Of a stretch of DNA of 64,000 bases, positions 1 through 64,000 are shown piece by piece; the first letter of the stretch is position 1; every line of letters starts with the position of its first letter. This DNA is from Marivita lacus. GTDB taxonomy: Bacteria; Pseudomonadota; Alphaproteobacteria; Rhodobacterales; Rhodobacteraceae. The stretch spans positions 312,632 through 376,631 of the forward strand of contig NZ_BMFC01000001.1 of assembly GCF_014637725.1 (NCBI RefSeq), given 5' to 3'. The notes under the pieces were generated by a model. It made no database searches and was not told where the DNA came from. It saw only the letters and a list, made by a program, of their open reading frames with translations. Both the position numbers and the translations under genes were made by a program.

Positions 1-287
1 AGAACGGCTTGGCAATTGTACCCAAGATCGTCGCCGCCCCAGTTCAGGTCACGGCAGAAATAACCGTTTTGCCAATCCCATGACCCGGTGATGTCCCACG
101 TCGCTCCGCGCCCGGTGATCTTGCCATCGACAGTGACGTTCAACCGCACCAGAGGGCGAGACAAGGTCTTGCCCTGAACCAGCGATACGAATTCGGATTT
201 GTTCTCGACCCGCTTCAACTCTGCCGCAGCAACATGCGGCAAAAGCAGGGTAGCGGTGGCAAAAAGTGCTGAAATGCGCTTGAACAT
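1..287 (-). CDS. Secreted hypothetical protein, C-terminus beyond the left edge
   Basis: Reading leftwards from an ATG whose first base is 287, 95 codons stay open to the edge. A GGAGG ribosome site lies 5-9 bases upstream of the start. The protein begins MFKRISALFATATLLLP and a signal peptidase I site is likely after VAAA (residues 19-22), so it should be exported. The mature part is rich in Trp and Gly and contains W-x-I-T-G-S-W-D-W and GYFCRDLNWG with two cysteines that could form a disulfide. Similar short exported proteins lie near dapB in other roseobacters and are sometimes misnamed dihydrodipicolinate reductase; nothing here resembles a reductase. Function is unknown. Confidence 0.75.
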   Translation of the reverse strand, partial: MFKRISALFATATLLLPHVAAAELKRVENKSEFVSLVQGKTLSRPLVRLNVTVDGKITGRGATWDITGSWDWQNGYFCRDLNWGGDDLGYNCQAV

Positions 288-371
288 GGGAACCTCCGAA
301 CAAATGGCTTTATTTGGCATACGTTTGGAATGCTGGATCGGATCAAGTTGTTCCCGGGCAATGCGATGCGA

Positions 372-1190
372 TCAGCCGTCGGATAGGCCCAGAACATCCA
401 GCATGTCATATTCGCCCGGTGCCTTGTCCTGTCCCCAAAGTGCAGCCTTGAGTGCACCTCGGGCAAAAAGCGCACGGTCGCTGGCGATATGGCGCAGGAT
501 GATGCGTTCGCCTTCAGCGGCGAACAGCACGTCATGTTCACCGACGATATCGCCACCGCGAATGGCGCTGAAGCCGATGTCGCCCCGTGTGCGGGCACCG
601 GTCAGGCCATCACGCCCCCGGTCCGAAACGTCGCGCAGATCGACGCCGCGCCCTTCGGCAGCCGCTTCGCCCAGCATCAGGGCAGTGCCAGAGGGCGCGT
701 CCACCTTCTTGTTGTGGTGATATTCGATCACCTCGATGTCGTAATCGGCATCCAGCGCCGCCGCGACCTTGCGGGTCAGCACGGTCAGCAGGTTGACCCC
801 GAGACTCATGTTGCCTGCACGCACCACAACGGCATGGCGGGCCGCAGCCTTGATCTTGGTCAGGTCATCGTCAGACAGTCCGGTGGTGCCGATCACATGT
901 ACGGCGCGCGCCTGTGCCGCCAATTCGGCAAAGGCCACGGTCGCAGCAGGAGCGGTAAAGTCTATCACCGCCTGCGCGCGGGCAAAGCAATCCAGCGGAT
1001 CATCGGCCACGATCACACCGTTGGACGCGCCACCCATCGCGGTGCCGACATCCTTGCCCACCCAGTCATGGCCGTCGCGCTCGACCGCACCGGCAAGATA
1101 CATCCTTGGGTGTTTGGCAATCTCGGTCACCAGCATCTGCCCCATCCGCCCGGACACTCCGGTGACGACGACCCCGATCTCTTCGCTCAT
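372..1190 (-). CDS. dapB: 4-hydroxy-tetrahydrodipicolinate reductase
   Basis: Cytosolic enzyme of the lysine/diaminopimelate pathway; it reduces 4-hydroxy-tetrahydrodipicolinate with NAD(P)H. The 272-aa product matches the usual family length of about 270. Visible are the Rossmann nucleotide loop GVSGRMG (residues 11-17), the GTTG turn (101-104) and the substrate/catalytic signature [13 protein letters not shown] (158-170), in which the His pair and the Lys are the family's catalytic residues. The ATG at 1190 was chosen over an upstream in-frame ATG at 1247 because GGAG sits at normal distance before it and the family begins just before the Rossmann strand. It is divergent from rbfA across 85 bases. 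Confidence 0.96.
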
Positions 1191-1275
1191 GACTTTACTC
1201 CACCCGTGGATTTTCGCCTGCATAGCGGCTGGCCACTGGCTTGGCAAAGCCCGCCAGACCGCTTATGTGCCGGAT

Positions 1276-1671
1276 ATGGCAAAAAACCGATCCCAAAGCT
1301 TTGACGGACCCAGCCAGCGACAGCTGCGCGTGGGTGAATTGGTCCGCCGGACGCTGTCCGATGTGCTGGCGCGTGGAGATGTTCACGATCCTGACCTGAA
1401 CCGCTACTCCATCACCGTGGGCGAAGTGCGCGTGTCACCCGATCTGCGGATGGCCACCGCCTTCGTCGTGCCGCTGGGCGGCAAGGGGCAGGAGGATGTC
1501 CTCGATTTGCTCAACCGCAATCGGGGCGAACTGCGCCGCCTCGTTGCCAAGAACATGACCCTGAAGTTCTCGCCGGACCTGCGGTTCAAGCTGGACGACA
1601 CGTTCGACCGCATGGACGACACCCGCCGCATGTTCGAGCAGGACGATGTGCGCCGTGATATCGAAGACTAG
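1276..1671 (+). CDS. rbfA: 30S ribosome-binding factor A
   Basis: Single KH-like domain protein that binds the 30S subunit and helps mature the 5' end of 16S rRNA. The 131-aa product begins MAKNRSQSF and shows the typical helix [14 protein letters not shown], the strand pair around [15 protein letters not shown] and the C-terminal [17 protein letters not shown] signature. The frame is open well upstream (to 769) but that part lies antisense to dapB; the ATG at 1276 gives the family length. The last 26 bases overlap the next gene, so the two are probably cotranscribed. In many bacteria rbfA follows infB; here it is 14 kb from infB and on its own. Confidence 0.95.
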
Positions 1672-2410
1672 AACCGCGCTGACCGCGTTGGGGCTGGTTA
1701 TCTCCGGCACCGCGGCACAGTCAGAAGTGACCTGCACCGAACGCAGTTTCGACGGGCTGGCCTATACCGCCTGCGAGGTCGATCCGCGCACCGATGTGCT
1801 GCGATTGTTCCTTGATGCGCCCTCGGGCGAGAAATTCGGACAGTTCTCCTCGATAGACAACACCTTGCAAGACGAAAACAAAGTTCTGGCCTTCGCAATG
1901 AACGCGGGCATGTATCACGACGACCGCGCACCGGTGGGCCTCTACATAGAAGACGGCCAAGAGATCATGCGTGTGATCCCCAATGCCGGGCCGGGCAATT
2001 TCGGACTGCTGCCCAATGGCGTCTTCTGCATCCGTGAAAACCGCGCCGATGTGATCGAAACGCTGACCTATGCCGCCACGCCGCCCGAGTGCCGCCATGC
2101 GACTCAATCCGGGCCAATGCTGGTGATCGACGGTGATTTGCACCCAAGGTTCCTTGCCGACAGCACGTCGCGCTATGTCCGCAACGGGGTCGGCACGTCA
2201 GAAGACGGTTCGCGCGTGGTGTTTGTCATTTCCGATCAAGCGGTTACGTTCCACGAATTCGGGCGCATCTTTCGCGATGATCTGGGGCTGCCACAGGCGT
2301 TGTTCTTTGATGGCAGCGTGTCGCGCCTGCATGTGCCGCAGCTGGGCCGCTCGGATTTCGGGCGGTGGATGGGGCCGATCGTGGGTGTGGTCGAACCGCT
2401 TGATCGCTAG
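1646..2410 (+). CDS. Exported phosphodiester glycosidase (NAGPA/DUF2233) family protein
   Basis: The 254-aa product has a hydrophobic export signal (about residues 10-25, ending near SGTAAQSE) and then one NAGPA-type domain. Family hallmarks visible are [11 protein letters not shown], a GLYIEDGQE stretch, the [10 protein letters not shown] core, [11 protein letters not shown] and the C-terminal [17 protein letters not shown] and [11 protein letters not shown] segments. Characterised relatives cleave GlcNAc-phosphodiester links in eukaryotic lysosomal enzyme sorting or bind cell-wall glycans; the substrate here is unknown. The ATG at 1646 overlaps rbfA by 26 bases. A GTG at 1655 in the same frame would start closer to the signal peptide and cannot be excluded. 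Confidence 0.85.
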
Positions 2411-2476
2411 CAGGGTTGCGGTGGTGCACGCACCGCTCTACCTGTCAGCGGCACGTATCCTGGCACCGGAGGCCCC

Positions 2477-3823
2477 ATGACAGACACGCTTGATGACCTG
2501 ACGCACCGCCTTTTGCAGCGTGCCAGGGACGCCGGGGCCGATGCTGCGGATGTGCTGGCGGTGCGGGGCAATTCGATCTCGATCGACGTGCGCAATGGCA
2601 CTCTGGAACAGGCCGAACGGTCCGAAGCCACGGACATCGGCTTGCGCGTCTTTGTCGGGCAACGGGTCGCGAACGTATCGTCCTCGGATGTGCGGGCAGA
2701 CAGCCTTGCGATCATGGCAGAGCGTGCGGTCGCGATGGCGCGCGAGGCACCGGAAGACCCTTACGTGGGATTGGCCGATCCGGATCAGCTGACCGAGAAC
2801 CGGGCGTCGGACTGGCTCGAGCTTTACGACCCGACGCCAGAGCCGACGCCTGCGGAACTGGAGCAGGATGCGCGTGACGCTGAAAGCGCGGCCTTGGAGG
2901 TTGCGGGGATCACCCAGGTCTCGGCCTCCTCGGCCGGGTATGGGTCGCAAGAGATCCATCTTGCTGCAAGCAATGGATTTTCCGGGGGATATCAACGCTC
3001 TTCACGGTCCGTGTCCTGCGTGGCGATTGCCGGAACAGGCACCGGGATGGAGCGCGATTACGATGGCGACCAACGGATTTTCCAAGCGGATCTGCGCACG
3101 GCTCAGGACATCGGGCGCACTGCCGGGGAACGCACGCTGGAGCGGATGAACCCGCGCAAGCCCAAGACGGGTGCCTATCCGGTGCTGTTCGATGAGCGGA
3201 TTTCTTCGTCGCTGATCGGGCATTTGCTGATGGCGATCAATGGCGCCGCGATTGCGCGGCGGTCATCCTGGGCATTGGACCTTCTGGGAAAACAGGTTCT
3301 GCCTCAAGGGCTTAGCCTGACCGAAGACCCACACCGCCCGCGCGTTGGCGGCTCGCGCCCCTTTGATGCCGAAGGGTTGGCGACGCAGAAACGGGACATC
3401 GTCAGAGATGGCGTGCTGACGGGCTGGACGCTGGATCTGGCCACCGCGCGCAAGCTGGGGCTTGATCCAACCGGCGGTGCATCGCGGGGGACAACCGGCG
3501 GGCCGTCGCCCAGCGTGTCAAATGTTGCCCTTTCTCAAGGGGCTACAGACCGCGCAGGACTGATCGCTGACATGGGAACGGGTCTGGTCGTGACCTCGAT
3601 GATCGGATCGACCATCAACCCGAACAATGGCGATTATTCGCGGGGCGCTGCGGGGTTCTGGGTTGAGAACGGCCAGGTGGCCTACCCGGTCAGTGGCGTG
3701 ACGATTGCGGGTAACCTCATTGAAATGCTCAAGAAAATCACGCCAGCCAATGATGCGCGCCCGTGGCTGAGCCGGGTGGTGCCGTCGCTGCTGGTGGAAG
3801 GGCTGACGCTTGCCGGAGAGTGA
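2477..3823 (+). CDS. pmbA: PmbA/TldE-family protein, partner of the TldD metalloprotease
   Basis: TldD and TldE/PmbA form a heteromeric protease that trims unfolded peptides and matures some modified peptides. The 448-aa length fits PmbA/TldE (about 450) better than TldD (about 480). I see no HExxxH zinc motif, which belongs to TldD, so this is the non-metal subunit. Family segments include GLRVFVGQRVANVSSSD (residues 54-70), the middle GSRPFDAEGLATQKRDIV and the glycine-rich C-terminal part GDYSRGAAGFWVENG. GGAGG precedes the ATG at good distance. The 66-base gap after the previous gene holds a GCGGTG/CACCGC hairpin without a T-run. No tldD is in the window. The next gene overlaps by 14 bases. 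Confidence 0.9.
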   Translation: MTDTLDDLTHRLLQRARDAGADAADVLAVRGNSISIDVRNGTLEQAERSEATDIGLRVFVGQRVANVSSSDVRADSLAIMAERAVAMAREAPEDPYVGLADPDQLTENRASDWLELYDPTPEPTPAELEQDARDAESAALEVAGITQVSASSAGYGSQEIHLAASNGFSGGYQRSSRSVSCVAIAGTGTGMERDYDGDQRIFQADLRTAQDIGRTAGERTLERMNPRKPKTGAYPVLFDERISSSLIGHLLMAINGAAIARRSSWALDLLGKQVLPQGLSLTEDPHRPRVGGSRPFDAEGLATQKRDIVRDGVLTGWTLDLATARKLGLDPTGGASRGTTGGPSPSVSNVALSQGATDRAGLIADMGTGLVVTSMIGSTINPNNGDYSRGAAGFWVENGQVAYPVSGVTIAGNLIEMLKKITPANDARPWLSRVVPSLLVEGLTLAGE

Positions 3824-4592
3824 TCTTGACCTTCTGATCGACGCGGCACGAAACGCGGGCGAGATTGCCCGGTTTCACAAGGCCAAGGGATTGGAAATTC
3901 AGCATAAACCCGATGATGCCGGACCGGTGACGCAAGCCGATTTGGCGGTGGACCGGGCCTTGCACGAGACCTTGAGGGCGGCGCGCCCGGATTATGGCTG
4001 GCTCAGCGAAGAGACCCGCGACACGCCGGATCGGCTCGACCGCGATCGGGTGTTCATCATTGATCCGATCGACGGGACCCGCAGTTTCATTGCCGGGGAA
4101 ACGACCTGGGCGCATTCGCTGTCGATTGCCGAAAACGGGGTTGTCGTGCAGGGCGTCGTTTACCTTCCGGAAATGGATTTGCTCTATTCCGCTGACAGGA
4201 CGCAGGGTGCGTTCTGCAACGGAGAACGGCTAAGTGTTTCTGATATCAGTGATATTCATGCTGCCCGCGTTCTGGCCACCAAGCCGAACATGGACCAGAT
4301 CCACTGGCGCGATGACGTGCCGCAATTCGCCCGGTCGCATCGTCCCTCGCTGGCCTATCGCCTGTGCCTGGTGGCACAAGGGCGCTATGATGCGATGTTG
4401 ACGTTCCGGCCAAGCTGGGAATGGGACATCGCGGCGGGTGCGCTGATCCTGTCCGAAGCAGGTGCGACGGTGACGGACCGGCATGGCGATCCGCTGCGGT
4501 TCAACAATCAACTGCCGCAGACGGCAGGTGTTGTCGGTGCGGGCGCAGGATTGCACGGCGAAATCACGGATCGGCTGGTTTACACGGGCTGA
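3810..4592 (+). CDS. Inositol monophosphatase / 3'(2'),5'-bisphosphate nucleotidase family
   Basis: Magnesium-dependent phosphatase of the IMPase superfamily. All three metal motifs are present: the acidic pair in WLSEETRD (residues 64-71), DPIDGT (85-90) and WDIAAG (205-210). Substrate could be inositol-1-phosphate, PAP or another sugar phosphate; sequence alone does not decide. The start is TTG at 3810, inside the end of pmbA, preceded by GGAAGGG; no ATG near this position gives a complete N-terminal helix. A second, distinct member of the superfamily (cysQ) lies at 32.3 kb, so the two probably have different substrates. Convergent with the gene at 4807. Confidence 0.88.
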   Translation: MPESDLDLLIDAARNAGEIARFHKAKGLEIQHKPDDAGPVTQADLAVDRALHETLRAARPDYGWLSEETRDTPDRLDRDRVFIIDPIDGTRSFIAGETTWAHSLSIAENGVVVQGVVYLPEMDLLYSADRTQGAFCNGERLSVSDISDIHAARVLATKPNMDQIHWRDDVPQFARSHRPSLAYRLCLVAQGRYDAMLTFRPSWEWDIAAGALILSEAGATVTDRHGDPLRFNNQLPQTAGVVGAGAGLHGEITDRLVYTG

Positions 4593-4602
4593 AATCCGCG
4601 TT

Positions 4603-4748
4603 TTGTACGGTTGGCGGGAGTGTCTTGTACGGTTCAGTATGGGTAAAATCCGGTGGAACCGCAACATGCAGTGGTTCTGACCCTCTCGCCGGGTGCGCGT
4701 GCGTGCGGACTAGATCAACCGTCCGGTTCGTACGGCGCTATCGTACGG
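4603..4748. repeat. Four GTACGG repeats in a convergent intergenic gap
   Basis: The 214-base gap between two gene ends contains TTGTACGGTT at 4603-4612 and again at 4625-4634, exactly 22 bases apart (two helical turns), and TCGTACGG at 4728-4735 and 4741-4748, 13 bases apart. I see no convincing gene or T-rich terminator in the gap. Repeats with helical phasing suggest a protein-binding array, but this is an inference. Confidence 0.45.
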
Positions 4749-4806
4749 AAACGCATTCGGGATGGAACGTCAGCCGGGGTAACTTCACCCCACCGGACAC
4801 GAGGCG

Positions 4807-5511
4807 TCAAAGCACCTCGATCACCGATTTGTCGATGGCCAGCATGTAGCCGCGGCGGGCGATGTTCTTGATCAGCAGTTCGCTGACCAACTGGTTGCCC
4901 AAGCCGTCGCGCAGACGCTTGATGCGGGTGGCACCGGCGGCCTCGTCGCAATCGGATTCCGAGCGGCCCGAGATGATCGCTTCGATCTGGGCACCGGACA
5001 GCAATTCGTCGTCGAGACGCGCCTCGGCGAGGATCGAGATGGTTTCGATCATCGCTTCGGTCAGCTTGAATCCCATCGTGTTGAGGTAGACGGTGTTTTC
5101 CTCGCGGCTGACGATCAGGGAATTGACCTGGATGCCCGAGCGTTCGATCTGCGCCATGCGGCGGTTCAGAAGGACCAGCATCACGAGGAACACCAGCGCC
5201 GCGATCAGCATCGCGGTGGCGAAGACCAGCAGCACGAAGATGGTGGTCCGGTACCCGGCGAGCGTGTCGGAAAAGGCGGTGCCCGATTGCGCGAGGATCT
5301 CGAGCAGCTTGACCTCGGCCTGCGAGGTCAGGTTGTCGTTCTCCATGAAGATCCTTTCGACCCGCGCGTTGAACGCGTTGGCATCGGGCAGGGTCAGGAC
5401 AAGGAACACGCCCGCCAGAACCAGCAACGCGACGATCCCGCTGATGCCGAGGACCACGAGGCGGGTTGCGGACCGGCGCGTGTCAGTAACGGAGGAAGTT
5501 GGGTCCGGCAC
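4807..5511 (-). CDS. Membrane-anchored winged-helix protein with C-terminal OmpR/PhoB-like DNA-binding domain
   Basis: The 234-aa product starts at GTG (5511) with GGAAAG nine bases upstream. Transmembrane segment 1 spans about residues 18-40, a periplasmic helix of about 48 residues follows, segment 2 spans about 89-115, and the rest is cytoplasmic. Residues 132-226 read as a winged helix of the OmpR/PhoB type: a short strand region with NTVYLNTMGFKLTE, three helices, and the wing ending in IARRGYML. Known membrane regulators such as ToxR and CadC carry this domain at the N-terminus with one membrane helix; here it is C-terminal after two helices. It may report envelope state to DNA. Its start overlaps the preceding small gene by 29 bases. 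Confidence 0.75.
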   Translation of the reverse strand: MPDPTSSVTDTRRSATRLVVLGISGIVALLVLAGVFLVLTLPDANAFNARVERIFMENDNLTSQAEVKLLEILAQSGTAFSDTLAGYRTTIFVLLVFATAMLIAALVFLVMLVLLNRRMAQIERSGIQVNSLIVSREENTVYLNTMGFKLTEAMIETISILAEARLDDELLSGAQIEAIISGRSESDCDEAAGATRIKRLRDGLGNQLVSELLIKNIARRGYMLAIDKSVIEVL

Positions 5512-5767
5512 TGTCTTTCCTTTCGGCTAGCCCTGTTTCGTCGAAGACCGAAACCACATTGAGCAATGTCCAGCCCGACTGTGCAAGCCGGCTTTGCAGC
5601 TGCTGTTGCGCCGAGGCAGGTGTGCAGGGGTCTGAAATCTCGGCCACACCATAGTGCAGACGGAGCGGTGCATCCTGTTTCGCCTTGTAATCCGCATAAC
5701 ACGCGGCCTGTGCGGCGGCGGGTAGGCAGAGCGCGGCGAGGAGCAGAAAGGGAAGCGCGTGTTTCAT
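5483..5767 (-). CDS. Small exported hypothetical protein
   Basis: The 94-aa product begins MKHALPFLLLAALCLP and has a clear signal peptide ending near AAAQAA (residues 17-22). The mature part has two cysteines (C23 and C48) and an amphipathic helix around QQQLQSRLAQSGW. AGGGTGG precedes the ATG at 5767. It overlaps the membrane winged-helix gene downstream by 29 bases, so the pair is likely translated from one transcript, and an exported protein next to a two-helix membrane regulator suggests a periplasmic partner or sensor input. No known family recognised. Confidence 0.7.
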   Translation of the reverse strand: MKHALPFLLLAALCLPAAAQAACYADYKAKQDAPLRLHYGVAEISDPCTPASAQQQLQSRLAQSGWTLLNVVSVFDETGLAERKDSAGPNFLRY

Positions 5768-5799
5768 GTAGCCACCCTGCGGCCAAGCCCCGCGAAATT

Positions 5800-5843
5800 C
5801 AATATCGGCGATGCGGTTATCCGATAGCGCAGCGGCGATATTG
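5800..5843. promoter_or_regulatory. Nested inverted repeat in a divergent intergenic region (candidate operator)
   Basis: CAATATCG at 5800-5807 is repeated perfectly inverted as CGATATTG at 5836-5843. Near the centre of this dyad lies TATC-C-GATA (5818-5826). The 182-base region separates two divergent genes for exported proteins, one of which is cotranscribed with a DNA-binding protein, so an operator is a reasonable guess. No direct evidence of binding. Confidence 0.4.
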
Positions 5844-5949
5844 CCTGACCCCGCAGCCCGGTTCGAGATGGTGTCACAGGCAGCTGGCCAGACCGCCCTG
5901 CCCCCGACTGCGCCACAAGGCTTAACCGAAAGGGAAAGGAACCCGAACC

Positions 5950-6450
5950 ATGTCACGCACATTCATCGCAGCCGTTCTGGCCGTATCCACCACCATTGCC
6001 GCCTTTTCGGCCATGCCCGCCCGCGCGGCGTCTGAAGAAGACATCGCAAAGCTTCTGGCGGGGGCCGCGACGGTCTTCATCATCGGCAAGGCGATCCAGA
6101 ATTCCCGCGACAGGGATCGCCCGGACAAGGAGGTGCGGCATTACACGCCCGACGACAGGTTCGGGTATGTCACGAAGCCGGTTCCGACCTATGAACGGCC
6201 AATCCCCAAGGTGGTGCCGCGCGAGGGACGGCCACGCCACGGTGACGTTCTGCCCGCCGACTGCGTGCGTCGGATCGAGGGCGGCCGGGTGGAGCGGGTT
6301 GTCATGAGCCGCTGTCTCGAGCGCAGCAATATCAGCACGCGGTCATTGCCCAAGGCCTGCCGCATGATCGTGCAGACCCGGCGCGGGGAAGCGAAAGCCT
6401 ATGCCCTGCCCTGCCTGCGGCATCGCGGATATACACTGGCGCGCCACTGA
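5950..6450 (+). CDS. Exported hypothetical protein
   Basis: The 166-aa product has a standard signal peptide (residues 1-26, ending MPARAA). A second hydrophobic stretch, LLAGAATVFIIG (about 35-46), could be a membrane-associated helix. The remainder is basic and proline-containing, with three cysteines in the C-terminal half (DCVRRI, SRCLE, KACRM) and another near the end (LPCLRH), suggesting two disulfides in the periplasm. AAGGA is ten bases upstream of the ATG. Similar proteins of unknown role occur widely in roseobacters. It is followed by a strong intrinsic terminator and so is probably monocistronic. Confidence 0.75.
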   Translation: MSRTFIAAVLAVSTTIAAFSAMPARAASEEDIAKLLAGAATVFIIGKAIQNSRDRDRPDKEVRHYTPDDRFGYVTKPVPTYERPIPKVVPREGRPRHGDVLPADCVRRIEGGRVERVVMSRCLERSNISTRSLPKACRMIVQTRRGEAKAYALPCLRHRGYTLARH

Positions 6451-6494
6451 CGCGCCGGACTTGCGGGGGCTTTGGTCCTTTGTCCCTGCACCTG

Positions 6495-6529
6495 GCACGC
6501 ATGGTGACCCCACGCCATGCGTGCTTTTT
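6495..6529 (+). terminator. Intrinsic terminator after the exported protein
   Basis: GCACGCATGG (6495-6504) pairs perfectly with CCATGCGTGC (6515-6524) across a ten-base loop and is followed by five T residues. Confidence 0.85.
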
Positions 6530-6642
6530 GAGATTCACGGCTATCTTATTTGAAAAGTGATGCAGACACGGCGGAACCCGTTTGCACCGAGAGTCATTGC
6601 GCTGTTAGGCTGGAATCGGCAAAAACACGAGGTTTAGAGTAT

Positions 6643-8433
6643 ATGAACCGTCTGACACGCACGATCTTGTGCGCGGCCTTGATGGGCGTTCCAGGGATCG
6701 GAGCGGCTCAAAACCTGGACCTCAACGTGTCAGGCGGCAGCGACGACTTGCGGAGCGAGTTGAAAGACGCGATGTCGCTCTATGCGCTGGCCGATGCCGA
6801 GGAGACGACGCCGCAGGCGCTGATCGCCGCGGCGCAGGCCGATTACGAGCGTATCGTGGCCGCACTTTATGGCGGCGGGCGGTTTTCTCCGGTGGTGTCG
6901 ATCAAGGTCGATGGGCGCGAGGCGGCGGAGATTTCGCCGTTCGAGGCGCCCGCGTCGATCAACACGATCCTGATCGAGGTCGATCCCGGCCCGAGGTTCC
7001 AGTTCGGTCGCGCCGAGATCGCGCCGCTGGCCGAAGGAACCGAGATCCCGCCAGAGTTCCAGACCGGTGAACGCGCAGGCACGGCCCCGATCCGAAACGC
7101 GGTGACGGCCGGGGTCACGGGGTGGCGCAATGTCGGCAATGCCAAGGCACGGCTGGCCGAACAGGAGATCATCGCGGATCACCCCGAGCGTGCGCTGAAC
7201 GTCCGGTTGCGCCTTGAGCCGGGGCCGCGGTTGCGGTTTGGCGAGATTGGCGTTTCAGGCAATGATCGCGTGCGCCGGACGCGCATTCGCGAGATTGCCG
7301 GGCTGCCACAGGGCGAGGTGTTCGATCCGCAGGAGATCGCGGATGCCGAACGGCGGTTGCGCCAGACCGGCGTGTTCGGGTCGGTTGCGGTGTCGGAGGC
7401 CGAGACGCCCAATGCCGATGGAACGCTGGACCTCGATGTGCAGGTGGCAGAGCAGAAGCCGCGCCGCTTTGGCTTTGGCGCGGAAGTCTCGACGCAGGAG
7501 GGCGGCAAGCTGAGCGCGTTCTGGCTACATCGCAACCTGTTCCAGGGTGCGGAGCGGTTGCGGGTCGAGGGCGAGGTGTCCGGGATCGGCACCGATTCCG
7601 ACGAGATGGATTATGCGCTGCGGCTGACCTACGGAAGGCCTGCGACCTTTACACCGGATACGGATTTTTTCCTGACCGCCGGGATCGAGCGGCTGAACGA
7701 GCCGGGGTTCACCAGCAATCAGGCGAATATCGCCGCAGGGCTGACACAGCGGTTTTCCGATCAGCTGACCGGGAGTTTCGGGCTGGGATACCGGTATATC
7801 GACACCGAAGACGCGTTTGGCGCGCGCGAGTTCCAACTGCTCACCGCGGAATTTGGCGCAATTTATGACACGCGCAACAACACGCTGAACCCCACGGGCG
7901 GCTATTACCTGTCCGCGACGGGCACGCCGTTCCTTGGTCTTGACGACACCGAAAGCGGGCTGCGGTTCACGTCGGATGCGCGGGGCTATGTCGGGCTTGG
8001 CGCAGAGGACAGGTTCGTGCTCGCGGGGCGTGCGCAGATCGGGTCGGTCTGGGGGCCGAGCCTTGGCGAGACGGTGCCCGATTACCTGTTCTATTCCGGC
8101 GGTGGCGGATCGGTGCGCGGTGTGCCCTATCAATCGCTGGGCGTGACGCTGCCCAATGGCGACTTTACCGGCGGGCAGAGTTTTGCCGGGGTGTCTGCCG
8201 AATTGCGCGCCACGGTGCGGGACAATATCGGGCTGGTCGGGTTCTACGATGCGGGCATGATCACCGAGGACAGCGGCTTTGGCGGTGACCGCGACTGGCA
8301 CGCGGGCGCGGGCTTCGGGCTGCGCTACAATACCGGGATCGGACCCATTCGGGTCGATATCGCCACCCCGGTGACCGGCGATGATGCCGGCCGGAATTAT
8401 GAAATCTACATCGGCATTGGCCAGGCTTTCTGA
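6643..8433 (+). CDS. tamA: TamA-like outer-membrane protein (BamA/Omp85 superfamily)
   Basis: Outer-membrane half of the translocation and assembly module, which works with TamB in outer-membrane protein insertion and lipid homeostasis. The 596-aa product has a signal peptide (residues 1-22, ending GIGAA), POTRA domains over roughly residues 80-280 (for example the segment RLRFGEIGVSGNDRVRRT), and a 16-strand barrel domain to the end, finishing with the aromatic IGIGQAF typical of outer-membrane proteins. A conserved GGGGSVRGVPYQ turn matches the VRGY lid-loop motif of Omp85 proteins. ATG 6643 was preferred over 6550 because it places the signal peptide at the start. One base separates it from tamB. 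Confidence 0.93.
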   Translation: MNRLTRTILCAALMGVPGIGAAQNLDLNVSGGSDDLRSELKDAMSLYALADAEETTPQALIAAAQADYERIVAALYGGGRFSPVVSIKVDGREAAEISPFEAPASINTILIEVDPGPRFQFGRAEIAPLAEGTEIPPEFQTGERAGTAPIRNAVTAGVTGWRNVGNAKARLAEQEIIADHPERALNVRLRLEPGPRLRFGEIGVSGNDRVRRTRIREIAGLPQGEVFDPQEIADAERRLRQTGVFGSVAVSEAETPNADGTLDLDVQVAEQKPRRFGFGAEVSTQEGGKLSAFWLHRNLFQGAERLRVEGEVSGIGTDSDEMDYALRLTYGRPATFTPDTDFFLTAGIERLNEPGFTSNQANIAAGLTQRFSDQLTGSFGLGYRYIDTEDAFGAREFQLLTAEFGAIYDTRNNTLNPTGGYYLSATGTPFLGLDDTESGLRFTSDARGYVGLGAEDRFVLAGRAQIGSVWGPSLGETVPDYLFYSGGGGSVRGVPYQSLGVTLPNGDFTGGQSFAGVSAELRATVRDNIGLVGFYDAGMITEDSGFGGDRDWHAGAGFGLRYNTGIGPIRVDIATPVTGDDAGRNYEIYIGIGQAF

Positions 8434-8434
8434 T

Positions 8435-11400
8435 ATGCGCTTTATCGCGACCCTTCTTGTCTTTCTGTTCTGGCCGCTGGTCGGCTTTGCACAGGACCGC
8501 GACGAAGACCCCGGCTATCTGGCCGGGCTGTTGCAGGATGCCCTGTCCGGCGCGGGCCGCGATGTGCGGATCCGGGGATTTCAAGGCGCGTTGTCGAGCC
8601 AGGCGTCGATCGAGCTGATCGCGATTTCGGACGATGCGGGCGAATGGTTCCGGGCGGAAAACGTGGTGCTGGACTGGAACCGCGCGGCGCTGTTGCGTGG
8701 CGTGGTCGATGTGACCGCGTTCACAGCAGAGCGGGTTGTCGTGGCGCGCGCTCCCGATGCGGGGCCGGAGGTGCCGAGCGCGGAGGCGACGCCGTTCACC
8801 ATTCCCGAGCTGCCGGTGTCGATCCGGATCGATGAGATCGCGGTGCAATCGGTGCAGCTCGGCGCGCCGTTGCTGGGCGAAGAGGCCGAGTTTTCCGTCA
8901 CCGGGGCTGCATCGCTGGAGAGCGGCGGCGCGGATATCCAGTTCAATCTTGAGCGCATCGACGGTCAGGAGGCGCAAATTGCGCTGGCGGCCAGCTATGA
9001 CCCGTCCTCGCGTCAATTGGCGGTCGATCTGGACGCGCAGGAGGCCGAGGGCGGGCTGGCGGCGAGACTGCTGGGCATTCCCGGCGCGCCATCGGTGGCG
9101 TTGACCGTTCAGGGCGAAGGCCCGGTGGATGATTTCACCGCAGAGATCGCGCTGGCGACAGATGGCACGCCGCGCATCACCGGGACGGTGGACATCCTTG
9201 CCCCCGAAGGAACCAGCGGTTTCGACGTGCGGGTTGATATCGCGGGCGATCCGTCGCCGCTTTTGACATCCGAGGCGCGGGAGTTTTTCGGCACCGATAT
9301 TGGCTTGCAGGCGCGGGTTGTGCGCGATGCAAACGGCCGGACGGAACTGCCGCAATTTTCGTTGACCGCGAACACCCTGTCGCTGAGCGGGAGTGCGGTG
9401 GTGTCCGAGACCGGCTGGCTGGAGGCCTTGAACGCCGAGGGGGAGATCGTGAACCCCGAGGGCGGTCCGGTCGTGCTGCCTTTCGGGGGCGGTGACACGC
9501 GGGTCGATACTCTTACCTTCGATGCGGCGCTGAACGGGGATCTGACATTCGATGCCCGGCTTCAAGGGCTGGACAGCCCCGCGGCCACGCTCGAGACCGT
9601 GACGATCACCGGACGCGGGCAGATCGACCAGCAAAGTTTTGCGCAGCAGGACGGGCAGTTCGAACTGGACCTGACATGGGCGGCCGACGCGCTGGCGTTG
9701 ACCGATCCGGCCTTGGCCGAGGCGGTGGGCACCGCGTTGTCGGGCGCGGCGCGGGTCGATTACCGGAGCGGGCAGCCGATCCGGGTGACCGGGCTTGAGG
9801 CGAATGGCGCGGATTACGGGCTGAGCGGCGACGCGACATGGACCGCCGAGGACACCATGCCTCTGGCGGTGAACCTGCGGTTTTTGGCCGAGGACATCAC
9901 GCGGTTTTCGGCGCTGGCGGGGCGCCCGCTGGACGGTCGCGTTGACGTGCAGGTCGACGGCATGGTGGCCCCGGTTTCGGGCATGATCGACCTTGTTGTC
10001 GATGGTACGACGCTTGATCTGGCGGTGGAACAGGACGTGGCGGACCGGCTCTTGGCGGGCGTCGGGTCGGCACGGATCGATGTGCGGCGCGACGAGACGG
10101 GAACGACGCTCCGGTCGGCGCGGGTGGTGACCCCGGCTGCAAATATGGAAGCGTCGGGGACGATCACGAGCGAGGATACGTCACTGCAGTTCGAGGGTGT
10201 TCTGAGCGAGTTGGAGCGGGTCTATCCCGGTGAAGCCGAGGGCGCGGCAAGGCTGAACGGGTCGGTGGCGCTGTCGGGCACGACGCTGCGCACTCTCGAC
10301 CTGACGGCGGATGTATCGAACGGCGATGAGCCCGTGCGCCTGCCTTTCGGTGGTGGGATGACGCTGGACACCGGGACGGTGGAGGTGACGGCGACCGGTG
10401 GGCCGAGCGGCGCGTGGCAGGCGGATGTAACGGTGCGCGAGCTTGATGCGCCGCAGGGATCGGCCACGACGCTGGCCTTGTCGGGCAATGGTGACATCGC
10501 GCAATCTGACAGCGGTGGGCTTGTGTCGGTGGGCGGCGATCTGCGCGTGGCGGCATCGGCGCTGCGGCTGAGCGATGCGCGGGTGACGCAGGCGGTGGGC
10601 ACCAACCCGACTGCGACGGCCTCTTTCGACTGGGTGCAGGAGAATGAACGGCTGACGGTGCAGTCGCTGCGGCTCGAGACCGGGGCGATCGACGTGACCG
10701 GATCCGCGATGGTGACCGAAACGCTGAGCGCACCGGATGCGCGGTTCGCGCTGTCGCTGGTGGCCGAGAGCCTTGCGCCGCTGTCGGGACTGGCCGGGCA
10801 GACCCTGCGCGGGCGGGCGACGATCGATGTGACCGGCACCTACGAGGACGGTGGCGACTTCGACGTGACCGCGCGTGGCCAGGGAGCCGGTCTGGGAATC
10901 GGCAACGCGACGGTGGACCGGCTTCTGGCCGGGGTGACGCGGTTCGAGGTCGGTGCGTCCGGGCAGGATGGTGCGCTGGCGCGGGTGTCGGCGGATGTGC
11001 AGAATCCCGAGATCAGCGCGCAGGTCACTGGGCCGCTGAGCAATCTTCAGATCGACGCCCGGCTGGCGAATGTCGGGCTGATCGCGCCGGATTTCCAGGG
11101 CGCGCTTGTGGTGGATGGCACCGTGGGACAACAGGCGGATGGCTATGCCGTGGATGTCGATGTGCAGGGACCGGGCGGCACGACGCTTGCCGTGGACGGA
11201 CGGGTCGCCAATGGCGGCACCGCCAATCTGAGCATCGACGGGGCCGCGCCCCTGGGGCTGGCCAACGTGTTCATCGCGCCGCGTCGGTTGAACGGGCAAG
11301 CCGCTTTGGATCTGCGGGTGTCGGGTCCGCTGGCGCTGTCGAGTGTGTCGGGGACGATCACGCCGCAGGGTGCGGAGTTCAGCGCGCCGACGCTTGGGAT

Positions 11401-12517
11401 CGTTCTGTCGCCGATCACCGGGCAGATCCAGCTGGTGAACGGCGCCGCGCAGCTTGGGCTGTCGGCGCAGGGCAATCACGGCGGATCGGTGGATGTGAAC
11501 GGGCGGTTGGGTCTGAGCACCTTCGATGCCGCGCTGACCGCGACGTTGAACCGGTTCGGTGTGCGTGACCCCGACCTGTATGACGCGAGTGTCGATGGCA
11601 CCGTGGCCCTGAACGGGCCGATCGGGCGCGACCTGCTGGTGAGCGGTGATCTGCGGTTGAACGAGACCGAGATTCAGGTGCCGTCCACGGGCGTGACCGC
11701 GCTGGGGACCATTCCGCCGATCGAGCACCTCGGGGCAACGCGTCCGGTGATGCGGACGCTGGACCGTGCGGGGATCAAAGACCCGCAGGATACCACCGTC
11801 GAGGAGGCGCGCGGGCCGTCGAGCACGCGGCTCGACCTGACACTGACCGCGCCGGGACAGGTGTTCGTGCGTGGTCGCGGGCTTGATGCGGAACTGGCGG
11901 GGCAATTGCGGCTGACCGGGCCGACTTCGGACATCATTCCGCAGGGCGGGTTCGAACTGGTGCGCGGGCGGCTGGATGTCCTGAACCAGCGGTTCAGGTT
12001 GAGCGAGGGGCGCATCCAGTTGAGCGGGAGTTTCACTCCGGTGCTGCGCTTCGTGGCGGTGACCGAGGCGAACGCGCTTACAGTGCGGGTCATCCTGGAA
12101 GGGCCGGCGTCGTCCCCAGAGATTTCTTTCTCATCAAGCCCGCAGCTGCCGGAAGACGAGGTTCTGGCGCAGCTGTTGTTCGGGCGCGACCTGTCGAGCC
12201 TGTCCGCGCTGCAGGCGCTGGAACTGGCAAGCGCAGTGGCGGCATTGGCGGGACGCAGCGGAATCGGGCTTTTGTCCAATCTCCGGGACAGCTTCGGGCT
12301 GGACGATCTGGACGTTTCCCAGACCGAAGACGGCGGCACTGCGGTGCGGGCGGGCAAGTACATCTCGGAGAATGTCTATTCCGACGTGGTGGTCGAAAGC
12401 GGTGGACGGGCCGAGATCAACCTGAACCTTGACGTGACATCGGACATCACCGCGAGGGGCAGCGTCGACAATACCGGCAATTCGTCGCTCGGGATTTTCT
12501 TTGAACGGGATTACTGA
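8435..12517 (+). CDS. tamB: TamB-like translocation and assembly protein (DUF490 domain)
   Basis: Inner-membrane-anchored periplasmic partner of TamA and a member of the AsmA/TamB/VPS13-like bridge proteins proposed to carry phospholipid between membranes. The 1360-aa product (E. coli TamB is about 1260) has an N-terminal membrane anchor or signal (residues 1-20), a very long stretch of repetitive beta-strand sequence, and the conserved C-terminal DUF490 domain with [25 protein letters not shown] and the end GIFFERDY. The ATG at 8435 follows the tamA stop by one base. Stop at 12517 is followed by a new promoter for rimP, so this is the end of a two-gene operon. Confidence 0.93.
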
Positions 12518-12572
12518 GGCGGGGTCGCTGCGGCGGGCTTTGCCTCGGTCCAAGGGCGGTTTACGAAAGTCC

Positions 12573-12601
12573 TTGCAGACTCGGGACGCGCTGCCTATAT
12601 G
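12573..12601 (+). promoter_or_regulatory. Probable sigma-70-type promoter for the rimP-nusA-infB operon
   Basis: TTGCAG (12573-12578), a 17-base spacer and TATATG (12596-12601) form a near-consensus housekeeping promoter. Transcription would start near 12608, about 90 bases before rimP. Confidence 0.6.
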
Positions 12602-12607
12602 CACGTC

Positions 12608-12696
12608 AACAGCGGCGTGTTGGCTACGGTCGGCACCCACCGAATTCTTCAACGGGCCGCGCGCCCGTTTTTTTGTGTCTGGAGATCTACACGACA
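12608..12696 (+). ncRNA. rimP leader with internal intrinsic terminator (putative attenuator)
   Basis: The predicted 5' leader ends in a textbook terminator: AACGGGC (12651-12657) pairs with GCCCGTT (12663-12669) and runs into seven T residues (12668-12674), all upstream of the rimP ATG. A terminator inside a leader suggests regulated read-through. A rimP leader of this kind has been described from comparative genomics in alphaproteobacteria; I recall this but have not run a covariance search. It could instead simply close the tamAB transcript, though the promoter lies before it. Confidence 0.6.
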
Positions 12697-13281
12697 ATGT
12701 CTGACCTGATCGCAAAAGCCGCGATGGACCGACGTTTGGCCGAGATCGTTACCCCTGTCATCGAGGACATGGGGTTCGAGTTGGTGCGCATTCGTTTGAT
12801 GAGCGGCAAGCTGGCCACGTTGCAGATCATGGCCGAACGTCCCGAAGGCGGGATCGAGGTTGATGAATGTGCGGCAATCAGCACCGCCGTGAGTGCGACG
12901 CTGGATGTCGAGGACCCGATCCTCGATACCTATACGCTGGAAGTGTCGTCGCCGGGGATCGACCGGCCGCTGACGCGGCTCAAGGATTTCGAAACCTTCG
13001 AAGGCTACGAGGCGAAAATCGAAACCTCCGAACTGATCGACGGGCGCAAGCGCTTCAAGGGCGTGCTGGCCGGGGTCGAGGGGGACGAAGTTCTGATCAA
13101 TATCGAGGAAGGTGGGGAGGACGTCACCACGATAGGGCTCAAGTTCGAGTGGCTGACCGATGCCAAGCTTATCCTGACCGACGAGCTGATCCGAGAAATG
13201 CTGAAGGCGCGAAAGGCCCAAGGCTTTGACGAGACACCCTTTGACGACGTGATTGAGGCCGAAGGGCCCGAAGAGGAGTAA
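12697..13281 (+). CDS. rimP: Ribosome maturation factor RimP
   Basis: Cytosolic 30S maturation factor. The 194-aa product carries the N-terminal alpha/beta domain with [15 protein letters not shown] (about 22-36), the conserved [13 protein letters not shown] signature (about 92-104) and a C-terminal SH3-like domain (about 110-170). The ATG at 12697 was chosen over the upstream in-frame ATG at 12673 because the latter would lie in the terminator T-run; GGAG is present about 12 bases before the chosen start, a little far. First gene of the classic rimP-nusA-infB operon; nusA starts five bases after its stop. Confidence 0.94.
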
Positions 13282-13286
13282 ACCGA

Positions 13287-14975
13287 ATGGCAATCACCTC
13301 CGCCAACCAGTTGGAACTGTTGCAGACCGCCGAAGCGGTGGCGCGCGAAAAGATGATCGACCCCGGTCTGGTTGTCGAAGCGATGGAAGAGAGTCTCGCC
13401 CGGGCCGCCAAGAGCCGGTATGGCAGCGAGATGGACATTCGCGTGTCGATTGACCGCAAGACCGGCCGCGCGCGATTCACCCGCGTCCGCACCGTGGTCG
13501 AGGATGAAGACCTGGAGAACTACCAGTCGGAGTTCACACCCGAGAGCGCGAAGCCCTATTTCATGGCCCCCAAGCCCGCGCAGAACGCGGTCTGGATGCG
13601 CGATGGCCAGCCGCTCACCGAATTCGCAGGCGCGGCACAGGTCGGTGACACGTTCGTCGAAGAAGTGCCGCCGGTGGAAATGGGCCGGATCGCGGCGCAA
13701 TCTGCCAAGCAGGTGATCCTGCAGAAGGTGCGCGAAGCCGAGCGCGACCGTCAGTTCGAGGAATTCAAGGATCGTGCGGGCACCATCATCAACGGTGTCG
13801 TCAAGCGCGAGGAATACGGCAACGTCATCGTCGATGTGGGCCGGGGCGAGGGCATCCTGCGCCGCAACGAGAAGATCGGGCGCGAGAGCTATCGCAATGG
13901 CGACCGTATCCGCTGCTACATCAAGGATGTGCGCCGCGAGACGCGTGGTCCGCAGATCTTCCTGAGCCGTACCGCGCCCGAATTCATGGCCGAGCTGTTC
14001 AAGATGGAAGTGCCGGAGATCTATGACGGCATCATCGAGATCAAGGCGGTTGCCCGTGATCCGGGGTCGCGCGCCAAGATCGCGGTGATTTCCTATGACA
14101 GTTCCATCGACCCCGTCGGTGCCTGCGTCGGTATGCGCGGCAGCCGGGTTCAGGCCGTGGTGAACGAGCTTCAGGGCGAGAAGATCGACATCATCCCGTG
14201 GAACGAGGACGTGCCGACCTTCCTTGTGAACGCGTTGCAGCCTGCCGAAGTGAGCAAGGTGGTTCTGGACGAAGACGCAGAGCGGATCGAGGTTGTGGTG
14301 CCGGACGAGCAGCTGTCGCTGGCGATCGGTCGTCGCGGCCAGAACGTGCGTCTGGCGTCGCAGCTCACCGGGCTTGATATCGACATCATGACCGAGGAAG
14401 AGGAATCGCGGCGGCGTCAGAAGGAATTCGAAGAGCGGACGCAGCTGTTCATGGATACGCTGGATCTGGACGAGTTCTTTGCACAGCTTCTGGTGTCCGA
14501 AGGGTTCACCACGCTGGAAGAGGTCGCTTATGTCGAATTGGACGAGCTTCTGGTGATCGACGGTGTGGATGAGGGCACTGCCGAGGAGCTTCAGACCCGT
14601 GCCCGCGAGAACCTCGAGGCGCAGGCCAAGAAGGCGCTTGAGACTGCCCGCGACCTGGGGGCCGAGGATAGCCTGATCAACTTCGAAGGCCTGACGCCGC
14701 AGATGATCGAGGTGCTGGCCAAGGACGGCATCAAGACGCTTGAGGATTTTGCCACATGCGCGGATTGGGAACTGGCCGGTGGCTGGACGACCCAGAACGG
14801 CGAGCGGCACAAGGATGAAGGTCTGCTCGAGCCGTTCGACATGTCGCTCGAAGAGGCACAGACCCTTGTGATGACTGCACGGGTTCTTCTGGGCTGGGTC
14901 GATCCGACCGAGCTTGATGAAGACGAGGAAGACGACGGCGACGAGATCGACACCGTCGAGGACGCGCAGGCCTGA
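13287..14975 (+). CDS. nusA: Transcription termination/antitermination factor NusA
   Basis: RNA-polymerase-associated factor controlling pausing, termination and antitermination. The 562-aa product shows the N-terminal polymerase-binding domain (1 to about 130), an S1 domain with NGVVKREEYGNVIVDVG, two KH domains with GACVGMRGSR and AIGRRGQNVRLASQ loops, then two helix-hairpin-helix-like C-terminal repeats (about 375-535) and a strongly acidic tail rich in Asp and Glu. AGGAG precedes the ATG. Its own leader-terminator upstream of rimP makes autoregulation plausible, as known for this operon in E. coli; that is an inference here. Confidence 0.96.
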   Translation: MAITSANQLELLQTAEAVAREKMIDPGLVVEAMEESLARAAKSRYGSEMDIRVSIDRKTGRARFTRVRTVVEDEDLENYQSEFTPESAKPYFMAPKPAQNAVWMRDGQPLTEFAGAAQVGDTFVEEVPPVEMGRIAAQSAKQVILQKVREAERDRQFEEFKDRAGTIINGVVKREEYGNVIVDVGRGEGILRRNEKIGRESYRNGDRIRCYIKDVRRETRGPQIFLSRTAPEFMAELFKMEVPEIYDGIIEIKAVARDPGSRAKIAVISYDSSIDPVGACVGMRGSRVQAVVNELQGEKIDIIPWNEDVPTFLVNALQPAEVSKVVLDEDAERIEVVVPDEQLSLAIGRRGQNVRLASQLTGLDIDIMTEEEESRRRQKEFEERTQLFMDTLDLDEFFAQLLVSEGFTTLEEVAYVELDELLVIDGVDEGTAEELQTRARENLEAQAKKALETARDLGAEDSLINFEGLTPQMIEVLAKDGIKTLEDFATCADWELAGGWTTQNGERHKDEGLLEPFDMSLEEAQTLVMTARVLLGWVDPTELDEDEEDDGDEIDTVEDAQA

Positions 14976-15004
14976 CCTGCATTGACCAAGGGATAACGAC
15001 AGAC

Positions 15005-15652
15005 GTGACACGTGGTGGCCAAGACAAGGATCGGGACAGCGGACCGGAACGCAAATGCATTGCGACCGGAGAGGTGCGCCCGAAAGCCGAACTGATCCGT
15101 TTCGTCGTCGGACCTGAAGACCAACTGGTGCCCGACCTGGTGGAAAAGCTGCCGGGTCGGGGAATCTGGGTGACCGCAACGCGCGCGGCCCTTGAAACCG
15201 CCATCAAGAAGAACATGTTTCATCGGGCAGCAAAGACGCAGTTGCGTCTGTCCGACACCCTTGTTCATGACCTCGAGCAACAGCTTGCGCGCCGGGTGAT
15301 CGATCTGGTAAGTCTGAGCCGCAGATCCGGTGCGGCCGTTTCCGGCTATGAAAAGGTCAAGGACGCTCTGTCCAAGGAAACCGCCGAAGTGTTGTTGCAG
15401 GCGGAAGACGGTTCGAGCCGTGGTAAATCAAAACTCAGTACGCCGCATTATGGCCACTACATCGGCTGGCTTACGGCAGATGAGCTTGGAATGGCCTTCG
15501 GGCGACAAACTGTGATACATGCCGCGCTTGGCGCTGGCGGACTCACGCAACGTGTTGTAGAGGAAGCCCAAAGATTGAAGGGCTTTCGCATCGGAACGTC
15601 TGATGCAAAGACAACGGCAGGGGCCGTTGGGAAGGAAAAAAGAGCTAAATGA
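15005..15652 (+). CDS. YlxR (DUF448) fused to an L7Ae-like RNA-binding domain
   Basis: The 215-aa product begins at GTG 15005. Residues 15-90 are a YlxR domain: [19 protein letters not shown] is the hallmark, followed by PGRGIWV. Residues about 93-190 resemble the L7Ae/L30e/S12e/Gadd45 fold, with [21 protein letters not shown]. In Firmicutes YlxR and the L7Ae-like YlxQ are separate neighbouring genes in the nusA-infB operon, so this is the fused alphaproteobacterial version. The role is probably RNA or RNase P binding, inferred from YlxR. It ends in a basic tail and overlaps infB by four bases (ATGA). Confidence 0.9.
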
Positions 15653-18135
15653 GCGATAACGACGGCAAAAAGACTTTGGGTTTGCGCGGCGGTCCCCGGT
15701 CAGGGAACGTAAAGCAGAGCTTTAGCCACGGACGGACGAAGAACGTCGTGGTGGAGACCAAGCGCAAGCGCGTTGTGGTGCCGAAACCCGGTGCAGCCCA
15801 GACCGCCGCTGGCAGTGCAGCAACGACGGCAATGAGCATGGCCGGAACCAAGCGACCAGCTGGCATTTCCGACGCCGAGATGGAGCGCCGGCTGAAGGCA
15901 TTGCAAGCGGCCAAGGCGCGCGAGTCCACAGAGGCGGCGCAGCGCGAGGCCGAGGAGAAAGCCCGCACCGAAGAGCGCGACCGGATGCGCGCCGAAAAAG
16001 AGGCCAAGGAGCGCGATCAGCGCGAGGCCGAGGAAAAGGCACGACAGAAAGCAGAAGACGAAGAGCGCAAGGCGCGCGAAGCCGCAGAAGCCGCAAAGCA
16101 GGCTGCTGCCGGTCCCGCGGAACCGCCGGTGGCCCGTCAGACCGCGCCCGGACCAAAGACGGCACCCGCCGCTGCACCGCGCAAGGTGGACCGCGAACGC
16201 GAAGACCGCGGTCGCCGCAAGGCGGACGATTCCGAGCGCCGCGCGGGCAAGCTCACGCTGAACCAGGCGCTGGGTGGCGAAGGCGGTCGTCAGAAATCCA
16301 TGGCCGCGATGAAGCGCAAGCAGGAGCGTGCGCGTCAGAAGGCCATGGGCGGCAACCAGCCGCGCGAGAAGGTTGTGCGCGATGTGCAGCTTCCCGAAGC
16401 GATCACGGTGGCCGAACTGGCCAACCGGATGGCAGAGCGCGTGGGTGATGTCGTCAAGTCGTTGATGAACAGCGGCATCATGGCGACACAGAACCAGTCG
16501 ATCGATGCGGATACGGCGGAGCTCATCATCGAGGAATTCGGCCACCGCGTCACACGCGTGTCCGATTCCGATGTGGAAGACGTCATCAAGGAAATCGGCG
16601 ACAAGCCCGAAGACCTCAAGCCGCGTCCGCCGGTCATCACGATCATGGGCCATGTCGACCACGGCAAAACATCGCTGCTGGATGCGATCCGCGAAACCAA
16701 CGTCACCTCTGGTGAAGCTGGCGGGATCACACAGCATATCGGTGCCTACCAGGTGATCACAAAGGACGGGGCGGTTCTGTCGTTCCTCGACACTCCGGGC
16801 CACGCGGCGTTCACGTCGATGCGCTCGCGCGGTGCCCAGGTGACGGATATCGTGGTTCTCGTGGTCGCTGCGGATGACGCGGTGATGCCGCAGACCATCG
16901 AAGCCATTGCGCATGCGAAAGCGGCCAAGGTGCCGATAATCGTGGCGATCAACAAGATCGACAAGCCGAGTGCGAACCCGACAAAGGTACGCACCGACCT
17001 GCTGCAGCACGAGATTGTCGTGGAGCAGATGTCCGGTGACGTGCAGGACGTGGAAGTGTCGGCGGTGACCCGTCAGGGTCTTCCCGAACTGCTCGAAGCG
17101 ATTGCACTGCAGGCGGAAATCCTCGAACTCAAGGCGAACCCGGATCGGGCGGCGCAGGGTGCGGTGATCGAAGCCCAGCTGGATGTGGGTCGTGGCCCGG
17201 TGGCGACGGTTCTTGTTCAGAACGGCACGTTGCGTCAGGGTGATATCTTTGTCGTGGGCGAGCAGTACGGCAAGGTCCGTGCGCTGATCAACGACAAGGG
17301 CGAACGCATCAAGGAAGCGGGACCGTCGGTTCCTGTCGAGGTTCTGGGCCTGAACGGCACACCCGAAGCGGGTGACGTGCTGAACGTGACCGAGACCGAA
17401 GCGCAGGCGCGCGAGATCGCGGAATACCGTGCCAATGTGTCCAAGGAAAAGCGTGCGGCACTGGGTGCGGCGACGACCCTGGAACAGCTGATGATGAAGG
17501 CCAAGCAAGACGAGAACGTCTCGGAACTTCCGATCATTGTCAAAGCGGATGTGCAGGGTTCTGCCGAAGCCATCGTTCAGGCGATGGAGAAGATCGGCAA
17601 CGACGAAGTGCGCGTGCGGGTTCTGCATTCCGGTGTGGGTGCGATCACCGAAACCGATATCGGCCTTGCCGAAGCGTCGGGTGCACCGGTGTTCGGGTTC
17701 AACGTGCGTGCAAACGCATCGGCGCGGAACACCGCCAACCAGAAGGGCGTCGAGATTCGCTATTACAGCGTAATCTACGATCTTGTGGATGACGTGAAAG
17801 CGGCGGCCTCGGGTCTGCTGAGCAACGAGATCAAGGAAACCTTCATCGGGTATGCCGCGATCAAGGATGTCTTCAAGGTCTCCAACGTCGGCAAGGTTGC
17901 GGGCTGTCTGGTCACCGAAGGCATTGCGCGTCGCAGCGCCGGTGTTCGTTTGCTACGCGACAACGTGGTGATCCACGAAGGCACGCTCAAGACGCTCAAG
18001 CGCTTCAAGGACGAAGTGTCCGAGGTTCAGTCGGGTCAGGAATGCGGTATGGCGTTCGAGAATTACGATGACGTTCGCGCAGGCGATGTGATCGAGATTT
18101 TCGAGCGGACCGAAGTGGTACGTGCGCTGGCCTAA
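15649..18135 (+). CDS. infB: Translation initiation factor IF-2
   Basis: GTPase that delivers initiator tRNA to the 30S subunit. The 828-aa product has an N-terminal IF2-associated region, a long charged coiled-coil-like segment rich in Glu, Arg and Ala (about residues 75-165), the IF2_N domain (about 245-310) and then the G domain with G1 GHVDHGKT (334-341), G3 DTPGH, and G4 NKID (435-438), followed by domains II, III and IV. It overlaps the YlxR/L7Ae gene by four bases and ends just before a strong bidirectional terminator. Confidence 0.97.
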
Positions 18136-18160
18136 GCGCGCGTCACCCCCAAAACAGAAA

Positions 18161-18187
18161 AGGGCAGCGTCACCGCTGCCCTTTTTC
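18161..18187. terminator. Bidirectional intrinsic terminator between infB and the microprotein gene
   Basis: AGGGCAGCG (18161-18169) pairs with CGCTGCCCT (18174-18182) over a TCAC loop. T residues follow on the plus strand and A residues precede it, so it also works for the convergent gene. Confidence 0.88.
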
Positions 18188-18207
18188 TTGTGTCGCTTTG
18201 GAAGAAC

Positions 18208-18342
18208 TCAGGCTGTCGAAGAGACGGGCAAACCGGTGAATATGCGGCTTCCGACACGGACGCAGATACGCCCGTCGGGCAGGGTCTTTTCCAGAATTCC
18301 CTGCACAGACATGCAACTGCCGATGATGATGGTTTTCAGCAT
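18208..18342 (-). CDS. 44-aa conserved-looking microprotein
   Basis: A short frame beginning MLKTIIIGSCMSVQG and ending with GRICVRVGSRIFTGLPV. GGGGGAG sits at ideal spacing before the ATG at 18342 and the frame ends before the shared terminator. The alternating hydrophobic and basic pattern could form a small SH3-like or KOW-like beta structure; this is a guess. I recall similar short unannotated frames next to infB in roseobacters, which would support it being real, but I could not check. No signal peptide; probably cytosolic. Confidence 0.55.
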   Translation of the reverse strand: MLKTIIIGSCMSVQGILEKTLPDGRICVRVGSRIFTGLPVSSTA

Positions 18343-18450
18343 GTCAAATACTCCCCCAAGTTCTGACTGGGTAATTAATAATTGGTTGAAAAAAATTTGC
18401 CAGAAAAAAGAATGCGCATCACGCATCCTTGACGCCAAAGTCGCGCAGTT

Positions 18451-18849
18451 TCAGAGCCAATCGCGCAAAATCGGGATCAGGGGGACGTCTGCCGGAGGCA
18501 TCGGGTAGTCCTTGAGCTGATTCGCACGGACCCATTTCAGCGCCTGATCCTCTTTCGATTCGGGGGTGCCGTTCCATTTCCGGCAGGCAAAGAGCGGCAT
18601 CAGGAGATGGAACGTCTCGTAGGTGTGCGAGGCGAAGGTGAGCGGGGCAAGGCAGCTTTGCCATGTGTCGATGCCCAGTTCTTCCTGCAATTCGCGGATC
18701 AGCGCCTGTTCCGGGGTCTCGTTCGGTTCGACCTTGCCGCCGGGAAATTCCCAGAGGCCCGCCATGGATTTGCCTTCGGGCCGTTGGGCCAGAAGGATGC
18801 GCCCATCGGGGTCGATGAGCGCTACGGCCGAGACCAGAACCACCTTCAT
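18451..18849 (-). CDS. mutT: 8-oxo-dGTP diphosphatase, MutT-type Nudix hydrolase
   Basis: Sanitises oxidised nucleotides by hydrolysing 8-oxo-dGTP. The 132-aa length and [15 protein letters not shown] context are typical of MutT. The Nudix box GX5EX7REUXEEXGU is complete: G38, E44, R52-E53, E56-E57 and G59. The C-terminal [13 protein letters not shown] with the Leu-Pro-rich end matches the MutT dCTP-pyrophosphohydrolase subgroup. One base separates its ATG from the argJ stop, so it is the last gene of an operon with the parvulin and argJ, an arrangement without obvious metabolic logic. Confidence 0.93.
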
Positions 18850-18850
18850 G

Positions 18851-20080
18851 TCAGGACCGGTAGTCGGCGTTGATCGAGATGTAGCCGTGGGTCAGATCGC
18901 AGGTCCAGACGGTGGCCGTGCCGCTGCCCATGCCCAGATCGACGGTCATGGAGATGTTTTCCTGCTGCATGATCGCCGCACCCTGCTCTTCCCGGTAGCC
19001 GGGATCGACCCAGCCGTTCGAGGCGACTTTGACATCCCCGAAGGAAATGCTGAGCGTATCGCGGTCGGCAGGCGCGCCGCTTTTGCCGATGGCCATGACG
19101 ACCCGGCCCCAGTTGGGATCCTCGCCCGCGATGGCGGTTTTCACCAGCGGAGAATTGGCGATGGACATGGCGTGGGTCTTGGCATCGGCATCGTTCAACG
19201 CGCCAGTGACTGTGATTTCGACGAACTTGGTCGCACCCTCGCCGTCGCGCACCACCTGATGCGCGAGGTCCTGCATGACGTGATGCAGAGCATCGCGGAA
19301 GGCGGTGTCATCTGCGGTCACGGACACGTCGGATGCGCCTGTTGCGGCGACCAGAAGCGTGTCGGACGTGGACGTGTCGCTGTCGACAGTGATGCTGTTG
19401 AAGGTCTTTTCGTTGAGCGCGGAGACCAGCGTTTGCAGGTCGGATTGCCCGATCTTGGCATCGGTGAAGATGTAGACCAGCATGGTTGCCATGTCGGGCG
19501 CGATCATGCCGGAGCCTTTGGCGATGCCTGCGATGGTGACAGTGCCGCCCGGCAGATCGACCGTTGTGGTCGATCCTTTCGGGAAAGTGTCGGTGGTCAT
19601 GATAGCCTTGGCGGCGTTGGGCAGACCTGCCTCGTCCAGACCGTCGTAGAGTTCCTGAACCTTCGCCTTGATCCGGTCATGCGGCAGGCGTTCACCGATC
19701 ACGCCGGTCGAACTGGTAAAGACGCGGGTCGCAGGAAGGCCGGTGACGCGGGCGACCTCGGCGCAGATCGCCTGTACCGATTCGTCCCCGGCCCGGCCCG
19801 TGAAGGCGTTGGAATTGCCGGAATTGACAATGATCGCAGCACCTGCGTCGTCTTCGAGACGGATTTTGGACTGGCAATCCAGCACGTTGGCGGATCGCGT
19901 GGCGGATTTGGTGAAGGCACCCGCCACGCAGCTCCCTGGATCGAGAACGGCCAGCATCACGTCGGTTCGACCGGCATATTTCACGCCCGCTGCCGCCGTG
20001 GAAAAGCGCGCGCCCCGGATCACCGGCAGCGTTGGAAAGCTGGCCGGCGCGAGGGGCGAAACCGATGTGATCTTGGCCAA
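18851..20080 (-). CDS. argJ: Bifunctional glutamate N-acetyltransferase / amino-acid acetyltransferase
   Basis: Catalyses the cyclic acetyl-transfer step of arginine biosynthesis: ornithine acetyltransferase and, in many bacteria, N-acetylglutamate synthase. The 409-aa precursor contains the autoproteolysis site [13 protein letters not shown] (188-200), where cleavage before Thr199 yields alpha and beta chains and frees the nucleophile. Other signatures are [10 protein letters not shown] (86-95), GVIGERLP (126-133) and the C-terminal [15 protein letters not shown]. Whether it is monofunctional or bifunctional is not decidable here because other arg genes are outside the window. It begins three bases after the parvulin stop. 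Confidence 0.96.
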
Positions 20081-20083
20081 TTC

Positions 20084-20935
20084 TTATTCCTCCAGGAGAC
20101 CGAGATTGCTCAGGACAGAGGTATCGACCTCTTCCTTGGCTGTGCGGGTGACGTCAGCGGACGCGGTCAGTTCGTCGATCCTCTGGCTGACAGCATCCTG
20201 GCTCAATGTGGCTTCCAGCTCTTCCCGGACGGAGGCGAGTTCAGGTGCGGCCTGCACGCGCTTTTCGTTGAGCTTGATCACATGCCAGCCGAACTGGGTT
20301 TGCACCGGATCGGAAATCGCGCCGATCTCCATGCCTTCGACGGCTGTCTGGAACTCGGGCACCATCATGCCGGGACCGAACCAGCCAAGCTGTCCACCGT
20401 TCGGACCGGACGGACCGGTCGATTTCTCTTGAGCGACAGTGGCGAAATCGGCACCGCCGCGCACCTCTTCGGCGATGGCAGCCGCTTCTTCCTGAGTCGC
20501 GACGAGGATATGCGAGGCGTTGAATTCCTCGGTCGGTTCGCCTTGCAGATATGTTTCTTCGTAGAGCGCCTGCACCGCCTCGTCGGTCACGGCGTCGTCC
20601 ACGATATCTTCGATCACCTGCGCGGCCATCAGGGCGCGGCGTTCGTTTTCAAGCGCAAGCTGGACGCGACGGCTTTCTTCACCGCTGTCCTGCTGGCTGA
20701 GAACGGTCTGCTGCACGATCTGATCCAGGATGCCGTCCCAGAGCACCTCATCGGGAAGCTGCTGATACTGGTCCGGCAGGGATGCGCGGATCATCAGCAT
20801 GTGGCCCAGCGTGATCTCGGTGCCGTTGATCGTCGCCACCACCGAGTCGGCGCTCAGGGTGTCCTGCGCCTGAACCGGCAGCGCCAGCATCAGGGCGAGC
20901 GCGCTTGCCGACAATTTCGTGATGAGATTCGTCAT
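20084..20935 (-). CDS. Periplasmic parvulin-type peptidyl-prolyl isomerase
   Basis: The 283-aa product has a signal peptide (residues 1-23, ending ALPVQAQ), an N-terminal SurA-like helical region, one PpiC rotamase domain (about 125-225) with FNASHILVAT, the GPNGGQLGWFGPGMMVPEF block and FGWHVIKLNEKR, and a helical tail. It should act as a folding factor for outer-membrane or periplasmic proteins. GGAAGGA is six bases before ATG 20935; an upstream in-frame ATG at 20962 was rejected because it would precede the signal sequence. It is divergent from secA, which fits a shared role in protein export. Confidence 0.92.
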   Translation of the reverse strand: MTNLITKLSASALALMLALPVQAQDTLSADSVVATINGTEITLGHMLMIRASLPDQYQQLPDEVLWDGILDQIVQQTVLSQQDSGEESRRVQLALENERRALMAAQVIEDIVDDAVTDEAVQALYEETYLQGEPTEEFNASHILVATQEEAAAIAEEVRGGADFATVAQEKSTGPSGPNGGQLGWFGPGMMVPEFQTAVEGMEIGAISDPVQTQFGWHVIKLNEKRVQAAPELASVREELEATLSQDAVSQRIDELTASADVTRTAKEEVDTSVLSNLGLLEE

Positions 20936-20975
20936 GTTTGTTCCTTCCAGAGCCGCCCGCACAAGGGGGGCGACA

Positions 20976-21011
20976 TTGACAGTGTATTGCCCTGACCTTA
21001 CATCGCCTCAA
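20976..21011. promoter_or_regulatory. Overlapping divergent promoters for secA and the parvulin operon
   Basis: Plus strand: TTGACA (20976-20981), 17-base spacer, TACATC (20999-21004), pointing to secA. Minus strand: TTGAGG (21011-21006), 17-base spacer, AATACA (20988-20983), pointing to the parvulin gene. The elements interleave, so the two polymerases would compete. Confidence 0.5.
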
Positions 21012-21110
21012 GGCGCTGCTAAGCCAGTCGTTCCCCTGTGACATATGGGCTGTGTGCGAGGCGAGCAAGCAGATGCCGCACACGAAGATGTCAAAGCTGA
21101 AAGTGAATGA

Positions 21111-23831
21111 ATGCTGGGATTAGGTAAAGTCGCGCGCAAGGTGTTCGGAACGCCGAACGACCGCAAAGTCAAGGCGACCCGCCCGCTGGTTGAGAAAATC
21201 AACGCACTGGAAGCGGACTTCGAAAAGCTCGACGATGCGCAGCTGATCGAGAAAACGGCCGAGTTCAAGGCGCGCCATTCGAATGGTGAGGCGCTTGATG
21301 CGCTGCTGCCCGAGGCGTTTGCCAACTGTCGCGAGGCGGCCAAGCGCGCGCTGGGTCTGCGGGCCTTTGACGTGCAGCTGATGGGCGGGATCTTCCTGCA
21401 TCAGGGCAATATTTCCGAAATGAAGACCGGCGAAGGCAAGACACTGGTCGCGACGTTTCCGGCCTATCTGAACGCGCTCACCGGGCGCGGTGTGCATATC
21501 GTGACGGTCAACGATTACCTTGCCAAGCGCGACAGCGAATGGATGGCCAAGGTCTATGGCGCACTGGGTCTGACCACGGGCGTGGTCTATCCACGGCAGC
21601 CCGACGCGGAAAAGCAGGCCGCCTATGGCTGCGATATCACCTACGCGACGAACAACGAGCTTGGGTTCGATTACCTGCGCGACAACATGAAATCCGAGCT
21701 GAAACAGATGTATCAGCGCGATCATTACATGGCGATCGTGGACGAGGTGGATTCGATCCTGATCGACGAGGCGCGGACACCGCTGATCATTTCCGGCCCG
21801 GCGCAGGACCGCAGCGAATTGTATGTCGCCATCGACAAGGTGATCCCATCGCTGACCGAAGAGCATTTCACGCTGGATGAAAAGACCCGCAACGTCACCT
21901 TCACCGACGAGGGCAACGAGTTTCTCGAACAGACGCTGCACGGGATTGGGCTGCTGCCGGAGGATCAGTCGCTCTATGATCCGGAAAGCACGACGCTGAT
22001 CCACCACGTGAACCAAGGTCTGCGGGCGCACAAGCTTTACCAGAAAGACAAGGATTACATCGTCCGGGATGGCGAAGTTGTTCTGATCGACGAATTCACC
22101 GGCCGGATGATGGCGGGGCGGCGGTTGTCCGACGGTCTGCACCAGGCCATCGAAGCCAAGGAAGACGCCAAGATCCAACCCGAGAACGTGACGCTCGCGT
22201 CGGTAACGTTCCAGAACTATTTCCGCCTCTATGAAAAGCTATCGGGCATGACCGGGACGGCCACCACAGAGGCTTCCGAATTCGCCGAGATTTACGGTCT
22301 GGGTGTGGTCGAGGTGCCGACCAACCGCGCGATTGCCCGGATCGACGAAGACGACCGGGTGTACCGCACCGCGCAGGAAAAATACGACGCCATCGTGACC
22401 GAGATCAAGGAGGCGCACGCCAAGGGTCAACCGGTTCTGGTGGGCACCACGTCGATCGAAAAGTCCGAGATGCTGAGCCAGTTGCTGAGCAAGGCTGAGC
22501 TGACGCACAACGTTCTGAACGCGCGGCAGCACGAGCAGGAGGCGCAGATCGTCGCCGACGCAGGCAAGCTGGGCGCAATCACCATTGCCACCAACATGGC
22601 CGGACGCGGGACCGACATCAAGCTGGGCGGCAATGTCGATTTCCAGATCCTGGAAGCGATTGCCGCCGATCCCGAGGGCGACCCCGAGGCAATCCGCAAG
22701 AAGATCGAAGCTGAGCATACCACCGATGAAGAGGCCGTGAAGACCGCAGGCGGTCTGTTCGTTCTGGCCACCGAACGTCACGAAAGCCGCCGCATCGACA
22801 ACCAGTTGCGCGGTCGGTCCGGGCGTCAGGGCGATCCGGGGCGGTCCTCGTTCTTTCTGTCGCTGGACGATGACCTGATGCGGATCTTCGGGTCCGAGCG
22901 TCTGGACAAGGTCCTGTCGACGCTGGGCATGAAGGAAGGCGAGGCGATCATTCACCCTTGGGTGAACAAGTCGCTTGAGCGGGCGCAGGCCAAGGTCGAG
23001 GGGCGCAACTTCGACATCCGCAAGCAGCTTCTGAAATTCGACGACGTGATGAACGATCAGCGCAAGGTGATCTTCAGCCAGCGCCGCGAGATCATGGAAG
23101 CGCAGGATCTGGCCGAGATTGTGCGCGACATGCGCCATCAGGTGATTGACGATCTGGTCCACACCTACATCCCGCCCAAGACCTATGCCGACCAGTGGGA
23201 CACCCAGGGGCTGCAGGCCGCCCTGCAAGAGCTGGTCGGTGTCGATGCGCCGGTCGTCGAATGGGGTGACGAGGAAGGCGTGGACGCCGAGGTCATCCGC
23301 GAACGGCTTGAGGAAGCATCCGACGGGATGATGGCCAAGAAGGCCGAGGCGTTTGGCCCGGACACGATGCGCCAGATCGAAAAGCAGGTTCTGCTTCAGA
23401 CCATCGACAGCAAGTGGCGCGAGCATCTCTTGACGCTTGAACACCTTCGGTCGGTTGTCGGTTTCCGCGGCTATGCGCAGCGTGATCCGCTGAACGAGTA
23501 CAAGTCCGAAGCGTTCCAGCTGTTCGAGACCATGCTGGACAGCCTGCGGGAAGACGTGAGCAAGCAGCTTGGCAAGGTCCGCCCGATGACCGAGGAAGAG
23601 CAGAAAGCGATGCTCCAGCAGATGGCGGCGCAACAGGCGGCCATGGCCCGGGCAGCAGAGTCTGCATCCCCCCAGCATGCAGATGCGTCTGGCGCCGACG
23701 TCAGCGTCGAGGCGGCAGTGGACGGGTTCGACGAGAACGATCCGACCACCTGGGGCACTCCCGGTCGCAATGATCCCTGCCCCTGCGGATCGGGCAAGAA
23801 GTTCAAGCATTGTCACGGGCGGCTGGCCTGA
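21111..23831 (+). CDS. secA: Preprotein translocase ATPase SecA
   Basis: Motor of Sec-dependent protein export, acting with SecYEG. The 906-aa product matches family length. Visible are the Walker A loop MKTGEGKT (104-111), Walker B and DEAD-like [13 protein letters not shown], the preprotein cross-linking region, the second nucleotide domain with [15 protein letters not shown] and [15 protein letters not shown], and the C-terminal zinc/SecB-binding motif [14 protein letters not shown] (about 889-902). The start ATG has only weak Shine-Dalgarno similarity (AAAGTGAATGA). Its neighbourhood with a periplasmic isomerase on one side and an exported protein on the other is consistent with envelope functions. 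Confidence 0.97.
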
Positions 23832-23844
23832 GGCCGTCCTGCCA

Positions 23845-23860
23845 CATTGCGGACGCAATG
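23845..23860. repeat. Short perfect inverted repeat downstream of secA
   Basis: CATTGCG (23845-23851) and CGCAATG (23854-23860) are separated by two bases, 13 bases after the secA stop. There is no T-run, so it is more likely a binding site or processing hairpin than an intrinsic terminator. Confidence 0.35.
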
Positions 23861-23939
23861 AGACCCAACGCCCGCCCTAGGCAGACCTAAATTTCCTGGC
23901 AAACACGCCGTTGCAGTCAGTGCATCGGGAGTGTCTGTC

Positions 23940-24905
23940 ATGGACCGGAAGTTCACAATTCGCATCGCAGCGGTCACGCTCTGCGCCGCCCTCGGGATCG
24001 GTGCAGTCATGCAGGGTCTGCCCCCGTCGGCGCCGCCCGTTGTCGCGCAGGAGCCGTTGGTCGTGTCGAACCTGCAGCAGGTCTCGTCGGCGCCCCGCGA
24101 CCTGATTCCCGTGGACATGCCCGTGGTTGCCGCGCTTCCCGATCACATCGTGTCGGCAGCAGTGACAAACGTGGTCGAACCATTGGATGTCGCGATCCCC
24201 GAAGACCCCGAGGACACGGGGTTCGCCTGCGACGTCATCATGACCGCAACGCCGATCGCCGGTGCGATGATGTCGGTTGACCTGACCGCCCCCTGCCACG
24301 GCAGCGAACGCGTCACGTTGCACCATAACGGGTTGATGTTCACCTCGCTGGTGCAGCCTGATGGCAGCCTGTCGGTCGATATCCCGGCGCTGACGGAACA
24401 TGCGCTGGTGATCGCATCCTTCCTTGACGGCGCGGGTGCGGTGGCGATGACCGACGTGACCTCGGTGCCGTTCTATGACCGCGTGGTGCTGCAATGGCGC
24501 GGCGATGCGGGGCTGCAATTGCACGCACGGGAATTCGACGCGGAATATTTCACCGACGGCCATATCTGGCACGGCGCGGTCGGTGATCCGGCACGGGCCG
24601 CGACCGGGCAAGGCGGTTTCCTGACGACGCTGGGCACATCGGACGCGCCCGACGCGCTTTTGGCCGAGGTCTATACCTTCCCGTCCGGCATGACCGATAC
24701 GGCAGGCACCGTGGCGCTGACCGTCGAGACCGAGATCATCGCGTCGAACTGTGACAGCAGCGTGGAGGCGCAGACGCTGGAGGTTCGCAACGGCGGCACG
24801 CTGACATCGAAGGAGTTGACCATTGATGTGCCCGGTTGTGATGCCATCGGGGATTTCTTGCTGTTGAAGAATCTGGTGGAAGACCTGACAATCGCCGCCA
24901 ACTAG
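23940..24905 (+). CDS. Exported hypothetical protein
   Basis: The 321-aa product starts with a basic segment and a hydrophobic stretch (about residues 6-24, IRIAAVTLCAALGIGAVM) that is either an uncleaved anchor or a signal peptide. The remainder is acidic, beta-rich and contains four cysteines: two close to FACDVIMTATP and TAPCHGS, and two in SNCDSSV and VPGCDAI, suggesting two periplasmic disulfides. GGGAG lies eight bases before ATG 23940; a GTG at 23931 is the other option but would overlap the ribosome site. It is followed 24 bases later by the PBP/OmpA fusion, so the two are probably cotranscribed and may form one envelope assembly. No family recognised. Confidence 0.75.
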   Translation: MDRKFTIRIAAVTLCAALGIGAVMQGLPPSAPPVVAQEPLVVSNLQQVSSAPRDLIPVDMPVVAALPDHIVSAAVTNVVEPLDVAIPEDPEDTGFACDVIMTATPIAGAMMSVDLTAPCHGSERVTLHHNGLMFTSLVQPDGSLSVDIPALTEHALVIASFLDGAGAVAMTDVTSVPFYDRVVLQWRGDAGLQLHAREFDAEYFTDGHIWHGAVGDPARAATGQGGFLTTLGTSDAPDALLAEVYTFPSGMTDTAGTVALTVETEIIASNCDSSVEAQTLEVRNGGTLTSKELTIDVPGCDAIGDFLLLKNLVEDLTIAAN

Positions 24906-24929
24906 GCGGGCGGTTCAAAGGCGCATTTC

Positions 24930-26489
24930 ATGAAACATCTCCGTGCGGCGCTTTGGGCCGCACTTTTCCTGTCTTTGACCGGCACGTCCGTGCACGCCGA
25001 TGATGTAACCCTGCGGTCGCGCGATGGTGCGATTGAGCTGTCCGGCACGTTGCTGGGCTTTGACGGGCAGTATTACCGGGTCGACACGCAATACGGCGAA
25101 TTGACGGTCGATGGATCGGGTGTGCTGTGCGAAGGGCCGGGATGCCCGTCCCTGACCGATTTCGTCGCCGAACTCGAGATCTCAGGGTCGTCCACTGTGG
25201 GCGAGGTTCTGATGCCTGCGCTTGTCGAAGGCTTTGCCCTTCAGTCCGGGTTGAAGGCCGAACGGGTCAAGACAGACGATACGCAATTCGAATACGTGCT
25301 CTCCGCGCCCGATGGAGAAACGCCGGTTGCCCGGTTCCGGTTTCGCGTGTCGAGCACGGATGAAGGCTTTGCAGACTTGCTGGCAGACGAGGCCGACCTG
25401 GTGATGGCGCTGCGCGAAATCCGGCCCGGCGAACTGACGCTGGCCGCGGAAGTGGGCTTGGGACAGTTGGACGATGTGAACCGCAGCCGCGTTCTGGCGC
25501 TGGATGCGATGACGGTGATCGTGTCGCCGACGAACCCGGTCGCGGCGGTGTCTGTTCTGGATCTGGCGCGTATCCTGTCGGGCGAGATCGACAATTGGCG
25601 CACCTTGGGCGGGCCGGATGCGCCGATCTCGGTTCATATGCGGGACGTGCAATCCGGAATCGCGCAGGCCATCGAGGACCGGGTGATGTGGGAGGCCGGG
25701 TTGAGCATCCTCGACACCGTGACGCGACACGCGACGAACGCTGCACTGGCCGAGGCGGTGACCCGCGATCAGCTGGCCATCGGGGTGGCAAGCTATTCCG
25801 AGATCGGCAACAGCAAGCCTCTGGCGCTGACCGGGCCTTGCGGGTTTCAGTTGCGCGCCAATCGACTGACGATCAAGACCGAGGATTACCCGCTGACCGC
25901 GCCGATGTTCCTGTATATTCCGGCGCGGCGCCTGCCCAAGCTGGCACGTGATTTCCTGACCTACACGCGCACCGGGCCGGCGCAGATCATCACGCGGCGC
26001 GCGGGGTTTGTGGATCAGGCGCCTGAAGAGATTGCGATCAACGCGCAGGGCGACCGATTTGCCAATGCCATTCGCGTGGCCGAGGGAGAAGCGGATTTGA
26101 CAGCTCTGAAACGGATGGTGGACACGCTGACCCCGTTGCGGCGGCTGTCCACATCGTTCCGGTTCGAGGCAGGCGCGGCGCGGCTGGATGCGCAATCGCG
26201 GTCGAACGTGCAGCAACTGGCCCATGCGATCGAGGCCGGGATCTATGACGGGCGGCGTTTGGTGTTTGTCGGGTTTTCCGATGGCGAGGGTCCGGCAGAG
26301 GGCAATCTGCGGATCGCACAGCAAAGGGCGATAGCGGTCAAGCAAGCCATCGAGGCGGCTGTCGAGACCGCGGATCTGTCACAGGTGCAGCTGTCGACGG
26401 ATGCGTTTGGAGAGGCGATGCCGATGGCCTGCGACGACAGCAGTTGGGGACGGCAGGTGAACCGCCGGGTCGAGGTGTGGGTGCGGTGA
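24930..26489 (+). CDS. Periplasmic phosphate-binding-like domain fused to a C-terminal OmpA domain
   Basis: The 519-aa product has a signal peptide (1-23, ending SVHA), then a short beta segment (25-65), a PstS-like periplasmic-binding domain (about 70-355) that opens with ISGSSTVGEVLMPALVEGF, and a C-terminal OmpA domain (about 395-519) with FRFEAGAARLDAQSRSNVQQ, VGFSDGEG and GRQVNRRVEVWV. OmpA domains bind peptidoglycan, so the binding domain would be tethered to the cell wall instead of diffusing to a transporter. Phosphate is suggested by the GSSTV opening that resembles PstS, but no transporter genes adjoin. Cotranscribed with the exported protein upstream, 24 bases away. Confidence 0.88.
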   Translation: MKHLRAALWAALFLSLTGTSVHADDVTLRSRDGAIELSGTLLGFDGQYYRVDTQYGELTVDGSGVLCEGPGCPSLTDFVAELEISGSSTVGEVLMPALVEGFALQSGLKAERVKTDDTQFEYVLSAPDGETPVARFRFRVSSTDEGFADLLADEADLVMALREIRPGELTLAAEVGLGQLDDVNRSRVLALDAMTVIVSPTNPVAAVSVLDLARILSGEIDNWRTLGGPDAPISVHMRDVQSGIAQAIEDRVMWEAGLSILDTVTRHATNAALAEAVTRDQLAIGVASYSEIGNSKPLALTGPCGFQLRANRLTIKTEDYPLTAPMFLYIPARRLPKLARDFLTYTRTGPAQIITRRAGFVDQAPEEIAINAQGDRFANAIRVAEGEADLTALKRMVDTLTPLRRLSTSFRFEAGAARLDAQSRSNVQQLAHAIEAGIYDGRRLVFVGFSDGEGPAEGNLRIAQQRAIAVKQAIEAAVETADLSQVQLSTDAFGEAMPMACDDSSWGRQVNRRVEVWVR

Positions 26490-26497
26490 GGCGCGGG

Positions 26498-27274
26498 TCA
26501 GAGATAGCCTTCGGATTTGAAACTGACCTCCCTCGATTTGCCGATGATCAGGTGGTCATGCACCGTGACGCCCACCACTTCGCAGGCGCGCAGGATGTCT
26601 TCGGTCATGGCGATATCGGCGGTCGAGGGCGTCGGGTCACCGGAGGGGTGGTTGTGCACGAGGATCAGCGCAGAGGCGTTGAGATCGAGCGCGCGTTTGA
26701 TCACCTCTCGGGGATAGACCGGGACATGATCGACCGTGCCCTTGCCCTGAATTTCGTCGGCGATCAGCACGTTCTTGCGGTCGAGAAACAGGATGCGGAA
26801 CACTTCGGTCTCGCGGTGGGACATGGTCACGCGGCAATAATCCAGCAGCGCGTTCCAGCTTGAGATCACCGGGCGTTTCAGAACCCGGCCTTGCGACATG
26901 CGATGGGTTGCCGCTTCAATCAATTTGAGATCAAGCGCGATTTCGGGGCCAATGCCCTCGACCTCGGTCAGGCGTTCCATGGGGGCGGACAGGACGCGGT
27001 TGAAGTCACCGAACGTGTCGATCAGGCGGTGCGCCAAAGGTTTGACATCGCCGTTCCTGAGACAGCGGAAGAGGAAGAGTTCCAGCAGTTCATAATCCGG
27101 AAGAGGTTCGGCACCGCCGACAAGAAAGCGGGAGCGCAGGCGTTTGCGGTGGCCACCGATATAGGACGGTTGCTTGGGCTTGGCCGGAGCGACAGGTTTG
27201 GGCCTTGCAGGTGGCGCAGGGACAACCGCAGCGGTTTCGAACAGCGACAATTGAGGAGAGCGAGAGCGCGTCAT
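26498..27274 (-). CDS. radC: RadC-family JAMM/MPN+ domain protein
   Basis: The 258-aa product has a proline-rich N-terminus (about 15-37), a helix-hairpin-helix segment (LTEVEGIGPEIA, about 102-113) and a RadC/JAMM metalloprotease-like domain. The metal-binding motif is complete in LVHNHPSGDPTPSTAD: H207, H209 and D220 with the upstream Glu in the EIQGKG region. RadC was once thought to be a repair protein; its molecular role is still unsettled. The end converges with the OmpA-fusion gene after eight bases. It starts downstream of the dnaJ terminator, so it has its own promoter. Confidence 0.93.
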   Translation of the reverse strand: MTRSRSPQLSLFETAAVVPAPPARPKPVAPAKPKQPSYIGGHRKRLRSRFLVGGAEPLPDYELLELFLFRCLRNGDVKPLAHRLIDTFGDFNRVLSAPMERLTEVEGIGPEIALDLKLIEAATHRMSQGRVLKRPVISSWNALLDYCRVTMSHRETEVFRILFLDRKNVLIADEIQGKGTVDHVPVYPREVIKRALDLNASALILVHNHPSGDPTPSTADIAMTEDILRACEVVGVTVHDHLIIGKSREVSFKSEGYL

Positions 27275-27313
27275 GCGGAGATCATGGCGCAGGAGGGATT
27301 AAGGAAACGCTAA

Positions 27314-27336
27314 CGGCCCCGCGTTCGGCGGGGCCG
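27314..27336 (-). terminator. Strong GC hairpin after dnaJ
   Basis: CGGCCCCGC (27314-27322) pairs perfectly with GCGGGGCCG (27328-27336) over a five-base loop just past the dnaJ stop. On the minus strand only a weak T-containing tract follows (TTAGCGTTT). Confidence 0.7.
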
Positions 27337-27341
27337 CAGGT

Positions 27342-28493
27342 TCAGCCTTTCATGGAATCCCAGAAGCCTTTTACCGACTTGAAAAAGCTCTTTGATTCCG
27401 GGTTGTTGTCTTCACTCAGTTCTTCGAATTCCCGCAGCAGGTCTTTTTGCTTGCTGGTCAGGTTGACCGGAGTTTCGACCGCGAGTTCGATGAACATGTC
27501 GCCTTGACCGGCACCGCGCAGGGCGGGCATGCCCTTGGCGCGCAGGCGCATCTGACGGCCCGACTGGCTGCCATTGGGGATCGCGACGCGGCTGCGTCCC
27601 CCGTCGATTGTCGGCACCTCGATGTTGCCACCCAAGGCGGCGACGATCATGGAGACCGGCACGCGGCAGTGAAGATGCACGCCATCACGTTCGAAAAGCT
27701 CGTGTTTGGCGACTTCGATGAAGATGTAGAGATCACCCGGAGGCCCGCCGCGCAAGCCTGCCTCACCCTCACCGGCAAGACGGATGCGGGTGCCGGTTTC
27801 CACACCTTTGGGGATGTTGACCGACAGCGCGCGCTCCTTCTGAACGCGCCCTGCCCCGCCGCAGGTCTTGCAGGGGTTCTTGATCGTCTGACCCAGACCC
27901 GAACAGGTTGGACAGGTGCGTTCGACGGTAAAGAAGCCTTGGGTCGCGCGGACCTTGCCCATGCCCGAACAGGTCGGACAGGTGGAGGGTTCGGCCCCGC
28001 CTTCGGCACCCGAGCCAGAGCACGATCCGCATTGTACGGATGTCGGCACCTGGATGGTTTTCTGCATGCCCTGATAGGCGTCTTCGAGCGTCACCCGCAG
28101 GTTGTAACGCAGATCGGCCCCGCGCGACGCGCGTTGACGTCCGCCAGCACGCTGGCCGCCCATGAAATCGCCGAACAGGTCGTCGAACACGTCGGAAAAG
28201 GCGCTGGCAAAGTCACCTTGCCCCGGCCCCATGCCGCCACCGGCACGGCCACCGCTGCCCATGCCGCCTTCGAAGGCCGCATGGCCATAGCGATCATAGG
28301 CCGCTTTCTTGTCCGCGTCCTTGAGAACCTCGTAGGCCTCGTTCGCTTCCTTGAACTGGTCTTCGGCCTTCGGGTTGTCCGCATTGCGATCGGGATGAAG
28401 CTCTTTCGCCTTTGAGCGATAGGCTTTCTTGATCTCGTCTGCAGAAGCGCCTTTGGCGAGGCCGAGCACTTCGTAATAGTCACGTTTGGACAT
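27342..28493 (-). CDS. dnaJ: Chaperone DnaJ (Hsp40)
   Basis: Co-chaperone that presents substrates to DnaK and stimulates its ATPase. The 383-aa protein is a full type I DnaJ: J domain (1-70) with LHPDRN, Gly/Phe-rich linker (about 75-125, with [14 protein letters not shown]), four zinc-finger repeats [24 protein letters not shown] and CKTCGGAG, and the C-terminal substrate domains. The ATG at 28493 was chosen because GGAGGG lies just upstream; an in-frame ATG at 28505 includes that ribosome site. dnaK ends 77 bases upstream with a hairpin in between. Confidence 0.97.
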
Positions 28494-28520
28494 CATGCCC
28501 TCCATCTACGGAACGCAAGA

Positions 28521-28545
28521 GGCCGGCCCGGTATCCGGACCGGCC
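28521..28545 (-). promoter_or_regulatory. GC-rich intercistronic hairpin between dnaK and dnaJ
   Basis: GGCCGGCCCGG (28521-28531) pairs with CCGGACCGGCC (28535-28545), eleven pairs with one G-U wobble, over a three-base loop. There is no T-run. In other bacteria hairpins here lower dnaJ expression relative to dnaK by attenuation or by mRNA processing and protection; the same is inferred here. Confidence 0.55.
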
Positions 28546-28570
28546 CCATTTCGGTTCCGCCCAACAAGCG

Positions 28571-30493
28571 TCAGGCGCGCTTGTTGTCGTCGAGATCTTC
28601 GAAATCGGCATCGACGATGGTGTCATCGTCATCACCGCGCCCACGATCCGCTGCAGCAGGTTCAGCGTCGCCATCGTCGGCCTGGGCCTTGTAGATCGCC
28701 TCGCCCAGCTTCATCGCCGCTTCGGTGACGTTCTGGATGCCGGACTTGATCTTCTCCGCAGACGACTTTTCGTCTTCCAGATCATCCTTGAGCGCAGCGA
28801 TGGCCAGTTCGATCGCTTCCACAGTGGTCGGGTCGACCTTGTCGCCGTGTTCTTCCACCGACTTTTCGGTCGAGTGGATGAGGCTTTCGGCCTGGTTGCG
28901 CGCCTCGACCATCCCGCGGCGTTCCTTGTCCGCTTCGGCATTTGCCTCGGCGTCCTGCACCATCTTCTCGATATCTTCGTCGGACAGACCGCCGGACGCC
29001 TGGATGGTGATGTTCTGCGTCTTGCCGGTGCCCTTGTCCTTGGCGGACACGGACACGATGCCGTTGGCGTCGATGTCGAACGTCACCTCGATCTGCGGCA
29101 TGCCGCGCGGTGCGGGCGGGATGTCTTCGAGGTTGAACTGACCGAGCATCTTGTTGTCGGCTGCCATCTCGCGTTCACCCTGGAACACGCGGATCGTCAC
29201 CGCGTTCTGATTGTCCTCGGCGGTCGAGAAGATCTGCGACTTCTTGGTCGGGATTGTCGTGTTGCGGTCGATCAGGCGGGTGAAGACGCCACCCAGCGTT
29301 TCGATGCCCAGCGACAGCGGCGTCACGTCGAGCAGGACAACGTCCTTGACGTCACCTTGCAGCACGCCAGCCTGAATGGCCGCGCCAAGTGCCACGACTT
29401 CGTCGGGGTTCACACCCTTGTGCGGCTCCTTGCCGAAGAACTTGGTCACTTCTTCCACGACGCGCGGCATGCGGGTCATCCCGCCGACCAACACGACTTC
29501 GTCGATGTCGGAGGTCGAGAGACCGGCATCTTTCAGAGCGGCAGCACAGGGCTTCATCGACGCCTTGATAAGGTCACCCACAAGGCTTTCCAGCTTGGCG
29601 CGGGTCAGCTTCATCACGAGGTGAAGCGGCTGGCCTGTCTTGCCGTCCATCGAGATGAAGGGCTGGTTGATCTCGGTCTGGCTGGAGGAGGACAGTTCGA
29701 TCTTGGCCTTTTCCGCAGCTTCTTTCAGACGCTGGAGCGCCATCTTGTCCTTGGTCAGGTCAACGCCGTTCGCCTTCTTGAACTCGTCGGCAAGGTAGTT
29801 GACGATCCGCATGTCGAAATCTTCACCACCGAGGAACGTGTCGCCGTTGGTGGATTTGACCTCAAAGAGGCCATCGTCGATTTCGAGGATGGTCACGTCG
29901 AACGTACCGCCGCCAAGGTCATAGACCGCGATGGTGCGGGATTCTTTCTTGTCGAGGCCGTAGGCGAGCGCGGCGGCTGTCGGTTCGTTGATGATCCGCA
30001 GCACTTCGAGGCCGGCGATCTTGCCCGCGTCCTTGGTTGCCTGACGCTGCGCGTCGTTGAAGTACGCGGGAACGGTGATGACCGCCTGCGTCACTTCCTC
30101 GCCAAGATAGCTCTCGGCGGTTTCCTTCATCTTTTGCAGGATGAAGGCGGAAATCTGGGAGGGGCTGTATTTGTCGCCCTTGGCGCGCACCCATGCGTCG
30201 CCATTGCCGCCGTCGATCACGTCGAACGGCATGTTCTTGCGGTCCTTGGCGAGATCCGCGTCATCATTGCGACGGCCGATCAGGCGCTTGACACCGAAGA
30301 CGGTGTTTTCCGGGTTGGTGACTGCCTGGCGCTTTGCCGGCTGTCCGACCAGACGCTCATCATCGGTAAACGCGACGATGGACGGGGTGGTGCGAGCCCC
30401 TTCGGAGTTTTCAATCACGCGCGGTTGCGAACCGTCCATGATCGCGACGCAGCTGTTGGTTGTACCGAGGTCAATACCAATCACTTTGGCCAT
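28571..30493 (-). CDS. dnaK: Chaperone DnaK (Hsp70)
   Basis: ATP-dependent chaperone for nascent and stressed proteins. The 640-aa product matches the family. It opens with [15 protein letters not shown], has the second phosphate loop [13 protein letters not shown], the [10 protein letters not shown] segment and the substrate-binding domain beginning [14 protein letters not shown], and ends with an acidic tail [14 protein letters not shown]. The ATG at 30493 was chosen over 30568 because the protein begins exactly at the family's MAKVIGIDL and AGGGAT precedes it. First gene of the dnaK-dnaJ operon; grpE is not in the window. Confidence 0.98.
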
Positions 30494-30602
30494 GTTTTCG
30501 ATCCCTTCATATCTTAAGGCGATGTCACGAGACGATGACCCATTCCGGCATCCCGCCCCGCATTTCATTCCGCTGCCATAACAGTCCAGCGGGTCCGGTG
30601 GG

Positions 30603-30632
30603 TATATAAGGAGGCATCAAGAGGCCTGCAAG
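30603..30632 (-). promoter_or_regulatory. dnaK: Probable dnaK promoter, compatible with RpoH and sigma-70 recognition
   Basis: On the minus strand CTTGCAG (30632-30626) is followed after a 17-base spacer by TATATA (30608-30603). It matches TTGCAG-N17-TATATA for the housekeeping factor, and CTTG-N17-CCTTATAT resembles heat-shock RpoH promoters, fitting a chaperone operon. It lies about 110 bases before the ATG. Confidence 0.55.
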
Positions 30633-30701
30633 CGCCTCAGCTACCGGGAATTTCTGAAAATTCGGTGTGTGTTTCGCGGCTGCACGCATTATTCTTTGGA
30701 T

Positions 30702-31304
30702 ATGACCCTGCTGCGCGTCCGAGATTTCGAAATTCACCCCGGCTTTTTCACGCCCGATGCACAGGCCCGGCTTGTGGCGGATCTGCGCAGGATACTTGCG
30801 CAGGCGCCGCTGGTGCAGCCGGTCACGCCGCGGGGCACACCGATGTCGGTGCGGATGAGCGCGGCAGGCACCTATGGCTGGATCAGTGACCGCAAGGGGT
30901 ATCGCTATGAACCGGTGCATCCTTCCGGGGTTCCGTGGCCGGCGATTCCCGACACGCTTCTGGCAATGTGGCAGAGCCTTGTGCCCGACGCCCGAGCGCC
31001 AGAGTGCTGCCTCATCAACTGGTACGACGCATCGGCAAAGATGGGGATGCACCAGGACCGGGACGAGGCCGACCTGTCGCAACCCGTGGTGTCGGTATCC
31101 TTGGGCGACGAGGCGCTGTTCCGCATGGGCAACCAGACGCGCGGCGGCAAGACCGAGTCGGTCTGGCTGCGGTCGGGCGATGTGGTCGTGATGCAAGGCG
31201 CAGCGCGGACTGCCTATCACGGCATCGACCGGGTGCGTGCCGACACTTCGACACTCTTGCCCAAGGGCGGGCGGATCAATCTGACGCTGCGGGTCGTGAC
31301 CTGA
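30702..31304 (+). CDS. alkB: AlkB-type alpha-ketoglutarate-dependent DNA dealkylase
   Basis: Fe(II)/2-oxoglutarate dioxygenase that removes alkyl lesions such as 1-methyladenine and 3-methylcytosine by oxidation. The 200-aa product has the iron ligands H117 and D119 in MHQDRDEAD, H173 in AYHGIDR, and the 2-oxoglutarate-binding arginines in RINLTLR (R191, R197). NWYDASAKMG and the SVSLGDEALFRMG strand are typical of AlkB. ATG 30702 was chosen because the upstream in-frame ATG at 30669 adds a non-family stretch. Its stop codon directly abuts the stop of the convergent ABC permease gene, the two together reading TGATCA. Confidence 0.93.
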   Translation: MTLLRVRDFEIHPGFFTPDAQARLVADLRRILAQAPLVQPVTPRGTPMSVRMSAAGTYGWISDRKGYRYEPVHPSGVPWPAIPDTLLAMWQSLVPDARAPECCLINWYDASAKMGMHQDRDEADLSQPVVSVSLGDEALFRMGNQTRGGKTESVWLRSGDVVVMQGAARTAYHGIDRVRADTSTLLPKGGRINLTLRVVT

Positions 31305-32135
31305 TCAGCGGCGTGCCGACCACGATACCGACGCGTGCTTGCGGGTATAGAATTCTCCCATCAAACCGATCATCAGCAGAGTCAGCGTGAGATAGACCAC
31401 GTATTCCCAGTTCGAGTTGCGCGGCACGTAATTGATGAACGCAAAGCCGCGCGCCTGATCGATGGTATGAAAGAGCGGATTCCAGTCGAAAATGGAGACC
31501 ATGAAGGATGGCAGCGAATTTGCCACGAACATCTTTCCCGACGCGATCATGTTGGCCCGCTTGTAGATCGTCGAGAGCGTGTTGGTCACCCCCGGAAGCC
31601 AGGGTTTCAGAGCCAGAAAAACCATCCCCACCGCACCGCCGGAAACCCAGGACAGCAACAGCATGCCCATCACGGGCGCAGGATCGACAATTTCTTTCAG
31701 AACGTAAGGATTAAGCGCAACGTCGTAGACGAAGAGGATGAAGAACACCGACAGAATCTGGATATACAGGACCGAGAGCATGCTCGCTGCGATCGAGATA
31801 AAGGTGTTCATCGGCGCATGCTGCATCATCGCGCTGGAGGGGCCTTCGCTGCCAAGCACCGCGCCAACGGCCTTGTTGTGGGTCATGAACATGAAGATGC
31901 CGGTGAGAAGGAAGATCACGAAATCGCCGCGCAGGGCCAGCCCCTTGAGGCCCATGATCGAGAACATGACATAGAAGAACAGCACGAACATCAGCGATTG
32001 AAACACGCTGACCGCGATCGACATGAAGGCGTTGCCATGCGACTTGCGAATTTCGCGGACCGTGTTGTGGTAGATCAGTTCGAGGATGCTGACGGCCGAG
32101 GACGCCCGGTTCGTCGGTACCGTTTTCTGGAACAT
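31305..32135 (-). CDS. ABC-2 type polysaccharide export permease (KpsM/Wzm-like)
   Basis: The 276-aa product has six predicted membrane helices; strong stretches lie at about 45-65, 74-90, 110-140, 155-175 and 240-260. An N-terminal cytoplasmic amphipathic segment ending KSHGNAFMS and the spacing fit the permease of capsule or O-antigen ABC exporters, which also carry the interfacial YHNTVREIRKSHG-like start. The C-terminal IDQARGFAFINY-P segment matches KpsM-type proteins. These exporters need a separate ATPase (KpsT/Wzt), but none lies within 20 kb. It is convergent with alkB and divergent from the glycan cluster starting at 32262. Confidence 0.85.
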   Translation of the reverse strand: MFQKTVPTNRASSAVSILELIYHNTVREIRKSHGNAFMSIAVSVFQSLMFVLFFYVMFSIMGLKGLALRGDFVIFLLTGIFMFMTHNKAVGAVLGSEGPSSAMMQHAPMNTFISIAASMLSVLYIQILSVFFILFVYDVALNPYVLKEIVDPAPVMGMLLLSWVSGGAVGMVFLALKPWLPGVTNTLSTIYKRANMIASGKMFVANSLPSFMVSIFDWNPLFHTIDQARGFAFINYVPRNSNWEYVVYLTLTLLMIGLMGEFYTRKHASVSWSARR

Positions 32136-32261
32136 CTGTTGTCTGCCTCTGCCGCAGCCCGCGTTTTTCCGTCAATTGACCTGACTGTTGTTGCGGACAT
32201 TCGTTAAGCCAACAATAAGAGAGACGCGCATTTAAATCAATCGGACTGAGGGCGGACGCGG

Positions 32262-33059
32262 ATGGACCATGATCAATTGACAACAACGATGCGTCGGCTT
32301 GCGCTTGAGGCTGGCGACAGGATCATGGAGATCTACGAGGCGGATGATTTCGAGGTGCGCTCGAAAACCGACGAAAGCCCCGTCACGGCAGCAGACGAGG
32401 CGGCGGATGCGCTGATCTCGGCCGGGCTGCGCGCTGCGTTTCCGGACGTCACGCTGATCACCGAGGAGCAGGCCGACACCCATGCGCTGGAGGCGCGAGA
32501 TTTCCTGATTGTCGATCCGCTTGACGGCACCAAGGAGTTCATTCACCGGCGCGGTGACTTTACGGTCAACATCGCGCTGGTCGAGAACGGTGTGCCGACG
32601 CGCGGCGTGGTCTATGCGCCTGCGAAGAACCGGCTGTTCTATACGGACGCTTCGGGGCAAAGCGTTGAGGAAACCGGGGATTTCGACAAGGAAACACCAG
32701 GTCCCACGACGCCGATCCGCGTGTCCGAGCCGGACACCGCCGCGCTGATGGTTGTCGCGTCGAAATCGCACCGGGATCAGGCGACAGATGATTATATCAA
32801 CCGCTATCCCGTCAAGGACAGCAGGAGCGCGGGTTCGTCGCTCAAGTTCTGCCTTGTCGCCACCGGGGAGGCGGATTTCTATCCCCGTCTGGGCCGCACG
32901 ATGGAGTGGGATACGGCTGCCGGGCATGCCGTTCTGAACGGTGCCGGCGGGCAGGTGTTGCGGCTGGATGATCTGCAGACGCTGACCTATGGCAAGCCGG
33001 GATTTGCAAACCCGTTCTTCGTTGCAACGGCACCGGGCATTGACCTGACCCCTGTCTGA
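32262..33059 (+). CDS. cysQ: 3'(2'),5'-bisphosphate nucleotidase CysQ
   Basis: Hydrolyses PAP, the by-product of PAPS-dependent sulfotransferases, and can also act on PAPS. The 265-aa product has the metal motifs TEEQ (67-70), DPLDGTKEFI (85-94) and a C-terminal WDTAAGHAVL; the KEF and SLKFCLVATGEADFYPR signatures match CysQ rather than generic inositol phosphatases. It heads the row of glycosyltransferase genes and sits eight bases from the next. Since a sulfotransferase ends the same row, PAP removal is a natural job for it here. CysQ is also needed for sulfate assimilation elsewhere. Confidence 0.93.
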   Translation: MDHDQLTTTMRRLALEAGDRIMEIYEADDFEVRSKTDESPVTAADEAADALISAGLRAAFPDVTLITEEQADTHALEARDFLIVDPLDGTKEFIHRRGDFTVNIALVENGVPTRGVVYAPAKNRLFYTDASGQSVEETGDFDKETPGPTTPIRVSEPDTAALMVVASKSHRDQATDDYINRYPVKDSRSAGSSLKFCLVATGEADFYPRLGRTMEWDTAAGHAVLNGAGGQVLRLDDLQTLTYGKPGFANPFFVATAPGIDLTPV

Positions 33060-33067
33060 CCCGCAGC

Positions 33068-34309
33068 ATGACAGCTCTCGGGATCAGTGTCATCATCGTC
33101 AACCGCGACAGGCCGGATTGGTTGATGCGGTGCCTGCGGGCGGTGGCGCAGCTTGATTATCCCCAGTTCGAGACGATTGTGGTGGCCTGTCCTGCCGGGG
33201 AAAAGGTCGCGCGACAGGCTGGATGGGCGCGGGTGATCGCGTGTGATCGTGCCAATATCTCTGCCGCCCGCAACATGGGTGTCGCAACTGCGCAAGGCGA
33301 GGTGGTGGCGTTTCTGGACGACGATGCGGTGCCGGAGCCCTTGTGGCTGGCGCAGCTTGCTAGGGTCTTTGATGATCCAGAGATTGCCCAGGCAGGCGGT
33401 ACGACGCTTGGCCGAAACGGGATTTCGGTTCAACACGGGGCTGCGCGGGTCGATGCCACCGGGCAGAGCTATGCTGCAGATACCTCCACGACGCAGCCGG
33501 TTGTCGTGCCACCGGTTGGGGATCAGGTCCCACGGCTGCATGGAACGAACATGGCGCTGCGGCGGTCTTTGGTTCTGGAGCAGTCGGGATTTGACGAACG
33601 GTTCGCCTTTTACCTTGATGAAACCGATCTGACCTACCGGATCGCGCGGGCGGGCGGGAAGACGATGTTCGTGCCCAAGGCAGTCGTTCACCACGCCAGC
33701 GGCCCGAGCCGCTACCGCGACGCAGAGCGCACGCCGCGCCATGTGTTCGAGATTGCAGCCTCTGCCGCGGTGTTCCATGGCAAGCACTGCCCAGTGGCCG
33801 ACCGGGACACGGCGCGAGTGACGTTTCAAGCCGAACGGCGCAGGTGGATCCTGCGGCACATGCAGCGCGGAACGTTGACGCCGGACAGGGCCTGGGCCCT
33901 GATCCGTGAGTTGGCTTCAGGATATGCTGCGGGGTGTGAGCGGTTGCAGATTGTGGCTTCATCAGGACCTGTGCGCGAGGCCACGGGGATCGAGATCAAA
34001 CCGTTGGTTTGTCGGGATTATTACCTTGATGCATCATCAGACGCCAAGGCCATCAGGACCGAGGCCAAAGCGTTCGCAGATCAGGGCCACCGTGTGACCG
34101 TGTTCGAATACCGGCGAAACGCGCGGTATCATCGGGTGACATACACGCCGGATGGCTACTGGCTCCATACCGGCGGGATATTCGGTCGCGAGTCACGGGA
34201 AGAGCCAGTGTTCCGACTGAGCAGCCACGCCGAGAGAGTGCAGCAAACGCTGTCCCGACTGCAGGGGATCCGATCAAAAAATCCGCGCCTGACCGCTCAT
34301 GAGACATAA
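33068..34309 (+). CDS. GT2-family glycosyltransferase with C-terminal extension
   Basis: The 413-aa product begins with the GT-A fold: SVIIVNRDRP (7-16), the ISAARNMGVATAQGEVVAF helix-strand, and the metal/nucleotide motif LDDD (83-86). A second acidic element, FAFYLDETDLTYRIARAGG, is the acceptor/catalytic motif. Residues beyond about 290 form an extra region of unknown role containing VTVFEYRRNARYHRVTYTPDGYW. Donor and acceptor sugars are not predictable. It lies eight bases after cysQ, and a 107-base gap with a new ribosome site separates it from galU. Confidence 0.88.
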   Translation: MTALGISVIIVNRDRPDWLMRCLRAVAQLDYPQFETIVVACPAGEKVARQAGWARVIACDRANISAARNMGVATAQGEVVAFLDDDAVPEPLWLAQLARVFDDPEIAQAGGTTLGRNGISVQHGAARVDATGQSYAADTSTTQPVVVPPVGDQVPRLHGTNMALRRSLVLEQSGFDERFAFYLDETDLTYRIARAGGKTMFVPKAVVHHASGPSRYRDAERTPRHVFEIAASAAVFHGKHCPVADRDTARVTFQAERRRWILRHMQRGTLTPDRAWALIRELASGYAAGCERLQIVASSGPVREATGIEIKPLVCRDYYLDASSDAKAIRTEAKAFADQGHRVTVFEYRRNARYHRVTYTPDGYWLHTGGIFGRESREEPVFRLSSHAERVQQTLSRLQGIRSKNPRLTAHET

Positions 34310-34416
34310 ATTCGACAAAACTCCTTATTATTTGGCTTGTGAAGCCGTACACTTAGGTGTGTGTCCGTGACGTAATCATCGCCGCGCAGTAAGACGCGAC
34401 AAGGAGGAGCAGCCCG

Positions 34417-35307
34417 ATGCGAAGAAAAGTAACCAAAGCGGTTTTCCCGGTAGCAGGGCTTGGAACGCGCTTTCTGCCTGCCACGAAATCTGTCCCCAAG
34501 GAGATCATGACTCTGGTCGATCGCCCCTTGGTGCAATACGCCATCGACGAGGCGCGCGCGGCGGGGATCAAGGAATTCATCTTCATCACCTCGCGCGGAA
34601 AAAGCGCGCTTGAGGATTATTTCGACGAGTCTCCCATTCTCGAGCGTGAGCTGCGCAAGAAGGGAAAGCTTGAGGCTCTGGAAGACCTGAAATCCACCAA
34701 CATGGAAAGCGGCGCGATTGCCTACATGCGGCAACACAAGGCGTTGGGTCTGGGCCACGCGGTCTGGTGCGCGCGGCGTCTGATCGGGGATGAGCCCTTC
34801 GCGGTGATGCTGCCCGACGACGTGATCTCGGCAGAAAAGCCCTGCCTCCAGCAGATGATCGAAGCCTACGAGGAAACCGGCGGCAACATGGTTGCGGCGA
34901 TGGAAGTGCCCCGTGACAAGACCTCGAACTACGGTATCCTCGACGTTAAAGAGGACATGGGGTCGATGGTGTCGGTCAAGGGCATGGTCGAGAAACCGTC
35001 GGTGGAAGATGCCCCGTCGAACCTTGCCGTGATCGGGCGCTATATCCTGCATCCGCAGGTTCTCAAGAACCTCAACAAGGTGAAGACCGGTGCGGGTGGC
35101 GAGATCCAGTTGACGGATGCCATTGCGCAGGAAATCGAGGGTACGGGAGTCTATGGCTACCGGTTCCGCGGTCAGCGTTTCGATTGCGGATCAAAGGCCG
35201 GGTTCCTGCAGGCAACGGTCGCCTTCGGGCTGGCGCGTGACGATCTCAAGGACGATCTGCGCAAGTTCCTGCACTCCGTCATGCAGATCGACAACGCAGC
35301 CGAGTGA
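34417..35307 (+). CDS. galU: UTP-glucose-1-phosphate uridylyltransferase
   Basis: Makes UDP-glucose, the donor for glucan and many exopolysaccharide reactions. The 296-aa protein matches the bacterial GalU family and shows the nucleotide loop AVFPVAGLGTRFLPATKS (8-25), KEIMTLVDRPLVQYAIDEA, the LGLGHAVWCAR sugar loop, and FAVMLPDDVI. AAGGAGGAG lies just before the ATG. The 107-base gap upstream is relatively AT-rich and may hold a promoter, although I could not settle one. Its place between a GT2 and a GT4 gene supports dedicated precursor supply. Confidence 0.96.
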   Translation: MRRKVTKAVFPVAGLGTRFLPATKSVPKEIMTLVDRPLVQYAIDEARAAGIKEFIFITSRGKSALEDYFDESPILERELRKKGKLEALEDLKSTNMESGAIAYMRQHKALGLGHAVWCARRLIGDEPFAVMLPDDVISAEKPCLQQMIEAYEETGGNMVAAMEVPRDKTSNYGILDVKEDMGSMVSVKGMVEKPSVEDAPSNLAVIGRYILHPQVLKNLNKVKTGAGGEIQLTDAIAQEIEGTGVYGYRFRGQRFDCGSKAGFLQATVAFGLARDDLKDDLRKFLHSVMQIDNAAE

Positions 35308-35359
35308 TCCATGTTGAGCCGCGACAGGTTGGGGCAACACAGCTTGTGGCGACAGCGCA

Positions 35360-36577
35360 TTGCAGACCATTGCACCTAGCCCCGCCGGGGCCCACCTTCT
35401 GGATGTCACCCGTACGGTTCGGCGCGCGGGGATGCGTCCGACCGGCATCGACCGGATCGAACGCGCCTATATCGACCAGCTGATCGACGATCCCGAGCCG
35501 CTGTTCGGGCTGGTGCGCACCAGGCTGGGGTTCCTGCTTCTGGACAAACACGGCTGTGCCCGGCTTTTGACCCATTGCGATGAACCTGTCTGGACGCAGT
35601 CGGACCTGATGTCCTGGGTGTCGCGGACCAAGGACGCTGCCCGCGCCAGAACCGAAAGCGGGCTGCGCAAGATCGCGCTCGACCGGGCTCTCCCGTCAGG
35701 GCTGACGCGGATGCTGAGGCGGCATCTGCCCCCCGGCACGGTGTATCTGAATGTCGGGCAGAGCCATTTCAACGACCGCGTGGTGCAGGCTTTGCGGGGC
35801 TGTGACGGGTTGCGGATCGGGGTCTATCTGCACGATACGATTCCGCTGGACTGGCCAGAGTTCCAGACGCCGAAAGCGCGGAAGGCGTTCAGCGCGTTCT
35901 TTGCCAAGGTGGATCGCCATGCCGATTTTGTCTTGTGCAATTCGCAGGACACCAGATCGCATGTTTTGTCGCGTGCGCAACACCTCGATCCCGAAAGGGT
36001 TCACGTTCTCCTGCCGGGACTACCGGATATCCGCTTGGGCGCCCCGCCCGAGGGGCCCTGGACCGGCAAGCCCTACTTTTTGGCCATCGGCACAATCGAG
36101 CCGCGCAAGAACATCGGTTTCCTGCTCGATCTCTGGGAGGATTTCACCGGCGACGACGACCCGCATCTGATCCTGTGCGGGCGCAGGGGTTGGATGAACG
36201 AGGACGTGTTCGCACGGCTGGACCAACGCCCGGCGCATGTGCACGAGCTTGCCGCGCTGGACGACGAAGCGATGTGGGGATTGCTCAGGGACAGCAACGG
36301 ATTGCTGTTTCCCAGCCGCGCCGAAGGGTTCGGATATCCGGCTCTTGAAGCTGCGCTGCTGGATGTGCCGCTGATTTGCAACCCTTTGCCGGTATTCGAG
36401 GAAGTGTTGGGGCGCATCCCTATTTACGCAACCGAATCAGATCGCTACGCTTGGCGCAAGGAAATCGAAGAACTGGCGCAAAGACGTCGGGGTCGAAGCG
36501 GTGAACAGAACGGGACGATGTCTTTAGAGACCCTGACTTGGCAGGCTCATTTCAATCAACTATTTACCGTTTTTTGA
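35360..36577 (+). CDS. GT4-family glycosyltransferase
   Basis: The 405-aa product contains an early region LLDVTRTVRRAGMRPTGIDR (13-32) shared with a subfamily of proteobacterial GT4 enzymes, then the GT-B C-terminal domain with FLAIGTIEPRKNIGFLL, LILCGRRGW and the donor-binding PSRAEGFGYPALEA motif, in which the two Glu residues bind the sugar nucleotide. The start is TTG at 35360; upstream the frame closes at 35295-35297, and the next ATG (35432) would cut away the LLDVTR signature. The ribosome site is weak. Retaining transferase using a nucleotide sugar; specificity unknown. Confidence 0.87.
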   Translation: MQTIAPSPAGAHLLDVTRTVRRAGMRPTGIDRIERAYIDQLIDDPEPLFGLVRTRLGFLLLDKHGCARLLTHCDEPVWTQSDLMSWVSRTKDAARARTESGLRKIALDRALPSGLTRMLRRHLPPGTVYLNVGQSHFNDRVVQALRGCDGLRIGVYLHDTIPLDWPEFQTPKARKAFSAFFAKVDRHADFVLCNSQDTRSHVLSRAQHLDPERVHVLLPGLPDIRLGAPPEGPWTGKPYFLAIGTIEPRKNIGFLLDLWEDFTGDDDPHLILCGRRGWMNEDVFARLDQRPAHVHELAALDDEAMWGLLRDSNGLLFPSRAEGFGYPALEAALLDVPLICNPLPVFEEVLGRIPIYATESDRYAWRKEIEELAQRRRGRSGEQNGTMSLETLTWQAHFNQLFTVF

Positions 36578-36620
36578 TACTTGCGCGTGGGTTGCGACCA
36601 CAAATACAGGCAGCTGACTC

Positions 36621-37631
36621 TTGGGAGTGGTGCAAAGATACGGTTTGAGGCTCCAGCGCAAACGCTGGAGATTTCGCGCGTTCAGGAAACGCCGCGAACT
36701 GAAACCTGTGTCCAATCGCACCGATCTGATCCGCAAGTCGGACATATTGCTGTTCAGCACCGTGCGGAACGAAGGCATCCGCCTGCCGTATTTCCTCAAA
36801 TACTACCGCGAAATGGGCATTTCCCATTTCTTTTTCGTAGATAACGACAGCACTGATGGCACTGCCGAGATGCTGGCGCAACAGCCTGACGTGTCTGTCT
36901 GGCATTCCCGCAAGAGCTACAAGCGGTCCCGGTTCGGTATGGACTGGATGAACTGGCTGCTGCGGCGGTACGGGCATGACCACTGGTGCCTGACCGTGGA
37001 CCCGGACGAATTCTTTGTCTACCCGTTCTGCGACTCGCGCCCCTTGCCCGCCCTGACGGATTGGCTTGATGCATCGTCGATCCGGTCGTTCAGCGCGATG
37101 CTGCTGGACATGTATCCCAAAGGCCGGATCGACGCGGTGCCCTATCAGGTCGGTCAGAATCCTCTGGACATCGCATCCTGGTTCGACTCCGGGAATTACA
37201 CGTTCAAGCGGAACCACCAACTGGGCAATCTGTGGATTCAGGGCGGACCACGGGCGCGCGTGTTCTTTGCCGACCGCCCCGAGGCAGCGCCTGCGCTGAA
37301 CAAGATCCCGCTGGTGAAATGGCATCACCGCTATGCCTATGCCAGTTCGACACACATGCTTTTGCCGCGCGGCCTGAACAAGGTCTATGACGAATGGGGG
37401 GGCGAAAAGGCGTCGGGCGCTCTGCTGCACACCAAGTTCATCAGCACCTTCAACGAAAAGGCGATGGAAGAACTCAAGCGCCGAGAACATTACGCGGGCA
37501 GTCTTGAATACGTGGCCTATGCCAACGCGCTGCAGGACAATCCGGAACTGTGGTGCAAATGGTCTGAAAAATACATCAACTGGCGGCAGCTCGAGATCCT
37601 TGGCCTGATGTCGATGGGCAACTGGGCGTGA
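36621..37631 (+). CDS. GT2/GT92-like glycosyltransferase
   Basis: The 336-aa product has a basic N-terminus, then KSDILLFSTVRNEGIRLPYF (39-58), the typical opening of glycosyltransferases that act on a chain from nucleotide sugars; FFFVDNDSTDGT (70-81) provides the first acidic motif and WCLTVDPDEFFVYP the second. The remainder has VKWHHRYAYASSTHML with a possible catalytic His. Start codon is uncertain: TTG 36621, GTG 36627 and GTG 36630 are all in frame and none has a strong ribosome site. The gene overlaps the next by four bases (GTGA), so translation is coupled to the branching enzyme. Confidence 0.85.
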   Translation: MGVVQRYGLRLQRKRWRFRAFRKRRELKPVSNRTDLIRKSDILLFSTVRNEGIRLPYFLKYYREMGISHFFFVDNDSTDGTAEMLAQQPDVSVWHSRKSYKRSRFGMDWMNWLLRRYGHDHWCLTVDPDEFFVYPFCDSRPLPALTDWLDASSIRSFSAMLLDMYPKGRIDAVPYQVGQNPLDIASWFDSGNYTFKRNHQLGNLWIQGGPRARVFFADRPEAAPALNKIPLVKWHHRYAYASSTHMLLPRGLNKVYDEWGGEKASGALLHTKFISTFNEKAMEELKRREHYAGSLEYVAYANALQDNPELWCKWSEKYINWRQLEILGLMSMGNWA

Positions 37632-39334
37632 GCATCGGGATCATCATGCTGGCGCACACCGCGCTGCACCGGGCCGAGCAGGTCGCGCGTCACTGGACCA
37701 AGGCGGGCTGTCCGGTGGTGATCCATGTCGATCAGGTGGTGTCTGCCAAGCGCTACAGGATTTTCACAGACCGGCTGAGCGATGATCCGATGATCCGCTT
37801 TTCCCGCAGACATCGCTGTGACTGGGGCACCTGGGGGCTGGTCGCCGCCAGCCAGGACGCGAGCGAATTGATGCTGGCCGAGTTCGAAGAGGTGAGCCAT
37901 GTCTACCTGACCTCGGGTGCGTGCCTGCCGTTGCGCCCGGTTCAGGAACTGATCGACTACCTCAAGGCACGCCCCCGCACCGATCACATCGAAAGCGCGA
38001 CAACGGCGGATGTGCCCTGGACCGTGGGCGGGCTGGATGAAGAGCGGTTCACCATGCGGTTCCCGTTCTCGTGGCGGCGCAACCGGTATCTGTTTGACCG
38101 CTTTGTCGAATTGCAGCGCAGGGTCGGCTACAGGCGCAAGATCCCCGATGGGCTGACACCGCACATGGGCAGCCAGTGGTGGTGCCTCACGCGGCAGACA
38201 CTGGCCTCGATCCTCGAAGACCCGAAGCGCAAGGTGTATGATCGGTATTTCCGCCATGTCTGGATTCCCGATGAAAGCTATTTCCAGACATTGGCGCGGC
38301 TCTATTCCACCAATATCGTCAGCCGGTCGCTGACCCTGTCGAAGTTCGATTTTCAGGGCAAGCCGCACATCTTTTACGACGATCACCTGCAATTGCTGCG
38401 CCGCTCGGACTGTTTCGTGGCGCGCAAGATCTGGCAGAATGCGGACCGGCTGTACGAGACCTTCCTGTGCCCGAAGCCCGGTGAACTGAACCTGCAGGAA
38501 CCAAACCCCGGCAAGATCGACCGCATCTTTGCCAAGGCGGTGGATCGGCGGACGCGCGGGCGGCCGGGGCTTTACATGCAAAGCCGCTTTCCCAACGAGG
38601 ATTGGGAAAACGGTGTGACAGCGGCCAAGTATTCGGTGTTCCAGGGGTTCACCGAGCTTTTCACCGATTTTGAGCCGTGGCTGGCTCAGGTCACAGGCGC
38701 GCGGGTGCATGGGCACCTGTTTGCCCCTGACCGGGCGCATTTCGCGGACGGTCAGACCGTGATGAACGGCGCGCTGTCGGACAATGCGACCTTGCGCGAT
38801 TACGATACCAAGATGTTCCTGACCAACCTGCTGTGGAACACGCGCGGTGAACGTCAGTGTTTTCAGCTTGGGCCGCACAGCACGTCGCACGTGGTCTGGG
38901 ACATTGCCAAGGACCCCAACGCGCAGGTGTCGGTCATCAGCGGTGCCTGGGCGATCCCGCTGTTTCAGTCGAACCGCAGCTTTGCAGAATTGCGGCGCGA
39001 GGCGGCAAAATTGCAAAAGATCGAAACCGATATGCTTGACGCGTTGCGGTCGCCCTATTCCAAGTGCCGCAGGCGGATCTGGACGATGGCGGAATTCATC
39101 GAAAGCCCGATGGAAGCGATTCAGGTGATCGTCGACGAAATCGGATCGCAGCCCAACCGCCTCTTGACCCAGGCGCCCAAGATGGTCGATCTGAGCGGCT
39201 TTGGCCAATTTCTGCAGAATCTCAAGAACCAGGGGATGCATCCCTATCTCATGGGCGATTTCCCGGCGGATCCGATTGCCCTCGGACCCGTCCGCGATGC
39301 GCCGCGCCCCCGGCCCTATCTTGTCAAGAAGTGA
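37628..39334 (+). CDS. GT14 (core-2/I-branching type) glycosyltransferase with DUF5927-like C-terminal domain
   Basis: The 568-aa product begins IGIIMLAHTALHRAEQVARH, the start of the Branch (GT14) domain, with HVDQ, CDWGTWGLV and YLTSGACLPLR motifs (about 34-105), then GSQWWCLTRQT and WIPDESYFQTL (about 179-222), which match eukaryotic-type beta-1,6-GlcNAc branching and xylosyltransferase enzymes. Residues about 290-568 form a separate region that I associate with the roseobacter DUF5927 family; its role is unknown. The GTG start overlaps the previous stop. Inferred job: adding a beta-linked branch sugar to the glycan made by this cluster. A paralogue with shared motifs is at 56839-58416. 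Confidence 0.85.
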   Translation: MSIGIIMLAHTALHRAEQVARHWTKAGCPVVIHVDQVVSAKRYRIFTDRLSDDPMIRFSRRHRCDWGTWGLVAASQDASELMLAEFEEVSHVYLTSGACLPLRPVQELIDYLKARPRTDHIESATTADVPWTVGGLDEERFTMRFPFSWRRNRYLFDRFVELQRRVGYRRKIPDGLTPHMGSQWWCLTRQTLASILEDPKRKVYDRYFRHVWIPDESYFQTLARLYSTNIVSRSLTLSKFDFQGKPHIFYDDHLQLLRRSDCFVARKIWQNADRLYETFLCPKPGELNLQEPNPGKIDRIFAKAVDRRTRGRPGLYMQSRFPNEDWENGVTAAKYSVFQGFTELFTDFEPWLAQVTGARVHGHLFAPDRAHFADGQTVMNGALSDNATLRDYDTKMFLTNLLWNTRGERQCFQLGPHSTSHVVWDIAKDPNAQVSVISGAWAIPLFQSNRSFAELRREAAKLQKIETDMLDALRSPYSKCRRRIWTMAEFIESPMEAIQVIVDEIGSQPNRLLTQAPKMVDLSGFGQFLQNLKNQGMHPYLMGDFPADPIALGPVRDAPRPRPYLVKK

Positions 39335-39337
39335 CGC

Positions 39338-40771
39338 GTGGCTGTGGGGTTTGATCTTTTCGTCGTTTTCGCGGAGATGCGCACCGGGTCCAATCTGCTC
39401 GAGGATTACCTGAACCAGATCAATGGCATCACCTGCCACGGCGAAGCGTTCAATCCGAATTTCATCGGCTATCCGAACCGGGACGAGATCATGGGTGTCT
39501 CCCAGCGCCAACGCGAGGACAACCCGGATCGGTTGCTGCGGGCGATCCGCGGTGGGACCGAGGGTCTGGGCGGGTTTCGCTATTTCCACGATCACGATCC
39601 CCGGGTTCTGGCACCGATCCTGTCGGACCCGCGCTGCGCCAAGATCATCCTGACGCGCAACCCTCTGGACAGCTACATCAGCCTCAAGATCGCGCGGGCG
39701 ACCGATCAGTGGAAGCTGACCAACGTCAAGAACCGCAAGGACGCGCAGGCACATTTCGACCTGCATGAATTCGAACGGCATCTGGGGCAAACACAGGCCT
39801 TCCAGCTCGAGATCATGCGGGCGTTGCAGGTGACCGGCCAAAGCGCATTCTACATCGGCTATGACGATCTGCACGACACCGAAGTGCTGAGCGGACTTGC
39901 GCATTGGCTCGGAGCAGCGGCGGCACCCGACGGGTTTCAGACCAATCTCAAACCACAGAACCCGCAACCCCTGTCGGACAAGGTGGCAAATTTCGGTCAG
40001 ATGGAAACCGCGCTGCGGACGCTTGACCGGTTCGACCTGACGCGCACGCCGAACTTTGAGCCAAGGCGCGGGCCCGTCGTGCCGGCCTATGTTGCCTGCG
40101 CGCGCCATCCTCTGCTGTTCATGCCGATCCGGTCAGGGCCGGAAGAGCAGGTGAAGGCGTGGATGTCGGCGCTGGACGGAGGCGCATCAGACCTGCTGAC
40201 GGATTTCAACCAGAAAAGCCTGCGGGGCTGGTTGCAGGATCATCCCGGTCATCACCGGTTCACCGTGCTGCGCCATCCTCTGGCGCGGGCACATGCCGCT
40301 TTTTGTGACAAGATCCTGAAAACCGGACCCGGAAGCTTTGCCAAGATACGCCACCAGTTGGTCCGGTTTCACGGCCTGAACCTGCCCGAAGACCCGAACG
40401 ATCCCGCCTATGATCTGCGCGCACACAGGGCGGCATTCGAGGGGTTTCTGACCTTCCTGCGGTCAAACCTGAACGGCCAGACCAGCATCCGGGTGGATGC
40501 GCATTGGGCCAGTCAGGTGACCTGCCTGCAGGGCATGTCGGACTTCTGCCTGCCGGACCGCGTGCTTCGAGAAGAGGATTTGCCGTCGGTGCTGGGCCAG
40601 ATGGCCCGCGACCTTGGCGTCGCGCGCGTACCCGAGTGGGATCACGCCGGTGACCCACTTGCCGACCGGCTGGCTCGCATCCATGACAGCGCCCTCGACC
40701 GGCTGTGCCGCGACGCCTATCCGCGCGACTACATGATGTTCGGGTTTTCGGATTTCAGCGCCCCAAGCTGA
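39338..40771 (+). CDS. Double-domain sulfotransferase
   Basis: The 477-aa product holds two sulfotransferase-like halves. The first (about 5-235) has a complete PAPS 5'-phosphosulfate loop EMRTGSNLL (13-21) and a 3'-phosphate loop LTRNPLDSYISLKIA (104-118), like Stf0/NodH enzymes. The second (about 245-477) matches the sulfotransferase-2 family in FTVLRHPLARAHAAFCDKI, DAHWASQ and the end YPRDYMMFGF. In that half the 5' loop reads PIRSGPEEQ instead of PKxxxST and the usual Ser of RxxxRxxS is Ala, so it may be inactive. The GTG start is three bases after the GT14 stop. It should transfer sulfate from PAPS to a surface glycan or glycolipid. Confidence 0.83.
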   Translation: MAVGFDLFVVFAEMRTGSNLLEDYLNQINGITCHGEAFNPNFIGYPNRDEIMGVSQRQREDNPDRLLRAIRGGTEGLGGFRYFHDHDPRVLAPILSDPRCAKIILTRNPLDSYISLKIARATDQWKLTNVKNRKDAQAHFDLHEFERHLGQTQAFQLEIMRALQVTGQSAFYIGYDDLHDTEVLSGLAHWLGAAAAPDGFQTNLKPQNPQPLSDKVANFGQMETALRTLDRFDLTRTPNFEPRRGPVVPAYVACARHPLLFMPIRSGPEEQVKAWMSALDGGASDLLTDFNQKSLRGWLQDHPGHHRFTVLRHPLARAHAAFCDKILKTGPGSFAKIRHQLVRFHGLNLPEDPNDPAYDLRAHRAAFEGFLTFLRSNLNGQTSIRVDAHWASQVTCLQGMSDFCLPDRVLREEDLPSVLGQMARDLGVARVPEWDHAGDPLADRLARIHDSALDRLCRDAYPRDYMMFGFSDFSAPS

Positions 40772-40783
40772 AAGCGCGTGGGG

Positions 40784-41248
40784 TCAGGCGGCCTGAACGG
40801 TGGCTGCTTCGGTGATGATCGTGTGCAGCGTGGAGGGGTCTGGATTGGCCCGCAGTTTTGCACAGAAGCTTTGGTCGCGCAGGGTGCGGGATACAAGCGC
40901 CAGCGCCTTGAGATGTTCGACGCCCGCGTCTTCGGGCGCGAAGAGCGCGAAGATCACATCCACCGGCTGACGGTCGATCGCGTCGAAATCAATCGGCTTT
41001 TCCAACAGGATGAACACGCCGACAACTGCGTTCACACCATCAAGCCGCGCATGCGGCAGCGCGACGCCATGGCCCACACCAGTGGGGCCAAGGCTTTCGC
41101 GTTCAAGAAGCGCCTCGACGGCACGCGAAGCAGAGATGCCATAGGCAGACTCGGCGAGGTCGGCGATGTCGTGCATCAGGCGCTTCTTGCTTGATGCCGT
41201 CGTCACGGCCTTTACGGCCTTCGAATTCAACAGGTCTGCAAATTTCAT
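40784..41248 (-). CDS. ptsN: PTS IIA-like nitrogen-regulatory protein PtsN (EIIA-Ntr)
   Basis: Phosphocarrier of the nitrogen PTS, which signals to potassium transport, nitrogen metabolism and stress pathways. The 154-aa product is one EIIA domain of the fructose/mannitol type, with the phospho-acceptor His66 in VALPHARLDG. The sequence TGVGHGVALPHARLD and the following DFDAIDRQPVDVIFALFAPED are family signatures. Its conserved neighbour hpf lies 41 bases upstream, as in most proteobacteria. It is convergent with the sulfotransferase gene across 12 bases. Confidence 0.95.
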   Translation of the reverse strand: MKFADLLNSKAVKAVTTASSKKRLMHDIADLAESAYGISASRAVEALLERESLGPTGVGHGVALPHARLDGVNAVVGVFILLEKPIDFDAIDRQPVDVIFALFAPEDAGVEHLKALALVSRTLRDQSFCAKLRANPDPSTLHTIITEAATVQAA

Positions 41249-41289
41249 GTGCTGCTCTTTTGGGAACGGTACGCGCCCGTCTATCGAAG

Positions 41290-41853
41290 TTATGGATCAA
41301 TCCAGCCGATGTTGCCATCTTCCCGACGATATACGACGTTCACACCGTCCTTTTTGTCATTTCGGAACACCAGAACAGGCAGTCCCGCCAACTCCATCTG
41401 CATCACCGCTTCGCCCACTGTCAGGGATGGGATCTTTGTCTCCATCTCGGCGACGATGATGGGCTGGAGCGATTCAGGCTCGTCGTCAATCGTATCAACT
41501 TCGCTGGCGAGGATATAAGAGGACGCCCCGAAAAGTTCAACAGGTTCCGGCCTGTCCTTGTGGTGGTCTTTCAGACGCCGTTTGTAGCGGCGCAACTGCT
41601 TGTCCATCTTTTCGCTGCAGGCTTCGAAGGCCGCATAGATTTCCGTTGCATGGGCCTTGGCCGTGGCGTTCAAACCGGTCGACAGGTGCAGCACTGTCTC
41701 GCAAACATATTCATGGGCGCTCTTGGAGAAGACGACAGTCACATCCGTCGGACGGCCGGCATACTTGCCCAGCATCGCATCCAGTTCGGTCTTTACATGT
41801 GTCTGAAGGGCTTCACCAACATCAATCTGTTTGCCGGTTATCTGGTAAAGCAT
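41290..41853 (-). CDS. hpf: Long-form ribosome hibernation-promoting factor
   Basis: Binds the 30S subunit in stationary phase and promotes 100S dimers. The 187-aa length is the long HPF form (short enterobacterial HPF is about 95 residues): an N-terminal S30AE domain (1-100), beginning MLYQITGKQIDVGEALQTHV, a linker, and a C-terminal dimerisation domain (about 128-187) with SLTVGEAVMQMELAGLPVLVFRN split in this form. AAGGA lies seven bases before the ATG. Located between lptB and ptsN, where other proteobacteria have rpoN followed by hpf. Confidence 0.95.
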   Translation of the reverse strand: MLYQITGKQIDVGEALQTHVKTELDAMLGKYAGRPTDVTVVFSKSAHEYVCETVLHLSTGLNATAKAHATEIYAAFEACSEKMDKQLRRYKRRLKDHHKDRPEPVELFGASSYILASEVDTIDDEPESLQPIIVAEMETKIPSLTVGEAVMQMELAGLPVLVFRNDKKDGVNVVYRREDGNIGWIDP

Positions 41854-42024
41854 AGCATTTCCTTTTTATTGTTTTGGTTTCGCACTCGAACGGGACCGGG
41901 CAAGCCCGGGCACGCGTTCAAGGGCAAAAGGTAGATGGCGGCGTGACCGTTGTGTTTCCTTGCCCAGCCGAGGGGGCAGGCGAAGCGAAAATCGACGGTC
42001 TGTGTCTGCAAACGCCATGGGTAT

Positions 42025-42053
42025 ATCTCAATCCCGCATGGGCTTCGTGTCAA
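42025..42053 (-). promoter_or_regulatory. Possible promoter for hpf-ptsN
   Basis: On the minus strand TTGACA (42053-42048) is followed by a 17-base spacer and TGAGAT (42030-42025). The -35 is perfect, the -10 weak; a TATAC lies five bases further on. The 224-base gap between lptB and hpf holds no gene that I can support. Confidence 0.35.
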
Positions 42054-42077
42054 TCATTTCCGTAAAACCGGCGAGAA

Positions 42078-42836
42078 TTATCCGATGCGGAAACTGTCGC
42101 CCAGATAGACGCGACGGACATTTTCGTTGCGCACCACCTCGTCGGGTGACCCGGACATCAGAACCTTGCCATCATGCAGAATATAGGCGCGGTCCACGAT
42201 CTCGAGGGTTTCGCGCACGTTGTGATCGGTGATCAGAACGCCGATGCCGCGTTTCTTGAGATCAGCCACCAGATGACGAATGTCACCGACGCTGATCGGG
42301 TCCACCCCGGCAAAGGGTTCGTCAAGCAGCAGATACTTTGGGTCAGCCGCCAGACAGCGCGCAATCTCGACGCGACGGCGTTCGCCCCCCGACAGGGCCA
42401 GCGCAGGCGCGCGGCGCAGGTGTTCGATGGAAAACTCGCCCAGCAGTTCTTCAAGCCGTTCGCGACGCTTGTGGCGGTCTGGCTGGCTGATATCGAGAAT
42501 GGCGCTGATGTTGTCCTCGACGCTCATGCCGCGAAAGATCGACATTTCCTGAGGCAGATACCCGATCCCCATGCGGGCGCGACGGTACATCGGCAGATAC
42601 GTCGCGTCCTGTCCGTCGATCAGCACCTGCCCGCCTTCGGGGTTCACCAGCCCGGCGATGGCATAAAACGACGTGGTCTTGCCGCTGCCGTTGGGGCCGA
42701 GCAGGGCCACCACTTCGCCGCGATGCACCTCGAGCGAGACATCCCGGATCACGACACGTTTCTTGTAGCTCTTGCGCAGATGCCGGACCAGCAGGCCGCT
42801 TTGCCCCTCGGTGACAGACAGGGCCGGGCCGGGCAT
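42078..42836 (-). CDS. lptB: LPS export ABC transporter ATPase LptB
   Basis: ATPase that powers lipopolysaccharide extraction with LptFG and LptC. The 252-aa product has Walker [10 protein letters not shown] (47-55), the Q-loop region [21 protein letters not shown] signature [13 protein letters not shown] and Walker [14 protein letters not shown], all matching LptB rather than general importers. Its ATG overlaps the lptA stop by one base (TGATG). Last gene of nrnC-lptC-lptA-lptB. Confidence 0.97.
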
Positions 42837-43321
42837 CAGTTGTCGCCCGACTGGAACACCGTGCGCACGCGACCATTCATCAGGGCGGTTCCCGCTTCGA
42901 GGTCCACATCCATGCTGTCGGAAACAAGCGTGTTCGCGCCTTGCGTCAACAGCACATTGCCGATCATGCGAATGGTGCCGCGATTGACTTCATATTCGGC
43001 AGTATCAGCCTCGGCGGCCTGCTCGCCATTGACCAGCGTCACGCCACCCGTCGCCTCGAGCCGTTCCACACCGCTTTGGTTCTGGGTGTAGAAGACCAGA
43101 ACGCGCGGCGCAGACAGGCGCATGTCACCCTGCCCGATGATGACATTCCCGGTAAAGAGCGCCGATCCGTCGTTTTGCGACACCGTCAGCGAGTCCGCGC
43201 TGACCTCGACGGGAAGCGACGTGTCCTGCTGAACGGTACCAAAGGCGACCTGCGTCCCCTGCGCCTGCACCAAGCTGGCAAAGCAGACCGCGATCACGGT
43301 CATGACTGTTCGGATCATCAT
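42836..43321 (-). CDS. lptA: Periplasmic LPS transport protein LptA
   Basis: Bridge component that carries lipopolysaccharide across the periplasm. The 161-aa product has a signal peptide (1-20, ending SLVQAQ) and a beta-jellyroll OstA domain with [20 protein letters not shown] and [18 protein letters not shown]. Overlaps lptC by four bases and lptB by one, so the three are translationally coupled. Confidence 0.94.
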
Positions 43322-43911
43322 TCGGCCTCGTCCTGTTGCGGGATGTATACCAGCTTTACCCCATCCGTGAACAGCAACTGAATGTCCGAACCGTTTTCAA
43401 TCTCCTCGACCCGGAGTTTTCCCGCCGACAGCGTCACTCCGGGACCGTCCGCCTCGACCTGCGCGGTGCTCTCGATGGACACGCGGTCCATCGCGGCATC
43501 CAGACCTTCCGTCCGCACCGTGTAGCCGGAACTGCTTTGCAACGTCACACCTTCGCGCAGCAGCAGGCGGTCACCTTCTTCCATCCGCCCGACATTGGCG
43601 TCGATCACGATGCGGTTGCCGTCGCTGATATCAATGACCGCCTGAAGGTCGTCCGCGATCATGCCCGAACCGTTCGATGTGCTGAACCGGGCCTGCCGTG
43701 CCGCAATGGTCAGGCCCTGCCCACCCTCGGTCGTGCCCGCATAGAAAGGACTGCCCACCTGTTCGGTCTGCGTCGGGTCCGCGCCCCCGGTCAGCACTGG
43801 GATGTTGACGATCGGGTCGGGGTCACGGGAATAGAGAAAGATCGTGGACAAGAGCACAAGAGCGCCCAGCGGAAGCAGGATCTTCAGCCAGGCGATCAGG
43901 CGTGAATACAT
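43318..43911 (-). CDS. lptC: LPS transport protein LptC
   Basis: Inner-membrane bitopic protein that passes lipopolysaccharide from LptBFG to LptA. The 197-aa product has one N-terminal membrane helix (about 8-26, WLKILLPLGALVLLSTIFLY) and a periplasmic jellyroll domain (about 60-190). Sequence conservation is low in this family; the position upstream of lptA with a four-base overlap and the membrane helix plus beta domain support the name. Seventeen bases separate it from nrnC. Confidence 0.9.
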   Translation of the reverse strand: MYSRLIAWLKILLPLGALVLLSTIFLYSRDPDPIVNIPVLTGGADPTQTEQVGSPFYAGTTEGGQGLTIAARQARFSTSNGSGMIADDLQAVIDISDGNRIVIDANVGRMEEGDRLLLREGVTLQSSSGYTVRTEGLDAAMDRVSIESTAQVEADGPGVTLSAGKLRVEEIENGSDIQLLFTDGVKLVYIPQQDEAE

Positions 43912-43928
43912 CTTATTTGTCCGCGCGA

Positions 43929-44543
43929 TCAGCTATGCGCGAAAATGTCGATGTCGGGCCACCCGGCAAGGTCAAGCTGAGCGCGCGTGGGCAGGAAGTC
44001 GAAACAGGATTGCGCCAGTTCGGCACGTCCCTCGCGTTCCAGCATTTCCTGCAGGACGTCGCGCAGCTTGTGCAGGTAAAGGACATCGGACGCCGCATAA
44101 TCGACCTGTGCCTGGCTCAGGGTTTCGGACCCCCAGTCACTTGACTGCTGTTGCTTGGAAATGTCGATTCCCAGATGCTCCTGCAACAGCACCTTGAGCC
44201 CGTGGCGGTCCGTATAGGTGCGGATCAGGCGGCTGGCGATCTTGGTACAGAAGACCGGCGCGGTCACGACGCCAAAGGCGTTCTGCATGGCGGCGATATC
44301 GAAGCGGCCAAAGTGAAAGAGCTTGAGCACATTCGGATCGGTCAGCAGCTTTTCAAGGTTGGGTGCAGAGGTCTGCCCCTTTTCGATCTGCACGAGATGG
44401 GCCGTGCCGTCACCGCTCGACAATTGCACGACGCAAAGGCGATCGCGGCGCGGGTGCAGCCCCATCGTCTCGCAGTCGATGGCGACCTCGGGTCCGAGGT
44501 CAAGCCCGGCCGGAAGATCGCGTGCATGGACAGTATGGGCCAT
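43929..44543 (-). CDS. nrnC: NrnC-type oligoribonuclease (RNase D-like 3'-5' exonuclease)
   Basis: The 204-aa product is only the DEDDy exonuclease domain and lacks the HRDC domains of true RNase D. Catalytic residues are D23 and E25 in IDCETMG, D82 in GRFDIAAM, and Y149 and D153 in VDYAASDVLYL. The alphaproteobacterial NrnC family has this length and degrades diribonucleotides such as pApG and pGpG, taking the place of oligoribonuclease. It would thus complete cyclic-di-GMP turnover, relevant to surface glycan control. It is the first gene of a run with lptC, lptA and lptB. Confidence 0.87.
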   Translation of the reverse strand: MAHTVHARDLPAGLDLGPEVAIDCETMGLHPRRDRLCVVQLSSGDGTAHLVQIEKGQTSAPNLEKLLTDPNVLKLFHFGRFDIAAMQNAFGVVTAPVFCTKIASRLIRTYTDRHGLKVLLQEHLGIDISKQQQSSDWGSETLSQAQVDYAASDVLYLHKLRDVLQEMLEREGRAELAQSCFDFLPTRAQLDLAGWPDIDIFAHS

Positions 44544-44696
44544 TGGAAGTCATCCTGCTCTTGGAACATGATGGGCAGATAGACCTTCGCCGATTGTGGC
44601 GCAACCTGCGCAGGCTTGCCGCAGTTTGGTCCGATTCGGGAATTTCGGACACGATTCGGGCTCATTCGTGTCGCAAGTTGTCTTTCGATAGCCTCA

Positions 44697-44727
44697 ATTA
44701 TACCAAATATATTTCACTTTGTGTCAG
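44697..44727 (-). promoter_or_regulatory. Strong extended -10 promoter towards nrnC-lptCAB
   Basis: On the minus strand the perfect TATAAT (44702-44697) is preceded by TGG, an extended -10 element, and by CTGACA (44727-44722) across a 19-base spacer. The spacer is long but an extended -10 tolerates that. The start would lie about 145 bases before nrnC. Confidence 0.55.
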
Positions 44728-44749
44728 TTCGTGATATCGTCATCTGACA
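44722..44749. promoter_or_regulatory. 28-base nested dyad overlapping the promoter's -35
   Basis: TGTCAG (44722-44727) and CTGACA (44744-44749) are perfect inverted arms, and the self-complementary GATATC (44733-44738) shares exactly the same centre (44735.5). The left arm coincides with the minus-strand -35 element, which is what a repressor operator would look like. Confidence 0.45.
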
Positions 44750-45449
44750 TGTAATGCTATAGCGCTTTACGGCTGTTCCGCCTGAAACCCTGTAACAATT
44801 GACCCCACCATTGTCTCGCACGCGGCAACAATCTGTTTTTTCGCAGTAGATTGGCGACTTTACGCGACTGTCAACGTTGACGAAACAATCCGGTGGACAT
44901 GTCTCGAACTGGTACTGCTTCGTGACGAAAGTAACGGTCAATCGTGCAGCCGCAGCATGATTGATCACGCAAAGTGTCCAATTTGCAGGTGCGGGCGCGT
45001 TCGGCCACAGCGCTCGGCACTGGCTGGACCCTTCGTTTTGCCCCAATTCAGCCATTTTAGGGCACAGGATGAAAAAGTGATTCAATGGCGCAATTTGCCT
45101 GAAATCCGGACGACCCGCAGCGCACCCAGAAGAAGATTACGTATTGGGAATACACGCAAAAGTTTTTCCCCGTTCCAGAAGTTGACCGGAATAAGGCGGA
45201 AGGTCATAAAGAGGTCATGCTTTGGCAGGCCACAATCCTGCCGCATTATCGTAAGGCACTTGGGGGCTGGTGCTTCTTCTAGGAGTTGCGTGAGGGTTCG
45301 TCTGCTGAAGTCTGCCACATAGTCTGAAAATCTGAATACCGGTCCCACGGCCGAGTTCAATGTTCGCGGCAACATGCTGTGAGCAAACAACGATTTCATG
45401 CTTGAAGCGTCCAGCGGCGACCCGATCGCATAGGGTCAACAGGGTCTCA

Positions 45450-46139
45450 ATGACACTTCACATTCGCCAGCCACGTCCGCACGCCAATATCGAAACTCTG
45501 GTCAACGCGGCTTTTTCGAAGACCGAACCGACAAGCATCTACCGTGACCGCTTCAAGCGTGTCCTCGACGTCACTCTTGTGATCATGGCCGCACCCGCCG
45601 TGCTTCTGGTGCTTGGGATTTGCGCTCTTCTGATCGCCCGCGATGGCGGATCGCCCTTCTATCATCAAAACCGCATCGGCCAGTTCGGCAAGACCTTCAA
45701 GATGTGGAAACTGCGCAGCATGGTGGCGAATGCCGATGCTGCACTCGAACACCACCTGAATGCCAACCCGGCGGCCCGGATCGAATGGAACCGCAACCAG
45801 AAACTCCGTCATGATCCCCGGATCACAAAGGTAGGCCAGATGCTGCGCAAGACCTCGCTGGACGAGTTGCCGCAGCTGTGGAACGTGCTGAAAGGCGACA
45901 TGTCGCTGGTCGGCCCGCGCCCGATGATGGTGGATCAGCAGGCGCTCTATCCCGGTTCTGCCTATTACGCGCTGCGTCCCGGTCTGACCGGCTTCTGGCA
46001 AGTGTCCGTCCGCCACGAAAGCAGCTTTGCCGAGCGTGCGACCTACGATGCGGAATATCTGCGCAAGGTCACCTTTGCTCAGGACATTTCGGTGATGCTG
46101 AAGACCGTCAGCGTCGTGACCAAAGGCACCGGCTGCTGA
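45450..46139 (+). CDS. ExoY-like undecaprenyl-phosphate sugar-1-phosphate transferase
   Basis: Initiates exopolysaccharide synthesis by moving a sugar-1-phosphate to undecaprenyl phosphate at the inner membrane. The 229-aa product has one membrane helix (about 41-63) following a basic YRDRFKRVLD, then the bacterial sugar transferase core: PFYHQNRIGQFGKTFKMWKL, the catalytic KTSLDELPQLWNVLKGDMS and GPRPMM with the conserved Asp-Glu, and RPGLTGFWQVSVR. The short form with one helix matches ExoY/WecP-like enzymes. ATG 45450 was chosen over 45360, whose extra N-terminal part resembles no family. Its stop abuts the stop of the next gene. Confidence 0.92.
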   Translation: MTLHIRQPRPHANIETLVNAAFSKTEPTSIYRDRFKRVLDVTLVIMAAPAVLLVLGICALLIARDGGSPFYHQNRIGQFGKTFKMWKLRSMVANADAALEHHLNANPAARIEWNRNQKLRHDPRITKVGQMLRKTSLDELPQLWNVLKGDMSLVGPRPMMVDQQALYPGSAYYALRPGLTGFWQVSVRHESSFAERATYDAEYLRKVTFAQDISVMLKTVSVVTKGTGC

Positions 46140-46694
46140 TCAGGCAGACCGGGCCGCTAGGGCGTGGCGGCGCAGGCTTTGCATCAGATCGTCCAGCGCC
46201 TTGGCATTGATCTCGTTGATAAGCCGCCCGTCTTCGTCCCATTGCTGAGAGGTCGCCCCGACCAAAACCTCGGGACCGGTCAGCAACACCGGGCGGAATG
46301 GTGTGAGACAGAGCCGCGCCATGTTCTGCGTGCGCTCGCCACCAGCCCGCCCGGCCGCCGCCGACATGACCGCGACCGGCGTGTCTGCCCAAGGCGCGCC
46401 CTTGGTGCGGCTGATCCAGTCCAGCGCGTTCTTGAGCACACCTGAAATGCCCTTGTTGTATTCCGGCGTGGCGACGATCACCGCATCGGCAGCCGCGATC
46501 TGATCCGACAGTGTCTGGACTTCTTCGGGGATGCCGGTGTCGTTTTCCAAGTCCCCGTCATAAAGCGGCAGACGCAGATTGCCTTCGGTGAACTCCGCCT
46601 CTCCGAAACGGCGCACCGCCTCGAGCATGAGCAAGCGGTTGGTCGACGCCTGACGCAACGACCCGCACAGGCCCACGAGTTTCAAATCCGCCAT
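46140..46694 (-). CDS. NADPH-dependent FMN reductase / quinone reductase family flavoprotein
   Basis: The 184-aa product begins with the FMN phosphate loop GSLRQASTNRLL (11-22) and has the ATPEYNKGISGVLKNALDW segment that binds the isoalloxazine, both typical of NADPH:FMN reductases related to ChrR/YieF. Likely cytosolic and involved in flavin supply or in reducing quinones and similar electrophiles; substrate unknown. The ATG at 46694 follows a ribosome site AGGAGAAAG. Convergent with the ExoY-like gene, the two stops forming TGATCA. Confidence 0.9.
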   Translation of the reverse strand: MADLKLVGLCGSLRQASTNRLLMLEAVRRFGEAEFTEGNLRLPLYDGDLENDTGIPEEVQTLSDQIAAADAVIVATPEYNKGISGVLKNALDWISRTKGAPWADTPVAVMSAAAGRAGGERTQNMARLCLTPFRPVLLTGPEVLVGATSQQWDEDGRLINEINAKALDDLMQSLRRHALAARSA

Positions 46695-46780
46695 TTTGTC
46701 TTTCTCCTGCTTTGACGCGTTGACATGTGGCCCGCATCAAGGGCGCGGCAACCCATCGCCGGGACGATACGCATGAAAAA

Positions 46781-46803
46781 GCCCGCGCCACCGGGGCGCG
46801 GGC
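46781..46803 (-). terminator. Intrinsic terminator after the OmpA lipoprotein gene
   Basis: GCCCGCGCC (46781-46789) pairs perfectly with GGCGCGGGC (46795-46803) over a five-base loop, with a T-run on the minus strand (TTTTTC) and AATTTTT on the plus side. Confidence 0.85.
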
Positions 46804-46827
46804 CAATTTTTCGGACAGATCGAAGGA

Positions 46828-47481
46828 TCAGGCGTTGGGCAGAATCACGATTTCCACGCGACGGTTCTGCGCCCGGCCTTCGGGTGTCAGGTTGCTGGCG
46901 ATCGGCTGATCCTCACCGCGACCGATGCTCTGAAGGCGGGAGGACGAAACGCCCTCGCTCATCAGGAGATTCGCAACCGACTGCGCCCGCTGACGGGACA
47001 GGTTGAGGTTGTAGCCCGCGTCGCCCGTGTTGTCGGTGTGGCCGATGACCTGAACCGTGGTGTCGGGATAGGCCAGCAGGTTCTGACCCACGGAGCGCAG
47101 ATCCCGCTGCAGATCGGGGCGCAGCGTCGCGCTGTCTGTCGGGAACAGGATGTCCTGCGGCAGGGTCACGATCAGACGCTCGCCCGTGTTGCGGATCGTC
47201 ACGTTGTCATTGCCAAGCTGGGCGCGCAGGTCTGCTTCCTGCCGGTCCAGCCGGTTGCCGATGAGGGCACCGCTGCCACCGCCGATGGCTGCGCCCAGAA
47301 CCGCGTTGCGGCGGCGCTCTTCGGGGTCATTGCCCATCAGCGCACCGATGGTCGCGCCTGCGCCTGCGCCGATCAACGCGCCGGATTTCGTCTGGCGGTT
47401 GGGGTCGTTCACGTCGGTACAGGCCGACAGCAGGATCGCGCCACACAGGGCCGTGGAAAGGGATAGTCTTGATAGTGTCAT
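46828..47481 (-). CDS. OmpA-family lipoprotein with glycine zipper (YiaD-like)
   Basis: The 217-aa precursor has a type II signal peptide with lipobox LSAC (Cys21), a glycine-zipper segment (about 35-75, GALIGAGAGATIGALMG and GAAIGGGSGALIG) and a C-terminal OmpA peptidoglycan-binding domain (about 100-215) with ILFPTDSATLRPD, QVIGHTDNTG and NLNLSRQRAQSVANLL plus GRAQNRRVEI. It should be an outer-membrane lipoprotein linking membrane to cell wall. Own terminator downstream; the 114-base gap upstream separates it from the Ada-like gene. Confidence 0.93.
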   Translation of the reverse strand: MTLSRLSLSTALCGAILLSACTDVNDPNRQTKSGALIGAGAGATIGALMGNDPEERRRNAVLGAAIGGGSGALIGNRLDRQEADLRAQLGNDNVTIRNTGERLIVTLPQDILFPTDSATLRPDLQRDLRSVGQNLLAYPDTTVQVIGHTDNTGDAGYNLNLSRQRAQSVANLLMSEGVSSSRLQSIGRGEDQPIASNLTPEGRAQNRRVEIVILPNA

Positions 47482-47595
47482 GATTTCGCCTCGCTAGATT
47501 ATGCCCAAGTGTACGGGTCTGGTGTCTGCTATGCGATAACATAGCCTTGTCGAACCTTGGTTTCGGCAGAAAATCGGCGAGTTTCCGCCCAAGGC

Positions 47596-48441
47596 TCAAG
47601 CTTCGACGCGGGCGGATTCCCAGGCAAGCATGCTGCGTTTGACAGGCAAACCCCAGTGATAGCCGCCCAATCCGCCGGATTTGCGCAGCGCGCGATGACA
47701 CGGGATGAGATAGCTGATCGGGTTGCGCCCGACCGCAGTACCGACCGCCCGCACCGCCTTTGGGTGGCCGATGAAATCCGCAATCTCGGAATAGCTGGTC
47801 ACATGGCCCGACGGGATCTGCATCAGCGCCTCCCAGACCTTGATCTGGAACGGCGCGCCGATCAGGAAAAGCGGCACATCGCCCTCTGCCTGCCCAAACG
47901 CGTTGCGCACCCAGGGGGCAAGGCGCTCGGGAGCTTCGACATAGGCGGCATTGGGCCAGCGGCTTTGCAGGTCCTGCATTGCCTCGGCCTCGGTGCACTC
48001 CGAGGCAAACCCGATCCCGCACAGCCCCTTGTCGGTGCCCATGACAAGCGCGGGGCCGAACGGGCTGTCGAACCATCCCCAATGGATCGTGAGACCGTCG
48101 CCCTTGCGGGCAAAGTCACCGGGGCTCATCGCCTCCCAGCGCAGGAACAGGTCGTGCAACCGGCCCCCGCCGGACAGACCGGCCTCGTGCGCGGTTTGCA
48201 AAGTCGTGAACCGGTTTTGCAAAAGTGCCTTGGCATGTCCCAGCGTCAGGTACTGCTGATAGCGTTTCGGGCTGACCCCGACCCAGCGCGAGAAAACGCG
48301 CTGGAAATGCGCGGGGCTCATGTTCATCTGCGCGGCCAGCGCGTCCAGCGACACCGCAGGCCCCTGATCGTCGATCACGTCGAGCGCACGGCGCATGACG
48401 TTGAAATGATAGCCTTGGCTGTCTTCTGCGAGGTTGTTCAC
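47596..48441 (-). CDS. Ada-like protein: AraC-type HTH fused to O6-methylguanine-DNA methyltransferase
   Basis: The 281-aa product has an AraC/XylS double helix-turn-helix (about 8-113, LDALAAQMNMSPAHFQRVFSR for the first helix pair) and a DNA alkyltransferase domain (about 118-281) with the acceptor Cys248 in IPCHRALR and the SGHVTSYSEIA helix. The N-terminal four-cysteine Ada domain, which senses methylphosphotriesters, is missing. Either the protein regulates in another way or the DNA-binding part only aids repair. Divergent from nth. Together with nth, the glycosylase and polA it forms a repair neighbourhood. Confidence 0.92.
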   Translation of the reverse strand: MNNLAEDSQGYHFNVMRRALDVIDDQGPAVSLDALAAQMNMSPAHFQRVFSRWVGVSPKRYQQYLTLGHAKALLQNRFTTLQTAHEAGLSGGGRLHDLFLRWEAMSPGDFARKGDGLTIHWGWFDSPFGPALVMGTDKGLCGIGFASECTEAEAMQDLQSRWPNAAYVEAPERLAPWVRNAFGQAEGDVPLFLIGAPFQIKVWEALMQIPSGHVTSYSEIADFIGHPKAVRAVGTAVGRNPISYLIPCHRALRKSGGLGGYHWGLPVKRSMLAWESARVEA

Positions 48442-48561
48442 GCCATCACCCCTTCGGCTGTGTCAGCCCAGATGTAGCCGATAGGGCACGCCCCGCGCGA
48501 CCCGAAACCTGCGCAAGGTGAATGCTTGCCCCTGTGACCGCCGCGCGGCATATGGAAGGCC

Positions 48562-49206
48562 ATGGCCAAGCAGCTTGATTATCACACGATCCGCGAGATC
48601 TTCACCCGCTTTCAGGCGGTGGACCCCGAACCCAAGGGCGAGTTGGACCACGTCAACGCCTATACGCTGGTCGTGGCGGTGGCGCTGTCGGCGCAGGCGA
48701 CGGATGTGGGCGTGAACAAAGCCACCAAGGAGCTGTTCAAAATCGCCGATACGCCGGAAAAGATGCTGGCGCTTGGTGAAGAGGGTGTGACCGAGCACAT
48801 CAAGACCATCGGCCTCTACCGGAACAAGGCCAAGAACGTCATCAAGCTCAGCCGTATTCTGGTCGATGACTACGGCGGCGACGTGCCCAATTCCCGCGCC
48901 GCGTTGGAAAGCCTGCCTGGAGTGGGGCGCAAGACTGCGAATGTGGTGCTGAACATGTGGTGGCAGTATCCGGCGCAGGCCGTGGACACCCACATCTTTC
49001 GTGTCGGCAACCGCACCGGCATCTGTCCCGGCAAGGACGTGGTTGCCGTGGAGCGGGCCATCGAAGACCACATCCCGGTCGATTTCCAGCAGCACGCCCA
49101 TCACTGGCTGATCCTGCACGGGCGCTACACCTGTGTCGCCCGGAAACCCAAATGCGGCGTCTGCGTGATCCGCGATCTCTGCCAATTCGAGGACAAGACC
49201 GAATGA
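48562..49206 (+). CDS. nth: Endonuclease III (DNA glycosylase/AP lyase)
   Basis: Removes oxidised pyrimidines and nicks abasic sites. The 214-aa product has the helix-hairpin-helix LPGVGRKTANVV with catalytic Lys124, the catalytic Asp142 in VDTHIFRV, and the [4Fe-4S] ligands C191, C198, C201 and C207 in the canonical C-X6-C-X2-C-X5-C spacing. GGAAGG precedes the ATG. It overlaps the PfkB kinase gene by four bases (ATGA), an odd but tight coupling. Confidence 0.97.
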   Translation: MAKQLDYHTIREIFTRFQAVDPEPKGELDHVNAYTLVVAVALSAQATDVGVNKATKELFKIADTPEKMLALGEEGVTEHIKTIGLYRNKAKNVIKLSRILVDDYGGDVPNSRAALESLPGVGRKTANVVLNMWWQYPAQAVDTHIFRVGNRTGICPGKDVVAVERAIEDHIPVDFQQHAHHWLILHGRYTCVARKPKCGVCVIRDLCQFEDKTE

Positions 49207-50195
49207 ACAAAAAGTACCAGGTTGTCGGCATCGGCAACGCCGTTGTCGACGTGATCGCACGGGCCGAAGACACGTTTCTGGACCTCATGGGCATCCAGAA
49301 GGGAATCATGCAACTGGTGGAACGCGAACGTGGCGAGACGCTTTATGCCGCGATGGCCGAACGCACCCAGACGCCCGGCGGATCGGTGGCCAACACGCTG
49401 GCGGGTCTGGGCAATCTCGGGCTGCGCACCGCCTTTATCGGTCGGGTGCATGACGATGCCTTGGGTCGGTTCTATGCGGGCGCGATGGAGAAAGACGGCA
49501 CCGATTTCGTCAACGCGCCCGTGCCGGGCGGCGAATTGCCCACGTCGCGGTCGATGATCTTTGTCTCGCCCGATGGCGAGCGGTCGATGAACACCTATCT
49601 GGGCATCTCTGCCGAACTTGGCCCCGAGGACGTGTCCGAAGATGTCGCCGCCGAGGCCGAGATCGTCTTCCTCGAAGGCTATCTCTTCGACAAGGACAAG
49701 GGCAAGGACGCCTTCATCCGCACGGCACGCACCTGTCGCGCGGCGGGGGGCAAGGCGGGAATCGCCATTTCCGACCCGTTCTGCGTCGAACGTCACCGCG
49801 ACGATTTCCTGAACCTGATCGAACACGAGATGGATTACGTGATCGGCAACGAGGCCGAGATCATGTCGCTTTTCCAGAACAACGATCTCGAGGCGGATCT
49901 GGCCGCCGTTGCCGCGATCTGCCCGCTGGTGGTCTGCACCCGGTCGGGCGATGGCGTGACGATCATCAATGAAGGCGCACGCGTGAACATCCCGGTTGAA
50001 AAGGTTGTTCCGATCGATGCCACCGGTGCGGGCGATCAGTTCGCCGCAGGGTTCCTGTACGGTCTTGCCACGGGCCGCGACATGGAGACCGCCGGCCGCA
50101 TGGGATGTGTCGCGGCCGCAGAGGTGATTTCCCACATCGGGCCACGTCCGGAGTCCAGCCTGCCGGACCTTTTCAAGGATGCAGGGCTGATTTAG
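49203..50195 (+). CDS. PfkB-family carbohydrate/nucleoside kinase (adenosine-kinase-like)
   Basis: The 330-aa product opens with YQVVGIGNAVVDVIARAED, which resembles adenosine and ribokinase-type enzymes, has GGSVANTLAGLG (about 60-71) and the PfkB signature DATGAGDQFAAGF with D272 and the catalytic base D278. The GNAVVDV start and TPGGSVANT are typical of the alphaproteobacterial clade annotated as adenosine kinase; sugar kinase is the alternative. Four-base overlap with nth. Downstream gap of about 320 bases before the next gene. Confidence 0.9.
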   Translation: MNKKYQVVGIGNAVVDVIARAEDTFLDLMGIQKGIMQLVERERGETLYAAMAERTQTPGGSVANTLAGLGNLGLRTAFIGRVHDDALGRFYAGAMEKDGTDFVNAPVPGGELPTSRSMIFVSPDGERSMNTYLGISAELGPEDVSEDVAAEAEIVFLEGYLFDKDKGKDAFIRTARTCRAAGGKAGIAISDPFCVERHRDDFLNLIEHEMDYVIGNEAEIMSLFQNNDLEADLAAVAAICPLVVCTRSGDGVTIINEGARVNIPVEKVVPIDATGAGDQFAAGFLYGLATGRDMETAGRMGCVAAAEVISHIGPRPESSLPDLFKDAGLI

Positions 50196-50516
50196 AGTTA
50201 AGGGCTACAGAAGGATGAGCAGTTTCTTGATAATCGGCAACTTTCGTCAAGAAAGATATACAAGCGATGTGCCGGACGGGCGTCTGTTGGCATCAGAGTA
50301 AGGAAAAGAACAGTTGCTCTTGACCGGTAACGCGCGAGCTGGAGCTTTCGCTATTTTGCAAAACCACGTTCAACAATGCTCCCCGAATGTCGAATTTTTC
50401 GAACTCGGACAACACCAGAAATGGTGTGGCCTTTTCTAGGCTTGATGGCATTGGCTGTGCCAGCGCCGAAGACGCTGGAAACAGCGATGAACCTCTTATG
50501 GGAGGTCGACGGACGC
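50196..50516. other. 321-base gap with inverted repeat
   Basis: No convincing gene. TTTCTTGA (50223-50230) and TCAAGAAA (50247-50254) form a perfect eight-base inverted repeat over a 16-base loop, and CTTTC (50241-50245) pairs with GAAAG (50251-50255) as an alternative hairpin. A 75-codon minus-strand frame (50293-50520) reaches into the next gene's end and lacks family-like sequence. The base composition here is closer to AT-balanced than in neighbours. It may be gene decay or a transcript end. Confidence 0.45.
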
Positions 50517-51704
50517 TCATATTTTGGCGATCACGGAAGCATCCCAGTACACATCATGAACACCAGCCAGACGGGCAAACCGTTCCAACTCGCTCTGCAG
50601 TTTTTTCCGCCGGTGCGGTGTGGGTTGAACGCCCGGCTCCCACCAAAGCGCCGGAACCGCGAGGCGGTTGTGTCGTCGATCCGCCTTGACCTCGATCCGA
50701 CCGACAAAGCGATCCCCCTCAAGCAGCGGATAGACGTAGTACCCCCACACGCGCTTGGCGGCGGGCACGAACATCTCGACCGTGTAGTCGAACCCGAACA
50801 ACCTCTTCAGGCGCGCACGGTCGCGGATCGCGGGATCGAACGGATTGAGAATGCGCAACCGCGATGTGGGCGGGACCAGCGCGGCCAGCCGTGCCTCGAT
50901 ATCGGGGGCGGCAAGCGCCCTGCTCCAGCTGCCACCTGCAGATTGAACCTCGACCGGGACCAATGATCCAGCGTGCCGGCTCGCCCAATCGGCAACGTCT
51001 GCCACATCGGTCGCCTCCCAGAACTTGCGGATCTCGCCCTGCGTGCCAATGCCAAGCCGATCAATCGCCACATGGCAGAGCCAGTCGACCTGATCCTGCT
51101 CGGGGATGTCCTGCCTGCGCAGGTCTTCGGGAAAAACGCGTTCTGCCAAGTCGTAGTACTTGGTAAAACCGTCCCGATGACAGGTGGCAAGCTCGCCTGC
51201 ATACCAAAGGTAATCCAGCCCGATCTTGTGCGGCGGACGTTTCCACATCTCGCGCGCTCCTTGGATTTTCGTGTCGAAATCATGCGTGCAAAGCGGCCCC
51301 TCCTCGGTGATACGTCGCCGGATATGGGCCAGATGGTCGTCGGCCAGATGCTTGCCGAACCAGGACGACCGGCTGACCTTGGCCTTCATGCGCGTGAACT
51401 GGCGCTGCCACATCGGCAGGAATTCCATCGGCAGAACTGACGCGTCATGAGTGAAATGCTCGAAGACCGCGCGATCACGTGCGAGCAACCGGTCCAGCAT
51501 CGGTTCCCGGTAGTTCTGGTTGCGGCTCCAGAGGATGTGGTGATGCGCGCGGGACACCACCTGGATCGTGTCGAGCTGGACAAAGCCAAGGCTGCGGATC
51601 AGACCCGACAGGTCAAGCGGACCTGTCGGCGCGCCACCCAACCCGTTCACCGAAAGCCACAAGCGCCGCGCGGTGCGGTTGGGGATCTTGAGGGGCGCGG
51701 TCAC
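50517..51704 (-). CDS. AlkX/YcaQ-type winged-helix DNA glycosylase
   Basis: The 395-aa product belongs to the HTH_42 superfamily of interstrand-crosslink and alkyl-base glycosylases. Near the N-terminus FVQLDTIQVV contains the Q-phi-D catalytic motif (Q43-L44-D45) of the AlkX (YcaQ) branch, as opposed to Q-phi-Q in AlkZ. RAHHHILWSR and the WGYYVYPLLEGDRFVGRIEVKADR strand pair are other family hallmarks. It lies between the PfkB kinase and polA, in a stretch of four repair genes. Likely role: unhooking of nitrogen-mustard-type crosslinks or removing N7-alkylguanine. Confidence 0.9.
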   Translation of the reverse strand: MTAPLKIPNRTARRLWLSVNGLGGAPTGPLDLSGLIRSLGFVQLDTIQVVSRAHHHILWSRNQNYREPMLDRLLARDRAVFEHFTHDASVLPMEFLPMWQRQFTRMKAKVSRSSWFGKHLADDHLAHIRRRITEEGPLCTHDFDTKIQGAREMWKRPPHKIGLDYLWYAGELATCHRDGFTKYYDLAERVFPEDLRRQDIPEQDQVDWLCHVAIDRLGIGTQGEIRKFWEATDVADVADWASRHAGSLVPVEVQSAGGSWSRALAAPDIEARLAALVPPTSRLRILNPFDPAIRDRARLKRLFGFDYTVEMFVPAAKRVWGYYVYPLLEGDRFVGRIEVKADRRHNRLAVPALWWEPGVQPTPHRRKKLQSELERFARLAGVHDVYWDASVIAKI

Positions 51705-51737
51705 GCGGTCTTCGGTCCGGGGAACATTGGGTAAACC

Positions 51738-54539
51738 CTAATGCGCCTCGGCCCAGTTCTTGCCCTGCCCGGCATCAGCAACCAGCGGCACGGTCAGATG
51801 CACCACCGGATCGGCGGCCCCTTCCATCACGGCGCGGGCGACTGTGATCAGCTCGTCTTCTGCACCTTTCTCGACCTCGAACAGCAATTCGTCATGGACC
51901 TGAAGCAGCATCTTGGCCGGCAGACCCGCAATCGCGTCCGGCATGCGCACCATGGCGCGGCGGATGATGTCGGCGGCCGTCCCCTGGATCGGCGCGTTGA
52001 TCGCGGCGCGTTTGGCGAACCCGGAACGCGGCCCCTTGGCGTTGATCTCGGGCGTGTGGATCACCCGGCCAAACAGGGTCTCGACCCGGTTGTGTTTCTG
52101 CGCAAAAGCCGTGGTTTCCTCCATATAGGCCTTGATACCGGGAAAGCGTTCGAAATACCGGTCGATAAAGCCCTGCGCCTCGGCCCGCGGAATGCGCAGA
52201 TTGCGGGCAAGGCCGAACCCGCTGATCCCGTAGATCACCCCAAAGTTGATCGCCTTGGCCTGACGGCGCACATCGGGTGTCATCTCTTCCAGCGGCACGT
52301 TGAACATCTCCGACGCGGTGGCGGCGTGAATGTCCTGACCGTCCTTGAACGCATCCTTGAGCGCCTGGATGTCGGCGATATGCGCAAGAATGCGCAACTC
52401 GATCTGGGAATAGTCCAGCGCGACCAGCGTCTTGCCTTCCTCGGCCACGAACGCCTCGCGGATGCGGCGGCCTTCCTCGGATCGGATCGGAATGTTCTGC
52501 AGGTTCGGATCGGTCGAGGCCAGACGCCCAGTGGTCGCCCCGGCGATGGAATAGGAGGTGTGAACGCGGCCCGTTTCGGTGTTGATGTGATCCTGAAGCG
52601 CGTCTGTATAAGTCGATTTCAACTTGGACAGCTGCCGCCAGTCCAGCACGCGGCGGGGCAGTTCGTGTTCCGTGGCAAGGTCTTCAAGCACATCCGCGCC
52701 AGTGGCATAGGCTCCTGTCTTGCCGCGTTTCCCACCATCAAGGGACATTTCGTCGAACAGGATCTCGCCCAGCTGCTTGGGGGAGCCTACGTTGAACTTG
52801 CGTCCCACCAATTCGTAAATCTCGTCCTCCAGCCCCGCCATCTTCTGACTGAAGGCATTGGACATGCGGGACAGCGTGTCCCGGTCGACCTTGATCCCGT
52901 GCCGCTCCATCTGGGCCAGAACCGGCACAAGCGGGCGCTCCATCGTCTCGTAGACGCGGGTGACCTTGACGCGGTGCAGTTGCGGTTTGAACATTTGCCA
53001 CAGGCGCAACGTGATCTCTGCATCCTCGGCGGCATAGGGCACGGCCTTGTCGATCGGCACGCGGTCAAAGGTGATCTGCGACTTGCCGGACCCCAGCAGT
53101 TCCTTGATCGGGATGGGCGTATGCCCGAGATAGCGTTCGGCCAGCGTGTCCATGCCATGCCCGTGCAGGCCCGCGTTCATCGCGTAGGACATCAGCATCG
53201 TGTCGTCGATCGGATCGACCATGATCCCGTAGCGCGACATGATCTTCGTGTCGTATTTCATGTTCTGGCCGATTTTCAGAACCGCCGGGTCTTCAAGCAA
53301 GGGCTTGAGCAGCTTGAGAGCCTCATCCAGCGGGATCTGACCCTCGGCCAGCGCATCAGAACCGAACAGCCCCTCGCCCTGTTCGGATTTGTGGGTCAGC
53401 GGCACGTAGCACGCCTTGCCCGCCTCGACACAAAGCGACACACCGACCAGGTCGGCAGTCATGTCGTTCAGCCCGGTGGTTTCGGTGTCAAACGCCACCC
53501 AGCCTTTTTCGTTGGCGGCGTCGATCCAGCTTTGCAGCGCAGCAAGATCACGCACGCAGTCGTAGCCTTCGGTGTTCATCGCAGGCAATTCGGGCGCATC
53601 GTCTTCGGGCGGATTGGCCCCTTCGGGCGTGGTGTCCGGAATGACCGGCGGTTCAACCTCGAGCGCCTCTGCAATGCGCTTGGTCAGTGTTCGGAATTCC
53701 ATTTCCGTGAGGAAGGTCATCAGCTTTTCAGGATCGGGTTCACGTATCTCGAGGTCATCGAGCGTGAAATCAAGCGGCGTGTTCTCGTCCAGCAGCACCA
53801 GCTTCTTGGACAGCTCGATCTGTTCGCGCTTGTCGATCAGCGTTTCGCGCCGCTTGGGCTGCTTGATCTCGTCTGCACGGTCCAGCAATTCCTCCAGCGA
53901 TCCAAACTCGTTGATCAGCAAAGCCGCCGTCTTGACCCCGATACCCGGCGCGCCCGGCACGTTGTCAACGCTGTCCCCGGCCAGCGCCTGCACATCGACG
54001 ACGCGTTCAGGGTATACGCCGAATTTCTCGAACACGCCCTCGCGGTCGATGGTGCGGTTCTTCATGGCGTCGAACATTTCGACCCCGTCGCCAACAAGCT
54101 GCATCAGGTCCTTGTCGGAGCTGATGATCGTCACACGCCCCCCGGCCTTGCGCGCCTGCACGGCAAGAGTGGCGATGATGTCGTCGGCCTCATAGCCTTC
54201 CTTTTCCTCGCAGGCGATATTGAACGCCTCGGTCGCGCGGCGAGTCAGCGGGATCTGCGGGCGCAGGTCCTCGGGCATCGCCTCGCGGTTGGCCTTGTAC
54301 AGGTCGTACATGTCGTTGCGGAAGGTGTGGCTGCCCTTGTCGAAGATCACCGCGATATGGGTCACATCCGACCCGGCGTTCCCTTCGACATAGCGCTGCA
54401 ACATGTTGCAAAAGCCCGACACAGCCCCGATGGGCAACCCATCGGATTTGCGCGTCAGCGGCGGCAACGCGTGATAGGCGCGAAAGATGAAGGCCGATCC
54501 GTCGATCAGGTGAAGGTGATGTCCTTTGCCGAATGCCAT
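51738..54539 (-). CDS. polA: DNA polymerase I
   Basis: Fills gaps in repair and matures Okazaki fragments. The 933-aa protein has a 5'-3' exonuclease domain (1 to about 290: HLHLIDGSAFIFRAYHALPP, IISSDKDLMQLV), a DEDDy 3'-5' proofreading domain (about 340-520) with the acidic pair in WVAFDTETTG and later MKYDTKIM, so proofreading looks intact, and the polymerase domain with LVALDYSQIELRILAHI (motif A), RRQAKAINFGVIYGIS (motif B) and LLQVHDELLFEV (motif C). ATG 54539 was chosen over 54578 on family start; ribosome site is weak. Confidence 0.97.
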   Translation of the reverse strand: MAFGKGHHLHLIDGSAFIFRAYHALPPLTRKSDGLPIGAVSGFCNMLQRYVEGNAGSDVTHIAVIFDKGSHTFRNDMYDLYKANREAMPEDLRPQIPLTRRATEAFNIACEEKEGYEADDIIATLAVQARKAGGRVTIISSDKDLMQLVGDGVEMFDAMKNRTIDREGVFEKFGVYPERVVDVQALAGDSVDNVPGAPGIGVKTAALLINEFGSLEELLDRADEIKQPKRRETLIDKREQIELSKKLVLLDENTPLDFTLDDLEIREPDPEKLMTFLTEMEFRTLTKRIAEALEVEPPVIPDTTPEGANPPEDDAPELPAMNTEGYDCVRDLAALQSWIDAANEKGWVAFDTETTGLNDMTADLVGVSLCVEAGKACYVPLTHKSEQGEGLFGSDALAEGQIPLDEALKLLKPLLEDPAVLKIGQNMKYDTKIMSRYGIMVDPIDDTMLMSYAMNAGLHGHGMDTLAERYLGHTPIPIKELLGSGKSQITFDRVPIDKAVPYAAEDAEITLRLWQMFKPQLHRVKVTRVYETMERPLVPVLAQMERHGIKVDRDTLSRMSNAFSQKMAGLEDEIYELVGRKFNVGSPKQLGEILFDEMSLDGGKRGKTGAYATGADVLEDLATEHELPRRVLDWRQLSKLKSTYTDALQDHINTETGRVHTSYSIAGATTGRLASTDPNLQNIPIRSEEGRRIREAFVAEEGKTLVALDYSQIELRILAHIADIQALKDAFKDGQDIHAATASEMFNVPLEEMTPDVRRQAKAINFGVIYGISGFGLARNLRIPRAEAQGFIDRYFERFPGIKAYMEETTAFAQKHNRVETLFGRVIHTPEINAKGPRSGFAKRAAINAPIQGTAADIIRRAMVRMPDAIAGLPAKMLLQVHDELLFEVEKGAEDELITVARAVMEGAADPVVHLTVPLVADAGQGKNWAEAH

Positions 54540-54605
54540 GTCGCGCGCCCCGTGTGATGAATGGCGCAGGTTTGCCACGGACGGCGGGCCGTATCCAGTC
54601 CGAAC

Positions 54606-55226
54606 CTACCTTACCTGCCTTCCAGGCTCGAACTTCGTAAGCCCACGCGCCAGCAGCACAATCAGCGCGCCGATCCCGGCAAAGGCGATCAACAGCCCGA
54701 CGATGTTCAGAGCCGTCCGGGCAAGCCCGAGTTTGTCGAGGTTGAGGAAGAAATAGGGATAGACGCCATCGACCTGCGCCCGTGCCATCGCGTAGATGCA
54801 ATAGATCAGCGGCAGGATCAGCCACGGCAGGATATCCGAGAACCGCAGGTCTGCCTTGGACACAAAGGTCAGCCAGAACAGACCGAACCCGACCGGCACA
54901 ACCGTATGCAGCAGCGCATCCACCACCGCGTCAAGTCCGGTAAAGTCGTTCAGATGCGCCAGAAGCGCGTGATAGACAGCAGCCACGATGATGATCGACA
55001 GCAGCAGGTTGCCGAAAATTTGCGGCGACACCTTGCGCCCCAGCGCTACCGCGCCGCAGGTCAACCCGATCAGAGTATTCGTCCAGATCGTGTAGAACCG
55101 GTACATCGCCCAGACGGCTTCACCGAAAGTTTCGCCGTCACCGTCCATCCGCAGCCAGATGCGGGTGACAATGGCCGCGAAGACGCCAAGCGCCAGAAGC
55201 GCCGCCGCTGTCCGCTTGAGGATCAC
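54606..55226 (-). CDS. Pr6Pr-like multispan membrane protein
   Basis: The 206-aa product (GTG start at 55226, AGGA five bases before) has about six hydrophobic segments: residues about 5-22, 42-60, 70-90, 105-120, 130-148 and 175-200. [12 protein letters not shown] and [12 protein letters not shown] match the Pr6Pr/FAR-17a-AIG1-type family of bacterial membrane proteins of unknown function. It overlaps the zinc-finger gene by four bases (GTGA), so the two are translated together. Confidence 0.8.
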
Positions 55227-55426
55227 TGGTCCTGCTGGTCTGCGAAATCCCTGTGGACGTAACGGGCATCGCAATAGCCGCATTCGACCCAGCCGGTGTC
55301 ATGCGGGATTTGCAGCCAGACGCGCGGGTGCCCCAAAGCCCCTTCGCCGCCATCACAGGCGATACGGTGGCTGTCCACGATCTTGGTTTCGGGCGCTTGC
55401 GTTGCCATCTGCTGCGTTTCCTTCAT
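55223..55426 (-). CDS. Small zf-CHCC zinc-finger protein
   Basis: The 67-aa product has Cys-His-Cys-Cys ligands: C24 in IACDGGEG, H32 in GHPRVW, and the pair in VECGYC. The pattern [18 protein letters not shown] is the zf-CHCC family, which includes the small NDUFS6-like (13 kDa) subunit of alphaproteobacterial and mitochondrial complex I. It may thus be an assembly or accessory subunit of NADH dehydrogenase; the nuo genes are not in the window. A start at residue 7 (55408) is possible. Confidence 0.82.
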
Positions 55427-55486
55427 GCGCGTTTTCCACTAGGAGCGGTGTAAGACGACGAGGCCACGGGAGCAAGAGTGAGAGCT

Positions 55487-56404
55487 ATGAGACAGAACGC
55501 CATTGAGATCGAAGGCCTGAAAAAGACCTATTCCGGAGGCAAGGAAGCGCTCAAGGGCATCGATCTGAAGGTTCCGCGCGGATCGGTCTTTGGCCTGCTG
55601 GGGCCGAACGGCGCGGGCAAATCGACGCTGATCAACATTCTGGCCGGGCTGGTGACGAAATCGGCGGGCAGCGTGACGATCTGGGGCTGGGATCAGGATG
55701 TGAACCCGCGCCAGTCGCGTGCCGCGATCGGGGTGATGCCACAGGAATTGAACCTCGATCCGTTCTTCACACCGCGCGGTGCGCTCGAGGTTCAGGCGGG
55801 ACTCTATGGCGTGCCCAAGGCACAGCGCCGGTCCGACGAGATCCTCGAAATGATCGGGCTGACCGACAAGGCCGAAGCCTATGCGCGCACGCTGTCGGGC
55901 GGCATGCGGCGCCGTCTTCTGCTGGGCAAGGCATTGGTGCATCGCCCACATGTTCTTGTGCTGGATGAGCCCACGGCGGGCGTCGATATCGAACTGCGCC
56001 AGATGCTCTGGACAAATGTGCGCAAGCTGAACCGCGAGTCGGACATGACCATCATCCTGACGACCCATTACCTCGAAGAGGCCGAAGAGATGTGCGACGA
56101 GATCGCGATCATCAACCATGGCGAAGTGGTGGCCCGTGATAGCACGCGCAACCTTTTGGGGGCGCTGGATGCCAAGACCATGGTCATCCTGCCAGATGCG
56201 AAGGTCGGCATTCTGCCCGAGGTCGACGGCATCGGCGTGACCACCCGCGAGGATGGCACGCTGGCCGTCACCTATCGCGCGCGGCAGACGTCTGCCGAGG
56301 ACGTGCTGTCGATGCTGCGCGACAACGGTGTGCGCATCCGCGATGTGCGCACCGAGCAGGCCGATCTGGAGGACGTGTTCCTGTCCCTGACACGCTCGGC
56401 CTGA
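55487..56404 (+). CDS. ABC-2 type exporter ATPase (CcmA/DrrA type), no adjacent permease
   Basis: The 305-aa product has Walker A GPNGAGKST, signature LSGGMRRRLLLGKAL, Walker B VLVLDEPTAGVD and an H-loop in TTHYLEEAEEM, then a C-terminal extension (about 225-305) seen in DrrA/NodI-type ATPases. ATG 55487 has GAG six bases upstream; GTG 55478 is an in-frame alternative. These ATPases pair with an ABC-2 permease usually encoded next door, but the next gene is a HIT hydrolase on the other strand. Substrate unknown. Confidence 0.9.
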   Translation: MRQNAIEIEGLKKTYSGGKEALKGIDLKVPRGSVFGLLGPNGAGKSTLINILAGLVTKSAGSVTIWGWDQDVNPRQSRAAIGVMPQELNLDPFFTPRGALEVQAGLYGVPKAQRRSDEILEMIGLTDKAEAYARTLSGGMRRRLLLGKALVHRPHVLVLDEPTAGVDIELRQMLWTNVRKLNRESDMTIILTTHYLEEAEEMCDEIAIINHGEVVARDSTRNLLGALDAKTMVILPDAKVGILPEVDGIGVTTREDGTLAVTYRARQTSAEDVLSMLRDNGVRIRDVRTEQADLEDVFLSLTRSA

Positions 56405-56417
56405 TCCTGCGCGGAGC

Positions 56418-56435
56418 TGCGTTTTCGAAAACGCA
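56418..56435. repeat. 18-base perfect palindrome between convergent genes
   Basis: TGCGTTTTC (56418-56426) and GAAAACGCA (56427-56435) are perfect inverse complements with no spacer. As RNA it forms a seven-pair stem with a TCGA loop, but no clear T-run follows on either strand, so termination is uncertain. Confidence 0.5.
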
Positions 56436-56455
56436 AAAGGCCCTTGAAATGGCGG

Positions 56456-56827
56456 TCACCGCGCAGGTTGCAGCATCCGTCCCAGACCGCGACCGCCCAG
56501 CACGTGGATGTGCAGATGCGGCACCTCCTGCACTCCGGCCTCACCGGCATTCGAGATGATCCGGTAGCCGCCGTCCTGCAGACCTTCCGTCTTGCAGACC
56601 TCTGCAATCGTCCGGTTGAAATCCACGATCTCGGCATCGCTGGCATCGCTCGCGAAATGATCGTAGCAGACGTAGGGCCCCTTGGGGATCACCAGCACAT
56701 GCACAGGCGCCTGCGGTTGGATGTCCCTGAAGGCAAGCGTGTGGTCGGTTTCCAGAACGGTGCTATTGGGGATCTCGCCCCGCAGGATCTTGGCGAAGAT
56801 GTTCTGGTCGTCATAGACATAAGCCAT
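56456..56827 (-). CDS. HIT-domain nucleotide hydrolase (HinT-like)
   Basis: The 123-aa product is a single histidine-triad domain with the catalytic HLHIHVLGG motif (H104, H106, H108) and the FAKILRGEIPNSTVLETD start typical of HinT. It should hydrolyse adenosine phosphoramidates and related nucleotide conjugates in the cytosol. It lies 11 bases downstream of the GT14 gene on the same strand and so may share its transcript, though a functional tie is not obvious. Confidence 0.94.
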   Translation of the reverse strand: MAYVYDDQNIFAKILRGEIPNSTVLETDHTLAFRDIQPQAPVHVLVIPKGPYVCYDHFASDASDAEIVDFNRTIAEVCKTEGLQDGGYRIISNAGEAGVQEVPHLHIHVLGGRGLGRMLQPAR

Positions 56828-56838
56828 GCGGCGGTTCC

Positions 56839-58416
56839 TCAGTCTGCAAACAAATGGTCTGTGCGCGCAATCTCGCGCGCCTGTTCCGGCGCGATCGACA
56901 GGAAGCTGGCCAGCGCGGTTGCATTGACCTCGATGGAATCTTCCTCGCGGATGCGCAGGTGGTTTTCGAACTCGGCGTCGCGGATGCGGTCGCTTTCATG
57001 CACGATATCGTTGCGGATCGTCGGCAACAACCGCTCAAGCGTTTCCTGCGGCGTGCGTTCTCCCGCCAGCCCGACCCGCATCGCATGTCCGGTCAGGTAT
57101 GCATCCGTGAAGGTGCAGTTGATCTCGAGCAGGCGGGTGGTCGCGCGGTCGCGGCAGAAATCCTCGAGCAGGTCAAGATTGCCGGGGTCCATGCAGACCA
57201 CCATGCGATCCGAATCGAAATAATCGAACAGCATCCGCATCAGGGACCGGCGGTGCCTGTGCCGTTTGCCAAGGGTCGACTGGATGCCCCCCATGTCCGG
57301 CAGGTCGGTCTGTTCCTCGTTGAACAGGTATTCGATGCAGGGCACGTTGGTCTGCTGACGGATGCGCGACACCAGACGCTTGGCCACGTGCCATTTCTTG
57401 CACACGACGATCAGCAATTCGCGTTCGCGCCCCAGCGTGCTTTCGGTTTCCCAGAACCGCGGCGCGAACCGGCGACCGATGCGCCCCTTGCCGGTCAGGA
57501 ACTTGTAGAGCGACCGCCCCTCGTTCGAGATCTGGAAATTCACGCCCTTCGCCGAATAAAGCGACCCGAGCCGTTCCTTGAGTTGCAGCGCCTCGGGGCT
57601 GATCTTGCGGGCAAAGAGAAAATCCTGGCTGAGCAGCAGGTCGAAGTGATCGTTGTAGAACGTCACCGGCATCCCGTAATCCGAGAACATCAGGAAGGTC
57701 AGCGTGCGGCACTCGATCTCGTGTTCCGAAACGAGGTGGCGCACCAGCGTCTGAAAGAACGTCTCGTCGGGAATCCACGTGGTGCTGAAGAACCGCTTCA
57801 CATCAGGGCGCTGCCTGATGAAATCAAGGATCGCCTCGATCGTGCGCCGCCGCAGGCACCACCACTGGCTGCCGATCTGGATTTCCAGATCCTCGGGGAT
57901 CTTGCGGGTCAGCCCCAGCTTTCGCTGCAGGTTGAAGCTCTGGTAAAAGATCGTCTTTTGCGTCCGCTCGTTAAAATAGTGGCGGTAGATCAGCCGCTCT
58001 TCCTTCATCCCGGTCTTGATCCAGTCCGAGGCAAAGAAATCGAAGCTTTCGATGAAATCGGCGTCCACCCTGTCAAGGTAGGCATGCGCGTATTCAGCCG
58101 TCTTGATCGCCTGGCAATCGCCTGAAAGCATGTAGAAATGCGTGGCCCGCGGAAATGCCGCAACCGCCGCTTCCACCGCGTAGAGCGTGGCCTGCACCAG
58201 CGACCACTCGCCCCAGCCGCATTTGATTCTGCGTTTCGCGAAGGTCACGTTCGGATTGTCGGACAGGGCGGTGTGGATCGCCGTGAAAGCCGCCGCATCT
58301 GCACGCGCGTCGAAGTGGATCGAAATGAAATCTCCGACCGCCGTCAGGCTCAGCGCCTGTCGGATGATCGCGTCCGGGTCCTTGTGACACAGGAGTATGA
58401 AGGCAATATTCGCCAT
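56839..58416 (-). CDS. GT14 (core-2/I-branching type) glycosyltransferase with DUF5928-like C-terminal domain
   Basis: The 525-aa product opens with NIAFILLCHKDPDAI, has the HFD motif, CGWGEWSLVQATLYA and FYMLSGDCQAIK (about 33-103), then GSQWWCLRRRT and WIPDETFFQTL. These motifs are shared almost word for word with the GT14 protein at 37628, so the catalytic half is homologous. The C-terminal half (about 290-525) differs and contains LLIVVCKKWHVAKRLV and MVVCMDPGNLDLLEDF; I associate it with the DUF5928 group. It may bind a nucleotide or acceptor. Divergent, over 59 bases, from a sulfotransferase gene. Confidence 0.83.
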   Translation of the reverse strand: MANIAFILLCHKDPDAIIRQALSLTAVGDFISIHFDARADAAAFTAIHTALSDNPNVTFAKRRIKCGWGEWSLVQATLYAVEAAVAAFPRATHFYMLSGDCQAIKTAEYAHAYLDRVDADFIESFDFFASDWIKTGMKEERLIYRHYFNERTQKTIFYQSFNLQRKLGLTRKIPEDLEIQIGSQWWCLRRRTIEAILDFIRQRPDVKRFFSTTWIPDETFFQTLVRHLVSEHEIECRTLTFLMFSDYGMPVTFYNDHFDLLLSQDFLFARKISPEALQLKERLGSLYSAKGVNFQISNEGRSLYKFLTGKGRIGRRFAPRFWETESTLGRERELLIVVCKKWHVAKRLVSRIRQQTNVPCIEYLFNEEQTDLPDMGGIQSTLGKRHRHRRSLMRMLFDYFDSDRMVVCMDPGNLDLLEDFCRDRATTRLLEINCTFTDAYLTGHAMRVGLAGERTPQETLERLLPTIRNDIVHESDRIRDAEFENHLRIREEDSIEVNATALASFLSIAPEQAREIARTDHLFAD

Positions 58417-58475
58417 TCAGGTCTTCATTTGCCCAACTTTTACCTCGTTCTTGTAGTGATAAGCGCGTTCAGAGA

Positions 58476-59375
58476 TTGAATAAACCGACTTTCTTTGATT
58501 TTTTGTTTACGTTACCGGACGACAAGAGCCCGGAACGCGGCTGGAGGCGGCAGAACATGGGATTTCCCGGAACGTGGATGACCGAGAGCGAGAGCATGGT
58601 CTATCGCGTGGTCCCCAAATGCGCATGCTCGACCATCGGTCAGATCATGTTCTATTCCGACCATGGCGAATTCTTCGACGGCGACATCCATGATGCGCAA
58701 TCCGGCCTGCACAAATGGGCGCTGGATCAGTCGAAAGATCCGATCACCAAGCGCATTCAGGCGCAGGACACCTATGCCTTCACCTGCGTGCGCAACCCCT
58801 ATACCCGCATCCTGAGCTCGTTCTTCGACAAGATCTGCGGCATCCAGCGCAACGGCAAACGCTACCGGGGCAACCTTGTCCCGCTGTTGATCCAGAAATA
58901 CGGGATCGAGGTCGGTGGCGAGGATGGCAAGCAGGAGTTCGATCAGGTCAAAAGCTTCCGGAGATTCCTTCTCTTTGCCCGCGACACCATCCGCTGGCGG
59001 CGTCCGATGGACCCGGACATTCACTGGTCGGCCATGTCGGGTCATATCAGCACCTTCATCGTGAATGGCGGCCGGTACGACAACATCTTCTGGACCGAGA
59101 CGTTCAACGACGGCATGGCCAATGTGCTCAGGCATGTCGAGACGAAGCAGACGATCGACCTCGCGACGATTCCGCGCTTCAACGAAAGCGAAGGGCACGG
59201 CCCGAAACGGGCGCATCCGGTCGAGGAGTATTTCGACGATCTGTCGATGCATCTGATCTACGAAATCTACAAAAAGGATTTCGAGCTGTTCAAATACGAT
59301 TTCGAAAACCCGGGCAACAAGATGCCCATCGGCGAGATCGACCTCGACGAGGTGCACGCCAAGCTGGGGGACTGA
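58476..59375 (+). CDS. Sulfotransferase family 2 protein
   Basis: The 299-aa product carries a 5'-phosphosulfate loop VVPKCACSTIGQ (45-56), a 3'-phosphate loop CVRNPYTRILSSFFDKI (104-120) with the conserved Arg106 and Ser114/115, a DIHWSAMSGH segment and the family end YKKDFELFKYDFE. These resemble eukaryotic HNK-1/chondroitin 4-O-sulfotransferases, and the second half of the protein at 39338. Likely moves sulfate from PAPS to a sugar hydroxyl. No membrane anchor is evident. The start TTG at 58476 is weak; the next ATG is at 58557. It stands divergent from a branching transferase. Confidence 0.85.
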   Translation: MNKPTFFDFLFTLPDDKSPERGWRRQNMGFPGTWMTESESMVYRVVPKCACSTIGQIMFYSDHGEFFDGDIHDAQSGLHKWALDQSKDPITKRIQAQDTYAFTCVRNPYTRILSSFFDKICGIQRNGKRYRGNLVPLLIQKYGIEVGGEDGKQEFDQVKSFRRFLLFARDTIRWRRPMDPDIHWSAMSGHISTFIVNGGRYDNIFWTETFNDGMANVLRHVETKQTIDLATIPRFNESEGHGPKRAHPVEEYFDDLSMHLIYEIYKKDFELFKYDFENPGNKMPIGEIDLDEVHAKLGD

Positions 59376-59385
59376 CCCCACCGGG

Positions 59386-59407
59386 CTTTTGTGAAACTTT
59401 CATGAAG
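59386..59407 (+). promoter_or_regulatory. Pho-box-like direct repeat upstream of the pstB-like gene
   Basis: CTTTTGT-GAAA-CTTTCAT-GAAG (59386-59407) is two seven-base units, each followed by a four-base AT/G spacer, an 11-base period as in PhoB boxes (consensus CTGTCAT). The match is 4-6 of 7 per unit. It lies about 84 bases before the ATG of a phosphate-type ABC ATPase. Confidence 0.5.
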
Positions 59408-59490
59408 TTTTTTCGGACTTGATCTGACCCCGACCGGCGATAACAGGTTTGGCGTAGACTCGCCCCGAAGACATCATCGGGACCAGAGCC

Positions 59491-60297
59491 ATGCGTGACC
59501 AGACCCAGACAATCCACCACCCTGCCCAGCGCAACAGCCCGCCGATCATCGAGGTTGACCGGGTCAATCTCTGGTACGGTGACACCCATGCCTTGAAAGA
59601 CGTGTCGTTCGACCTGCATCCACAGGAAATACTCGCCTTCATCGGGCCATCGGGATGCGGGAAATCCACCGCGCTGAAATGCCTGAACCGCATGCATGAC
59701 GACACCCGAGGGGTGCGGATCACCGGTACGATCCGGATGGATGGTGCCGACATTCAAGGCGCTGACATCGATCCCCCGTTGCATCGGCGCAAGTTCGGCT
59801 GGGTGGCGCAAAAGCCGAACCCTTTTCCGACAACGGTGTTCGAGAATGTCGCCTATGCCGCGCGGCTTCACGGATTGACCGCCAGCAAGGCCGATCTGGC
59901 CGCCCATGTCGAAGACTGCCTTCGGCGCGCCATGCTCTGGGACGAGGTCAAGGACGATCTGCACGGTATCGCAGGAACCGACCTGTCCGGCGGGCAACAG
60001 CAACGCCTCTGCATTGCACGGGCGCTTGGCACAAAGCCGGATGTCCTGCTGATGGACGAACCCACCGGTTCGATCGACCCCATCGCAACGGCCCGGATCG
60101 AAGAGCTTCTGTTGACGCTCCGGCAGGACCATTCGGTGGTCATCGTGACACATTCGATGATGCAGGCCCGCCGCATCGCGGACCGGGTGGCCTATTTCCA
60201 CCTTGGCGCGCTGGTCGAGATCGGGCCGACCGAGCTGATGTTCGAATCGCCGCGGGATCGGCGCGTCGCCGATTTCATTGCGGGAAAGTTCGGCTGA
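59491..60297 (+). CDS. Phosphate-type ABC transporter ATPase (PstB-like), no adjacent pst genes
   Basis: The 268-aa product has VNLWYGDTHALKDVSFDL, Walker A GPSGCGKST (52-60), a PstB-like CLNRMHDDTRGVRITG insertion, the Q-loop QKPNPFPTTVFENVAYAARLHG, signature LSGGQQQRLCIARAL, Walker B LLMDEPTGSIDPIA and H-loop VTHSMMQARRIADRVAYF. All are characteristic of PstB. The usual pstSCA and phoU are absent, so it is a stand-alone or duplicated copy, perhaps serving a permease elsewhere. A Pho-box-like site lies upstream. Confidence 0.9.
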   Translation: MRDQTQTIHHPAQRNSPPIIEVDRVNLWYGDTHALKDVSFDLHPQEILAFIGPSGCGKSTALKCLNRMHDDTRGVRITGTIRMDGADIQGADIDPPLHRRKFGWVAQKPNPFPTTVFENVAYAARLHGLTASKADLAAHVEDCLRRAMLWDEVKDDLHGIAGTDLSGGQQQRLCIARALGTKPDVLLMDEPTGSIDPIATARIEELLLTLRQDHSVVIVTHSMMQARRIADRVAYFHLGALVEIGPTELMFESPRDRRVADFIAGKFG

Positions 60298-60324
60298 CCT
60301 CTCGCACTGCCAAGACAAGCCGCT

Positions 60325-60927
60325 TCAGTCCGGCAGGTCCTCGGACGGAATGATCGGAAAGAACGCGCCGCTGGACCAGACGCCGAACCAGCTTTGCCCG
60401 TCCACATCGTGATGCGTGCCGCATTCGACCAGTCGGTAGAAACTCTTGCGGTCGATCAGCGCCTCGAGATTGGCGCGGATCAGCACATAGGGCGACGGCT
60501 CACCGGTTTCGGCGTCCCGCTCCACCCGGATCGGATGATCGGCACCAGCGACCGCGGTGTCTCCGACATGGGTGGTAAAGGTCAGGAGCTGCGCGTCGCC
60601 CTCGCCGGTCACCTCGAAATCGGTGGCCACAAACGGCGCGTCATCGACGGTGATTCCCACCTTCTCCACAGGCGTCACAAGGAAGTACTTGTCACCATCC
60701 TTGCGCAGGATAGAGGAAAAGAGCTTGACCAGCGGCGCTCTGCCGATTGGCGTGCCTAGGTAGAACCACGTCCCGTCGCGGGCGATCCGCATGTCCAGAT
60801 CTCCACAGAAGGGCGGATTCCACAGGTGGACAGGCGGCAGTCCCTTGCTCTTGGTGCCACGGATAGAGGCAGCGATGCCTTCGGCGGATGGAATAACACG
60901 ATCTTGTGCGCTCATTGCTTTTGCCAT
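60325..60927 (-). CDS. DUF1285 family protein
   Basis: The 200-aa product shows the family signatures LPPVHLWNPPFCGDLDMRI (30-48), DGTWFYLGTPIGRAPLVKLFSSIL and the C-terminal RKSFYRLVECG. The start ATG 60927 has GAGG at correct spacing; an ATG at 60918 is a second option. Structures of the family show a two-domain beta fold resembling PH domains, with no agreed function. It is divergent from moxR over 58 bases, an arrangement conserved in many proteobacteria. Confidence 0.92.
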   Translation of the reverse strand: MAKAMSAQDRVIPSAEGIAASIRGTKSKGLPPVHLWNPPFCGDLDMRIARDGTWFYLGTPIGRAPLVKLFSSILRKDGDKYFLVTPVEKVGITVDDAPFVATDFEVTGEGDAQLLTFTTHVGDTAVAGADHPIRVERDAETGEPSPYVLIRANLEALIDRKSFYRLVECGTHHDVDGQSWFGVWSSGAFFPIIPSEDLPD

Positions 60928-60940
60928 TTCCCCCTCGCGC

Positions 60941-60958
60941 GTTACACTTTGATGTAAC
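60941..60958. promoter_or_regulatory. Inverted repeat in the DUF1285/moxR divergent promoter region
   Basis: GTTACA (60941-60946) and TGTAAC (60953-60958) are perfect inverted arms with a six-base spacer, and TGTAA recurs at 60962-60966. An 18-base dyad of this layout resembles operators of TetR- or GntR-type regulators. No direct evidence. Confidence 0.4.
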
Positions 60959-60985
60959 AGATGTAATGCGCAAGGGAGACACGTC

Positions 60986-61993
60986 ATGGCCGCAGGCGAA
61001 GATTTGGTCGCAGAGATCGAAGCGCTGGAAGAAAAGCTGGCGCAGGCCAAGACCGCGATCACCCGCCGCTTCATCGGTCAGGAACGCGTGGTCGAACTCA
61101 CACTGGCTGCGCTGTTGTGCGGCGGGCACGGCCTGCTGATCGGTCTTCCCGGCCTTGGCAAGACACGGCTTGTCGAAACCGTATCGACGGTGATGGGCCT
61201 CAATGGCAACCGCGTGCAGTTTACCCCCGACCTGATGCCCGCCGATATCCTCGGCTCCGAAGTTCTGGAAACCGGCGCTGATGGCAGCCGGGCGTTCAAG
61301 TTCATCCAGGGCCCGATCTTCTGCCAGCTTCTGATGGCGGACGAGATCAACCGCGCCAGCCCGCGGACACAGTCGGCGCTGTTGCAGGCGATGCAGGAAA
61401 AGGCGGTCACCGTTGCAGGCGAGACCCGCAAGCTCGACGCGCCATTCCACGTTCTGGCAACCCAGAACCCCATCGAACAGGAAGGCACCTATCCCCTGCC
61501 CGAAGCACAGCTTGACCGCTTCCTCGTTCAGATCGACGTGCAGTATCCCGACCGCAAGACGGAAAAGGAAATCCTGCTGGCCACGACCGGTGCCGAAGAG
61601 ACCGACGCCTACGGGGTCTTCACCGCCGCCGAACTGATCGCCGCGCAAAGGCTGCTGCGCCGGATGCCTGTCGGTGATGCCGTGGTCGAGATGATCCTCG
61701 ACCTCGTGCGCGCCTTCCGTCCGCACGACCCCATGTCCAGCGACCGGGTCAAGGACACGGTGTCCTGGGGCCCCGGTCCACGCGCGGCGCAGGCGTTGAT
61801 GCTGACAGTCCGGGCGCGGGCGCTGCTCCAAGGGCGTCTGGCCCCCTCACCCGAGGACGTGATCAACATGGCACGGCCCGTGCTGACCCACCGGATGGCG
61901 CTGACCTTCTCGGCGCGGGCGCGCGGCGAAGACCTCGGTGCCCTGATCGACGACGTGGCCCACCGCCTGGTGGCGACCGAGGAGGCTGCGTGA
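60986..61993 (+). CDS. moxR: MoxR-family AAA+ ATPase
   Basis: Chaperone-like ATPase that works with VWA-domain proteins, for example in envelope stress tolerance or cofactor insertion. The 335-aa product has an N-terminal coiled helix, FIGQERVVELTLAALL, Walker A GLPGLGKT (53-60), Walker B LLMADEINRA, sensor 1 LATQNPIEQEGTYPLPEAQLDRFL and the C-terminal helical lid. GGGAG precedes the ATG. First gene of a moxR-DUF58-BatA operon with four-base overlaps. Confidence 0.95.
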   Translation: MAAGEDLVAEIEALEEKLAQAKTAITRRFIGQERVVELTLAALLCGGHGLLIGLPGLGKTRLVETVSTVMGLNGNRVQFTPDLMPADILGSEVLETGADGSRAFKFIQGPIFCQLLMADEINRASPRTQSALLQAMQEKAVTVAGETRKLDAPFHVLATQNPIEQEGTYPLPEAQLDRFLVQIDVQYPDRKTEKEILLATTGAEETDAYGVFTAAELIAAQRLLRRMPVGDAVVEMILDLVRAFRPHDPMSSDRVKDTVSWGPGPRAAQALMLTVRARALLQGRLAPSPEDVINMARPVLTHRMALTFSARARGEDLGALIDDVAHRLVATEEAA

Positions 61994-62865
61994 CACCTGT
62001 CACGACCCTGAGACAACGCTCCGAAGAGGAAGCCGCAAAACTCCCCGCGCTGCTGGCGCGGGCCGAGCATCTTGCCGGCACTGTCCTGCTGGGTGAACAC
62101 GGACGGCGGCGCGCCGGGCTGGGCGACGATTTCTGGCAATACCGCCCGATGCAGCAAGGCGATGCGCTGCGCGATATCGACTGGCGGCGGTCGGCGCGCA
62201 GCGATGCGCAATTCGTGCGCGAGCGCGAATGGCAGATTGCCCAAAGCGTGATCCTCTGGGTCGATCAGGCCGCCTCCATGCGCTTTGCGTCGGATGCCAA
62301 TCTCGACACCAAGGCCAACCGCGCACGGACCCTGGCGCTTGCCAGTGCAATCCTTCTGGTGCGCGGTGGCGAACGTGTCGGTCTGACCGGCTTCGACCTG
62401 CCGCCGCGACGCGGGCAGGCTCAGATCACCCGCCTTGCCCATATGCTGTCGGTTGATCAGGGCGACGACTACGCGGAACCCGAAGCACGCGGCATGATCC
62501 CGCAATCGCGGGCGATCTTCTTTTCCGATTTCCTGGGTGATCCCGCCCCGGTCGAGGCGGCACTGACCAAGGCGGCGGATCGCGGCGTGCGCGGCGCGCT
62601 GGTGCAGATCCTCGACCCGACCGAGGAAAGCTTCCCGTTCAACGGACGCACGATCTTCCAGAGCATCGGCGGCGGGATCGTACACGAAACCCTCAAGGCG
62701 GGTGATTTGCGGACACGCTACCTCGACCGTCTGGCGGAGCGCAAAGACCGGCTCGAGCGTTTCTCGCGCCTGACCGGTTGGCAATATCTCTGCCACCACA
62801 CGAACGAGAGCGCGCAATCGGCGCTCCTCTGGATTTACCGGGCTATGGATGGAACCCACGGATGA
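61990..62865 (+). CDS. DUF58 domain protein
   Basis: The 291-aa product starts at GTG overlapping the moxR stop by four bases. It has the DUF58 core LGDDFWQYRPMQQGDALRDIDWRRSARS split here as RDIDWRRSAR (about 58-67), and a VWA-like strand with ILWVDQAASMRFAS, in which the metal motif is degenerate. DUF58 proteins are the usual partners of MoxR. It overlaps the next gene by four bases (ATGA). Confidence 0.94.
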   Translation: MTPVTTLRQRSEEEAAKLPALLARAEHLAGTVLLGEHGRRRAGLGDDFWQYRPMQQGDALRDIDWRRSARSDAQFVREREWQIAQSVILWVDQAASMRFASDANLDTKANRARTLALASAILLVRGGERVGLTGFDLPPRRGQAQITRLAHMLSVDQGDDYAEPEARGMIPQSRAIFFSDFLGDPAPVEAALTKAADRGVRGALVQILDPTEESFPFNGRTIFQSIGGGIVHETLKAGDLRTRYLDRLAERKDRLERFSRLTGWQYLCHHTNESAQSALLWIYRAMDGTHG

Positions 62866-64000
62866 CGCTATTTGGTATCGGCTTCGCGACACCCTGGCTT
62901 CTGCTGACGCTTCTGGCGCTGCCGATCCTCTGGCTGATCCTGCGCGCCGTGCCGCCTGCCCCGATCCGCCGGATGTTTCCGGGCGTCGTGTTGCTGCTGG
63001 GTCTCAAGGACGACGATCAGGTCAGCGACCGCACCCCGTGGTGGCTGCTGTTGCTGCGGATGCTGGCGGTGGCCGCCCTGATCATCGGGCTGGCCGGGCC
63101 GATCCTGAACCCGCAAACCGACGAGATCGCCGCGAATGACGGGCCGCTTTTGGTGGTGATGGACGGCTCATGGGCCAGTGCCGCAAGCTGGCGCGCCCGG
63201 ACGCAAGCGCTGGACGGTCTGCTGGCAAAGGCCGCCCGCGACGACCGTCGCGTCGCGCTCCTGAAACTGACTGCACCGGAACCGACCAGCTTTCAGACCG
63301 CCGACGACCTGCGCGCGCGGCTGGTCGGCCTGAGCCCTGACCCGTGGGCACCCGGCGATGCGCTGATCGACCGCGCACTGACCCTGCTGCCCGACGGCGA
63401 TTTCGACACCTACTGGATGTCCGACGGGCTTGACCGGGACAACCGCACGACCCTGCTGGCAACCCTCGAGGATCGCGGCACGGTGACGGTGTTCGAAGCA
63501 GGGCAAACCATTCTGGGTCTTGCGCCTGCACGGTTCGAAGACGGCAACATCGTGCTGACCGCCCTGCGCGCCCAGACCGGCAGCGACCGCGAGGTCACAA
63601 TCTTGGCCCAAGGCCGCGACCCCGCAGGCAACCCCGCCGTTCTGGCCCGTGCGACTGCCACGTTCGACGCCGACGCGGCAACGGCCGAAACCGCGCTGGC
63701 CCTGCCATCCGAACTGCGCGCACGGATCACCCGGTTCGAGATCGAAGGCAACCGCAGCGCCGGGGCCACCACCCTGCCCGACGACAGCCTGCGCCGCCGC
63801 GAGATCGCACTTGTGGCCGGGCGGGAAGACCGCGAAGGACTGCAATTGCTGTCGCCGCTGCATTACCTGCAAAAGGCGCTTGAACCCAACGCCGACCTTC
63901 TCGATGGCGCGCTGATGGACATGATCCCGGCCAATCCGGACGTGATCGCACTGGCCGATGTGGCCACGCTCGGCTCGGCCGAAGAAGAGGCGCTGCTCGA
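62862..64000 (+). CDS. BatA/DUF4159-type membrane protein, cut by the right edge
   Basis: From ATG 62862 the frame is open for 379 codons to the window end. It begins with a BatA-like membrane domain: helix 1 (about 8-28, FATPWLLLTLLALPILWLIL), a loop, and helix 2 (about 62-82, LLLLRMLAVAALIIGLAGPIL), then a VWA-like domain starting PLLVVMDGSWAS, where the DxSxS metal motif is altered to DGSWAS. Full-length homologues in roseobacters run to about 900 residues and end in a DUF4159 domain, so more than half is missing here. Third gene of the moxR operon. Confidence 0.9.
   Translation, partial: MTLFGIGFATPWLLLTLLALPILWLILRAVPPAPIRRMFPGVVLLLGLKDDDQVSDRTPWWLLLLRMLAVAALIIGLAGPILNPQTDEIAANDGPLLVVMDGSWASAASWRARTQALDGLLAKAARDDRRVALLKLTAPEPTSFQTADDLRARLVGLSPDPWAPGDALIDRALTLLPDGDFDTYWMSDGLDRDNRTTLLATLEDRGTVTVFEAGQTILGLAPARFEDGNIVLTALRAQTGSDREVTILAQGRDPAGNPAVLARATATFDADAATAETALALPSELRARITRFEIEGNRSAGATTLPDDSLRRREIALVAGREDREGLQLLSPLHYLQKALEPNADLLDGALMDMIPANPDVIALADVATLGSAEEEALL

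Follow-up and report, generated by a model that had tools for sequence, protein, structure and literature searches.

A conserved row of glycosyltransferase and sulfotransferase genes in Rhodobacterales, probably part of a Kps-type capsule system

The window, the whole stretch of 64,000 nucleotides of Marivita lacus DNA that was analysed, contains a row of seven genes on the plus strand and, upstream of it, a divergent permease gene:

31305..32135, minus strand, KpsM-like capsule permease of the ABC-2 type, divergent from the row (VexB model, 31.3 bits, cut-off 297)
32262..33059, plus strand, cysQ, 3'(2'),5'-bisphosphate nucleotidase (TIGR01331, 259 bits, cut-off 229)
33068..34309, plus strand, GT2 glycosyltransferase, variable position (PF13641, 65.5 bits)
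34417..35307, plus strand, galU, UTP-glucose-1-phosphate uridylyltransferase (TIGR01099, 346 bits, cut-off 327)
35360..36577, plus strand, GT4 glycosyltransferase, variable position (PF00534, 43.6 bits)
36621..37631, plus strand, Glyco_tranf_2_4 glycosyltransferase, constant core (PF13704, 127.8 bits)
37628..39334, plus strand, GT14 (Branch) glycosyltransferase with C-terminal DUF5927 (PF02485, 58.8 bits; PF19349, 510.7 bits)
39338..40771, plus strand, two-domain sulfotransferase, N-terminal half Stf0/NodH-like, C-terminal half Sulfotransfer_2

The open reading frames and family matches agree with the sequence-only reading, which had described seven genes in this order on one strand; the GT14 gene shares four bases with the PF13704 gene and is separated by three bases from the sulfotransferase gene. 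The gene at 36621 had been called GT2/GT92-like. The GT92-like label goes back to its PF13704 match, with no further Pfam family at E 0.001. The G+C content along the whole window is ordinary (0.59-0.62), so the row is unlike a recent island. Nine proteins from the row and from its flanks were scanned, and none was named as a flippase or polymerase. Capsule systems of the ABC-transporter (Kps) type require neither, and since the permease looks like part of such a system their absence is no puzzle.

The gene order is highly conserved. The sulfotransferase gene is the next queried gene after the GT14 gene in 98 of 100 loci, and among the queried genes the PF13704 gene precedes and the sulfotransferase gene follows the GT14 gene in 95 of 97. 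Upstream of the GT14 gene are cysQ (89/90 loci) and galU (84/90), and the permease gene is divergent upstream in 89 of the 90 loci with sufficient flank; L023, with no permease upstream, is scored as a miss for both cysQ and the permease. The kdsB gene is found within the row in 60 of 90 loci and ptsN downstream in 86 of 97, with the lpt genes next in most. The GT2 gene is missing from a minority of loci, and in other loci the GT4 position is taken by a second PF13704-type gene. Loci L138-L140, L143 and L148 were left out of the analysis, and the short GT14 loci L003-L022 were left out of the alignments. As the order recurs in 100 loci, the neighbourhood exceeds chance. The sequence-only reading had claimed a coherent glycan locus and proposed gene order as a check; run on these 100 loci, the check found the order kept, which supports the claim. 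DUF5927 matches were obtained in 144 of 149 Rhodobacterales genomes, one of them a remnant, and the sulfotransferase in 142 of 149; a class-wide draw gave DUF5927 matches in 4 of 289, every one within the same family.

The Branch domain of the GT14 protein scores above the PF02485 cut-off and is followed by DUF5927, a C-terminal domain of 300 residues (510.7 bits). Residues 1-283 of the structure model match C2GnT-L (2gam_D) with Z 25.2 and rmsd 2.5 over 265 aligned residues, and xylosyltransferase 1 (6eja, 6eje) with Z 22.6-23.5. The fold is thus common to these metazoan GT14 enzymes and the bacterial one, with 15-17% identity in the fold alignment, but the bacterial enzymes carry a C-terminal DUF5927 or DUF5928 instead of the animal domains. 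E216, in a 'PDE' motif, is invariant in 21 of 21 aligned sequences and lines up, in a very weak alignment block, with the Glu of the C2GnT 'SPDE'; we take it to be the catalytic glutamate. The enzyme is a putative transferase of beta-linked sugars, and its branching activity, acceptor and linkage are likewise putative. The structure search barely covers the DUF5927 part of the model. From a visual resemblance, DUF5927 might be another degenerate sulfotransferase; a profile comparison of alignments A1 and A2 gave a probability of 2% and P 0.024. In the open-licence literature nothing was found on DUF5927 or DUF5928.

A second GT14 and sulfotransferase pair, absent from the sequence-only reading, lies within the window 16 kb from the row:

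56839..58416, minus strand, second GT14 glycosyltransferase with C-terminal DUF5928 (PF02485, 75 bits; PF19350, 455 bits)
58476..59375, plus strand, second sulfotransferase, full-length Sulfotransfer_2 (PF03567, 131 bits)

These two genes adjoin divergently, and the same sulfotransferase neighbour of the DUF5928 gene was found in L161, the sole other genome checked (87% identity over 183 residues). The DUF5928 GT14 is present in 142 of 149 genomes, one remnant included, and is mostly unlinked to the row. The second sulfotransferase gave no match among solved chains at E 0.1.

The sulfotransferase of the row consists of two halves, and the Pfam match (299-471) falls in the C-terminal one. Its alignment (A1) comprised the window and 19 of 20 loci, the L039 sequence being left out. 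In the N-terminal half MRTGSN and LTRxP are each found in 20 of 20 aligned sequences; we take these to be the 5'-phosphosulfate and 3'-phosphate binding motifs, and such intact PAPS motifs support the proposed identity as a sulfotransferase. In the C-terminal half no 5' loop was recognised in the 20 aligned sequences and HP..R of the 3' site is kept in all 20; judged from its motifs this half is probably degenerate. The protein at 58476 is a relative of this half (E 3e-6). The protein matches Stf0 (1tex_D, Z 12.8, rmsd 3.8, 195 aligned) and 9vki, 'LPS sulfotransferase NodH' (E 1.6e-12). The N-terminal half is like these in fold and motifs, but the protein differs from both in that a second half, Sulfotransfer_2-like and apparently degenerate, is fused to it. 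Among the 149 genomes the sulfotransferase (E 1e-30) is always accompanied by a DUF5927 match. The converse fails in genome G059 and in L114 and L122 (contigs of the named set), where the GT14 gene is kept and the sulfotransferase gene is missing, so sulfation is dispensable. PAPS supply is represented by an APS kinase (G000:C1:155582-156040). As a sign of PAPS made for the sulfotransferase this CysC function is uninformative, the APS kinase being nearly universal (148/149 genomes), and the one genome without a match (G038) keeps both the sulfotransferase and DUF5927, which argues mildly against such a link.

The permease profile (the window and 19 loci, n=20, without L023) had its best match in 8tsh_C (E 1.8e-9) and its next in 6m96 (E 4.1e-4); the VexB score given above is far below the cut-off. 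The best match of KpsE from the relative L165 is chain E of the same 8tsh complex. KpsE (TIGR01010) has matches in 146 of 149 genomes, none above the curated cut-off. In all five relatives fetched, kpsT and kpsE adjoin away from the row, with kdsA alongside in four. A profile search at E 0.01 found no permease within 16-17 kb of kpsT-kpsE in any of the five, the control L024 being recovered at 451 bits, and this fits the row permease as the missing KpsM. A conserved 277-aa gene beside kpsT-kpsE was considered as a second permease and is kdsA (421 bits). KpsC, KpsD-like and KpsS genes lie together on another contig of the window's genome, and in L137 two PF05159 matches for the Kdo transferases KpsC and KpsS (257 and 167 bits) and a Poly_export match for the outer-membrane exporter (61 bits) are adjacent. 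The KpsS model gave 181.9 bits, below its cut-off of 600, and against solved structures KpsS returned ubiquitin chains alone, taken as spurious. In the window's genome the family-type kpsE was seen solely in pieces cut by the contig ends, and a different kpsT/kpsE pair, on contig C19, comes with a weakly matching permease of its own, so that this genome has another export system. Linkage of glycan and kps genes, usual in known clusters, was not found, the permease being the sole kps gene linked; such linkage is inessential to the mechanism, in which the row permease would pair with distant KpsT and KpsE.

Six of the 149 genomes, with six genus labels, are without intact DUF5927 (G060, G075, G085, G094, G110 and G141). 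G075 has remnants of DUF5927 (35.5 bits) and DUF5928 (34.4 bits) and is scored as lacking them. Same-genus relatives of G060 and G075 retain the module. The sulfotransferase is missing in all six compared with 1 of the 143 others, and DUF5928 is absent or a remnant in all six compared with absence in 2 of 143. A strong permease match was obtained in none of the six and in four of four controls (386-460 bits), permease loss here meaning no strong match and not absence of any relative; for G141 a whole-genome look gave no permease match and the profile search a weak one (40.8 bits, L142). KpsE and strong KpsC/S are missing in four of the six (G060, G075, G085, G094) and in 0 of 143 others (Fisher p 7.6e-7 each, in a test that ignores phylogeny and with co-loss resting on few events). 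Scored as lacking are KpsE of G094 (2.1e-8) and PF05159 of G060 (3.6e-5) and G075 (1.7e-6); in plain tallies KpsE is absent in G060, G075 and G085 and PF05159 in G085 and G094, all within the loss set. In G110 and G141 the row is missing and the Kps proteins are kept, with the highest PF05159 scores of the set, so Kps does not require the row; G141 has its own divergent permease beside kpsT/kpsE-like genes. The APS kinase, used as a control, showed no association with module loss. The export role suggested for the permease at 31305 is strengthened by the KpsM-like profile match and by the lack of a strong match in all six loss genomes.

After module loss cysQ remains beside kdsB in four of five informative genomes (G085 has lost it from the site; G060 is uninformative) and galU remains beside kdsB in G075, G085, G094 and G110. 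Three of the four genomes that have lost KpsE and strong KpsC/S as well keep kdsB and galU at the site. A kdsB gene is found in 12 of 12 genomes tested, the six loss genomes included, with one strong match each, all below the TIGR00466 cut-off; its presence throughout rules out kdsB within the row as specific evidence for a capsule. Because the loss genomes mostly keep cysQ, kdsB and galU, these genes are not specific to the glycan, and the earlier assignment of cysQ and galU to it is not upheld, though G085 has lost cysQ there. The cysQ gene is probably a shared housekeeping gene for PAP removal, and cysQ and galU, like kdsB and galE in relatives, are probably resident genes that also serve other pathways.

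The PF13704 enzyme, the GT14-DUF5927 enzyme, the sulfotransferase and the permease are probably the assembly, sulfation and export part of a Kps (group-2-like) capsule common to nearly all Rhodobacterales. KpsS and KpsC, encoded elsewhere, would place a Kdo linker onto lipid (the KpsS/KpsC linker is treated in the available part of PMC12220298). The glycosyltransferases of the row would build the chain on this linker in the cytoplasm, and the GT14 enzymes would add beta-linked sugars, possibly as branches, to give a putatively branched glycan structure. Sulfate would be transferred from PAPS to the glycan by the N-terminal domain of the sulfotransferase, with PAP cleared by CysQ, and the finished glycan would reach the surface through the window permease together with KpsT, KpsE and a KpsD/Wza-like protein.

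The row could instead decorate lipopolysaccharide, its glycosyltransferases and sulfotransferase making a sulfated core or outer core. The adjoining ptsN, raiA and lptBAC genes, kdsB inside the row in many loci and the match to a solved structure that bears the name LPS sulfotransferase NodH are in line with this, but it is unlikely given that the module-loss genomes keep kdsB, G085 and G094 also lptBAC at the site, and that four of them lost KpsE and strong KpsC/S. A low probability is likewise assigned to a sulfated glycolipid or cap, short and defined and not a polymer, carried by the Kps-type transporter. Co-loss with KpsC/KpsS and KpsE fits a capsule, and the exchange of GT2/GT4 for a second PF13704 gene resembles chain-type variation, although the glycosyltransferases are few, with a constant core of two and one sulfotransferase, and the row varies little between genera, unlike usual capsule loci; chain length is not readable from sequence. 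This product is the one nearest to the small oligosaccharide of the sequence-only reading. Stf0-type sulfotransferases act on the sugar of a glycolipid, and it is conceivable, but decidedly improbable, that the sulfotransferase sulfates a lipid or protein and merely travels with the glycosyltransferases: these remain without it in G059, L114 and L122, but it occurs without a DUF5927 match in 0 of 149 genomes and is nearly always the next queried gene. A neighbourhood of housekeeping genes that arose by chance long ago and has no joint pathway, suggested by the housekeeping flanks and by the retention of cysQ, kdsB, galU and galE in varying sets after loss of the rest, is highly improbable because permease, GT14, sulfotransferase, the mostly unlinked DUF5928 and the distant Kps genes were lost together.

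As a tentative extension of the Kps-type capsule reading, the two GT14 types (DUF5927 and DUF5928), each with its own sulfotransferase, might build one ancestral, order-defining sulfated capsular glycan. This would parallel animal proteoglycans, in which a GT14 xylosyltransferase and carbohydrate sulfotransferases act on one glycan. Few parts of bacterial genomes usually vary as much as capsule loci; the near-constancy across genera, unlike ordinary capsule loci, would if the reading is true make the glycan a surface signature common to a major marine group and not a serotype. Already as a capsule module kept in nearly all sampled genomes and lost as a unit with Kps genes, the row would give DUF5927 and DUF5928, families of unknown function, a pathway, and would point to a sulfated coat common to an abundant marine order, which may play a part in attachment and towards phages and grazers. 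Bacterial GT14 and sulfotransferase enzymes would be on offer for glycan synthesis, and the natural module losses make the capsule idea directly testable.

Joint loss of the module and the gene transfer agent (GTA) was rejected: TIGR02218, a family we take to be GTA-associated, is found in five of the six loss genomes and in 129 of the 149 altogether, counts that address co-loss and not a receptor role. This was examined because in Rhodobacter capsulatus, of the same order, a capsule (rcc01081-rcc01086) is the GTA receptor, according to the available part of PMC10218006. That capsule differs in its wza/wzb/wzc export genes and is missing from the conspecific strain 37b4 (same partial text, PMC10218006), so it is probably not the conserved row. 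In the open-licence literature neither a Rhodobacteraceae capsule sulfotransferase, a sulfated O-polysaccharide of Roseobacter nor the LPS sulfotransferase NodH was found.

The structure of a sulfated capsule has been published for the marine Cobetia marina KMM 1449, whose genes, in the available part of PMC11766843, likewise include a kpsETMD exporter, kpsSC, cysQ, glycosyltransferases and a sulfotransferase. They differ in forming a single cluster of about 70 genes with cysN/cysC and cysD, described as group III; that part of the text names neither GT14 nor DUF5927 and limits its comparison to Cobetia strains. Vibrio sp. KMM 8419 likewise has ABC (kps) export, several sulfotransferases and PAPS genes, but the available part of PMC11641403 lists GT2, GT4, GT61 and others without naming GT14, and kpsC is absent. 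With sulfated capsules of the kps and sulfotransferase type thus published in the accessible portions of both papers (PMC11641403, PMC11766843), the 'new biology' first claimed for the locus is too strong. The Rhodobacterales module is a variant on these known systems, with a core constant across the order where the Vibrio KMM 8419 clusters, as the same portion of PMC11641403 describes them, vary between related strains.

All seven genes of the row (cysQ, GT2, galU, GT4, a PF13704 enzyme, GT14-DUF5927 and a sulfotransferase, ST) are present in the window at 32262-40771 (+). The order and strand described in the sequence-only reading, together with the four-base overlap (37628-37631) and the three-base gap (39335-39337), are borne out by the ORF coordinates and family scans. 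CysQ and GalU are assigned above curated cut-offs; the other proteins are, by family scan, GT2, GT4, the PF13704 enzyme, GT14 (Branch) with DUF5927 (PF19349) and Sulfotransfer_2. The permease at 31305-32135 (-) is divergent from the row and weakly matches the Vi capsule permease VexB. The base composition of the stretch is ordinary.

The gene row is real, and its conservation goes beyond what the sequence of the window alone could show. DUF5927 was matched in 144 of the 149 genomes of the Rhodobacterales set, one of them with a remnant, and the ST profile matched 142 at E 1e-30. A class-wide draw gave DUF5927 in 4/289 genomes, all four in the same family; it was not matched in the other 285, of which the 20 listed carry other family labels. 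The closest seven GT14 loci among the matches listed have 91-95% identity, five being Marivita and two having higher-rank names only, so the window comes from a Marivita-like bacterium within the Rhodobacterales. The sequence-only reading had proposed gene order in related genomes as its check, and the order is kept: across 100 loci, made up of 20 from selected Rhodobacterales genomes and the best 80 contigs among the scan matches listed (a sample biased toward Marivita's relatives), ST is the next queried gene after GT14 in 98. PF13704-GT14-ST are adjacent in 95 of the 97 of these loci with enough flank and are the constant core of the row. Upstream of GT14, the 90 loci with at least 8.9 kb upstream contain cysQ (89), the divergent permease (89), galU (84), galE (65) and kdsB (60), and ptsN lies downstream of the row in 86 of 97. 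The GT2 and GT4 positions are variable, and in other loci a second PF13704-type gene occupies them.

Downstream of rnd, a short WbaP-type sugar-phosphate transferase consisting of the catalytic part only (45360-46139 (+), 259 aa) recurs at this position in many close relatives; one Salipiger contig (L054) has the segment running from ptsN through this transferase inverted as a whole. Single in-frame stops occur within the matches to ST in G022 and G098 and to DUF5927 in G048, G133 and G134, and these are decay, phase variation or sequencing errors.

The family scan also found a second GT14 and sulfotransferase pair in the window:
56839-58416, - strand: GT14 with DUF5928 (PF19350)
58476-59375, divergent from the DUF5928 gene and adjoining it: full-length Sulfotransfer_2 protein
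The two GT14 proteins of the window have 35% identity over 339 columns, chiefly in the GT14 domain. The same sulfotransferase neighbour is found beside the DUF5928 gene in L161, the one other genome checked. By match coordinates, the DUF5928 gene of other genomes is often on a different contig from the row or megabases from it, yet its presence follows that of the DUF5927 module across the Rhodobacterales set; it therefore probably acts in the same pathway.

Intact DUF5927 is missing from six of the 149 genomes: G060, G085, G094, G110 and G141 gave no match, and in G075 a remnant of 35.5 bits was matched. Each of the six has a different genus label, and the module is present in relatives of G060 and G075 from their own genera. 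ST is missing in all six and otherwise only in G059; DUF5928 is missing in the six (a remnant in G075) and in G098 and G134. For KpsE, G060, G075 and G085 have no match and G094 has just a weak one; for KpsC/S, G085 and G094 have none and G060 and G075 just weak ones. In Fisher tests, which ignore phylogeny and in which the G075 remnants and the weak KpsE and KpsC/S matches were scored as lacking, ST is lacking in 6/6 versus 1/143 genomes (p 5.1e-10), DUF5928 in 6/6 versus 2/143 (p 2.0e-9) and KpsE in 4/6 versus 0/143 (p 7.6e-7), with identical counts and p for KpsC/S. APS kinase had no association with DUF5927 loss in the 149 genomes (p 1). A strong permease match was found in none of the six versus 4/4 controls; weak matches were of 42 bits in G110 and 40.8 bits in G141 (separate profile search). 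G110 and G141 may have a different capsule, since both retain KpsE and PF05159 proteins with high scores.

At the G085 site (L172) kdsB-galU-galE are kept between alkB and ptsN, and the permease, the glycosyltransferases and ST are gone, cysQ having been lost along with these glycan genes. What remains in G094 is cysQ-kdsB-galU beside ptsN; G075 retains cysQ-kdsB-galU-galE together with fragmentary PF13704 and GT14 genes. G110 and G141, for which pieces were taken without the usual flanks, retain the cysQ-kdsB stretch, with galU and GT4 in the former and galE in the latter; the G060 contig was uninformative for this comparison. In G059, L114 and L122 only ST is missing. Site by site, the pattern thus sets a specific module of permease, PF13704 enzyme, GT14 and ST apart from the resident genes cysQ, kdsB, galU and galE. 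The proposal that all seven genes form one glycan unit is supported for the PF13704 enzyme, GT14 and ST, which tend to be lost together, but not for cysQ and galU, which mostly stay as resident genes. The window's own genome has four TIGR02218 copies (contigs C2, C12, C20 and C33), more than most of the 149 genomes.

Among solved structures the permease profile matches 8tsh_C best (E 1.8e-9). For a relative's KpsE (L165) the best match is 8tsh_E (E 4.1e-28), a chain deposited as capsular biosynthesis protein, and both chains belong to one solved complex. In the five relatives fetched for KpsE, kpsT and kpsE are always adjacent, with kdsA beside them in four, and the profile search found no permease at E 0.01 in these five stretches of 16-17 kb each (control locus L024, 451 bits). 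The genome that the window comes from encodes KpsC, a Poly_export (KpsD/Wza-like) protein and KpsS side by side; of the family-type kpsE it shows just two pieces, each cut by the end of a contig. C19 (L147, L167) contains a kpsE/kpsT pair of another kind, accompanied by a permease of its own that matches weakly (32 bits). As this 61.5-kb contig carries a ParA-type ATPase, a weak ParB_N match, kdsA and kdsB, the Kdo synthesis genes of the genome may be on an extrachromosomal element. We infer that the permease of the row works with distant KpsT and KpsE.

The predicted model of the GT14-DUF5927 protein (mean pLDDT 78.0) aligns over domain 1-283 with the folds of two GT14 enzymes, murine C2GnT-L (2gam_D; Z 25.2, rmsd 2.5, 265 aligned) and xylosyltransferase 1 (Z 22.6-23.5). 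The Glu of 'IPDE', which we take to be the catalytic base, is invariant in 21/21 aligned sequences and aligns with 'SPDE' of C2GnT in a very weak alignment block. In ST (mean pLDDT 84.2) the N-terminal half has the invariant motifs MRTGSN and LTRxP; its best structural alignment, from the predicted model, is with Stf0 (1tex_D; Z 12.8, rmsd 3.8, 195 aligned, residues 3-230) and its best sequence match is 9vki (E 1.6e-12, residues 6-153), an entry deposited under the name LPS sulfotransferase NodH. The C-terminal half retains HP..R of a 3' site, inspection of the alignment for motifs gave no recognisable 5' loop, and it is related to the second sulfotransferase of the window (E 3e-6); these features suggest that it is probably a degenerate copy.

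No published account of DUF5927, DUF5928 or the row locus was found in the open-licence literature searched. The core of the row and the permease are most likely a sulfated capsule module of a dispersed Kps type (ABC-transporter-dependent capsule system) common to Rhodobacterales. The proposed glycan is putative in its branching, in the position of its sulfate and in the length of its chain. The Kdo linker of Kps-type capsules is built by KpsS and KpsC, according to the accessible part of PMC12220298. The Rhodobacter capsulatus capsule that is the receptor of its gene transfer agent, listed with wza/wzb/wzc in the available portion of PMC10218006, is probably encoded by a different cluster. 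Published examples of a sulfated capsule involving kps genes and sulfotransferases come from Vibrio sp. KMM 8419 (PMC11641403) and from Cobetia marina KMM 1449 (PMC11766843), both papers available in part, and the capsule genes of the latter strain include cysQ, as does the row, and also kpsSC (PMC11766843).
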